Of a stretch of DNA of 38,130 nucleotides, positions 1 through 38,130 are shown piece by piece. Source of the stretch: Actinomycetota bacterium. Lineage in GTDB: Bacteria > Actinomycetota > Acidimicrobiia > Acidimicrobiales > MedAcidi-G1. How positions within the stretch are numbered: the first letter of the stretch is position 1; every line of letters begins with the position of its first letter. A program made the translations under genes and the position numbers. Under the pieces are notes generated by a model that was given only the letters and a program-made list of their open reading frames with translations, had not been told where the DNA came from and made no database searches. The stretch is taken from assembly GCA_014381745.1 (NCBI GenBank), contig JACNLA010000033.1, forward strand, positions 1 through 38,130. The letters run 5' to 3'.

Positions 1-1149
1 ACAACGACTGCTGGGCCACTTTTGTGGCCAAACGATGTTGGTTCCAGCCGCTTTGGTGTACTGGGCCAGGAGTTCGACATTCCCGGTGGATGGATCCGCC
101 CGCATCCTGGCGAATTCCTCTGGTCAGATATCCAACCCACACCTGACCGGTGGGACTGGCGTCGGGTCGATTGGCATGTCAACACCTGGCAAAACCGTCG
201 ACTGGCGATTCTTGGGACTCTCTGGCCCTTTGCCCAATGGGATCAGGAGAACTGCCATGCGAACGACCCTGAGGTCCAGCCGGTACTGCACAGATTGCCA
301 ACCAAGCTGTTTGCTCCCTGCGATGAAACGAAGTTCGTTGCTTGGCTGACCGCAGTGGTAGAGCGTTACGACGGAGATGGTGTCGAGGACATGCCGGGCC
401 TCGCATATCCGATACGCCACTGGGAGGTGGCCAACGAACCGTCGATGCAGGGCGGCCATGGCCACTTCTTCCAAGGGACTCCAGCCGACTATCTGTCGAT
501 GCTTCGCCTTGCATTCAAGACGATCACAGCCGCCGATCCTGAGGCCACGGTGTTGACTGCCGGACAGGCAGGCATGCAGTCGCCCTTTACCGATTTTTGG
601 ACACCGGTCCTCGAGTCGGCTTCCGGGTTCTTCCACGTGGGAAACATCCACTCGATTGGCTCCGATCAATCTTTCTTTTCGGATGACTACAGAGCCCTTC
701 TCGACGACACCGGCCATGCAGGTACCGAATACTGGATTACCGAGGCCCTCGTTTCGACCTGGCCTGAGCCAGGACAGATGAGCCCAACAGGTGATGAGCT
801 TGGACAGAAAACTCTGACCGGCTTTGCCACGGCTTTTGCCGATGGGGCTTCCCGAATCTTCAATGTCGGTCCCCACGACCCGACCGGTGGACCAGGCCCG
901 GAGTCGGATTCTGCGTTCCTTCTCCTGGCCGAGACGATCGGCGACTTCACGTCTGCGTCCTGGGCAGGAAAGAGCCTGGTCCGATTTGACATGCCCGACG
1001 GCAGAACCGTCTATGCAGCCTGGGACGGCGCCGGTCTTCCTGACACCGTTACTGGCCTCGTTGAAACCGTTGGTTACGACGGGACGGCCGCTTCCGCCGA
1101 TGCAGCCGGATTCTCAGCCGCAGTTCCGACCTTGGTAACAGTTGGGTAA
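1..1149 (+). CDS. Clan GH-A-like glycoside hydrolase, 5'-truncated
   Basis: The frame is open from the first base of the window, so the gene probably starts upstream; the first in-window start is a TTG at 22. What is visible (about 375 aa) looks like a (beta/alpha)8 glycosidase. An N-A-N-E-P motif (E about residue 139 counting from the TTG) fits the general acid/base at the end of strand 4. W-I-T-E-A (E about 241) fits the strand-7 nucleophile. These two glutamates are the hallmark of clan GH-A. The many Trp residues in the N-terminal third (LWSD, RWDW, LWPF) suit a carbohydrate site. The residues read before the TTG include T-T-A, so a Thr-rich linker and export signal like those of the lipoproteins at 22044 and 25085 may precede it; that is inference. 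Substrate and exact GH family cannot be named. The end at TAA 1147-1149 is clear. Confidence 0.72.
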   Translation, partial: TTTAGPLLWPNDVGSSRFGVLGQEFDIPGGWIRPHPGEFLWSDIQPTPDRWDWRRVDWHVNTWQNRRLAILGTLWPFAQWDQENCHANDPEVQPVLHRLPTKLFAPCDETKFVAWLTAVVERYDGDGVEDMPGLAYPIRHWEVANEPSMQGGHGHFFQGTPADYLSMLRLAFKTITAADPEATVLTAGQAGMQSPFTDFWTPVLESASGFFHVGNIHSIGSDQSFFSDDYRALLDDTGHAGTEYWITEALVSTWPEPGQMSPTGDELGQKTLTGFATAFADGASRIFNVGPHDPTGGPGPESDSAFLLLAETIGDFTSASWAGKSLVRFDMPDGRTVYAAWDGAGLPDTVTGLVETVGYDGTAASADAAGFSAAVPTLVTVG

Positions 1150-1152
1150 TTG

Positions 1153-1257
1153 TTAGTCGATACTGGCACGCGCCTCGTCGACCTCCCAGAACGGCAGGGG
1201 AAGGAATTCGTCGATACCAATCGACGTCGTGCCCATGGCCCAACCGTTAGGGTCCAT
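1153..1257 (-). CDS. Candidate 34-aa small ORF
   Basis: A short frame from ATG 1257 to TAA 1153 between two larger genes. It encodes 34 residues, including D-P-N-G-W-A-M-G and an aromatic/proline centre (L-P-L-P-F-W-E-V-D). Third codon positions are mostly G/C, as in neighbouring genes. A CATAAC box lies about 13 bases upstream, but no Shine-Dalgarno sequence is visible. I do not recognise it. It could be a real small protein, the tail of a decayed gene, or chance. Confidence 0.2.
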   Translation of the reverse strand: MDPNGWAMGTTSIGIDEFLPLPFWEVDEARASID

Positions 1258-1346
1258 CAAGACTCGTTGTTATGAGACTTGGGTACTCCCGAGTTCTCCA
1301 GTTGGAGACTGTGGAGGCTCCCCCACCTATCGGGTGAAGCCGCCGG

Positions 1347-1640
1347 TCAGGCGTTCATCTGCTCGCGCACCTTCATCATCGCCACGTAGTCGCCAACAGG
1401 CTGAACCTTGGCGGTACCGGCGGAAACGATCGGGAACATGCCGGTAAAGATCTGCGCCACGTCATCGGCATCGACCACGAAGAAAAAGTCGTGCCCCGGA
1501 GGGTCCACCCATGCGCCGATCACCTCGTTCACGCTCTCCTCCAGAGTTCCGAGCACCGCTCCGAAAGTGTCGGCAACGGCGGCCTCATCATGGGCCGGGC
1601 AGGTGTTCTCGTCGTGATGGTGCGTGACGTGAAAGAGCAT
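1347..1640 (-). CDS. Small ferredoxin-like alpha/beta protein (DUF3303-like)
   Basis: Encodes 97 aa from the ATG at 1640; the frame is open to 1724, but the ATG at 1640 has a good ribosome site (AAAGGGG about 9 bases upstream), so the longer start is not used here. The protein opens with M-L-F-H-V-T and then a His/Cys-rich run (HHHDENTCPAH, residues 7-17), followed by helix, strand (HDFFFVVDAD) and helix segments ending V-M-M-K-V-R-E. The pattern of one short beta strand, a helix, a second strand and the length of about 95 aa resemble small dimeric alpha+beta barrel proteins such as DUF3303. No catalytic function is known. It stands alone between convergently arranged genes; the HHH/C/H cluster could bind metal, which is inference. 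Confidence 0.65.
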   Translation of the reverse strand: MLFHVTHHHDENTCPAHDEAAVADTFGAVLGTLEESVNEVIGAWVDPPGHDFFFVVDADDVAQIFTGMFPIVSAGTAKVQPVGDYVAMMKVREQMNA

Positions 1641-1757
1641 TTCGTATGTCCCCTTTGATTCTGGCTGCCTCCCCATTGGGGCAGCTGTCCAGATATTTGA
1701 CAATACGGTCCCGTTCGGCGTCAAGGAACATGACAGGACCGGCCGAATTGCATCGCT

Positions 1758-2540
1758 TCAGCTCAAGATGATGCCGCCGTCGACCTCTATGGCCTGGCCT
1801 GTCAGGTAGCGGGCGTCGTCGCTTGCCAGAAAGGCGATCACGCCGGCTATCTCAGATGGATCGGCGAGGCGCCTGACTGCAGTGTCGGCTGCACGCATCT
1901 CCAGCCACTCGGCCCCCGTCATACCGAGTCTCTCCCCCACCTCCTCTGCGACTTCTTTGACCATTGTGGTGAGGGTGTTGCCGGGACACACGGCGTTGAC
2001 GGTCACACCCGACGGGCCCAACTCCATTGCAGCAGACCTGGTGATACCAATGATGCCGCTCTTGGTCGCGGAATATTCGGCCGACTCGGGCCAACTGGTC
2101 TTGGCGGCCATGGACGAGATGTTGACTATCGACCCGCGGCCCTGGGCTGTCATGGTCGGTGCCGCAAGGCTGTTGGAAACGAGCACGCCGGTCAGGTTCA
2201 CGGCCACAATGTCATCCCAGCGCTCAGCCGGAATCTCAGCCAACGGCCCGCCAACGTAGATGCCGGCACTCGTCACGAGCGTGTCGATACGACCCCACCG
2301 TTCCACGACCACTTCGAAAGCGGCCTCCTGGTCAGCGCGGGAGCGGACGTCGCATGCCAACGGAAGTGCGTCTGCGCCCAGTGCCTCCACTGCCTCAGCA
2401 GTGGCATCATTTTCCTCAACATTGATGTCCATGCAGGCCACGGCGGCTCCCTCCGATGCAAACCGGACCGCGGTCGCCTCGCCAATACCGGTCGCCGACC
2501 CGGTGACCACCACGACGTGACCGTCGAATCGTTCTGCCAT
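1758..2540 (-). CDS. Short-chain dehydrogenase/reductase (classical SDR)
   Basis: A 260-aa classical SDR, predicted to oxidise or reduce a hydroxyl/carbonyl substrate with NAD(P)(H) in the cytoplasm. Motifs: cofactor-binding T-G-S-A-T-G-I-G (residues 13-20), D-I-N after strand 2 (Asp favours NAD over NADP), S-A-G in place of N-A-G (91-93), N115, and the active site S143, Y156, K160. The C-terminal V-D-G-G ending is typical of FabG-like enzymes. I chose the ATG at 2540, preceded by GGGGAG, over the upstream ATG at 2579, because the protein then begins directly at the first strand. It is divergent from the 5-oxoprolinase gene 56 bp away. The substrate is unknown; similar proteins are annotated as 3-ketoacyl-ACP or glucose dehydrogenases. 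Confidence 0.92.
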   Translation of the reverse strand: MAERFDGHVVVVTGSATGIGEATAVRFASEGAAVACMDINVEENDATAEAVEALGADALPLACDVRSRADQEAAFEVVVERWGRIDTLVTSAGIYVGGPLAEIPAERWDDIVAVNLTGVLVSNSLAAPTMTAQGRGSIVNISSMAAKTSWPESAEYSATKSGIIGITRSAAMELGPSGVTVNAVCPGNTLTTMVKEVAEEVGERLGMTGAEWLEMRAADTAVRRLADPSEIAGVIAFLASDDARYLTGQAIEVDGGIILS

Positions 2541-2596
2541 TTCCACTCCCCTACCTGCGGCTGTCGGCTCCTGACACATCCTGCCAGCAGAGATGG

Positions 2597-5500
2597 GTGA
2601 ACAACCAGTTCTACATGCGAGACTCAGGCGCCATGACAGGGCAACCGGCCGGGTGGCAGTTCTGGATCGACCGTGGAGGCACGTTCACCGACGTGGTGGC
2701 GCGCCGACCGGACGGTTCGATCATCACCCACAAGCTCCTCTCCGAGAACCCCCGCCAATACTCAGACGCTGCGGTGGCCGGCATCAGGAGCGTGCTCGAC
2801 CTGGGTGTCGACGACAAGCTCCCCCAGGGCCTCGTCGACAGCGTCAAGATGGGCACGACCGTTGCCACCAACGCACTCCTGGAGCGTCAGGGCGAACCCA
2901 CCCTGCTGGTCGTCACCAGGGGGTTCGCTGACGCCCTCCGTATCGGATACCAGGCTCGACCAGAGCTGTTCGCCCTCGACATCGTGCTGCCGGAGATGCT
3001 CTACAGCGAGGTAGTCGAGATTGACGAGCGTGTAGGCGCTCGCGGCGAGCTGCTGACTCCCCTCGACCTCGAACAGGCAAGAACCGACCTGACCCGGGCC
3101 CAGGAATCGGGCCTGTCGTCTGTAGCCATCGCCCTCACCCACGGCTACCGCTACACCGATCACGAGAAACAACTGGCCTCGCTGGCTGAAGAGATCGGCT
3201 TCACCCAGGTGTCGGTCAGCCACGAGGTCAGCCCGCTCATGAAGCTGGTGTCACGAGGGGACACGACGGTCGTAGACGCCTACCTCTCACCGGTGCTGCG
3301 CCGCTACGTGAACCAGGTCGAGGAGCAGCTGTCGGCCGGGGAGCACAACGGTGACGCACCTCTCCTCATGTTCATGCAGTCCAACGGCGGGCTGACCGAC
3401 GCACGACACTTCCAGGGCAAGGACGCCCTCCTGTCGGGGCCAGCCGGCGGCGTGGTCGGCATGGTCGCCACCGCCGGCGAGGCAGGCTTTGACCGCCTCA
3501 TCGGCTTCGACATGGGCGGCACATCGACAGACGTCTCCCACTACGGCGGCGAACTGGAACGTACCTACGAGACCGAGGTTGCAGGCGTGAGGGTGCGGGC
3601 CCCGATGATGCTCATCCACACCGTCGCCGCCGGTGGCGGGTCAATCGTCCACTTCGATGGTGCACGCATGCGGGTGGGCCCGGACTCGGCCGGTGCCGAC
3701 CCGGGGCCGGCCTGCTACGGCAACGGCGGGCCTCTCACGATCACCGACTGCAACGTGATGCTGGGCCGACTGCGCCCCGAATTCTTTCCGGCGGTGTTCG
3801 GCCCTGGCGGAGACCAACCCCTCGACGTCGAGGTGGTCCACCGCCTCTTTGAGGCGCTGACGCAGGAGGTTGCTGATGCCACCGGCAGACCGGCCGCCGC
3901 CGAGAACCTCGCGGAGGGATTCCTCACGATCGCCGTCGAGAACATGGCGAACGCAATCAAGAAGATCTCGGTACAGCGTGGCCATGACGTGACCGACTAC
4001 GTGCTCGTCTGCTTCGGTGGGGCCGGAGGCCAGCACGCATGCCTTGTGGCGGACCGGCTCGGGATCGAAAAGGTGCTGGTCCACCCCTACGCCGGCGTTC
4101 TCTCAGCGCTGGGAATCGGCCTCGCCGACGTGCGCACCGTCAACGACGAATCGGTGGAGTCGGAGTTGACCGAGGCGACCCTCGGGGCAGTGCGCCGGGT
4201 CGTCGACCGCCTACGGGAGACGGGACGGGCCACGGTTCTGGCCCAGGGCGTTGACGACGATCAGGTCGAGTCCTTCGACCGGGTCGCCGTGCGCTACGAC
4301 GGCAGCGACACCGCACTGCATGTACCGCTGGGAGCCGTTGGAGACGTGGTTGCGGCCTTCAATGCTGCACACCATGCACGGTTCGGCTTCACCTCGCCGG
4401 GCAAGGCCATGATCGTGGAATCCGCACAGGTGGAGGTGGTCGGCCACTCCGGCACGGTCGCAATGACCGCCGCCCCCACTGCCGGGGCTGAGGTGGCTCC
4501 CCTCGGCGTGTTCCAGTCGGTCATGGACGGCGATACCCACGACACGCCGTTCATCGACCGTGAGGCTCTCGGAGTCGGAGCCAGGGTCGACGGACCGGCG
4601 GTGATCATCGAGGCCAACTCCACGACAGTCCTCGAACCGGGATGGCAGGCGGCGGTGCTCAAGACCGGCGACCTTCTCATCTCGCGTGTTGTCCCGCGCC
4701 CTGACCAGGTGCAGCTCGGAACCGATCAGGCCGACCCGGTCCAGTTGGAGATCTTCAACAACCTGTTCATGAACGTCGCCGAGCAGATGGGCCTTGTGCT
4801 CGAGAACACAGCTGTCTCGGTCAACATCAAGGAACGCCTGGACTTCTCATGTGCCATCTTCGACCCCAGCGGCGACCTCATAGCCAACGCTCCCCACATG
4901 CCCGTCCACCTGGGTTCCATGAGCGAGACCATCAAGTCGGTGATCGCCCAGAACTCCGAGCCGGGTGACGACCAGCCCAGCCACATGTCGCCTGGCGACG
5001 TGTTCGTCCTGAATGCCCCCTACAACGGCGGCACACACCTTCCCGACATCACGGTGGTCAAACCCGTGTTCGAGGGCGCCGACATCATCTTCTACGTGGC
5101 CTCCCGTGGCCACCACGCCGATGTGGGCGGCATGACCCCCGGCTCCGCACCGGCGAACTCCACCTCTGTCGAACAGGAAGGGGTGCTCCTGAACGGAGAG
5201 AAGCTGGTCGAGGACGGAGTGTTTCTGGAAGGCGACCTCCGGGGCCTTCTGGCCACCGGCCCTTACCCTGCGCGCAGCCCCGACCACAACGTCGCCGACC
5301 TGAAGGCGCAGGTGGCCGCGTGCGAGAAGGGCACAATCGAACTGCTCTCTGTGGTCGACCACTACAGCCTCGCCGTGGTTCACGCCTACATGGCACACGT
5401 GAAGCGCAATGCCGAAGACTCGGTCCGGCGCCTCATCGGAACGCTCAACGACTGTTCGTTCACCTACGGCACCGACGACGGCCACCAGGTATCGGTATCG

Positions 5501-6274
5501 ATCACCGTCGACCGGGAAGCAGGGTCAGCGACGCTCGACTTCACCGGAACAAGTGCTACCCATCCGGGCAACTACAACGCCCCACGTGCCGTCTGCCAGG
5601 CCGCGGTCCTCTACGTGTTCCGTTGCATGGTCGACGACGACATCCCCCTCAACGCCGGATGCATGGAACCCCTCAAGTTGATCCTGCCGGAGCCGTCCAT
5701 GATCAGCCCCGAGTACCCGGCGGCCGTAATCGCCGGCAACGTGGAGACCTCGCAGTTGATCGTCGACACCCTGTTCGGTGCACTCGGCGTAATGGCGGCA
5801 CCCCAGGGCACGATGAACAACTTCATCTGGGGAAACGATCGCTATCAGTACTACGAGACCATCTGTGGCGGAGCCGGCGCCACCGCCGGACGCGACGGCT
5901 GCGACGCTGTGCACACCCACATGACCAACTCCCGCCTCACCGACCCCGAGGTGCTGGAGTGGCGCTATCCCGTGGTGCTGGAGAGTTTCTCAATCAGGCG
6001 GGGATCAGGCGGTTCCGGGGTTCACCGGGGAGGCGATGGCACCGTGCGGCGCATGCGGTTCAACGACACCGTCACCGTGAGCCTCCTCACCTCCCACAGG
6101 GAGGTAGCCCCCTACGGGGTGGCAGGCGGTGAACCGGGCGCAACCGGCATGAACCTTGTGTTCCGTGCCGATGGCAGCGAGGAACGGCTCTCGGGCACGT
6201 CCAGCTGTGAGATCCAGCCTGGGGACGTCATCCAGATCTCCACGCCTGGCGGCGGTGGTTTCGGCTCGCCCTAG
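2597..6274 (+). CDS. 5-oxoprolinase (ATP-hydrolysing), HyuA-HyuB fusion
   Basis: About 1225 aa, the size of single-chain 5-oxoprolinases, which open 5-oxo-L-proline to L-glutamate with ATP in the cytoplasm. The N-terminal half is HyuA-like: I-D-R-G-G-T-F-T-D at residues 24-32 (ASKHA-type phosphate loop), then D-A-Y-L-S-P, Q-S-N-G-G, L-S-G-P-A-G-G and F-D-M-G-G-T-S-T-D, and A-D-P-G-P-A-C-Y-G. From about residue 714 the HyuB half begins (Q-L-E-I-F-N-N-L-F), with D-F-S-C-A-I-F, H-M-P-V-H-L-G-S-M, N-A-P-Y-N-G-G-T-H-L-P-D and G-G-G-G-F-G near the C-terminus. The IDRGGTFTD opening is closer to oxoprolinases than to acetone carboxylase or N-methylhydantoinase. The start is uncertain: GTG 2597, ATG 2615 or ATG 2633; none has a strong ribosome site and the family suits 2633. 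It would recycle pyroglutamate. Confidence 0.9.
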   Translation: MNNQFYMRDSGAMTGQPAGWQFWIDRGGTFTDVVARRPDGSIITHKLLSENPRQYSDAAVAGIRSVLDLGVDDKLPQGLVDSVKMGTTVATNALLERQGEPTLLVVTRGFADALRIGYQARPELFALDIVLPEMLYSEVVEIDERVGARGELLTPLDLEQARTDLTRAQESGLSSVAIALTHGYRYTDHEKQLASLAEEIGFTQVSVSHEVSPLMKLVSRGDTTVVDAYLSPVLRRYVNQVEEQLSAGEHNGDAPLLMFMQSNGGLTDARHFQGKDALLSGPAGGVVGMVATAGEAGFDRLIGFDMGGTSTDVSHYGGELERTYETEVAGVRVRAPMMLIHTVAAGGGSIVHFDGARMRVGPDSAGADPGPACYGNGGPLTITDCNVMLGRLRPEFFPAVFGPGGDQPLDVEVVHRLFEALTQEVADATGRPAAAENLAEGFLTIAVENMANAIKKISVQRGHDVTDYVLVCFGGAGGQHACLVADRLGIEKVLVHPYAGVLSALGIGLADVRTVNDESVESELTEATLGAVRRVVDRLRETGRATVLAQGVDDDQVESFDRVAVRYDGSDTALHVPLGAVGDVVAAFNAAHHARFGFTSPGKAMIVESAQVEVVGHSGTVAMTAAPTAGAEVAPLGVFQSVMDGDTHDTPFIDREALGVGARVDGPAVIIEANSTTVLEPGWQAAVLKTGDLLISRVVPRPDQVQLGTDQADPVQLEIFNNLFMNVAEQMGLVLENTAVSVNIKERLDFSCAIFDPSGDLIANAPHMPVHLGSMSETIKSVIAQNSEPGDDQPSHMSPGDVFVLNAPYNGGTHLPDITVVKPVFEGADIIFYVASRGHHADVGGMTPGSAPANSTSVEQEGVLLNGEKLVEDGVFLEGDLRGLLATGPYPARSPDHNVADLKAQVAACEKGTIELLSVVDHYSLAVVHAYMAHVKRNAEDSVRRLIGTLNDCSFTYGTDDGHQVSVSITVDREAGSATLDFTGTSATHPGNYNAPRAVCQAAVLYVFRCMVDDDIPLNAGCMEPLKLILPEPSMISPEYPAAVIAGNVETSQLIVDTLFGALGVMAAPQGTMNNFIWGNDRYQYYETICGGAGATAGRDGCDAVHTHMTNSRLTDPEVLEWRYPVVLESFSIRRGSGGSGVHRGGDGTVRRMRFNDTVTVSLLTSHREVAPYGVAGGEPGATGMNLVFRADGSEERLSGTSSCEIQPGDVIQISTPGGGGFGSP

Positions 6275-6304
6275 GAAGCAGGCCGTAGACCGCTCGCTGG
6301 TGAC

Positions 6305-6334
6305 TTGACGACTACCGGCGTGCGACACTGATAC
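6305..6334 (+). promoter_or_regulatory. Possible promoter of the fabH-type gene
   Basis: TTGACG (6305-6310) followed after 18 bases by TGATAC (6329-6334). The -35 matches the sigma-70 consensus in five of six bases; the -10 is poor. It lies 24 bases before the GTG start, with GGAGGGGG between. Confidence 0.3.
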
Positions 6335-6357
6335 CCAACAGCTCTGGAGGGGGAAAA

Positions 6358-7464
6358 GTGGGAAAGAAAGCTGTAGTCACCGGATGGGGGAAGTGCGTTC
6401 CGCCGGTGGCCCTTACCAACGCCGACCTTGAGCGGCTCTGCGAGACCGACAACGACTGGATTGTCGAGCGGACCGGCATACACAGTCGCCGCATCTCACA
6501 CGTGGAAGGCACCGACCTGGCCGAGTTGGCCGGGCGCAGAGCGCTCGCCAGTGCAGGCCTCGAACCCGAGGACCTGGATCTGATACTCGTAGCCACCTGC
6601 ACCCCAGAGATTCTCTGTCCGAGCGTGGCAGCCATGATCCAGGAGAGGCTCGGAGCCGTCAACGCCGCTGCCTTCGACCTGAACGCCGCTTGTTCGGGTT
6701 TCGTCTACTCGACCGCCAACGTGACCGGAATGATCGAGTCAGGCTTCGCCGAGCGGGTTCTTGTCATCGGGGTCGAGAAGCTCCACATTGCAATGGACTA
6801 CCGGGACCGCTCAACCTGCATCCTGTTCGGGGACGGGGCGGGTGCCACCGTCTACGAGGCAACTGACGCTGATGCAGGCGTCCTCTCTGTGGACATCGGT
6901 GCCGACGGCTCAAAGGGCCACACCATGGTCGTGCAGGCCATGGGAACCAAGGGTGACCCGTACTGGGGCAAGCCACCCGAGGAGACCCGCCTCTACTTCG
7001 AAGGGCAGGCCGTGTTCAAGATCGCCGTCCAGGGAATTGCGGCGTCGGCTGCGAGAGCACTCGAAAGGGCGGGGCTCACCGCCGAGGACGTCGACCTGGT
7101 GATACCCCATCAGGCAAACGCACGGATCATCGACGCCGCAGCACGAAGGCTGGACATTGAGTCCGAGCGGGTGTTCATGAACATCCAGGATCTCGGCAAC
7201 ACGGCAGCGGCCTCAATCCCGATGGCGATCTCAGACGCCGCGGATGCCGGTCGCCTCAAGCCCGGCGATGTCGTGCTCCTGACGGCGTTCGGCGGTGGCA
7301 TCACCTGGGGTTCGATCGTCATGAAGTGGGGCGACCGCGTGGAATCCGTCGGCGTGCACGAGGGGGAGCTACCTGCGACCGACGCCACCGTGTGGGACCT
7401 ACTCGAGTCAAACCTGGAGTTCTACGCCCCCCTCCACGAAGACCAACCGCCAGTTCGCAGATAA
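6358..7464 (+). CDS. 3-oxoacyl-ACP synthase III family protein (FabH-like)
   Basis: A 368-aa thiolase-fold condensing enzyme that joins an acyl-CoA starter to malonyl-ACP or a related extender. The Cys-His-Asn triad is complete: C112 in N-A-A-C-S-G-F, H251 in I-P-H-Q-A-N, N281 in G-N-T-A-A-A-S. W-I-V-E-R-T-G-I near residue 34 and F-G-D-G-A-G-A near 157 are FabH hallmarks. The GTG start at 6358 has GGAGGGGG just upstream. The fold ends at about residue 324 (S-I-V-M-K-W), where E. coli FabH stops, and a tail of about 44 residues follows, rich in acidic residues and proline. No acpP, fabD or fabF lies beside it, so it may act outside the main fatty-acid cluster, for example on special starters or in secondary metabolism; that is inference. 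Its stop codon sits in a palindrome shared with the convergent gene. Confidence 0.88.
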   Translation: MGKKAVVTGWGKCVPPVALTNADLERLCETDNDWIVERTGIHSRRISHVEGTDLAELAGRRALASAGLEPEDLDLILVATCTPEILCPSVAAMIQERLGAVNAAAFDLNAACSGFVYSTANVTGMIESGFAERVLVIGVEKLHIAMDYRDRSTCILFGDGAGATVYEATDADAGVLSVDIGADGSKGHTMVVQAMGTKGDPYWGKPPEETRLYFEGQAVFKIAVQGIAASAARALERAGLTAEDVDLVIPHQANARIIDAAARRLDIESERVFMNIQDLGNTAAASIPMAISDAADAGRLKPGDVVLLTAFGGGITWGSIVMKWGDRVESVGVHEGELPATDATVWDLLESNLEFYAPLHEDQPPVRR

Positions 7465-7477
7465 CTGAACAGTTATC
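7460..7477. repeat. Perfect palindrome spanning two convergent stop codons
   Basis: GATAACTG-AA-CAGTTATC: an 8-bp perfect inverted repeat with a 2-bp spacer. The left arm holds the TAA of the fabH-type gene (7462-7464) and the right arm the TAA of the minus-strand nucleotidyltransferase gene (7473-7475). No T-run follows on either strand, so a standard intrinsic terminator is not evident. Confidence 0.6.
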
Positions 7478-8195
7478 GCATCTCCAGGGTCAACTCAATT
7501 GACCTTGTCGCGAGGGGGCTGAGTGTCGACCCATGCTCGAACACGATCCGTTCAAACATCTGCCTCTCTCCCTGGCTGAGTGCGGCCAACCGACGATCGT
7601 CTGCACCAAGCAGGGTCGCAAGAACGTCAACATCATCAAGATGTTTCTGTCGGGTGTTGGGAGTGGCGGAGTCGATTCTCAACACGGCAGCCACCTTTCC
7701 GATTACGGCGCCGACAAGGCTCGGACATCGGACCAGACCTGCATGACCGGCAGTCTCAACCTGAAACACCTCTGCGCGACCCAGAGCCTGTCTGGTTCCG
7801 GGCGCCTCAACGGTCCTACCGACTCCAATTCGCCTATCGGAGCGACCTCCCATGTGATCAGGCACAAGCACGTCGAACACTGCGCTGCCACGACGGTACC
7901 GGTGGGCAAGCCCCTCTGGACCAGGCTGGTCCTGGCTGAAACCAGCCCCGATCAGCAACTGGTTCACCCTCGTCAACGATTGTTCCGGTGAGCGGATGTC
8001 AACAACGATGTCAACGTCGGTAGTTGGTCTCATACCCGTGTGCTTCCTGTTCGCACAGTGAAGGAGCACCATCTGTCCGCCAACGAGGATCCAGTCGTGT
8101 CCCATTGAGGGAGCGACCTCAAGTAGCGCCTTCCATGACTCGGCCTGCCCCTCAACCATTGGAGGGAGGACCACCGTGTCACCCACGGTTGCCAC
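7473..8195 (-). CDS. Nucleotidyltransferase-fold protein, putative AbiEii-like toxin
   Basis: 240 aa. The N-terminal part carries a pol-beta-type nucleotidyltransferase signature: I-L-V-G-G-Q (GG at residues 39-40), then R-P-T-T-D-V-D-I-V-V-D with the metal-binding pair D60 and D62. A later V-F-D-V-L-V (about 110) could supply the third acidic residue. Such proteins next to a small DNA-binding partner form AbiE/MNT-type toxin-antitoxin pairs, in which the enzyme adds nucleotides to tRNA or proteins; the family link here is by motif and layout. The ATG at 8195 lies inside the upstream gene, overlapping it by 17 bases, so translation is probably coupled. By eye its base composition is somewhat less GC-rich than its neighbours, and it sits between a convergent fabH-type gene and an unrelated dehydrogenase, which would fit acquisition as a module. 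It could instead be a plain solitary nucleotidyltransferase. Confidence 0.75.
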   Translation of the reverse strand: MATVGDTVVLPPMVEGQAESWKALLEVAPSMGHDWILVGGQMVLLHCANRKHTGMRPTTDVDIVVDIRSPEQSLTRVNQLLIGAGFSQDQPGPEGLAHRYRRGSAVFDVLVPDHMGGRSDRRIGVGRTVEAPGTRQALGRAEVFQVETAGHAGLVRCPSLVGAVIGKVAAVLRIDSATPNTRQKHLDDVDVLATLLGADDRRLAALSQGERQMFERIVFEHGSTLSPLATRSIELTLEMR

Positions 8196-8823
8196 GCTGC
8201 ATCAGTTTTTCGGCGGCTTCTCGGATGCGAGCCTCTGGACTCTCGACAAGGTCGAGGGCAACCGCTGATTTCGGCGCAATGCAGGAGCGTCCCTGCCTCA
8301 GAGCCGCCTGAGCGTTGCTGAGCAACGCCCAGGCGTCGTCATTGACAATGTGCAGGCGGACAGGTCCCAGTGGATCCATGACTATCGCCATCTCAGAATC
8401 GATCTGTTGCCGGAGCGACTCGGATAGGTAGATATCTCGGGAATCGGCATCAAAGAGCAGAGCGCCGTAGTCGATTGCGGCAGGAACACCCCCCTCCATC
8501 ACCGGGTGTGAGTGGAGCAGATAATCGAGGTCTGCTGCGCTCACCTGGCACCGCTCGATCCGTGAACGGGACCCATATCGGCCAGGTTCCTCCAGGTTCA
8601 CCTGAGCGGCGAGTAGTTGCCGCCACGCTTCCAGGGGTCCGAGGGGTCTCCCTCCCCAGACGCCACGGTTCCGTCGTGCCAGGACCTCGGATCTGGGAAC
8701 TGCCCACGAGTTTCCGAACCGGAGTCCCGGTAGGCGTCCATCCACGACGAGTTGGCGAACGCGTTCAGGCGAGATTCCCAACATGTCGGCTGCCGCCCGT
8801 AGAGGGATCAGGTCCTGGTTCAT
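8179..8823 (-). CDS. HTH (excisionase/MerR-type) protein, putative antitoxin
   Basis: 214 aa. Residues 8-50 form an excisionase-like winged helix: L-R-A-A-A-D-M-L-G-I-S-P-E-R-V-R-Q-L-V, then D-G-R-L-P-G and W-A-V-P-R-S-E-V. The middle and C-terminal parts (about 60-210) are a separate domain with no motif I recognise; it includes V-R-L-H-I-V-N-D-D-A-W and ends in a charged helix. As first gene of a two-gene unit with an overlapping nucleotidyltransferase gene, it is the likely antitoxin and autorepressor. It has an unusually good promoter and apparently no 5' leader: the -10 box ends 6 bases before the ATG. Confidence in the frame is high, in the antitoxin role moderate. Confidence 0.75.
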   Translation of the reverse strand: MNQDLIPLRAAADMLGISPERVRQLVVDGRLPGLRFGNSWAVPRSEVLARRNRGVWGGRPLGPLEAWRQLLAAQVNLEEPGRYGSRSRIERCQVSAADLDYLLHSHPVMEGGVPAAIDYGALLFDADSRDIYLSESLRQQIDSEMAIVMDPLGPVRLHIVNDDAWALLSNAQAALRQGRSCIAPKSAVALDLVESPEARIREAAEKLMQRGNRG

Positions 8824-8829
8824 CTGCTT

Positions 8830-8859
8830 ATACTATTGGTTTACTCCAAGACTTATCAA
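8830..8859 (-). promoter_or_regulatory. Leaderless-type promoter with operator-like repeat for the HTH/nucleotidyltransferase pair
   Basis: On the minus strand TTGATA (8859-8854), an 18-bp spacer and TAGTAT (8835-8830), then 6 bases and the ATG at 8823. The spacer holds the inverted repeat TTGG-AGTAAA-CCAA, well placed for repression by the HTH protein. The stretch is clearly more A/T-rich than its surroundings. Confidence 0.6.
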
Positions 8860-8870
8860 CCAGAGTGGGT

Positions 8871-9836
8871 TCACCGTCTCGGGAAGACCTCGCTACCGGG
8901 TTCCTCAGGCTCATCGTCCAGCATTTCCGGTGGGAAGCTGGGAGCCCGTACGTCTGCGCCGGTTACGTCCTCGAGCCTGCGGATGATGTTGGGCGACCAC
9001 TCCCGGGGCCCGTAGCGCTCACGTCCATCTTCGAAGATCTCCCGCAGCAGCGGTGACACCTCGAGCGGGACACCCAGCCGGACGGCCAGGTCGTCAAAGA
9101 GGCCCACGTCCTTGACCACCAGGTCCATCGTGAAGTTGATGTCACGACTTCCGTTCAGGATCACCTGACTCTCCGTCTCATGTACGAACGAGTTGCCCGA
9201 AGAGATCCGGATGGCCTCATACGTAGTTGCCAGATCCATGCCCGCCACCGCAGAGGTTGTCAATGCCTCGCACAGCGACACCAGGTTCGCCGAGGCGAGG
9301 TAGTTGGTGACCACCTTCAGCACCGACGCAGAACCCAGCGGACCGGTGTGGAGTATCTGGCGACCCATCGCCGTCAACACGGGGAGCACCTGCTCGAAGG
9401 CCTCTCGGGTGCCCCCGGCCAGAATCGCGATGTTGCCTGTTGCCGCCCGGTGACAACCTCCCGACACGGGACAGTCCAGAGCGGCTGCTCCGGTTCCCTC
9501 CACGAGGGCACCCAACCGACGCACCTCGGCCTCGTCGGTCGTGCTCATCTCAAGCCAGACCCTGCTCCCACCTCCACCTGAGGCAAAACCCGCGATCAAC
9601 CCGTCCTCACCTTCGAGAACCTGTGCACACGTCTCTGGCGAGGGGAGACAGGTGATGACCACGTCACACGATGCCGCCATGTCCCGGACCGAATCAGCCC
9701 AGGCCGCTCCGCTGTCCACCAGGGGCCTTGCCACCTCGGCATCCAGGTCTCTCACGACAAGGTCGAACCCGTTACGGAGCAGGCTCCCCGCCAACTTGCC
9801 ACCAACGTTTCCCAGGCCGATGAATCCGATGCGCAT
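8871..9836 (-). CDS. NAD(P)-dependent beta-hydroxyacid dehydrogenase (3-hydroxyisobutyrate dehydrogenase family)
   Basis: 321 aa. The N-terminal Rossmann domain begins M-R-I-G-F-I-G-L-G-N-V-G (GLGxxG at residues 7-12), with R-D-L-D after strand 2 (the Arg hints at NADPH). D-C-P-V-S-G-G near residue 141 is the substrate-binding signature, and L-K-V-V-T-N-Y-L near 172 carries the catalytic Lys and conserved Asn. The all-helical C-terminal domain follows, with V-K-D-V-G-L near 241. Members oxidise 3-hydroxyisobutyrate, tartronate semialdehyde, 6-phosphogluconate-like acids or related substrates; the exact one is not readable. The tail after about residue 300 is rich in Glu, Pro and Asp. It is divergent from the potassium channel gene and not obviously in an operon. 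Confidence 0.88.
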   Translation of the reverse strand: MRIGFIGLGNVGGKLAGSLLRNGFDLVVRDLDAEVARPLVDSGAAWADSVRDMAASCDVVITCLPSPETCAQVLEGEDGLIAGFASGGGGSRVWLEMSTTDEAEVRRLGALVEGTGAAALDCPVSGGCHRAATGNIAILAGGTREAFEQVLPVLTAMGRQILHTGPLGSASVLKVVTNYLASANLVSLCEALTTSAVAGMDLATTYEAIRISSGNSFVHETESQVILNGSRDINFTMDLVVKDVGLFDDLAVRLGVPLEVSPLLREIFEDGRERYGPREWSPNIIRRLEDVTGADVRAPSFPPEMLDDEPEEPGSEVFPRR

Positions 9837-9934
9837 GGCTGTCTCCGATCGGGATGCGATTGGGCCGTCCTGGCCAAAGCGGACGCTACTCCTCCGCCAA
9901 CGGGGGCAGAGGACCCACTAGGTACCCTTCGTGC

Positions 9935-10945
9935 ATGTTTCGTCGCACCAGCAGGCCGGCTCGTAGCCGTCTGGCCAACGCCGCTGGCCTCCTGCTGGCC
10001 GTCATTGGCGCCGGGTCGACCGGCTACATCCTGTTGGACCTGAGCCCGGTCGATGCCGTCTACCAGACCATCGTCACGGTCAGCACGGTCGGCTTCAGAG
10101 AGATCGCCAACGGCGAACCGACGACAACGTGGAAGGCATTCACATCGGTGCTCATCCTGGTGGGCACCGGCTCGATGCTCTACGGAGCGAGCATCGTCAT
10201 CGAAAGCATTGTCGAAGGCCGGATTTCCGGCCAGTACCGGAGGTACCGAATGCAACGCCAGATCGACGACCTGAGTGGACACCTGATCGTGTGTGGAATG
10301 GGCAGGGTCGGCCGTTCGATCACCTCGTTCGTGCAGTCGGTCGGACAGACCGTGGTCACGGTTGACACCGAAGAGGGCCGGCTAATCGCCAACGGCGGCA
10401 TATTCGTGGCAGGCGATGCCACCAGCGACGACGTTCTCCGCCAGGCCGGAATTGAACGTGCCGCCACCCTGGTAACCGCACTGGGTTCGACCGTCGACAA
10501 CCTCTACGTGACCCTCAGCGCCCGAGAGATGAACCCCGACCTGTTCATCGTGTCGCGCGCCGACGAGGCCGAGAGCATCACCAAACTGCACCAGGTCGGT
10601 GCCAACCGGGTTGTGAACCCGTATGAGATCGGCGGTTACCGCATGGCCAGCCTCGCGACCCAACCCAACGTCGCCGACTTTGTCGACGTGGTTGTCCACG
10701 ACGGAACTTTCGAGGCCACCCTGCGTGAGTTCAAGATCCCTGCCGGCTGTGAGTTCGAGGGAAAGACCATCGACGATCTCTCCATCCGCAGCAGCACAGG
10801 AGCCGTGGTGCTTACTGTCCGCGATGAACTTGACCGGTTCCACACAGATGATCTGGCCAACCGCCCTTTCGCCGTTGGAGACGTGATCGTCGCCATCGGA
10901 TCCGACGAGAGCCTTGAGCGGCTTGCGAGGCTGGTCGGCTGCTGA
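9935..10945 (+). CDS. Two-TM potassium channel with RCK (TrkA) domains
   Basis: About 336 aa from the ATG at 9935. The open frame reaches 9854, but that stretch (R-L-G-R-P-G-Q-S-G) is unlike a protein start and overlaps the divergent upstream region. Layout: a short basic tail, TM1 (about 16-36), a pore helix with the filter-like T-V-S-T-V-G-F (48-54), and TM2 (about 69-93). Then come a basic linker, an RCK-N Rossmann domain beginning G-H-L-I-V-C-G-M-G-R-V-G (115-126) and an RCK-C domain at the end. This is the MthK/Kch-type plan, a membrane K+ channel gated from the cytoplasm by Ca2+ or a nucleotide. The filter reads TVGF followed by R-E rather than TVGYGD, a divergent form. TAGGTA ten bases before the ATG could be a leaderless-type -10. 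Confidence 0.85.
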   Translation: MFRRTSRPARSRLANAAGLLLAVIGAGSTGYILLDLSPVDAVYQTIVTVSTVGFREIANGEPTTTWKAFTSVLILVGTGSMLYGASIVIESIVEGRISGQYRRYRMQRQIDDLSGHLIVCGMGRVGRSITSFVQSVGQTVVTVDTEEGRLIANGGIFVAGDATSDDVLRQAGIERAATLVTALGSTVDNLYVTLSAREMNPDLFIVSRADEAESITKLHQVGANRVVNPYEIGGYRMASLATQPNVADFVDVVVHDGTFEATLREFKIPAGCEFEGKTIDDLSIRSSTGAVVLTVRDELDRFHTDDLANRPFAVGDVIVAIGSDESLERLARLVGC

Positions 10946-10983
10946 CCGGGCCTGACCCACCCACGATCCCGTAGCCTCACCCC

Positions 10984-12276
10984 ATGGTCGAACCTGACTT
11001 CACCCGCTTTGACACACGTGCCCTCCACGCTGGTCAACAGCCGGACCCCACGACCGGGTCCCGTGCGGTGCCGATCCACCAGACCACCTCGTATGTCTTC
11101 GACTCTGTGGACCACGCCGCCGGCCTCTTCAACCTTGAGGTCAGCGGCCACATCTACTCACGCATCTCCAACCCGACCGTCGCAGTGCTCGAGGAACGCA
11201 TTGCCGCCCTGGAGGGAGGCGTCGGTGCTGTCTGCACCGCCAGCGGCCAGGCTGCCCTGCACCTGGCCCTTGCGACGATCCTCGAGGCAGGACACCACGT
11301 TGTGGCCAGCCGCAACATCTACGGCGGCAGCCACAACATGTTGAACCTGACCATGCCACGGTTCGGCATCACGACCACGTTCGTCGACCCCCGCGACCCG
11401 CAGGCCTTTGCCGATGCGATCACGCCCGATACCCGACTCCTCTTTGCCGAGACGCTGGGAAACCCGGGAATAGAAGTATTGGACGTGGCTGCCGTCGCTG
11501 CTGTCGCCCACGACCACGGGCTTCCCCTTGCTGTGGACTCAACGTTCGCCACCCCCTACCTGATGCGCCCCATAGAGCACGGCGCCGACATCGTGATCCA
11601 TTCGGCAACCAAGTTCCTGGGTGGACACGGCATAGCCATCGGCGGCGTGGTCGTCGACGGAGGCCGCTTCGACTGGGCGACTTCGGGCCTGTTCCCCACG
11701 CTGTCTGAGCCATACGCCGGCTACCACGGCATCACCTTCACCGAGGAGTTCGGCCCGCAGGCCATGTCCATGCGTGCCCGGGCCGAGGGCCTTCGCGACT
11801 TCGGTGCGTGCATGAGCCCGGCCAATGCCTTCTACCTGCTTCAGGGCGTCGAAACCCTGCCCCTCCGAATGGAACGCCACGTCGAAAACACCCGGAAGGT
11901 CATCGACATGCTCGACTCCAACGAGGCTGTGGAGTGGATCAAGCATCCTGAGCACCCGAGCCATCCTGACCACGAACTCGCCTCTCGCCTCTACCCGAAG
12001 GGTGCCGGTGCCATGTTGAGCTTCGGCGTACGTGGGGGCCGTGATGCCGGCAGGAAGTTCATCGAGGCCGTTCGCCTTGCGTCGCACCTGGCAAACGTGG
12101 GTGACGCCAAGACGCTCGTGATCCACCCGGGTTCCACCACCCATCAACAGATGAGCACCGAGGATCTCGAAGCAGCCGGAATTTCTGAGAACCTGATCAG
12201 GCTCTCGGTGGGAATCGAGGACGCCGATGACATCTGTGCCGATCTGACACAGGCCCTGCGGGCCTCGCAGCGCTGA
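10984..12276 (+). CDS. metY: O-acetylhomoserine sulfhydrylase (MetY-type)
   Basis: 430 aa, the usual length for MetY, a cytosolic PLP enzyme that makes L-homocysteine from O-acetyl-L-homoserine and sulfide in methionine synthesis. Signatures: T-R-A-L-H-A-G-Q near the start, Y-S-R-I-S-N-P-T near residue 58, the PLP-stacking region A-S-G-Q-A-A, A-E-T-L-G-N-P, and the Schiff-base lysine K210 in S-A-T-K-F-L-G-G-H-G. The C-terminal H-P-G-S-T-T-H and R-L-S-V-G-I-E are also typical. The 430-residue length and the insert around residues 230-270 favour MetY over the shorter MetB/MetZ group. It is followed 9 bases later by an alpha/beta hydrolase gene, likely the same transcript. Confidence 0.92.
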   Translation: MVEPDFTRFDTRALHAGQQPDPTTGSRAVPIHQTTSYVFDSVDHAAGLFNLEVSGHIYSRISNPTVAVLEERIAALEGGVGAVCTASGQAALHLALATILEAGHHVVASRNIYGGSHNMLNLTMPRFGITTTFVDPRDPQAFADAITPDTRLLFAETLGNPGIEVLDVAAVAAVAHDHGLPLAVDSTFATPYLMRPIEHGADIVIHSATKFLGGHGIAIGGVVVDGGRFDWATSGLFPTLSEPYAGYHGITFTEEFGPQAMSMRARAEGLRDFGACMSPANAFYLLQGVETLPLRMERHVENTRKVIDMLDSNEAVEWIKHPEHPSHPDHELASRLYPKGAGAMLSFGVRGGRDAGRKFIEAVRLASHLANVGDAKTLVIHPGSTTHQQMSTEDLEAAGISENLIRLSVGIEDADDICADLTQALRASQR

Positions 12277-12285
12277 GGTAGAGGC

Positions 12286-13098
12286 GTGCACCTCGAAGTC
12301 GACGGCCGATGCGTCAATGCCGCAACCGGCGCCGTTTCCGTGGAACCTGACTCCACCGATCCACTCGTGGTGCTCCTCCACGGGGCCGGAATGGACAGGT
12401 CCGTGTGGTCGCAGCAGACCCGCTTCCTGGCCCACCACGGCTACCGGGCCCTGGCAGTAGACCTCCCCGGCCACGGTGGGTCAGAGGGCCCTGCACTCGA
12501 TTCGATCAGCGGCCTGGCGACATGGGTTGCCGGTCTGGCAACCGAGTTGGGTGGTCCACTCCACCTGGTCGGCCACTCGATGGGATCCCTTGTGGCCCTT
12601 GAGGCTGCCGCACGGCATCCGGCGTCAGTGGCCTCGATAGCCCTCCTCGGCGTAGCGGCGACCATGCCCGTCCACCCCGACCTTCAGGCGGCAGCCGACT
12701 CAGACGACGTGCAGGCGGCCCGCCTAATCACCTCATGGGCGCACGGCAGCCGACAACACGTCGGCGAGAACCCGACACCGGGGCTGTGGATGCTGGGCGG
12801 CACCCAGGCGCTGCTGGAACGCTGCGCACCGGGCGTGCTCGGCTCCGACCTGTCAGCCTGTTCGGCCTACGGTGGCGGCGTCGAGGCGGCGGCTCGGGTC
12901 TCGTGCCCTGTCACGTTGATCCTGGGGAGCGGCGACAAGATGACCCCCCGAAAGGACGCTGACCCGCTTCTGGAGGCCTTTCCGAACGGCGCCACGCTGG
13001 TGGAGTTGTCCGGCGCCGGTCACATGATGATGCAGGAAGAGCCCGGGGCTGTTCGTCAGGCGATCATTTCCCACCTGGAGAACTCAAGCCACAGCTGA
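12286..13098 (+). CDS. Alpha/beta hydrolase
   Basis: 270 aa from a GTG at 12286, with GAGG about 7 bases upstream. The fold signature is complete: oxyanion H-G-A-G near residue 32, nucleophile elbow G-H-S-M-G (S98), acid D217 in L-G-S-G-D-K and base H246 in G-A-G-H-M-M. The V-D-L-P-G-H-G strand fits the esterase/epoxide-hydrolase/lyase superfamily. It lies 9 bp after metY and looks co-transcribed, but it is too short and lacks the motifs of homoserine O-acetyltransferase (MetX), so it is not simply the partner enzyme. It could hydrolyse an ester or thioester; the substrate is unknown. It converges on the acyl-CoA dehydrogenase gene 17 bp away. Confidence 0.88.
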   Translation: MHLEVDGRCVNAATGAVSVEPDSTDPLVVLLHGAGMDRSVWSQQTRFLAHHGYRALAVDLPGHGGSEGPALDSISGLATWVAGLATELGGPLHLVGHSMGSLVALEAAARHPASVASIALLGVAATMPVHPDLQAAADSDDVQAARLITSWAHGSRQHVGENPTPGLWMLGGTQALLERCAPGVLGSDLSACSAYGGGVEAAARVSCPVTLILGSGDKMTPRKDADPLLEAFPNGATLVELSGAGHMMMQEEPGAVRQAIISHLENSSHS

Positions 13099-13115
13099 AC
13101 CCCTCCGCAGGGCGT

Positions 13116-14378
13116 TCAGTTCTGGGGCAGGTCCTTGAACGGCGTTTCCTTGGCCGGTCCCGGCTCTTTTGGCAGGCCAAGCACCCGTTCGCCGATGATG
13201 TTGCGCTGAACCTGGTCGGTGCCCCCGTAGATGGCTGGTGCCGGGCTGAAAAGGGTCACCTCCTGGACGCCTCCGCCAGTGGCGCTGGCTGAGCCGGCCA
13301 GCATCCCGTCGGCCCCGATCACCATGTTGCCGACATCGCGGCTGCGGCGCACCAGCTCGCTCATGGCCAACTTGGCCAGGTTTCCCTCGGCTCCGGTTCG
13401 GCTGCCACCGGCCTTTGCCCGCAGCAGGTTCCACTTGTTCACCTCACCCAGGATGTGAAGTTTCATGATCTCCTGACGCACAACGGGGTCACCGGAGAGA
13501 CCGGCCTCGACCGCCAGCGTCAGGAGCCTCTTGACGCTCATGCCCCTGCCAGCTTCACCGTCGGGCCCACCCACGGTCCGCTTCGCCAGCTCTCCGACGG
13601 CATCACCAAGGCGTCCGGTCTGGGGGCCACCCGAAAGCGAGGTGGGCTGCTTGCCGCCCCCACCCAGATTGGCCCGCTCGACCATGAGGGTGGTGTTGGC
13701 AACCCTCCAACCGTTGCCGAGGCCACCTATGACGTTGGCGTCGAGCACCCTGGCCTCGTCAATGAAGACCTCGTTGAACAGAGCCGCGCCGGTCATCTCC
13801 CGGAGGGGCCTGACCTCGACGCCCGACTGTTCCATGTCGAAGGCGAAGTAGGTGATGCCCTGGTGCTTTGGCGCATCGGGGTCGGTTCTGGCTATCAGCA
13901 TGCCCCACTTGGCCAGATGGCCACCCGAGGTCCAGACCTTCTGGCCGGTGATGGTCCACTCATCGCCGTCGCGAACAGCCTTCGTCTGGAGGCCTGCAAG
14001 GTCAGATCCGGCGTTGGGCTCTGAGAACAGCTGACACCATGCGACCGAACCGTCCAGAATTTCGGGCACGAACTGCTGGACCTGCTCGGGGGTGCCGTGC
14101 GCGGCGATCGTGGGGGCAGCCAACATTGGGCCAAGGCCGATCGGTGGACCCACAACGCCGGCATCGGCGAGACAGGCCGAAATGGCGGCACAATGGGACC
14201 TTCCGTAGCCTCTGCCGCCGGCCTCTTCCGGCATGGCCGGATGTGCCCAACGGTCGGCTGCCAGACGGCCCCACCATTCGGCGAGGGTGATCTCGGGATG
14301 CCAGTTCTCGTCCAGCCATGCAGTCAGTTCGGCGATGACGGCCTCGACGGTCGGTGCTTCAACGGTTGTGGTGCTCAT
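13116..14378 (-). CDS. Acyl-CoA dehydrogenase
   Basis: 420 aa from the ATG at 14378 (M-S-T-T-T-V-E-A-P). The frame runs on to 14843, but that extension overlaps proS and is not protein-like. An FAD flavoprotein that desaturates acyl-CoA esters, passing electrons to ETF. Signatures: the N-terminal helical domain with E-E-A-G-G-R-G-Y-G, then Q-L-F-S-E-P-N-A-G-S-D-L-A (about 116-128) and G-Q-K-V-W-T-S-G (145-152). G-G-T-D-Q-V-Q-R-N-I near the C-terminus is the adenine-contact segment. Ending L-G-L-P-K-E is common in actinobacterial FadE paralogues. Substrate chain type (fatty, branched, steroid side chain) cannot be told. The start is 135 bp from proS, divergent. Confidence 0.9.
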   Translation of the reverse strand: MSTTTVEAPTVEAVIAELTAWLDENWHPEITLAEWWGRLAADRWAHPAMPEEAGGRGYGRSHCAAISACLADAGVVGPPIGLGPMLAAPTIAAHGTPEQVQQFVPEILDGSVAWCQLFSEPNAGSDLAGLQTKAVRDGDEWTITGQKVWTSGGHLAKWGMLIARTDPDAPKHQGITYFAFDMEQSGVEVRPLREMTGAALFNEVFIDEARVLDANVIGGLGNGWRVANTTLMVERANLGGGGKQPTSLSGGPQTGRLGDAVGELAKRTVGGPDGEAGRGMSVKRLLTLAVEAGLSGDPVVRQEIMKLHILGEVNKWNLLRAKAGGSRTGAEGNLAKLAMSELVRRSRDVGNMVIGADGMLAGSASATGGGVQEVTLFSPAPAIYGGTDQVQRNIIGERVLGLPKEPGPAKETPFKDLPQN

Positions 14379-14438
14379 GGCCCCGATTGTTCCACGGATG
14401 CGACCGCCGAGACACGCTGGGCAGTGATCACTCTTACG

Positions 14439-14464
14439 AGACCCTCGCTCCACTTGAGGGGTCT
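14439..14464. repeat. Inverted repeat between divergent fadE-type gene and proS
   Basis: AGACCCTC (14439-14446) and GAGGGGTCT (14456-14464) pair along their length with one bulged base and a 9-nt loop. It lies 50 bases before the proS GTG and could be a leader hairpin or an operator. No T-box element is recognisable. Confidence 0.4.
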
Positions 14465-14513
14465 GTCTCGCTAGGGTGTCGGCGCCCCGACCACCACCGA
14501 GGAGGACCGACCG

Positions 14514-16229
14514 GTGCGCTGGTCGAACCTGTTCATCCCGACACTCCGCGAAGCCCCTGCAGAGGCTGACGCCATCAACCACCGGCTCTTGCTGCGTGGG
14601 GGATTCATGCGCCAACTTCAGTCGGGCCACTACTCGATGCTGCCCCTGGGTTGGCGCGTGCACGAGAAGATCGGCGAGGTGATCCGCCAGGAGATGAACG
14701 CCATCGGGGGCCAGGAGTTCCTGCTGCCGGCAATGCACCAGGCATCTCTGTGGCAGCAGTCGGGCCGCTGGGAATCCATGGGCGACGAGATGTTCCGGCT
14801 CACCGACCGCAAGGGCGCCGACCTGGCACTGGGCATGACCCACGAGGAGGTCTTCGCCACCCTGTCACTCGAGCTTGCGTCATACCGTGACCTTCCCCAG
14901 ATCTGGTACCAGATTCAGTGGAAGTTCAGGGACGAGCCTCGACCCAAGGCAGGCCTGCTGCGGGTTCGCGAGTTCGCCATGAAGGACTCCTACTCGTTCG
15001 ACATCGACGACGCCGGCCTTGACGCCTCCTTCGACCGTCACCACGACGCCTATCAGGCGATCTTCTCGCGCCTGGACCTTGATGCCATTCCGGTCCAGGC
15101 CTCATCGGGGGCCATGGGCGGGAGTGCCTCCGTCGAGTTCATGGTGGCCTCCCCTGCCGGCGAGGACGACGTCGTGCAGTGCAGCGGATGCGACTACGCA
15201 GCCAACGTGGAGCGCGCTACCGCCGCCCTGGCGCCTGTTGCGAACCGGCCCGGATCAAATGCCCCCGAGCCGATTCCGACTCCCGGGATACGTACCATCA
15301 AGGCCCTCGCCGAAGCCGGCCACCCGCCCGAACATCAGATCAAGACGCTTGTCTACCGGGTCGACGGTTCGCTGGTGCTCATCTTGCTGCGCGGCGACCA
15401 CGCATTCCTCGAACAGAAATTCGTTGACGCCACTGGCGCCATCGAGATGGCACCGGCTGAGGCCGACGAGATCCGTTCCGCCCTTGGGGCATCGCCTGGC
15501 AGCCTCGGTGCCGTGGGCGTGTCAGATCTGACCATCTACGCCGACCCGGGCCTCGAGGGCCGGAGCGGAATGACCACCGGCGCCAACGAGGACGACGTCC
15601 ACCTAGCGGGCATAGACATCGCACGCGACATCGCCGTAGACCGGTGGCTGGACATGCGGGGCATTGCCGAAGGCGAGGCCTGCTCGTCATGTGGAGGCAC
15701 CCTCACGGTCACCCGCTGCATCGAGGCAGGCCACATCTTCAAACTGGGCCGCCGATACAGCGAGGCCATGGGAGTGTCAGTACTGGATGCCGAGGGCGAG
15801 AGCAGGGTCCCGACAATGGGCTCCTACGGCATCGGTGTGGGCCGGGCCATGGCGGCGATAGTGGAGACCCACCACGACGACGCCGGAATGATCTGGCCCA
15901 TGTGTGTCGCTCCGTTCGAGGTGGTCCTGACGGTGGTGAAGGTCGACCACGAGGATTCCATGGCGGTCGCCGAGAAGGCCCACGACGACCTCGTTGCAGC
16001 CGGTATCGATGTCATCCTCGATGACCGTGACGGTCGACCCGGGGTCAAGTTCGCTGATTCGGAGCTCGTCGGCATTCCGCTGAGGGTCACCATCGGCCCC
16101 CGGGGAATCGACAACGGCATGCTGGAGTTGACCGTCCGGGCCACCGGAGACCAAGAGGACGTGCCTGTTGACGACCTGGTCGAACGGGTCACCGAGCTGG
16201 TCCATGAGGGGCGTGCCGTCAGGCTCTGA
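14514..16229 (+). CDS. proS: Prolyl-tRNA synthetase, bacterial (editing-domain) type
   Basis: 571 aa, matching the usual length of bacterial ProRS with the inserted Ala-tRNA(Pro)-editing domain. It ligates proline to tRNA-Pro in the cytosol. Class II motifs are visible: L-P-L-G-W-R-V (motif 1 region, about 43-49), R-D-E-P-R-P-K-A-G-L-L-R-V-R-E-F (motif 2, about 139-154) followed by M-K-D-S-Y-S-F-D, and G-S-Y-G-I-G-V-G-R-A (motif 3, about 436). The segment between about residues 220 and 400 is the editing insert. The GTG start at 14514 follows GGAGG (14501-14505). Its cognate tRNA-Pro(TGG) lies downstream at 19349, in the same direction but not in one operon. GluRS is also in this window. Confidence 0.97.
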   Translation: MRWSNLFIPTLREAPAEADAINHRLLLRGGFMRQLQSGHYSMLPLGWRVHEKIGEVIRQEMNAIGGQEFLLPAMHQASLWQQSGRWESMGDEMFRLTDRKGADLALGMTHEEVFATLSLELASYRDLPQIWYQIQWKFRDEPRPKAGLLRVREFAMKDSYSFDIDDAGLDASFDRHHDAYQAIFSRLDLDAIPVQASSGAMGGSASVEFMVASPAGEDDVVQCSGCDYAANVERATAALAPVANRPGSNAPEPIPTPGIRTIKALAEAGHPPEHQIKTLVYRVDGSLVLILLRGDHAFLEQKFVDATGAIEMAPAEADEIRSALGASPGSLGAVGVSDLTIYADPGLEGRSGMTTGANEDDVHLAGIDIARDIAVDRWLDMRGIAEGEACSSCGGTLTVTRCIEAGHIFKLGRRYSEAMGVSVLDAEGESRVPTMGSYGIGVGRAMAAIVETHHDDAGMIWPMCVAPFEVVLTVVKVDHEDSMAVAEKAHDDLVAAGIDVILDDRDGRPGVKFADSELVGIPLRVTIGPRGIDNGMLELTVRATGDQEDVPVDDLVERVTELVHEGRAVRL

Positions 16230-16275
16230 GCCTGTAGCGTTCACCACCGGTCCACGAAAGCCACGAGCGGAAACC

Positions 16276-16662
16276 ATGACCAAAACGATCGATCGCAGTC
16301 TCCCGATCAAGCGCCACAAGTCGGTGATCGCCACGGCTGACCTTCCCGGTGTTCCGGAGGGAACTCGAGGAAAGGTAAAGGTCGCCAACGGCTTTTCCTG
16401 GTACCGCTACTGGGTGAGCTTTGACAACGGCGTTGACCTGGGCCAGGTGAGCCACGACGACCTCGTCCACGCCAGCGACTGGAAGAAGTACCAGGTCGAC
16501 CGGGTCGCTGCCGAGCGCCTGGCAGCCGAGGCACCCGACGAATCTGCCGCCGGAGCCGACGAGTCGGTCGAGGCCGCAGCTGGTTCCGGAGGCAACTCTC
16601 ACGGAATCCCCGAGCATCTGCTGGAGCGGAGCCGGGCAGCGCGCGAACGCCTCGGCGCCTGA
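16276..16662 (+). CDS. Small SH3/KOW-like protein of unknown function
   Basis: 128 aa from the ATG at 16276 (GAGCGG about 5 bases upstream); the open frame reaches 16168 but that part overlaps proS. Residues about 10-65 look like a compact beta-barrel: a basic start (P-I-K-R-H-K), D-L-P-G-V-P-E-G-T-R-G-K-V-K-V, then W-Y-R-Y-W-V-S-F-D-N-G-V-D-L-G. G-T-x-G-x-V with a following aromatic strand recalls KOW/SH3-like nucleic-acid or protein binding modules, but this is a shape-based guess. The rest is Ala/Glu-rich and probably helical or disordered. It sits between proS and carD, with spacing of 46 and 95 bp. Confidence 0.75.
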   Translation: MTKTIDRSLPIKRHKSVIATADLPGVPEGTRGKVKVANGFSWYRYWVSFDNGVDLGQVSHDDLVHASDWKKYQVDRVAAERLAAEAPDESAAGADESVEAAAGSGGNSHGIPEHLLERSRAARERLGA

Positions 16663-16757
16663 GACCCTCTGTTGACACCTATATCCAGACGACACGCTCA
16701 GGGCGGGTCCCCACCGCGATATCCTCAACCGTTCCCTTTCAGCCCTCGGAGGCTCCG

Positions 16758-17237
16758 TTGACGTTCAAACCCGGCGACAAGGTCGTCTACCCGCACCACG
16801 GTGCAGCAATTGTCGAAAAGAAGGAGAAGCGCAAGGCGTTCGGTGAAACCGCCGAGTACCTGGTTCTCCGAATGACCGACGGCGACATGACCCTCTCGGT
16901 TCCCGTGGACAAGGTCGAAGAGGTCGGTATGCGTTGGCCGATCAGCAAGGAAGACGTCGAGGACCTCTTTGAGGTTCTCCAGAAACGCGACATTCGCGAA
17001 CCTGCCAACTGGTCGCGTCGCTTCAAGAACCATCAGGAGAAGTTGAAGAGCGGCGACGTCTATCAGGTTGCCGAGGTAGTTAGAAACCTGGCTCTGCGCG
17101 ATGCCGCCAAGGGCCTGTCAGCCGGTGAAAAGTCGCTCTACACCAAGGCTCTCAAGGTGCTCGTGTCCGAGTTGGCATTCGCCCTCAACACACCCGAGGA
17201 AAAGGCCGAGGCCAAGGTTCAGGACGCTCTCACCTGA
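16758..17237 (+). CDS. carD: CarD family RNA polymerase-binding regulator
   Basis: 159 aa, close to the 162 aa of M. tuberculosis CarD. The protein binds the RNA polymerase beta subunit and stabilises open complexes, notably at rRNA promoters. The N-terminal Tudor-like domain is clear (F-K-P-G-D-K-V-V-Y-P-H-H-G, then E-Y-L-V-L-R and M-T-L-S-V-P-V-D-K). The C-terminal helical domain carries W-S-R-R-F-K (about residues 90-95; this Trp touches the upstream DNA fork in known CarDs) and the conserved K-L-K-S-G-D. The start is a TTG at 16758 with GGAGG 7 bases upstream. TTGACA occurs at 16672 but no convincing -10 follows it. Confidence 0.95.
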   Translation: MTFKPGDKVVYPHHGAAIVEKKEKRKAFGETAEYLVLRMTDGDMTLSVPVDKVEEVGMRWPISKEDVEDLFEVLQKRDIREPANWSRRFKNHQEKLKSGDVYQVAEVVRNLALRDAAKGLSAGEKSLYTKALKVLVSELAFALNTPEEKAEAKVQDALT

Positions 17238-17251
17238 CCTCCGGTCGAGGG

Positions 17252-17302
17252 GTGAAACCGACCCCACACGTGGTTTACAATCACATTGAGGGACGTTCCC
17301 TC
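17252..17302 (+). promoter_or_regulatory. Promoter and leader hairpin of the universal stress gene
   Basis: GTGAAA (17252-17257), an 18-bp spacer and TACAAT (17276-17281) resemble a sigma-70-type promoter. The leader then holds the perfect inverted repeat GAGGGA-CGT-TCCCTC (17288-17302). The ribosome site GGAGGTGA (17320-17327) is strong and lies 7 bases before the ATG. Confidence 0.5.
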
Positions 17303-17334
17303 TGGTTTCCCACCTGAGCGGAGGTGAGCCGACA

Positions 17335-17790
17335 ATGACGAAGCGACGAATCGTTGTAGGGGTTGAGGGTTCCGGTTACGCCCGGGCCGCGCTTATCTGG
17401 GCCATCGACGAGGCACACCACAGGGATGCCGTTGTCGAGGTCGTCACCTGCTACTCCCCTACATATGTTCCTGCCGCACCCGACCTCGGTTATGTGCCCC
17501 TGGATTCATTCGACCTGTTGTCAGAGGTCGAGAAGATGCAGAGTGAGGTCATCGAGTCGGCTGTGGAGTGCGCCAACCACCCCGACGTCGAGATCAGGAA
17601 GGTCATCAAGAAGGGCCGTGCAGCTGACACCCTCATGGCTGCAGCCGAGGGTGCCGACATGCTTGTGGTCGGCAACAGAGGCCGTGGAGGCTTCGCAGGA
17701 CTTCGCCTCGGTTCGGTCAGCCAGTCCATCGCCCACCACAGCCCCTGCCCCCTCGTAATCGTGCGAACCGGACTGGCAGAAGACGACTGA
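17335..17790 (+). CDS. Universal stress protein (UspA family)
   Basis: 151 aa, a single Usp domain. It starts M-T-K-R-R-I-V-V-G-V-E-G-S, the usual first strand with a conserved acidic residue, and contains the ATP-binding pattern G-x2-G-x9-G-S (G-N-R-G, then L-G-S), so it belongs to the nucleotide-binding UspFG-like group. The last strand reads P-C-P-L-V-I-V-R. Such proteins are cytosolic and act as stress or energy-state modulators; a specific role cannot be inferred. It has its own likely promoter and a terminator just after the stop, so it is probably transcribed alone. Confidence 0.92.
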   Translation: MTKRRIVVGVEGSGYARAALIWAIDEAHHRDAVVEVVTCYSPTYVPAAPDLGYVPLDSFDLLSEVEKMQSEVIESAVECANHPDVEIRKVIKKGRAADTLMAAAEGADMLVVGNRGRGGFAGLRLGSVSQSIAHHSPCPLVIVRTGLAEDD

Positions 17791-17799
17791 GCGGTCAGG

Positions 17800-17834
17800 C
17801 TGCGCCATCAATATGCCGGCGCAGACATTTTCTC
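17800..17834 (+). terminator. Intrinsic-terminator-like hairpin after the universal stress gene
   Basis: CTGCGCC (17800-17806) and GGCGCAG (17818-17824) form a perfect 7-bp stem, followed by ACATTTTCTC. It starts 10 bases past the stop codon. Confidence 0.55.
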
Positions 17835-17907
17835 TGAGCAGATGGGTGCACGGCACCGTTTTTTGCGCGAGAGTGGTTGTGTCACGACTACGGCACCAGG
17901 GGGTTGC

Positions 17908-18453
17908 ATGAACGACGCCGGGATACCAGAGTCCGAAGGCGATGCGGTCGACGAGATAGTCAAGTTGGCCGGTCCCATTGGCGGGATGTGGGTTGCCCAC
18001 AACTCGCATGGCATCTGCGGAAGCGGATTTGCCAACCTCATCACCTTCGCCCGCTTCCGCGAGGAACTTCACGACCGAACCGGCCGACCGGCTGCACGGG
18101 TAGAGGAGTTGCCCGGCGATCTTTACGACCGAATCGAACACTCCTTCAACACAGGCAAGCGGGACGAGTTGACCTTTGACCTGCGTGGGGCGACTCCATT
18201 CCAGAAAGCCGTGTGGCAGGCATGCCTGTCAATCGCCCCGGGCGAGACAACCACCTACGGGATGTTGGCCAAGGCCATCCACCGACCCAACGCAGTGCGT
18301 GCGGTCGGAACGGCCCTGGGTGCAAACCCGATCCCGGTGCTCATCCCCTGCCACAGGGTCAAGCGCTCAGATGGCGATTTCGGCGGCTACGCCTTCGGTG
18401 TACCGATAAAGGAGCGCCTCCTCGAGCGCGAAGAGGTCCGGGCTGTCGCCTGA
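17908..18453 (+). CDS. ogt: Methylated-DNA-protein-cysteine S-methyltransferase
   Basis: 181 aa from the ATG at 17908 (AGGGGG 5 bases upstream); the open frame reaches 17842. Repairs O6-alkylguanine by moving the alkyl group to its own cysteine, a one-turnover reaction. The C-terminal domain has the active-site I-P-C-H-R-V (C148). It also shows T-P-F-Q-K-A-V-W near 97, G-E-T-T-T-Y-G near 112, the arginine-finger region N-A-V-R-A-V-G (R131), and G-G-Y-A-F-G. The short N-terminal domain (about 1-90) is the usual variable one. No AdaA or AlkA partner is near. The symbol is by family; it could equally be called an Ada-type C-terminal domain protein. Confidence 0.92.
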   Translation: MNDAGIPESEGDAVDEIVKLAGPIGGMWVAHNSHGICGSGFANLITFARFREELHDRTGRPAARVEELPGDLYDRIEHSFNTGKRDELTFDLRGATPFQKAVWQACLSIAPGETTTYGMLAKAIHRPNAVRAVGTALGANPIPVLIPCHRVKRSDGDFGGYAFGVPIKERLLEREEVRAVA

Positions 18454-18483
18454 CCCGACCCGACAGATCTTGAGTTGAGTGAC

Positions 18484-19284
18484 ATGAACGAGGCGGCAGG
18501 CGCGCCCACCGAGGGTGCCATCACCATCGAGGTTCGCGACCGGATTCTGCTGATCGGCATTGACCGGCCGGCCAAGATGAACGGCTTCACACCCCAGATG
18601 ATGGACGGGCTTGTCGACGCCTACACACGCCTCGACGAGGACGATGATCTCTGGTGTGGGGTGGTGTTCGGCCACGGCGACCACTTCACCGCCGGCCTGG
18701 ATCTGCCGAAGTGGCGTGAACGAATGCAGTCAGGCGAGCGAAGGCGGGGAACCGGAGCCGTGGACCCGACCGCTCTGGGGCGCAAGTGCCGCAAGCCGAT
18801 CGTGACGGCCGTGCAGGGTGTTACATACACGCTCGGAATCGAGTTGATGCTCGCCGGCGACATCGTGGTGGCCTCAGATGACTGCCGGTTCTCCCAGCTT
18901 GAGCCCCTGCGCGGAATCCATGCGGCCGGTGGTGCGACCATCCGCTTCGTGCAGCGTGGAGGCTGGGGTAACGCCATGTACCACCTGCTCACCTCTGATG
19001 TGTTCGACTCAGCGGAGGCGCTTCGGATCGGGCTTGTGCAGGAGGTCGTGCCGGCCGGCACCCAACTGGAGCGGGCCCTGGAACTGGCAACGGTGATTTG
19101 TGAGGGGGCACCTCTTGCCGTGCAGGCCACCAAGGCCTCGTCGATGAGGTTCGTGGAGGAAGGCGAGGCGGCGGCCATTGCCGCCCTCGGTCCGACGCAG
19201 GCCATCCTTGCAGCAACTAGCGATGCCGCCGAGGGAGTGGCATCGTTCGTGGAACGTCGGAAGGGCGACTTCACGGGACGCTGA
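18484..19284 (+). CDS. Enoyl-CoA hydratase/isomerase family protein (crotonase fold)
   Basis: 266 aa from the ATG at 18484 (a TTG three codons upstream is the alternative). Crotonase signatures: I-D-R-P-A-K-M-N-G-F near residue 24; H-F-T-A-G-L-D-L (about 69-76), which supplies one oxyanion-hole amide; and the central Y-T-L-G-I-E-L-M-L-A-G-D-I-V-V-A (about 117-132). The hydratase glutamate positions (E144/E164 in rat crotonase) are not clearly both present: the segment after D-I-V-V-A-S-D-D reads C-R-F-S-Q-L-E-P. The reaction could therefore be isomerisation, hydrolysis or hydration. It follows ogt by 30 bp in the same direction; a functional link is not evident. Confidence 0.88.
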   Translation: MNEAAGAPTEGAITIEVRDRILLIGIDRPAKMNGFTPQMMDGLVDAYTRLDEDDDLWCGVVFGHGDHFTAGLDLPKWRERMQSGERRRGTGAVDPTALGRKCRKPIVTAVQGVTYTLGIELMLAGDIVVASDDCRFSQLEPLRGIHAAGGATIRFVQRGGWGNAMYHLLTSDVFDSAEALRIGLVQEVVPAGTQLERALELATVICEGAPLAVQATKASSMRFVEEGEAAAIAALGPTQAILAATSDAAEGVASFVERRKGDFTGR

Positions 19285-19348
19285 GCCCGGAGTATCAGGG
19301 GATTTTGGGGGCTGCCGAACGGTATGCCCCCCTACACTTACGGCGACC

Positions 19349-19422
19349 CGGGATGTGGCGCAGCCTGGCAGCGCACCTGCTTTGGGAGCAGGGGGTCGGG
19401 AGTTCAAATCTCCCCATCCCGA
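19349..19422 (+). tRNA. tRNA-Pro (anticodon TGG)
   Basis: A 74-nt cloverleaf. Acceptor arms CGGGATG and CATCCCG pair fully, with A as discriminator. The anticodon arm is CCTGC-TTTGGGA-GCAGG with TGG at the centre. The T arm is GGGAG-TTCAAAT-CTCCC. The CCA end is not encoded. TACACT at 19333-19338 may be its -10 box. Confidence 0.96.
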
Positions 19423-19465
19423 CAACGGTTGTCTTGAGGGACAGGCTGAACGCTACTGTCCCGGT

Positions 19466-19924
19466 GTGGCGGACCTACCTGACGACCTCCGTGTACGCCT
19501 CGACAATCTGTTCCGGTCCGATCCCGCCGCAGCTCAACTCGGAGTCGAACTGGACAGTTGGTCGCCCGGCCGTGCTGTGATCAGTGCCGTTTTGACCGAC
19601 TCGCACACCAACTTCATGGGCGTCGGGCACGGCGGGGTGCTCCTGACACTCGGCGATATCGCCATGTCCTACGCGTCGAATGGGTACGGACGTGTGGCGG
19701 TCGCCATTCAAATCGACGTTGCCTACCATCGTGCCGTTGCGTCCGGGGATGAGGTAGTGGCAACGGCCACCGAGATCAGCCGTACCCGTCGTTTCGCCAA
19801 CCATCGCCTGGAACTTCATGTGGGTGACCTCCTGGTCTGTTCGGCTACCGGCATCACCTACCGGACCGACGAGTGGCACTTCGGCTCCGATGCCTGGACA
19901 GAAACATGGCGGGTCGAGCACTAG
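19466..19924 (+). CDS. PaaI-type hotdog-fold thioesterase
   Basis: 152 aa from a GTG at 19466; the open frame extends back across the tRNA gene and is not used there. The hotdog signature H-G-G-V-L-L-T-L-G-D-I-A lies at residues 55-66, with the conserved D64 after the H-G-G turn. Such proteins hydrolyse acyl- or aryl-CoA thioesters as tetramers in the cytoplasm. I-D-V-A-Y-H-R-A and G-D-E-V-V-A-T-A-T are the family's later strands. No ribosome site is obvious; the leader after the tRNA is 43 bases. It overlaps the next gene by 19 bases, so the two are likely coupled. Confidence 0.88.
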   Translation: MADLPDDLRVRLDNLFRSDPAAAQLGVELDSWSPGRAVISAVLTDSHTNFMGVGHGGVLLTLGDIAMSYASNGYGRVAVAIQIDVAYHRAVASGDEVVATATEISRTRRFANHRLELHVGDLLVCSATGITYRTDEWHFGSDAWTETWRVEH

Positions 19925-21201
19925 GAGGCATTCCGACGGGATCTCTCGCTGCGGGCCTGATCATCATCCTGGCGACCTCAGCGTGTGCCTCGCCGGGCGT
20001 ATCGAGTCGGGCCTTGTCGGGTATGGCCGTTACCTCAACCACAACGACTGCCTCGGCGCCGGTAACTACTACCGCTGCCCCGGCCACGACCACGAAGGCG
20101 CCGCCCACCACCTCACCTACGACGACCACCACGACCACAGAGCCCCCGCCCCCGACCACAACCCTGCCTGAACCGACCCTTCCGATGGAGCCGGGCGCAT
20201 GCATCGAGGTGATCGTGGTGACCCCGTGGAACAACGGAGATGAACCGACCACGCTGTTCGAGTACCTGGTTGACCCTCTGGAACCCGCCATCGGTATGGC
20301 CGCTGCTCCGGAGTCCTGTGAGACGTTGGACGAGCTTCTCCCCGAGTTCCTGGGCGACGAGGTCGAGATCCGGGTGGCTGCGCCCGACCCCTGGGACGGC
20401 GGACCGTATGCCGTCTACTGGCTAGACGATGCAGGCACCGAACACCACGTCCAGTCCTTTTCACGCACCTCCACCCGTCTGACCGTCTATTCGGGCGACA
20501 TCCTCGTCCTGCGGCGCCACGACCGTGGCCTGGAGGTCGTTCCTACCTGCGACGACGATTCCAGTCGCCGCCCGCTGGTGCATGAACGCCACGAGATGGC
20601 CTGGTGGACCGTCTACGTGGAGTGCCTCGTCTACGACACTCCAGGGCTGGCCGAGAGGATCGTCGGATACACCGATGAACAGATGGAACTTGCGGCCGAC
20701 CTGTTGCCCCACTCCTCAATCGGCACCCTGCGCCATACACCGATCTGGATCGACGTCTCCTTCAACGACCCTGAGAACATGGCCATCTACATGGAGGACA
20801 TCCAGAACCCGGGATCGGTCGACCTCCCCTACGTGAACGGCATCCGGGTAAGCGTCGATGCCATCGAAGAGGAACTCGAATACGAGGCGCCCGAGGGGTT
20901 CGCCATCCACGAGCTGGCCCACGCATGGCACTGCATGGCCTACGACCCTTGCTGGTCGGCCACCCGGGTCATGAGCGCCTACGCGGCGGCCATGTCAGAC
21001 GACCTCTACGACTCGGTGGCCTACCTCTACGGTGATGACGAGAGGGCCTACGCGGCAACCGACGACGCCGAGTACTTCGCCGAGCTGTCAGAGGCATGGT
21101 TCGACTCCAACGACTACTTCCCGTTCAACAGGACCGACGTCTTAGCCCACGACCCTGTGGGGGCCAAGGCCATTGAAGGTTCCTGGAGACGTATCCCGTA
21201 G
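19906..21201 (+). CDS. Exported zincin-like metalloprotease with Thr/Pro linker
   Basis: About 431 aa from the ATG at 19906. Residues 11-27 form a hydrophobic signal ending L-A-T-S-A-C; this resembles a lipobox, though the residue three before Cys is Thr rather than Leu. Residues 43-90 are almost entirely Thr, Pro and Ala, a cell-surface linker. A zinc site is visible in I-H-E-L-A-H-A-W-H (HExxH; H335, E336, H339). About 50 residues later, after Y-A-A-T-D-D, A-E-Y-F-A-E-L-S-E-A-W-F offers a third ligand (E389 or E393), and then N-D-Y-F-P-F-N-R and H-D-P. This tail pattern is shared with secreted peptidases related to the anthrax lethal-factor C-terminal fold; I recognise the pattern, not a named family. 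Five Cys residues in the mature part could form disulfides. Substrate is unknown. Confidence 0.78.
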   Translation: MAGRALGGIPTGSLAAGLIIILATSACASPGVSSRALSGMAVTSTTTTASAPVTTTAAPATTTKAPPTTSPTTTTTTTEPPPPTTTLPEPTLPMEPGACIEVIVVTPWNNGDEPTTLFEYLVDPLEPAIGMAAAPESCETLDELLPEFLGDEVEIRVAAPDPWDGGPYAVYWLDDAGTEHHVQSFSRTSTRLTVYSGDILVLRRHDRGLEVVPTCDDDSSRRPLVHERHEMAWWTVYVECLVYDTPGLAERIVGYTDEQMELAADLLPHSSIGTLRHTPIWIDVSFNDPENMAIYMEDIQNPGSVDLPYVNGIRVSVDAIEEELEYEAPEGFAIHELAHAWHCMAYDPCWSATRVMSAYAAAMSDDLYDSVAYLYGDDERAYAATDDAEYFAELSEAWFDSNDYFPFNRTDVLAHDPVGAKAIEGSWRRIP

Positions 21202-21213
21202 GGCTCAGAAGGC

Positions 21214-21981
21214 TCAGGCCAGGGCGTCGCGCTGTTCGATCAACGAGGCGAGTGGAGACAGGTCGAAGGGGGCGTTCAGGGCCACGATCACGTGATCTGC
21301 TCCGGCATCCACGTAACGACCCATGTCCGCAACGTCATCAGCGTCTACCTGAACGGTCCGCTCGATTTCGGCAGGGTTGCGGCCGACCCTTTCGCACCAT
21401 TCATCCAGAATCCCGGAGAGACGCTCGTAGTTCTCGGGTGGTCCGAACGTGTTCCAGGCGTCGGCGTGTTCAGCAACGAGGCGCAGGGTTACCTTCTCGC
21501 CCTTGCCGCCGATCAGGATCGGTAGACGCCCCATAGGAGGCGGGTTCACCTTGGAGAGCCTGGACCTCATGCGGGGCAGGTCGGCCTCGAGCTTGCGCAG
21601 CCGGCCGATGGCGGTGTCGAACTCGTAGCCGTACTCGTCGTAGTCGCGTTGGAACCAGCCCGATCCGATACCGAGGTACATGCGTCCGCCGCTGACATGG
21701 TCGAGGGTGCGGGCCATGTCGGCAAGCAGTTCAGGGTTCCGGTAGCCGTTGCAGGTGACCATCATCCCAACCATGGCGTTCTTTGTGTCGGCCGCCATCG
21801 TCGACAACAGGGTCCATCCCTCGAAGTGCTCGGCGTCCATGTCGCCGAACAGTGGAAAGAAGTGGTCCCATGTCCACACGGAGTCCGCTCCCATGGCATC
21901 TGCCTCGGTCCACGCGCTACGCATCGCCTCGACGCTCGTGGCCTGGGGCCTTATCACCGCACCAACCTTGATCTGAGTCAT
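21214..21981 (-). CDS. LLM-class F420-dependent oxidoreductase
   Basis: 255 aa, a luciferase-like monooxygenase (TIM-barrel) family member. Most actinobacterial members use coenzyme F420. Visible hallmarks: K-V-G-A-V-I-R-P-Q at the start, A-D-S-V-W-T-W-D-H-F-F near residue 32, the cofactor-binding stretch D-H-V-S-G-G-R-M-Y-L-G-I-G-S-G-W (about 94-109), then P-I-L-I-G-G-K-G near 153. Substrate is unknown, and FMN use cannot be excluded. It is somewhat shorter than usual (about 280-340 aa). It converges with the metalloprotease gene at 12 bp and is divergent from the next exported protein. Confidence 0.88.
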   Translation of the reverse strand: MTQIKVGAVIRPQATSVEAMRSAWTEADAMGADSVWTWDHFFPLFGDMDAEHFEGWTLLSTMAADTKNAMVGMMVTCNGYRNPELLADMARTLDHVSGGRMYLGIGSGWFQRDYDEYGYEFDTAIGRLRKLEADLPRMRSRLSKVNPPPMGRLPILIGGKGEKVTLRLVAEHADAWNTFGPPENYERLSGILDEWCERVGRNPAEIERTVQVDADDVADMGRYVDAGADHVIVALNAPFDLSPLASLIEQRDALA

Positions 21982-22043
21982 TCGGCCAACCTACTCCCAC
22001 CTCCGCCCCGGCCCTGACCGGAAAGGTCTGGCAAACTCATTCG

Positions 22044-23636
22044 ATGAGGCGAGGCGGACTCCTGTGCGTCGTGGTGCTGGCTGCTGCCTGCGGCGGCGAT
22101 TCCGAATCGGCTGAGCCTGTACAGACATCCACGGTCGCTCCGACCACCAGCGCGGCACCAACCACGACCGCAGCGCCAACGGCAGCCCCAACGCCGACCA
22201 GCACGGCTACACACTCCACCACAACCACGACACAAGCACCTGACACGGCACCGTCGGTCCCCGGCTGCACCGACATCAAGCGGCGCGCTCCCGCATTCGA
22301 GGAGGGAATCGCGGAGCACGAACTGTGGATCGGTCGCCTCGTAGGCGACCAGGTCACAGACCAGCAGATGCTCGGCAGCGGTTGGTCGGTTGGCGACGGC
22401 TTCATAATCGATGGCGTCGCCCACATCTGGGCCATGAACGCCCTTGACCATGTGCTGCACCATGCCACCTTTGCCGACGGGAAATTCACCGATCTGGGGC
22501 CCATCTCGGTTGACGGCCACGTCTTCCAGGGCTTCATTGACCCCGATGTCTTCCGGTTGCCCGACGGTGGGATAGGCCTCGCCGCGGTCAACGGAATGCG
22601 CACCGAGGGCACGCCCCGCCAACCCGGGCCGATCTGCCTGATGCGCTCCGACAACGGCCAGGACTTTGAAACCGTCCACGTGCTCATCGACGAGTCCGGG
22701 GTCCAGGACCCGGCGGTTCTCGTCGGCGACGAGTGGGTCGTTGCCGTGAAGGTCTTTGGCGAGGAGACCGTGCGGGTCATGGTCGGTACCCCCGAAACCG
22801 GATTCGAGGTGACGGTCACTGGAAGCGGCGGCGACCCCGACCTGGTAGTGGAGTCCGACGGAACTATTCGTCTGACCGTATGCGGTGAGGGAATGCTCGA
22901 CACCTACCGCTCGCCTGACGGCCGATCGTGGGAGGCATCAGATCCGATCCGCAGCCAGACCTGTGGGCCCGCCTCGATCACGGGAAGCGACTGGATGCTC
23001 CATCTCCCCAAGCCCGGCCAGGGTGGAGCACTACCGGTCGAGTCCGAGCCTGAAGAAATCGCTGCAACCACAACATCCACATCGCCTCCGTCGATTCCGA
23101 CCCAAGGCTCAAACCCCTTCTCAAGCGGAAACATTGCACTGCGGGACTGCCTCATCTCAAGCATCGGCGAAGAGGCCTTCAACGGTCTGGCTGCAGGTCG
23201 CATGCCCGTAGGGGCCGAGATGATGGCAGTCGGCATATGTATGGCTCAGGCAGGTGCCGGTGGATCCGGCGGGATGCCGACCGCTCCGAGCGGATCGTCG
23301 TGTACACCTGAAACCCCTGGCGGGTACAGCCGCCACGACCGTCCGTTCATGTTCGGCATAAAGGCCTTCCACATGTACCCACCTGGCGAACAGTCGGTAG
23401 CCGACGAGAGCGACATCAAGGCACTCGGGATGAACACGGTGGGCCTCGTGTTCCAGATCCCCTACGACGACGGCGGACACATCAACTACCCGTTCTCGAC
23501 GTTTGGCAGCAACTTCTCAGACCTCGATGCCAGCCTCTGCCACATCGGCAACCTCATCAACCGGGTGAAGTCGGCCGGCCTCAGCGTCTACCTCTCGGGT
23601 GAGCCCCTCTACTACCGGATGGGCCCGGGGGTGTAG
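22044..23636 (+). CDS. Exported lipoprotein, beta-propeller plus start of a TIM barrel; ends at in-frame TAG
   Basis: 530 codons to a TAG at 23634-23636. The same frame continues for 191 more codons after it, so this is probably the front of one 724-residue gene. Layout: a signal peptide with L-A-A-A-C at 12-16; a Thr/Ala/Pro linker (about 28-70); and a domain (about 75-330) with repeated D-P-D-V, D-P-A-V and D-P-D-L turns, typical of GH43/GH32-like five-bladed propellers. A second Thr/Pro linker follows, then a small Cys-containing segment. From about residue 430 comes the start of a (beta/alpha)8 barrel (F-M-F-G-I-K-A-F-H, then G-M-N-T-V-G-L-V-F). The barrel is cut after about four strands, before its predicted catalytic glutamates. 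Possible readings are pseudogene, sequencing error (CAG to TAG is one change) or readthrough. Confidence 0.75.
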   Translation: MRRGGLLCVVVLAAACGGDSESAEPVQTSTVAPTTSAAPTTTAAPTAAPTPTSTATHSTTTTTQAPDTAPSVPGCTDIKRRAPAFEEGIAEHELWIGRLVGDQVTDQQMLGSGWSVGDGFIIDGVAHIWAMNALDHVLHHATFADGKFTDLGPISVDGHVFQGFIDPDVFRLPDGGIGLAAVNGMRTEGTPRQPGPICLMRSDNGQDFETVHVLIDESGVQDPAVLVGDEWVVAVKVFGEETVRVMVGTPETGFEVTVTGSGGDPDLVVESDGTIRLTVCGEGMLDTYRSPDGRSWEASDPIRSQTCGPASITGSDWMLHLPKPGQGGALPVESEPEEIAATTTSTSPPSIPTQGSNPFSSGNIALRDCLISSIGEEAFNGLAAGRMPVGAEMMAVGICMAQAGAGGSGGMPTAPSGSSCTPETPGGYSRHDRPFMFGIKAFHMYPPGEQSVADESDIKALGMNTVGLVFQIPYDDGGHINYPFSTFGSNFSDLDASLCHIGNLINRVKSAGLSVYLSGEPLYYRMGPGV

Positions 23637-23642
23637 CCAGGC

Positions 23643-24218
23643 GTGCTCGACAGCGCCTCGGTCCCGACCTACCTGTCCGAACTCCCCGAGGTCATGGCAA
23701 GGCTGGCTGAGACGGCCGAGAGATACAAGGTCGAGTGGTTGGCACCAATCAGCGAACCCGACAAGTACTTCGGGCCTGACGCAGCCAACCAGATCATGCA
23801 GGACGTCCTTCCCCGCTTTGACGAGTTCGACGGCAAGCTGGTTTGGCAGGTGTTCGACAGCGTCCAGCGTCTGGACCTGCGCGGCTACGACGTTGCCGGA
23901 CTGGCCGTGCTCGGCTGCGACTGGGACGGTGTGGGCGAAATGTTCGACACAACAATCTCAAGGGTCGTGGACTGGGCAGCCGCGGACGGGGTAACAGAGA
24001 TCGCCCACGTGGAGTTCGGTTGTGTCAACAACGCCAACACCCCATCGGCTGCCATCGCCAACTTCGACCGCTGGCTGGGTGCGACCTCCGGCCTGTCCAG
24101 TGGCCTAATTATCCTGGACAGCCCCCGGTCGGCGCCCAACGGCCAGAGCGTCGTGGGGACCTGGCTTGAGGACTGGGTGGTCGGTTACGGAAGGGACCTC
24201 GGTTTCAGCCCAGGCTGA
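23643..24218 (+). CDS. C-terminal half of the interrupted TIM-barrel protein
   Basis: 191 codons in the same frame as the preceding gene, starting two codons after its TAG; the GTG at 23643 is the first possible start and has no ribosome site. It completes the barrel: W-L-A-P-I-S-E-P-D-K (the Glu is codon 571 counted from 22044) fits an acid/base at strand 4. I-A-H-V-E-F-G (Glu at codon 657) fits the nucleophile at strand 7, the clan GH-A arrangement. Later strands end with the D-S-P and G-T-W-L-E-D-W region. It has no export signal of its own, so alone it would stay in the cytoplasm without the first half of the fold. It is therefore more likely a fragment of a broken gene, or the readthrough part of one protein, than a separate gene. 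Confidence 0.5.
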   Translation: MLDSASVPTYLSELPEVMARLAETAERYKVEWLAPISEPDKYFGPDAANQIMQDVLPRFDEFDGKLVWQVFDSVQRLDLRGYDVAGLAVLGCDWDGVGEMFDTTISRVVDWAAADGVTEIAHVEFGCVNNANTPSAAIANFDRWLGATSGLSSGLIILDSPRSAPNGQSVVGTWLEDWVVGYGRDLGFSPG

Positions 24219-24238
24219 TACCCGTCTACCTGTCAGCC
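24213..24238. repeat. Inverted repeat across convergent stop codons
   Basis: GGCTGA (24213-24218) and TCAGCC (24233-24238) are perfect complements with a 14-bp spacer. The two arms contain the TGA of the barrel gene and the TGA of the minus-strand membrane gene. It may fold as a shared 3' hairpin on both strands. Confidence 0.4.
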
Positions 24239-24670
24239 AGTGAGTTCCCGCTCGACCTCGTCAATGAGGTCACGTTCAGCACCGTCGATGGCCTCTCCTA
24301 TGTCGGCCTCGACCTCGTCGAAGTAGCCCTCCAGATCAGCCTCTAGGTCATCTGCCACCTCTGAAACCGTGTCCACAATGGTGTCAGCCACAACAGTCAC
24401 CAAGAGCACGGCACCGATTATCCCAAGAGCAACCGACATAGCGCCAAGAAAGGCGCCAAGGCCGGCCATCTTGCGACGTGGCCTGTCTCTTGCCCTTCCG
24501 ACGAACCCGAACACCAGCGCCAACACTCCCAGGATCCATGCCATAAAGAAAAAGAAGGGCACGATTCCGAACAGGACCCCTATGAGGCCCGTCGCCAGGG
24601 ACGCGATCGCCATGCCCTCGCCGCGGACGACTGCCGGTTGGCTCTCTTCCATGAGGTGATGCTCGCACAT
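24233..24670 (-). CDS. Small membrane protein (DUF4190-like)
   Basis: 145 aa from the ATG at 24670 (the alternative is ATG 24652, giving M-E-E-S-Q; neither has a clear ribosome site). Residues about 20-52 and 67-95 are hydrophobic, with F-F-F-F-M-A-W-I-L-G in the first; they form two or three membrane segments separated by a basic loop (R-A-R-D-R-P-R-R-K). M-A-I-A-S-L-A-T-G-L-I-G-V-L-F-G resembles the start of DUF4190 domains. The last 45 residues are strongly acidic (Asp/Glu with Leu/Val spacing, likely an amphipathic helix) and would lie on one membrane face. It is divergent from another small membrane protein. Function is unknown. Confidence 0.7.
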   Translation of the reverse strand: MCEHHLMEESQPAVVRGEGMAIASLATGLIGVLFGIVPFFFFMAWILGVLALVFGFVGRARDRPRRKMAGLGAFLGAMSVALGIIGAVLLVTVVADTIVDTVSEVADDLEADLEGYFDEVEADIGEAIDGAERDLIDEVERELTG

Positions 24671-24783
24671 GGGCCAGCGCTGATGGCTGACCCCGAACAG
24701 GTGCCCTCAGACCCCCTCAGAGGGAATACTCTCGTCAGAAAGCAGGCCATCCGGCCATCAGGGGAGAAGGGGATTCAGACGCC

Positions 24784-25080
24784 ATGAGCGACTTTCAGGA
24801 ACACGTCGAGAAGCTGAACGTCAGGGGCATCATCATGGCGTCCCTCATGACCGCCTTCGGCCTGGTCGTGGCCCTCGCTTGGAAGGACGCCATCAACGCT
24901 CTGGTCGCCTCCATCATTCCCGACAGTTCCGATGGGTCACTGCTCTCCATGTTCATTACAGCTGTGGCAGTGACGGTGCTGGTGACAGTCCTGGCAGCCG
25001 TTGCCCTGAAAACCAACAAGCGTCTGGAGCAGAGCTGGGACAGGGTCAACGACCTATGGGAGAAGGACGAAGAGGACTGA
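24784..25080 (+). CDS. Small membrane protein (DUF5654-like)
   Basis: 98 aa with two membrane spans, about residues 14-32 (M-A-S-L-M-T-A-F-G-L-V-V-A-L-A-W) and 52-75 (S-M-F-I-T-A-V-A-V-T-V-L-V). A-F-G-L-V-V-A-L-A-W-K-D-A-I matches my recollection of the DUF5654 family, where such a segment is conserved; this is recall, not a search. The C-terminus is charged (K-T-N-K-R-L, then E-K-D-E-E-D) and probably cytoplasmic. GAAGGGG lies 13 bases before the ATG. The next gene starts 4 bases after its stop, so they are very likely co-transcribed. Confidence 0.75.
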   Translation: MSDFQEHVEKLNVRGIIMASLMTAFGLVVALAWKDAINALVASIIPDSSDGSLLSMFITAVAVTVLVTVLAAVALKTNKRLEQSWDRVNDLWEKDEED

Positions 25081-25084
25081 CCCG

Positions 25085-27670
25085 ATGAGGTTGGCACCAG
25101 TAGCGGTGGTGCTGGCCCTGTTGGCTGGGGCGTGTGGCGCTGAGACGGAACCTTCAGCCGACCCTCGACCGGCTGGTACCCAACCATCCACGGAACCCCT
25201 TGCGACCATGCCGACCACGAGAACCCCGGCAACCACGCCGACTCCTCCACCATCCTCAACCTCAGAGACAGCTCCCCCGCCCACTACGGCCACCGGACCG
25301 ATCACGACCACAACTCCCACGACAGCCCCGACCCCGGCGACCACGACAACAACCGCTGTCCCTCGACCTCTCAGCTATCCACGAACCTGTCAGGCATGGA
25401 ACGGCATCCAGAACATGCCTGACCTCTCCGAGGTCGAGCGACTGGCAAAGCACGACCTGATGTGGTCGGGAACCTGGGATCTCGGGCTGAGGTGGGACAA
25501 CTCCGATGAGCAGCCCTACCGGGGAATGGCCGTGACCCTTGCCGATGTTGATGGCGACGACGAGTTCACCGCAGCAATAGCGATGAAGGAGGACCTGCTC
25601 GGCATCAATCCGAACCTGAGGACCCTCGTGGAGATCAGGTACCGCGACGGCCGCTTCGTTGGCGACGAGGCCGGCCTTCCCTGGTGGGACCTGGGGCACT
25701 ACCCCCCAGATTCGCCCTACTGGATCAGGGACGCCGACGGAATGCCGGTCCCCGGATGGGGCGAGGACTCTGATGGCGACGGGGTCCTCGAGGCAGATGA
25801 GGTGCTCGGATCACTCATCGACTTCCGCAACACGGCGGTCATCGAACTCGTAGCCCAAAAGGCAAGAGCCCTGAAGGAAACAGGCGCCGTGGATGGAATC
25901 TTCCTGGACTGGTGGAATGAGCGCTACCCGACCTCGGCGTCCTTTCTCGACTGGTCGACCTTCTACATGAGTCCCGAGGAGGAACTTGAGGCCCGGCTGG
26001 CGATTCTCCGGCGAATCCGGGAACTGGTCGGCGACGACTTCTTGATCCTCGTGAACACCAACGAGGCAAAGGCGCCATTGTCAGCATCGCTCATCAACGG
26101 CACGTTCATGGAGGTATGGAAGGCGGACTGGTCGACCGGTTACTCGGTTGACCACCTGCGAACGGTAGAGGAGACCCTCTTCTGGGCATCAGAGACGCTT
26201 CAGGAGCCGCGCATCAACTGCCTGGAGGGGTGGCGGGTCGTCTACGACTACGGCAACGAGGCCGCCCAGGTGACAGAGCGTGACTCAAGTGAGAACCGCC
26301 AGTGGATGCGCCTGTTCACGACGCTGGCGCTAACCCATTCCGACGGCCACGTGCTCTTCGGTGACGACAACGCCGAGCCCACCTGGGACCACCACCACAA
26401 CTGGTACGACTTCTGGGACACCGACCTGGGTCAACCGGTCGGGCCAAAGGGGCAGGTCCTCGACGGAATCGACGGCCTCTTCATTCGGGAGTTCACCAAC
26501 GGATGGGCTGTCTACAACCGCTCGGGTTCTCCAAGGACGATTACCTGGTCCGGTGATACGACCGCAGCCTCCTCGGGAGAGAGCAGCCAGGTCCATGTAC
26601 TCGGCGACATGGATGGCGAGATCTACCTGGCGGTGGCAGCGACAAGTGACCACCCATCGGCAGCGACAACTACGGCACCTGCGACAACGGCCGTTCCCAC
26701 TACCAGCTCAGCACCGCCGGTCACCACGCTCCCACCGGTCACCACGCTCCCACCGACGACCACGCAGCCGCCGCCTCCGACCACGGTCGCTCCAACGACC
26801 ACCACTGCCCCGCCCCCGGATGAACTGGCGATCGACTGCGCCTTCGACCAACAGGCGCTCACGGTTTCCTGCACAGCAACCGGGTCGACAGGTGGGTCGA
26901 GAAGGTGGACCTCAAGCCTTGCTTCGGGCTGGGGCGATGGCGACACATACGAGCGAACCCTCAACTGGGGCGAGAACGCCACCGAGGCAACCGTCCAACT
27001 GGAGGTGTGCAACGGCGACGACTGCACCGTGGCCACCACCACCGTCAACCTGGCACGGGAGCCATCGGGCGACTGTCCCTCCGACTTCAACGGTTGGTTC
27101 ACCACGTTCCCTCTTGATGACCTGTCCTCCGTCCAGACAGTCGGACCACCTGGCAGGGAGATCGACGGATGGGACTACAAGGGCCACGGCTACTTCAGGG
27201 TTCCCAGCGGGCAGAACATGGTCGATGTCCGGTTGCCGACCGACGCCACGCTGGTGAACGCCGCCGTCTACATCGAGGCTGACGAGGCCCAGTATTCCCT
27301 GACATTCAGGACAGCCTGTGAGGGCCTTGAGTTCCTCTTTGACCACATCGGGACACCGGTCCCCGCTATTGGCGACCTGATCGACTGGGAACCGACAGAA
27401 AGCAGTGCCGGCTTTCCCGTTGAGCACCTGTCGCTGTTGGAGGGCGACCTCATCGGAACCTCGATCGGAACCGTCGGTGACGGCAACGCCTTCGTGGACT
27501 TCGGGGTGAACGATTCGTTCGCAAGGCTCCGAACCCCCGAGAGCCCGCTCGCCTACGGCCGCCACCTGAGCGCTGTCTGCTTCTACGACTTCTTCTCCCC
27601 AGAGGTCGCCTCGGTTCTACGGAGCCGGATAAAGCAGAACCAACCCGTCGAAACCGGATTCTGCCCGTAG
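25085..27670 (+). CDS. Large modular exported lipoprotein with glycosidase-like domain
   Basis: 861 aa. A signal peptide ends L-L-A-G-A-C (C17), followed by a Thr/Pro linker to about residue 95. Residues about 100-480 look like a TIM-barrel glycosidase of the hypothetical GHL type: A-V-D-G-I-F-L-D-W-W-N-E near 270, I-L-V-N-T-N-E-A near 319, T-F-M-E-V-W near 341, and a late L-T-H-S-D-G-H-V-L-F. An EF-hand-like Ca2+ loop D-S-D-G-D-G-V-L-E-A-D-E occupies 228-239. A second Thr/Pro linker (about 520-580) contains an exact 18-nt duplication. It joins the barrel to a Cys-paired beta module (C-A-F-D, then C-N-G-D-D-C) and a last domain of about 190 residues rich in beta strands, ending in a Cys. It probably acts on a cell-surface or environmental polysaccharide; the substrate cannot be read. 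Confidence 0.78.
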   Translation: MRLAPVAVVLALLAGACGAETEPSADPRPAGTQPSTEPLATMPTTRTPATTPTPPPSSTSETAPPPTTATGPITTTTPTTAPTPATTTTTAVPRPLSYPRTCQAWNGIQNMPDLSEVERLAKHDLMWSGTWDLGLRWDNSDEQPYRGMAVTLADVDGDDEFTAAIAMKEDLLGINPNLRTLVEIRYRDGRFVGDEAGLPWWDLGHYPPDSPYWIRDADGMPVPGWGEDSDGDGVLEADEVLGSLIDFRNTAVIELVAQKARALKETGAVDGIFLDWWNERYPTSASFLDWSTFYMSPEEELEARLAILRRIRELVGDDFLILVNTNEAKAPLSASLINGTFMEVWKADWSTGYSVDHLRTVEETLFWASETLQEPRINCLEGWRVVYDYGNEAAQVTERDSSENRQWMRLFTTLALTHSDGHVLFGDDNAEPTWDHHHNWYDFWDTDLGQPVGPKGQVLDGIDGLFIREFTNGWAVYNRSGSPRTITWSGDTTAASSGESSQVHVLGDMDGEIYLAVAATSDHPSAATTTAPATTAVPTTSSAPPVTTLPPVTTLPPTTTQPPPPTTVAPTTTTAPPPDELAIDCAFDQQALTVSCTATGSTGGSRRWTSSLASGWGDGDTYERTLNWGENATEATVQLEVCNGDDCTVATTTVNLAREPSGDCPSDFNGWFTTFPLDDLSSVQTVGPPGREIDGWDYKGHGYFRVPSGQNMVDVRLPTDATLVNAAVYIEADEAQYSLTFRTACEGLEFLFDHIGTPVPAIGDLIDWEPTESSAGFPVEHLSLLEGDLIGTSIGTVGDGNAFVDFGVNDSFARLRTPESPLAYGRHLSAVCFYDFFSPEVASVLRSRIKQNQPVETGFCP
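26717..26752 (+). repeat. Tandem 18-bp repeat in linker region
   Basis: CCGGTCACCACGCTCCCA occurs twice in exact tandem (26717-26734 and 26735-26752). It is in frame and encodes part of a Val-Thr-Thr-Leu-Pro-Pro linker, so copy number can vary without changing frame. Confidence 0.85.
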
Positions 27671-27691
27671 CCGAATCCAGCAGAGCGCCTG

Positions 27692-27733
27692 AAAAAGCGG
27701 TCAACCCCCGGCGGCGGGAGCCAGGGGCTGACC
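27692..27733 (-). terminator. Intrinsic terminator for the tRNA-Glu/tRNA-Gln/gltX strand
   Basis: On the minus strand GGTCA-G-CCCC and GGGG-T-TGACC pair with one mismatch to make a long GC-rich stem around a 15-nt loop, directly followed by GCTTTTTC. It lies 194 bases past tRNA-Glu. The 193-bp stretch between (27734-27926) shows no gene I can support. Confidence 0.7.
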
Positions 27734-27926
27734 TGGGATCGATACCGGTGGCGCCAATTCGGCGGGAATCAGGCGTGCTCACCGATGTGTATCAACCCGT
27801 CTGTGCGGACCACTCCCCCATGCCTCGAAAGGCAAGTGGACCGGCTACCCGCTCTGATCGGAGACCATAGTCCTGAAACGGTGGTTTGTCCCGTGGAAAT
27901 TTCCCGGAACCGGGCCGACACAGAGG

Positions 27927-28002
27927 TGGTACCCCGTACGGGATTCGAACCCGTGTTACCAGATTGAGAATCTGGCGTCCTGGGCCTCTAGACGAACGGG
28001 GC
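27927..28002 (-). tRNA. tRNA-Glu (anticodon CTC)
   Basis: A 76-nt gene read on the minus strand, including an encoded CCA. Acceptor arms GCCCCGT and ACGGGGT pair with a G-U at the first position, common in actinobacterial tRNA-Glu. The anticodon arm is CCAGA-TTCTCAA-TCTGG with CTC central. The T arm has GTTCGAATC. Downstream of tRNA-Gln and gltX on the same strand. Confidence 0.95.
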
Positions 28003-28087
28003 CTGTACCTGTTGACATCCCGGCGGGTGCGGAACGTCAACCTCTGGAGCAGCGCATTGTAGCGATGCCTCGAGGCTGCGCCTCTTG

Positions 28088-28159
28088 CTCGGGGGGGAGG
28101 ACTCGAACCCCCAACGACTGGACCAGAACCAGCTGTGTTGCCAATTACACCACCCCCGA
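28088..28159 (-). tRNA. tRNA-Gln (anticodon CTG)
   Basis: A 72-nt cloverleaf on the minus strand. Acceptor arms TCGGGGG and CCCCCGA, discriminator G as usual for tRNA-Gln. Anticodon arm GCTGG-TTCTGGT-CCAGT with CTG central (last pair G-U). T-loop TTCGAGT. CCA is not encoded (CAA follows). Located between gltX and tRNA-Glu. Confidence 0.95.
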
Positions 28160-28224
28160 AAGGTGGGCCCCGGAGGGCGCAGGACAGCGTAACGGTCAGA
28201 TTGTTACGACCGGCGGGTCGAGAC

Positions 28225-29565
28225 CTACAGGCGTGCCCGGGCCTGCGCTATCCGTCTAAGAACCTCGGTGCGGTCCATGCATTCAGCCATGGTCTCAAAG
28301 AGCGGCGGGCCGACCGTGCGGCCGGTGACGGCAACCCGTACGGGCGCCTGGGCCTTGCCCAACTTGAGGCCGACCGTCTCGCCGACCTCCATCACCGTGT
28401 CCTTGAGCACCTCGGGCTCCCATGCGCAGTCGGCGAACGCTGCGGCGGTTCCCTCAAGGATCTCGGCGGCGAACTTCCCCTTTACCATCGCCTTGTGCCA
28501 TGAGTCCGGGTCGTCGACCGGGTCTTCCAGGAACAAGAAGTCAACGAACCTGGGGGTGTCGCTGAAGGTCCTCAGCTTTTCCTGGATCAGGTCGACCATG
28601 TTGTCAAAGAGCCCCTGGTCGAAGCTGTCCGGCGGCCAGGGTGCGGCGTCTCCCATCCATGGACCGACCCGTTCAATGAACTCGGCCTTCGGTAGTGCCC
28701 TCAGGTAGGTGGCGTTGATGTGTTCCAGCTTCTTGAGGTCAAAATAGGCCGCTGCCTTGTTGACGTCCTCGATGCGGAACACGTCGACGAGCTCAGCCAG
28801 CGGCCTGATCTCCACGTCGTCCGGCGGCCCCCATCCGAGGAGGGCCAGATAGTTGACCATGGCCTCCGCCAGGTAGCCGCGTTCTCGGTAGTCGGCGATC
28901 GAAACATCGTCGCGACGCTTGGAGAGCTTCTTGCGCTGCTCGTTCACGAGGAGGGGAAGGTGGGCGTAGGTGGGGTGTGGAGCTCCCATTGCGTCGAGCA
29001 TGAGAAGCACCTTCGGCACCCCGGACAGAAGGTCCTCGCCGCGGATGGCGTGGGTGATGCCCATGTCGGCGTCGTCTACAGCGTTGGCCAGGAGGAACAT
29101 GGGTGACCCGTTGGATCGCCAGATGACGAAGTCCTCGAGGTCGTCTGTCAAGAACGAGACCTCGCCGCGCACGATGTCTTTGAACTGAACGGTCCGGCCT
29201 GTCGGCATGCGGAATCGCACGGCCAGGCCGTCGGTGATCGACGAGCCTTCGACCTCACGATTCTCGGCATCACACAGGTAGGCGAGACCTCGGTTCAAGA
29301 GGTCCTCTACGACCTCCCTGTGACGGTCGCTGCGTTCGGACTGGTAGAGCGGCCCCTCGTCCCAGTCGAGTCCCAGCCACTCGAGCTCGGCCAGCAGGCT
29401 CTGCGTCAGCTCGGGCCGGTTTCGCTCAGCGTCGGTGTCCTCGACACGCAGCACGTAGGTGCCACCGGTCGAGCGGGCGAACAGCCAGTTGAACAGGGCG
29501 GTCCGTGCGCTTCCCACATGGAGGAAGCCTGTCGGCGAAGGGGCGAACCTGACTCTTGGGGTCAC
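28225..29565 (-). CDS. gltX: Glutamyl-tRNA synthetase (compact form)
   Basis: 446 aa from a GTG at 29565. A class I synthetase that loads glutamate on tRNA-Glu. In bacteria without GlnRS it also misloads tRNA-Gln for GatCAB. Signatures: F-A-P-S-P-T-G-F-L-H-V-G-S (HIGH motif as HVGS, 16-19), R-V-E-D-T-D (40-45), I-R-G-E-D-L-L (174-180) and the K-L-S-K-R loop (213-217). It is shorter than the usual 470-490 aa: after L-A-Y-L-C (about 98) the Cys-rich/helical insertion of standard GluRS is replaced by about 15 residues before A-V-R-F-R-M-P. The anticodon-binding C-terminal half is present. Both tRNA-Gln and tRNA-Glu follow on the same strand, which suggests a shared transcript for enzyme and substrates. 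Confidence 0.95.
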   Translation of the reverse strand: MTPRVRFAPSPTGFLHVGSARTALFNWLFARSTGGTYVLRVEDTDAERNRPELTQSLLAELEWLGLDWDEGPLYQSERSDRHREVVEDLLNRGLAYLCDAENREVEGSSITDGLAVRFRMPTGRTVQFKDIVRGEVSFLTDDLEDFVIWRSNGSPMFLLANAVDDADMGITHAIRGEDLLSGVPKVLLMLDAMGAPHPTYAHLPLLVNEQRKKLSKRRDDVSIADYRERGYLAEAMVNYLALLGWGPPDDVEIRPLAELVDVFRIEDVNKAAAYFDLKKLEHINATYLRALPKAEFIERVGPWMGDAAPWPPDSFDQGLFDNMVDLIQEKLRTFSDTPRFVDFLFLEDPVDDPDSWHKAMVKGKFAAEILEGTAAAFADCAWEPEVLKDTVMEVGETVGLKLGKAQAPVRVAVTGRTVGPPLFETMAECMDRTEVLRRIAQARARL

Positions 29566-29616
29566 CGGGCTGAGGCTACCGGTGGCGACGCCGACGCCGT
29601 GTGAGGCAGGCAGCGG

Positions 29617-30159
29617 CTAGCTGGGTGCCAGCAGGTGCCGCATCGCTGTGCTCATTGCGCTGAGGCGGTTGTAGAGGGCCTCATAGATCGAGCGGTCAAG
29701 CCCGTAGGGGTCTGGAACCTCGTCGGCTGTGCGGCCAACGGTCATGTGTCCGCCTCGTGCAGCGTGCAGTTGCGCCACCCATTCCCTGAGGGTCGTGCCC
29801 GGCAGGAGGGGTCCGACGGTGCCACCCAGCCTTGGAACCTCGCCGGCCAGAAAGGTCCGACCCCGGGCGTCCTGGCTGAGCGCGGCGACAGCTGACTCGT
29901 GCACACGTGTCATCACGACGATCAGGTCGGCCTGGTCGATCAGGTAGTCGGTCAGCAGGGTGCTGCGTTGGTCGGCGATGTCTATTCCGTGTTCTGCGAG
30001 CACGCCGACTGAGTGGCTGGTTGCAGGTCCGCCGGTCATTGCGTGGGTGCCCGCCGAAGCAACGACCAGGTCGGATCCTGCAGATGCCAGATCGTGTGCC
30101 AGCAGCCCCTCGGCCATTGCCGATCGGCAGATGTTGCCGGTGCAGACGAAGAGAATCAC
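29617..30159 (-). CDS. Low-molecular-weight protein-tyrosine phosphatase family protein
   Basis: 180 aa from a GTG at 30159. The P-loop C-T-G-N-I-C-R-S sits at residues 6-13 (nucleophile C6, R12) and the general acid D150 is in D-P-Y-G. In known members the Cys forms a phosphocysteine intermediate. S-A-G-T near 35 is also conserved. The distance from P-loop to D-P-Y-G is longer than in classic LMW-PTPs (about 137 rather than about 110 residues), due to an insert around 105-145 (L-G-G-T-V-G-P-L-L-P-G). This kind of insert is seen in some actinobacterial members. It could act on protein phosphotyrosine or, less likely, arsenate. It starts 24 bp after the stop of the putative selenoprotein gene. 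Confidence 0.88.
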   Translation of the reverse strand: MILFVCTGNICRSAMAEGLLAHDLASAGSDLVVASAGTHAMTGGPATSHSVGVLAEHGIDIADQRSTLLTDYLIDQADLIVVMTRVHESAVAALSQDARGRTFLAGEVPRLGGTVGPLLPGTTLREWVAQLHAARGGHMTVGRTADEVPDPYGLDRSIYEALYNRLSAMSTAMRHLLAPS

Positions 30160-30183
30160 CCGGGGACCGTTGTTTCAGACAAC

Positions 30184-31095
30184 TCAGGCTGTCGCTGCCT
30201 CGGCGGCGGCGCGGTCTGACTCGAACTGGTACTGGGGTTCGGCCAGGCGGGGGCTGCGGCTGTCGCCGTCGGCCTGGCGGATTCCGTTGTCGAGGCCGCT
30301 GGTAGCGGCGTCCTTCCATGCCTGATCATCTGACCAGCCAACGTCGAGGTCCACGATGGTGCCCGGTTCGGTGATGGTCCACGCCGCGGCGAGCGCCTGA
30401 CTAAGCAGGTCGGTCTGGAACTCAGGGTCGTGTGGTCGGCCGGCCGTGTAGCCGAGCGGCATGTCCACGAAGGCGGCCCTGGGTGGGTTGGCCGCTGCGG
30501 TGATGCTCCGCGCGGCCGTCAGGCTGAGCGTCGATGTGCCGGCTGCTTCGATTGCCCTCGCTACCAGACCCACGGTCTGGTGGCATACAGGTCAAACGGG
30601 TACGAGCAGCACCAGGTCGACCTCGCCGGCAGCCTTCATGGCGTCGATTGCACCGACGATCGCCGGGGCCAACTCCTCTTCGGCTCGCCGTGCCGAGTAG
30701 ATGCCTCCCATGCACGCGATCGCCTCCGGCGCAATGCCTCCGATCGTGCCGGCGGCAACCATCTCGTTGAGGCGGTCCACCGGGAAGACAATGTTGGGGT
30801 CGCTTCGGGCGGGTTCCAGGTCGTAGGCGAAGTGGGTTACGCGTACGTCACCAGCCGGTTGGTCGGTTGGAATGTGGCGGATGCCGGTGTCGTCCTTCCA
30901 GTGAAATGCCACCTGGCCCTCGCGGTAGGCCCCACCGGATCCGACGAGAGCAATTGTTGAGTTGGAGAGCGGCTTGCGGAGCGGTGTCCAGGGTGGCTGA
31001 TCGGGGCGATGGGCCCACTGGTAGGGCTCGTAGCCGAGGGCCGAGTACTGCAGGGTCGTGCGTTCGATGTAGTCAACCGGTTTGCTCAGGTCCAC
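30184..31095 (-). CDS. Putative selenoprotein of the glycine/betaine/D-proline reductase B (GrdB/PrdB) family, in-frame UGA = Sec168
   Basis: One frame of 303 residues from the ATG at 31095 to a TAA at 30184. It is interrupted once by TGA at 30594-30592 (codon 168); the frame is otherwise open. The N-terminal part has family hallmarks: S-T-I-A-L-V-G-S-G-G near 45-54, D-P-N-I-V-F-P-V-D-R-L-N-E-M near 99-112, then G-T-I-G-G-I-A-P-E-A and C-M-G-G. The UGA falls in V-L-L-V-P-V-U-P-V-C-H-Q-T-V-G, so Sec168 and C171 form a U-x-x-C redox pair where related proteins carry C-x-x-C or U-x-x-C. A SECIS-like hairpin follows. Members are selenium- or thiol-dependent reductases, anaerobic amino-acid reductases in clostridia; the role in this organism is unknown. 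No grdA, prdA or other subunit is adjacent. Divergent from a MerR gene. Alternatives are a nonsense-mutated gene or two genes. Confidence 0.85.
30560..30591 (-). promoter_or_regulatory. Bacterial SECIS-like stem-loop after the UGA
   Basis: Minus strand, starting 8 bases after the TGA: ACCAGACC-GTG-GGTCTGGT is a perfect 8-bp stem with a 3-nt loop. A further G-C and C-G pair beyond a C/A mismatch extends it (GC at 30584-30583 with GC at 30561-30560). The loop begins 19 nt after the TGA and its first base is G. Known bacterial SECIS elements have an apical loop about 16-37 nt past the UGA with a G among the first loop bases, so both criteria hold. It lies in coding sequence, as expected. Confidence 0.8.
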
Positions 31096-31167
31096 GTGCG
31101 CATCTTCGCATGTGTCGCGCCGAAATGGGGTGTCCGCTGGAATCTGCGGAGCAACTGAGGCTGAGCA

Positions 31168-31196
31168 TCGACTCTGTGAGCATTTACTCCTACAAT
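31168..31196 (+). promoter_or_regulatory. Leaderless-type promoter of the MerR/men operon
   Basis: TCGACT (31168-31173), a 17-bp spacer and TACAAT (31191-31196), with the ATG 6 bases after the -10. The spacer contains GAG-CATTTA-CTC. In MerR systems the activator binds between -35 and -10; here the spacing is the ordinary 17 bp rather than the elongated 19-20 bp. The start of the divergent selenoprotein gene is 72 bp away. Confidence 0.5.
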
Positions 31197-31202
31197 CAAC
31201 GC

Positions 31203-31955
31203 ATGGACTCCGCCACCAGGGAACTCTCGGTCGAACAGGTCGCAGCCGAAGCCGACCTGAACGTCGATACGGTCCGCTACTACCAGCGTCTTGGCCTTCT
31301 GGAACCGCCGGACCGACAGGGCCGTCGGGCCGTCTACCGGCCCGATCACGTGAAACGCCTCACCGAAATCAGACACCTCGCCGATGCCGGCTTCACCCTC
31401 GCCCAGATCGGGCGCCTCACAGATCCGGCCGACAGTACTGACACCCTCGGAAGCCTCGCAGCCGATACCGCCCGGGCACGCCGCCTGACACGCTCAGAGG
31501 TGGCCGATCAGGCCGGGGTTCCCGAGGGTCTCGTTGCCCTTCTATGTGACAACGGCCTTCTCGAGACCTCGCTCGTCGACGGCGAGCAGCGCTTCGACAA
31601 GGGCGCCGTGTCCATGGTGCGGGCCGGATTGGCTGTGAGCGCCGCCGGCGTGCCGCTGGATGAACTCGTCAGCCTTGCAGCCGACCACGCAGGCAACGTC
31701 GACGACATTGTGCGAAGGGCCATCGCCCTCTTCGAAGAACACGTCACCGACGATTCAGGTAGTGGCGACGACGACCTCGTCGAGGTGGTTCACGCGCTCC
31801 TTCCGGCAATTACCCGTCTGGTGGCCCAGCACTTCCACCGCTCCCTGGTATCACGTGCCCTCGACAGGGTGGCCGACGGCGATCGTCCCACCCTCGCCGA
31901 TGCTCTGATCGCCGCGGACACCGAGCACCTTGTGGTCACCTGCGAATGGCGCTGA
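31203..31955 (+). CDS. MerR-family transcriptional regulator with a probable second HTH domain
   Basis: 250 aa from the ATG at 31203 (the frame is open further upstream, but the promoter and the M-D-S-A-T start fit here). Residues 9-75 are a standard MerR winged helix: S-V-E-Q-V-A-A-E-A-D-L-N-V-D-T-V-R-Y-Y, G-L-L-E-P-P, Y-R-P-D, L-A-D-A-G-F-T-L-A-Q-I. Residues about 95-160 repeat the same pattern in weaker form (R-S-E-V-A-D-Q-A-G-V-P, D-N-G-L-L-E-T, Q-R-F-D-K, A-A-G-V-P-L-D-E-L). This suggests an internal duplication, which I infer from alignment by eye. The C-terminal part is helical with no obvious ligand cysteines. It overlaps menF by 10 bases. It may control men genes and the divergent selenoprotein; no inducer can be named. 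Confidence 0.9.
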   Translation: MDSATRELSVEQVAAEADLNVDTVRYYQRLGLLEPPDRQGRRAVYRPDHVKRLTEIRHLADAGFTLAQIGRLTDPADSTDTLGSLAADTARARRLTRSEVADQAGVPEGLVALLCDNGLLETSLVDGEQRFDKGAVSMVRAGLAVSAAGVPLDELVSLAADHAGNVDDIVRRAIALFEEHVTDDSGSGDDDLVEVVHALLPAITRLVAQHFHRSLVSRALDRVADGDRPTLADALIAADTEHLVVTCEWR

Positions 31956-33271
31956 CCGAGCCCAACGCCACCGACCTACCGGTCGCCACCACCGTCGAGG
32001 TAACCGACGGTGCGGCCCGCGACCCCCTGGCCTGGCTGAACATCGCTCCGGCCGGGGTCGAACGCTGGTTCTGGGAGATCCCCGACGACGATTCCTCATG
32101 GGTGGGCCTGGGCTCTTACACCTCGGTTCCCCTTAGCGGCCCAGGGCGTTTCTCGGATGCCAGACGCCTGACGGCCGACATTTTCGGCGACCTCGTCATC
32201 GACGCTCCAGCCGGAGCTCCCCTACCACGCCTAGCCGTCGGCTTTGCCTTCGAACCCGATGGCGGCAACCGGGCCTGGCAGGACCTGAGTGGTGGACGCC
32301 TCGTGCTCCCGGCGCTACAGGTTCTTCATAAAGGTGGGCGAACCTGGATAACCAGCATCGGCGACCCGATCATGTCCAATCCCGGCGTGGCGGCCCCACC
32401 CGCGGACAGACCGGCCGACGCCGAGGCATCCAGGTGGGCCTCCGAAGATGAACGTTCGATGTATCGACATCTGGTGGCTACTGCACTCAAGGCGATCGAG
32501 GCAGGCGAGATCACCAAGGCGGTTCCATGTAGATCAATCCGCGTGGACCACAGCCCTGACCTGCCACGCCTGTTGGCCACCCTCAGGGAGACCTTCCCGG
32601 CCTGTGCCACCTTCTGCGTCGACACCGGGAGGACCATCTTCGCGGGGGCCACTCCTGAACGACTGGCAGCGGTTCACGCCGGCCATCTGGACACGGCAGC
32701 CCTCGCAGGCTCCGCTCCACGACATCCGGTCACCGACATCGACGACGCCCTGGGGCAAGGTCTCATGACCAGCCCAAAGGAACGCAACGAACACGCTGTG
32801 GTGGTGGACGCTGTTGTCGAGTCCCTCGACGACCTGGGGCTGACGCCGATACTCCCGGAGGGGCCGGCCCTTCTACGCCTGCACGGAATCCAGCACCTGC
32901 ACACGCCTATCAACTGTGACCTACCCGCAGATGTCGGCATTCTTGACGTGGTCGGTGCACTCCACCCGACGCCCGCGGTTTCTGGCGCTCCGATCGAGCG
33001 CGCTATCGAGTTGCGGGGAATTCACGAACATCTGGACAGGGGCTGGTTCGCCGGTCCCCTCGGATGGCTGGACCCAGACGGCGACGGTGAGTTCCGCGTG
33101 GCCCTCCGCTCGGCCCTGGTCGACGATCTGGGAACGACCCTGTTCGCCGGAGCCGGTGTCGTCGCCGGTTCCGACCCTGACCGCGAGTTGCTCGAGACCG
33201 AGGTCAAGCTGGGGGCCATGTTGGGTCCCGTGCTTGCCGCATCCCGCCCTGTCGAAGAGACATCACCATGA
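31946..33271 (+). CDS. menF: Isochorismate synthase (MenF-type)
   Basis: 441 aa. Converts chorismate to isochorismate, the entry step of the o-succinylbenzoate menaquinone route. The chorismate-binding fold shows I-T-K-A-V-P-C-R near 189 (K191, the lysine position used as base in MenF), G-A-T-P-E-R-L (E238, matching the acid residue), the S-P-K-E-R-N-E-H-A segment, and L-H-P-T-P-A-V-S-G-A-P. The end (L-L-E-T-E-V-K-L-G) fits too. It starts at ATG 31946, inside the MerR gene, and its stop overlaps the menD start (ATGA). Alternative substrates such as salicylate or siderophore pathways are less likely because menD, menH and menC follow directly. Confidence 0.93.
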   Translation: MALTEPNATDLPVATTVEVTDGAARDPLAWLNIAPAGVERWFWEIPDDDSSWVGLGSYTSVPLSGPGRFSDARRLTADIFGDLVIDAPAGAPLPRLAVGFAFEPDGGNRAWQDLSGGRLVLPALQVLHKGGRTWITSIGDPIMSNPGVAAPPADRPADAEASRWASEDERSMYRHLVATALKAIEAGEITKAVPCRSIRVDHSPDLPRLLATLRETFPACATFCVDTGRTIFAGATPERLAAVHAGHLDTAALAGSAPRHPVTDIDDALGQGLMTSPKERNEHAVVVDAVVESLDDLGLTPILPEGPALLRLHGIQHLHTPINCDLPADVGILDVVGALHPTPAVSGAPIERAIELRGIHEHLDRGWFAGPLGWLDPDGDGEFRVALRSALVDDLGTTLFAGAGVVAGSDPDRELLETEVKLGAMLGPVLAASRPVEETSP

Positions 33272-35013
33272 GGACCGGCATCAGGAACAAACAGGCAGAT
33301 ACGGTCGCCGTGCAGGCGTCCTGTCACGGGCTGTTCGCACAGTTGGCGCAATCTGGGGTGGCACACGTGGCCATTTCGCCGGGATCTCGCTCAACGCCCC
33401 TGACCATCGCTGCTGACAGAACCCCAGGGCTTGAGGTGTCGATCCACATGGATGAACGTTCGGCGGGCTTTTACGCCCTTGGACTCGCCAGGTCGAGCCG
33501 TCGCCCGGTCGCCCTTGTCTGCACGTCGGGCAGCGCCGCGGCCAACTACCTGCCTGCCGTGGTCGAGGCGTTCCACTCCGGCGTGCCGTTGATCGTCCTC
33601 ACAGCGGACCGCCCACCAGAGCTGCAGGGCCGCGGCGCCCCCCAGACCATCAACCAGGAGGACATATTCGGCACTCACGTCCGCTGGTCAACCCAGGCGC
33701 CCGTCTTTGGTACCGAGCCTGTCGAGGAGTCGGTCCGCCTCGCTGCCGTGGCAGTCGAGCAGTCACTGGCTCCGGTGCCAGGACCAGTGCACGTCAACTG
33801 TCCGTTTCGGGAACCGCTCGAGCCTCCCACCGGGGCACCGCCACCAGCCAGCCTGCAGCCGCCACCTGGCGCGTCGACCCCACCGGACCCAGCCGATGTG
33901 GCCACACTCACTGGCCTCCTGTCCCGGGAGAAAGGCCTCATCGTGGCGGGCCCGATGGATCTGGATGCGGCTGGCGTCGCCGCGGTAGCGCGCCTCTCCA
34001 CCGACAGCGGCTGGCCTGTCATCGCCGACCCGGCATCGGGTCTGAGGCGTGGACCCCACATCGCCGATGCTCCTGTTCTGGCCTCTGGTGAACATCTCCT
34101 TGCTGCCGGATTTGGCGACCGCCACCAACCCGACGTCATCGTGCAGTTGGGTGGGCTACCCACCAGCCGTGCCTACCGGATCTGGTTGCAGCGGTGCGGT
34201 GCCGACCGTGTCGTCGCCGTCGACAACACCGGCCGCTTCCCGGATCCCTCCTTCGCCGTGACAGACCGGGTTGCCGCCGACCCGGCAGAGTTGGCAGGTG
34301 CCCTCTTAGCCGGGTTCGATGAGCGTGGCCCCACGGAGTGGACGAAAGAATGGGTGAACGCCGAGGCCAGCGCATCCCGGACCATGGCCGATCTCGTCTC
34401 GATCGCACCGTTCGACGAACCCGGCGTGGTCGACTCCCTGTGTCGTGCGCTGCCGGCCGGAGCAAACCTGGTTGTAGCCAACTCCATGCCGATCCGCGAT
34501 CTGGATGCCTTCATGCCGGTCGACCAGCGGCCACTTGCCGTGTTTGCCAACCGGGGCGCCAACGGCATCGATGGCCTGATCTCGACGGCGGTCGGCATTG
34601 CTGCCGGATCCGACGCTCCGACCGTCCTGTTCACAGGCGACCTTGCGCTGCTGCACGACCTCACAGGCTTCGTGGCCGCCGAACGCCTGGGAGTCGATCT
34701 GACGGTGGTCGTGGTCGACAACGACGGCGGGGGCATCTTCTCGTTCCTCCCCATCGCCGACGAAGCCGACGTCGACCACCACCGCCTCTTCCACACACCA
34801 CACGGCCTGGACCTGGGTCTGGCAGCCAACCTCGCAGGGGCAACCCTCGACCGCATCTTCGACCGGGAGGGCCTCGACCTTGCCCTTGCCACATCGATCG
34901 GTCATCGCGGCATTCACCTGTTGCACGTCAGAACCAATGCCGCCACGAACGTGGAAATCCACCGGCGGGCTGGGACAGCTGTGGCCGAAACCCTGGCGGG
35001 TCCTGGCCGATGA
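33268..35013 (+). CDS. menD: 2-succinyl-5-enolpyruvyl-6-hydroxy-3-cyclohexene-1-carboxylate synthase
   Basis: 581 aa, a ThDP enzyme joining isochorismate with 2-oxoglutarate. The N-terminal Pyr domain has S-P-G-S-R-S-T-P-L (38-46) and H-M-D-E-R-S-A-G-F (E63, the ThDP-activating glutamate), then T-S-G-S-A-A-A-N-Y. A middle domain follows. The PP domain shows N-R-G-A-N-G-I-D-G and G-D-L-A-L-L-H-D, followed by V-V-V-V-D-N-D-G-G-G-I-F-S-F-L-P (ThDP-Mg site). ATG at 33268 overlaps the menF stop by 4 bases. The segment around residues 188-210 (between Pyr and middle domains) is unusually rich in Pro and Ala. Confidence 0.96.
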   Translation: MRTGIRNKQADTVAVQASCHGLFAQLAQSGVAHVAISPGSRSTPLTIAADRTPGLEVSIHMDERSAGFYALGLARSSRRPVALVCTSGSAAANYLPAVVEAFHSGVPLIVLTADRPPELQGRGAPQTINQEDIFGTHVRWSTQAPVFGTEPVEESVRLAAVAVEQSLAPVPGPVHVNCPFREPLEPPTGAPPPASLQPPPGASTPPDPADVATLTGLLSREKGLIVAGPMDLDAAGVAAVARLSTDSGWPVIADPASGLRRGPHIADAPVLASGEHLLAAGFGDRHQPDVIVQLGGLPTSRAYRIWLQRCGADRVVAVDNTGRFPDPSFAVTDRVAADPAELAGALLAGFDERGPTEWTKEWVNAEASASRTMADLVSIAPFDEPGVVDSLCRALPAGANLVVANSMPIRDLDAFMPVDQRPLAVFANRGANGIDGLISTAVGIAAGSDAPTVLFTGDLALLHDLTGFVAAERLGVDLTVVVVDNDGGGIFSFLPIADEADVDHHRLFHTPHGLDLGLAANLAGATLDRIFDREGLDLALATSIGHRGIHLLHVRTNAATNVEIHRRAGTAVAETLAGPGR

Positions 35014-35813
35014 CCACCCGTCTGCACACCGAGGTTGAGGGCAGGGGTCATCCTCTCATGCTTCTCCACGGCTTCACGGGCGACACATCGACCATGTGGC
35101 CGCTCGGTCACCAGATCACCGGCATCCGTACCGTGATCGCCGTTGACCTGCCCGGCCATGGAACTACGGGCGTGCTCGCCGACCATGCTGGCTACCGCTT
35201 CGACAACACCGTCGACGCCCTTGCCGCGACGGTGAGACAACTCGGCCACGAAACCGTCGACCTCCTCGGCTACTCCATGGGAGGCCGCATCGCCCTGGGC
35301 CTGGCGGTCAGGCACCCCGGTCTGGTGCGTTCGAGTGTGCTCATCGGGGCCACGGCAGGAATCGTCAGCGATGCCGAACGTGACCTACGCAGGCGCACCG
35401 ACGACGACCTGGCAGAGGAAATCCTCAGCGACGGGCTGGAGTCCTTCGTGGACTACTGGATGGACCTTCCGCTCTTTGAGACCCAGGCACGCCTGGGACA
35501 GGATGCCCTGCACGATGCCCGAGAGCAGAGGCTCAAGAACCACCCGGACGGCCTGGCCGGAAGCCTCCGCGGTGCCGGTAGCGGCAACCAGCCGTCGTTG
35601 TGGCGCGAGTTGCACAAGGTGAGCGGGCCGGTGCTGTTGATCGTTGGCGACGAGGACCCCAAGTTCCGGTCACTGGCCATGAGGATGGCTTCAGGACTTC
35701 CCAGGGCTGAGATCTCCGTGATTCCAGATGCCGGCCATGCAGCCCATCTCGAGAATCCGGCTGCCACCGTTCTCGCTGTGAGGGCCTTCTTCGACGAGTT
35801 TGCCTCACCGTGA
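35010..35813 (+). CDS. menH: Alpha/beta hydrolase, probable MenH
   Basis: 267 aa from an ATG at 35010 that overlaps the menD stop as ATGA. Alpha/beta hydrolase with L-L-H-G-F-T-G near 18, nucleophile elbow G-Y-S-M-G-G (S89), V-G-D-E-D-P-K-F and the base in D-A-G-H-A-A-H-L-E-N-P. G-Y-S-M-G-G-R and the His-containing D-A-G-H-x-x-H-L-E are typical of MenH, the SHCHC synthase that eliminates pyruvate after MenD. Its position between menD and menC in a tightly overlapping unit supports this; the sequence alone would only say hydrolase. Confidence 0.88.
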   Translation: MTTRLHTEVEGRGHPLMLLHGFTGDTSTMWPLGHQITGIRTVIAVDLPGHGTTGVLADHAGYRFDNTVDALAATVRQLGHETVDLLGYSMGGRIALGLAVRHPGLVRSSVLIGATAGIVSDAERDLRRRTDDDLAEEILSDGLESFVDYWMDLPLFETQARLGQDALHDAREQRLKNHPDGLAGSLRGAGSGNQPSLWRELHKVSGPVLLIVGDEDPKFRSLAMRMASGLPRAEISVIPDAGHAAHLENPAATVLAVRAFFDEFASP

Positions 35814-36799
35814 GGATCGTCGAGGCCGGTGTGGCCCGCCACACCTTGACCTACCGCAACCCGGTCACGACAGCCCGCGGACAGATCGCTGAGCGCCAGG
35901 TCCTTTTATTGACCCTTACCGACGATGACGGTCACGTCGGCGTCGGCGAGGCAGCACCCCTTGAGGGCTTCACGTCTGACAACTTGGACCTTGCCGAAGC
36001 TGCTCTGCTGGCATGGGCCGGAGATGAGGGCGACGGGACACTCGCCGACTCCCCCACGGCGCAGGCCGCTGTGGATGCCGCACTCCACGATCTGGCTTCA
36101 GCTACCGCCGGGGTGCCCCTTCACAACTACCTGAGCCCTGAGAGCCCATCCTCACTACCCGTCGCCGCTCTCGTGCTTGGACAGGACCCTGATGAGCTGG
36201 CGGGAACGGCCTCAGCGGCGGTCGAAGCCGGCCACACCACCGTCAAGGTCAAGGTTGGTGCCCTGAGGATCGAAGAGGACCTGGAAAGGGTGTCGGCTGT
36301 CCGCAGAGCCATCGGTCCCGGAACGGCGATCCGGTTGGACGCCAACGGGGCATGGAGCCCTGAGGACGCACCCGAAAACCTTGATCGGCTGGCAGGTCTT
36401 GACATCCAGTTCATCGAAGAACCCGTCTCAGGAGTCACCCAGATGGCGAACCTCATGCACGTATCGCCCATACCCGTGGCTGCTGACGAGTCCATCCGCA
36501 CCCGGGCCGACCTGGACCTGACCATCTCAGCCGGAGCCGCCGACCTGGTCGTTCTCAAGCCGTCAGCAATCGGTGGAATATCGGTAGCTGCGCAATGGGC
36601 TGCACGGGCCCGCTCGGGAGGCATCGGCGTGGTCATCACGTCGCTGCTGGAGAGTTCTGTCGGCATCAGGGCAGCCGCCCACCTTGCCTCGGCGATCGGT
36701 GCCCTGGACCCGTCACCTGGCCTGGCAACGGCCAGCCTCCTGGCAACAGATCTGGGCACCCCTCTTCTGCCCGAAAGCGGACACCTGAACCTGGCCTGA
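35810..36799 (+). CDS. menC: o-Succinylbenzoate synthase
   Basis: 329 aa from a GTG at 35810, overlapping the menH stop as GTGA. An enolase-superfamily dehydratase that makes o-succinylbenzoate. V-K-V-K-V-G (K146, K148) matches the KxK base, L-D-A-N-G-A-W (D177), I-E-E-P-V (E203) and A-A-D-E-S (D226) the metal ligands, and L-K-P-S-A-I-G-G (K250) the second base lysine. The order menF-menD-menH-menC is complete for SHCHC to OSB; menE, menB and menA are not in the window. Confidence 0.93.
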   Translation: MRIVEAGVARHTLTYRNPVTTARGQIAERQVLLLTLTDDDGHVGVGEAAPLEGFTSDNLDLAEAALLAWAGDEGDGTLADSPTAQAAVDAALHDLASATAGVPLHNYLSPESPSSLPVAALVLGQDPDELAGTASAAVEAGHTTVKVKVGALRIEEDLERVSAVRRAIGPGTAIRLDANGAWSPEDAPENLDRLAGLDIQFIEEPVSGVTQMANLMHVSPIPVAADESIRTRADLDLTISAGAADLVVLKPSAIGGISVAAQWAARARSGGIGVVITSLLESSVGIRAAAHLASAIGALDPSPGLATASLLATDLGTPLLPESGHLNLA

Positions 36800-36826
36800 G
36801 TCACCGCCGCCGATAACAGCACGCTT

Positions 36827-36839
36827 CAACAAAGTGTTG
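36827..36839 (+). repeat. Short inverted repeat before the permease genes
   Basis: CAACA-AAG-TGTTG, perfect 5-bp arms, 43 bases before the permease start and 27 after the menC stop. It could be an operator or part of a promoter region; no good -35/-10 pair is visible beside it. Confidence 0.25.
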
Positions 36840-36882
36840 TAGAAAGACTCCGGGGCGACGTCGACAAAGGGGGGAACAACCG

Positions 36883-37989
36883 GTGCTCAAGGGGGCAATC
36901 GGAGCACTTGTACCGCTTCTCGCCGCTGTGGTTGCCTTCGCCTTCGGAGCGATCATGCTGCTTGCGCTCGGAGCCAACCCCATTGAAGGCCTCGACGCCA
37001 TGCTGGACGGTGCGTTCGGCAGCGGTTCCCGCATTGCAGCGACGGCGGTCAAGGCCACGCCCCTGATCCTGGTCGGTGCCGGAATAGCCATTGCGTTTCG
37101 CACCAGCGTCATCAACATCGGCGGCGAGAGCCAGATAATCGCCGGTGCGCTCCTGTCGACCGTCGTGGCACTCGGCTTCCCGAACCTGCCGGCGCTCATC
37201 CTCGTACCCCTGGTGTTGCTCTCAGGCGCAGTGGGTGGCGGCATCCTGGGAGCCGTCCCCGGTGCCCTGAAGGCCTACGCCTCAGTCAACGAGATCCTCT
37301 CAACCATCATGCTCAACCTTGTGATGGTCCAGTTCATGAACTACCTCCTCAGGGGACCCCTCATCGACCCGTTCGAGTTGGAGGCCGGCACCCGCATTCC
37401 ACAGACCCAGCGACTGTCAGACAACGCTGCCCTGCCAACACTGATCGAAGGCACGAGACTCCACATAGGAGTGCCCGTTGCGATCGTCGCCGCGGTTGCC
37501 GCCTACCTGATTCTCTGGCGCACACCGACCGGTTTTCGGCTCCGGGCCGTGGGCCACTCCCCCGAGGCCGCCAGAGCCGCCGGCATCAGCGTGAAGAAAA
37601 ACATCACCCTGGCCATGGCGCTGTCAGGCTCCCTCGGCGGAATCGCCGGCGCCATCCTCGTCTTCGGAAGCGAAGGCCAGCGCATGATCACCGACGGTTC
37701 CGCAGCCGGCTTCACCGGCAGCGCCGGCTTCAACGGCATCGTCGCTGCACTGTTTGGCGGATTGCATCCGCTCTGGACAATTCCCTCTGCCATGCTCTTT
37801 GGTGCGTTGTTGACAGGCGCAACACAGCTTCAGCGCGTGCTCCAGGTTCCGGCGGCACTGGCGGTGGCACTGAACGGGATCGTCGTCATCTTCGTGATCA
37901 GCAGCACACCGGTTCGGGGCTGGCTGCAACGCTCCCTGGCCGACTCAGCTCTGTTCAACCGATCCTCTGACGGTGGCGGGGCAAGCTGA
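36883..37989 (+). CDS. ABC transporter permease, BMP-type nucleoside/simple-sugar importer
   Basis: 368 aa from a GTG at 36883 (AAAGGGGGG about 9 bases upstream). Eight or more hydrophobic segments: about 5-30, 55-75, 80-100, 105-125, 135-155, 190-210, then two to three more after 240. I-N-I-G-G-E-S-Q near 82-89 and G-F-R-L-R-A-V-G-H-S-P-E-A-A-R-A-A-G-I (about 211-229, the EAA loop contacting the ATPase) are hallmarks of the permease family that includes NupP/YufP. G-S-A-G-F-N-G-I-V-A-A-L near 283 is also typical. The partner permease follows 2 bp later; the binding lipoprotein and ATPase are not in view. Confidence 0.92.
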   Translation: MLKGAIGALVPLLAAVVAFAFGAIMLLALGANPIEGLDAMLDGAFGSGSRIAATAVKATPLILVGAGIAIAFRTSVINIGGESQIIAGALLSTVVALGFPNLPALILVPLVLLSGAVGGGILGAVPGALKAYASVNEILSTIMLNLVMVQFMNYLLRGPLIDPFELEAGTRIPQTQRLSDNAALPTLIEGTRLHIGVPVAIVAAVAAYLILWRTPTGFRLRAVGHSPEAARAAGISVKKNITLAMALSGSLGGIAGAILVFGSEGQRMITDGSAAGFTGSAGFNGIVAALFGGLHPLWTIPSAMLFGALLTGATQLQRVLQVPAALAVALNGIVVIFVISSTPVRGWLQRSLADSALFNRSSDGGGAS

Positions 37990-37991
37990 AC

Positions 37992-38130
37992 ATGGGCGAC
38001 TTCTTCACCCTCAGCGTGCTTGTGGCCACGGCCGCATCTGCTATCCGACTTGCTACGCCGTACCTCCTGGCCTCCCTCGGCGAGACGGTCGGGCAGCGCA
38101 GCGGGGTGCTCAACCTGGGGGTCGACGGTG
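37992..38130 (+). CDS. Second BMP-type ABC permease, 3'-truncated by window end
   Basis: 46 codons from ATG 37992, 2 bp after the previous stop. It begins with a short hydrophobic segment and A-T-P-Y-L-L-A-S-L-G-E-T-V, then Q-R-S-G-V-L-N-L-G-V-D-G. This is the N-terminal signature of the NupQ/YufQ-like permease that pairs with the upstream one. The frame is open at the end of the window. Confidence 0.9.
   Translation, partial: MGDFFTLSVLVATAASAIRLATPYLLASLGETVGQRSGVLNLGVDG

Follow-up and report, generated by a model that had tools for sequence, protein, structure and literature searches.

The closest described relatives of the gene analysed here are PrdB of the clostridial D-proline reductase (TIGR04483), given as a 26-kDa subunit (PMC13188914), and, more distantly, GrdB, GrdF and GrdH, the selenocysteine (Sec) subunits of glycine, sarcosine and betaine reductases (PF07355, TIGR01918). 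Selenoproteins designated proline reductase PrdB have also been known since 2005 and 2008 from marine metagenomes, so the family is not new. Sec-containing UxxC proteins of this kind rank with the most frequent marine selenoprotein families both in the Sargasso Sea set, with 42 Sec vs. 1 Cys forms (PMC1088965), and in the GOS data, with 235 Sec vs. 110 Cys forms (PMC2398784). Since these marine Sec proteins with a UxxC motif had already been described, the gene reported here counts as a member of a known family. The survey proteins and ours have in common the UxxC motif, the likeness to PrdB and PF07355, the marine habitat and a Sec form that is more frequent than the Cys form, and it is likely that the survey proteins and our subfamily are identical; the sections of both reports consulted here give no organism of Acidimicrobiia, gene context or partner analysis. 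As far as the literature searched shows, what is new is the assignment to Acidimicrobiia genomes with a complete Sec machinery, together with the gene neighbourhood and the lack of a partner subunit. This puts a marine selenoprotein family of high abundance into named Acidimicrobiia genomes, which have the full Sec machinery and lack the reductase partners after which the family was named.

The gene lies in a stretch of 38,130 nt from a marine actinobacterium (contig JACNLA010000033.1; the window). Re-reading of the window confirmed the claim of the initial annotation that the minus-strand frame at 30184–31095 is open for 303 codons except for a single in-frame TGA at codon 168 (30592–30594); the gene starts with GTG at 31095 and ends with a TGA terminator at 30186–30184. 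This TGA occurs in the context L-L-V-P-V-(TGA)-P-V-C-H-Q and thus occupies the first position of a TGA-Pro-Val-Cys motif, whose second redox residue, Cys171 (30583–30585), is at least 90% conserved among 48 aligned proteins. In line with the anticipated splitting by standard gene callers, a mechanical listing of open reading frames gives two separate ORFs, at 30592–31095 (167 aa) and 30184–30573 (129 aa). We have very little doubt that 30184–31095 is instead one gene, with a UxxC selenoprotein of the PrdB/GrdB family as its product, which corrects a gene model that annotation would split; this seemingly stop-broken gene is almost certainly intact, with selenocysteine in the active site.

A profile search with the complete product matched TIGR04483 (PrdB) over residues 33–251 (E = 3.9e-41, 141 bits) and PF07355 (GRDB) with 27.7 bits, above the cut-off of 22, although only over the C-terminal part of the model. 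The likeness to clostridial PrdB is thus collinear over residues 33–251 and includes Sec in a UxxC motif; however, the window protein does not reach the equivalog cut-off of TIGR04483 (300), scoring less than half of it; at 303 aa, it is extended at both termini, and its gene has a different neighbourhood. With GrdB, GrdF and GrdH there is a distant match over the Sec region, including the UxxC motif, but our protein is shorter and far under the NCBIfam cut-offs, and its gene is not accompanied by a GrdE-type partner. The pyruvoyl subunit of the GrdE/PrdA type (PF09338) is absent from the host genome, whereas the same model was positive in 15 of 396 genomes of the phylum; in two of these genomes (G018 and G022) it adjoins a longer PrdB/GrdB-like gene, in the classical arrangement which the window gene lacks. 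Neither PrdA (TIGR04480) nor GrdA (selenoprotein A, PF04723) was matched in the host genome, with models that matched no positive control either. A true PrdB, serving as D-proline reductase subunit in a Stickland-type fermentation, would agree with TIGR04483 being the best family match and with the UxxC motif reported for PrdB, but is very unlikely in view of the low score, the absence of PF09338 by a model with a positive control, the missing PrdA match by a model without one, and the presence of menaquinone (vitamin K2) genes as neighbours. From the score below the PrdB cut-off and from the lack of a pyruvoyl partner in the genome, we conclude that the window protein is neither a D-proline nor a glycine reductase.

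The in-frame TGA is conserved among homologs. A class-wide scan of 395 genomes gave PrdB-family matches in 133, and nearly all of these matches contained exactly one internal TGA. Alignment to the window protein showed TGA at codon 168 in all 47 homologous loci (35–84% identity), with similar identity on either side of the TGA and collinearity across both sides. Beyond these loci, three natural homologs have Cys (TGC) in its place (L084, L109, and L117). Frameshifts or other stops at this codon, which would have spoken against a selenoprotein, were not observed in the homologs that carry the TGA. The peptide patterns used to retrieve one set of close relatives within the homolog collection leave codon 168 out, so that the conservation of the TGA in these loci is not an effect of how they were selected. 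Codon 168 is a stop in 37 of 40 further stretches, some of which are the same genes fetched again, Cys in one and Ala in two more distant members; among 29 more distant loci of the phylum, it is TGA in 27 and TGC in two, and these Cys members are the three homologs named above. The alignment of 48 proteins, from which the two members with Ala were left out, shows no variation at residues 168 and 169 and hardly any at Cys171. Finally, codon alignments gave dN/dS values of 0.09–0.25 past the TGA, similar to those before it, which indicates protein-coding selection across the stop.

These comparisons bear on two other ways of explaining the stop codon. The UGA could be a true stop, with the C-terminal part restarting at the internal GTG (30573) to yield two separate proteins, since the 129-aa ORF does have a GTG start and both halves could in principle associate. 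This is extremely unlikely, because the next start codon is elsewhere in many homologs, the PVCHQ peptide that separates the TGA from any restart shows strict conservation within the subfamily, and the homologs with Cys are single open frames. Likewise, a single in-frame stop that splits the frame in a mechanical listing is the classic sign of a pseudogene or of a sequencing error, by which an ordinary Cys or Arg codon would have mutated to, or been misread as, TGA; the probability of this is negligible: the TGA recurs at this very codon in all 47 aligned loci, with purifying selection downstream of it, and its conservation across families and phyla already refutes such a reading.

The selenoprotein reading also agrees with the gene content of the host. 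Its genome (2.19 Mb in 44 contigs, 95.9% complete) has close relatives that are mostly Acidimicrobiia, Acidimicrobiales, Acidimicrobiaceae or Microthrix, and a search for the four components of the Sec machinery found all of them, as proposed at the outset. Genes selA (C16:45680) and selB (C16:46851) adjoin each other and score above their cut-offs, the gene for tRNA-Sec (C16:32864; 67.5 bits, anticodon TCA) is in the same contig at around 13 kb from them, and the sole selD of the genome (L018, G000:C8:12185-13108) contains one in-frame TGA. TGA works as an ordinary stop in this organism: it ends merR, menF, menD, menH, menC and other sampled genes, and was internal in none of them. Among the loci scanned, tRNA-Sec was the only tRNA with a TCA anticodon. 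A reassigned TGA (e.g., to Trp), or its reading by an ordinary suppressor, would leave the frame open, but has practically no probability given that TGA ends most of the sampled neighbour genes, that the loci scanned held no tRNA other than tRNA-Sec with the matching anticodon, and that the replacement in homologs is Cys and not Trp or Arg.

Downstream of the TGA there is a SECIS-like hairpin (30563–30581, minus strand), with an 8-bp perfect stem (30581–30574 paired with 30570–30563; strands ACCAGACC and GGTCTGGT) and a GTG loop (30573–30571) whose first G is the 19th base past the TGA. Bacterial selenoprotein genes have a SECIS hairpin directly 3′ of the UGA whose apical loop contains a G, and the hairpin of the window gene agrees with this. 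The near-perfect hairpin of the initial annotation, with this stem, loop and position of the G, is borne out by the sequence, although its beginning 8 nt after the TGA was approximate: the 8-bp stem follows a spacer of 10 bases, and the predicted fold adds three outer pairs, which bring the start of the structure to 6–7 bases after the TGA. The hairpin was more stable than expected from dinucleotide shuffles (z = -2.7; 2 of 200 equally stable), but only mildly unusual among protein-preserving synonymous-codon shuffles, 12.5% of which fold as well. Across 50 distinct sequences, 88.5% of the cells pair, both sides have changed in four of the eight pairs, and the covariation score (0.308) was above that of shuffled alignments (0.123; none of 500 as high), in a control that leaves the relatedness of the sequences in; the score also drops when the partner strand is slid. 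In the clearest pair, base 1 of a Thr/Ser codon is matched with base 3 of a Gly/Ser codon (A-T 23, T-A 13, T-G 8, T-T 5, and A-C 1), and protein constraint does not explain the covariation there, because the third base of the Gly codon is synonymous; shared ancestry may contribute to it. The hairpin was not formed in five sequences from two other families (L022, L027, L035, L037, and L038), and an Rfam search with the window hairpin matched no family. With one in eight synonymous shuffles folding as well and five homologs not forming it, the SECIS carries less weight than the other findings, and the decisive evidence is comparative rather than the single hairpin. The host also carries another GrdB/PrdB-like gene, which is longer and contains a single in-frame TGA (L095, G000:C4:45425-46015, locus 9351–10523); following its TGA, this paralog has the identical ACC-GTG-GGT core at the same offset, within a different yet complementary stem.

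An AlphaFold2 model with Cys at the TGA position was confident overall (mean pLDDT 93.8, pTM 0.93) and also over residue 168, and contains a Rossmann-like alpha/beta domain in which residue 168 stands between a strand (161–165) and a helix (169–184), with Cys171 one turn away. A position before the N-terminus of a helix is the one expected for a nucleophilic selenol of low pKa, and in the model Sec168 would be placed just there. No relative was found in a sequence search of solved structures, nor a specific one in a fold search, where the best VIA-align Z (7.6) falls among the values usual for common arrangements with this tool; no functional reading is therefore drawn from the fold. We propose that SelB, loaded with Sec-tRNA(UCA), would bind the hairpin that directly follows the UGA and insert selenocysteine at residue 168, with the ribosome then continuing as far as codon 304, the terminating TGA. 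By analogy with GrdB and PrdB (PMC13188914, and what is generally known of these reductases), Sec would be the nucleophile; most likely, the selenolate would attack an electrophilic substrate, or reduce it, Cys171 would resolve the product as a Se-S bond, and a thioredoxin-type reductant would re-open this bond. Unlike D-proline or glycine reductase, the protein would work without a pyruvoyl subunit of the PrdA/GrdE type and, lacking this partner, its substrate would itself have to be electrophilic. We hold such a redox mechanism to be reasonably probable for the predicted selenoprotein.

The gene neighbourhood offers a first hint of the job of this protein and makes the role of the family testable. 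Divergently from the selenoprotein gene and 107 bases off, there are five plus-strand genes that overlap end to start: a MerR-family regulator (31203–31955; PF13411, 67 bits), which overlaps menF by 10 bases, followed by menF (isochorismate synthase, 31946–33271; TIGR00543, 262 bits), menD (33268–35013; TIGR00173, 437 bits), menH (35010–35813; TIGR03695, 233 bits) and menC (o-succinylbenzoate synthase, 35810–36799; TIGR01927, 179 bits), the four men genes scoring above their cut-offs. Immediately downstream of the selenoprotein gene, in the minus strand, is a gene for a low-molecular-weight phosphatase-family protein (29617–30159; PF01451, 92 bits); in the majority of the other loci of this family, the two are separated by a gene for an HSL-type esterase. 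The MerR-family gene adjoins the selenoprotein gene in 17 close loci, and the divergent merR-menF-menD-menH-menC order is kept in all nine genomes of the family of the window gene, our window included. Additionally, in all 13 genomes examined of another family (f50), an above-cut-off menB is located directly downstream of the selenoprotein gene and co-directional with it. No menaquinone neighbour was found within around 10 kb on either side, or less at contig ends, in three further families of the same subfamily (f19, f21 and f29) or in a locus from Deltaproteobacteria (L065). Owing to inheritance within each family, the adjacency to men genes counts as two events, and not 22; by a rough estimate made after seeing the pattern, the chance of two such arrangements in some six lineages is <1%. 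We hypothesize from this gene order that the selenoprotein is linked to menaquinone synthesis. More specifically, this PrdB-like, partner-free selenoenzyme might work in or protect menaquinone biosynthesis in Acidimicrobiia, for instance by handling a naphthoquinone or CoA-thioester intermediate, and the divergent MerR regulator might control it jointly with the men operon; we advance this as a tentative proposal, with the balance of probability against it. We know of no GrdB/PrdB-family protein with a role in menaquinone metabolism, and the literature searched held no paper linking selenoproteins, menaquinone biosynthesis and proline reductase.

Several minor observations concern other selenoprotein genes and members of the family. 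SelD of the host is probably a selenoprotein itself, in view of the in-frame TGA in its gene. Two PrdB-like genes (L112, G499:C19:14654-15340; L114, G469:C4:547402-548091) have two TGAs three codons apart, in the motif TGA-CCN-ATA-TGA-CAC; this would replace U-x-x-C by U-P-I-U, and possibly both of their active-site residues are selenocysteine. Homologs from other families (L022, L032, L035, L037, L038, and L042) end in a Cys-x-x-Cys tail (ACRACVGFDD or ACGVCVPS), not present in the window protein, that may be an extra resolving pair. Finally, a shorter subfamily of around 230–260 aa has a UPMC motif (L020, L021, L023-L026, L028-L031, L033, L034, and L040); 13 of its loci have an adjoining alpha/beta hydrolase gene, and 10 a small conserved ORF.
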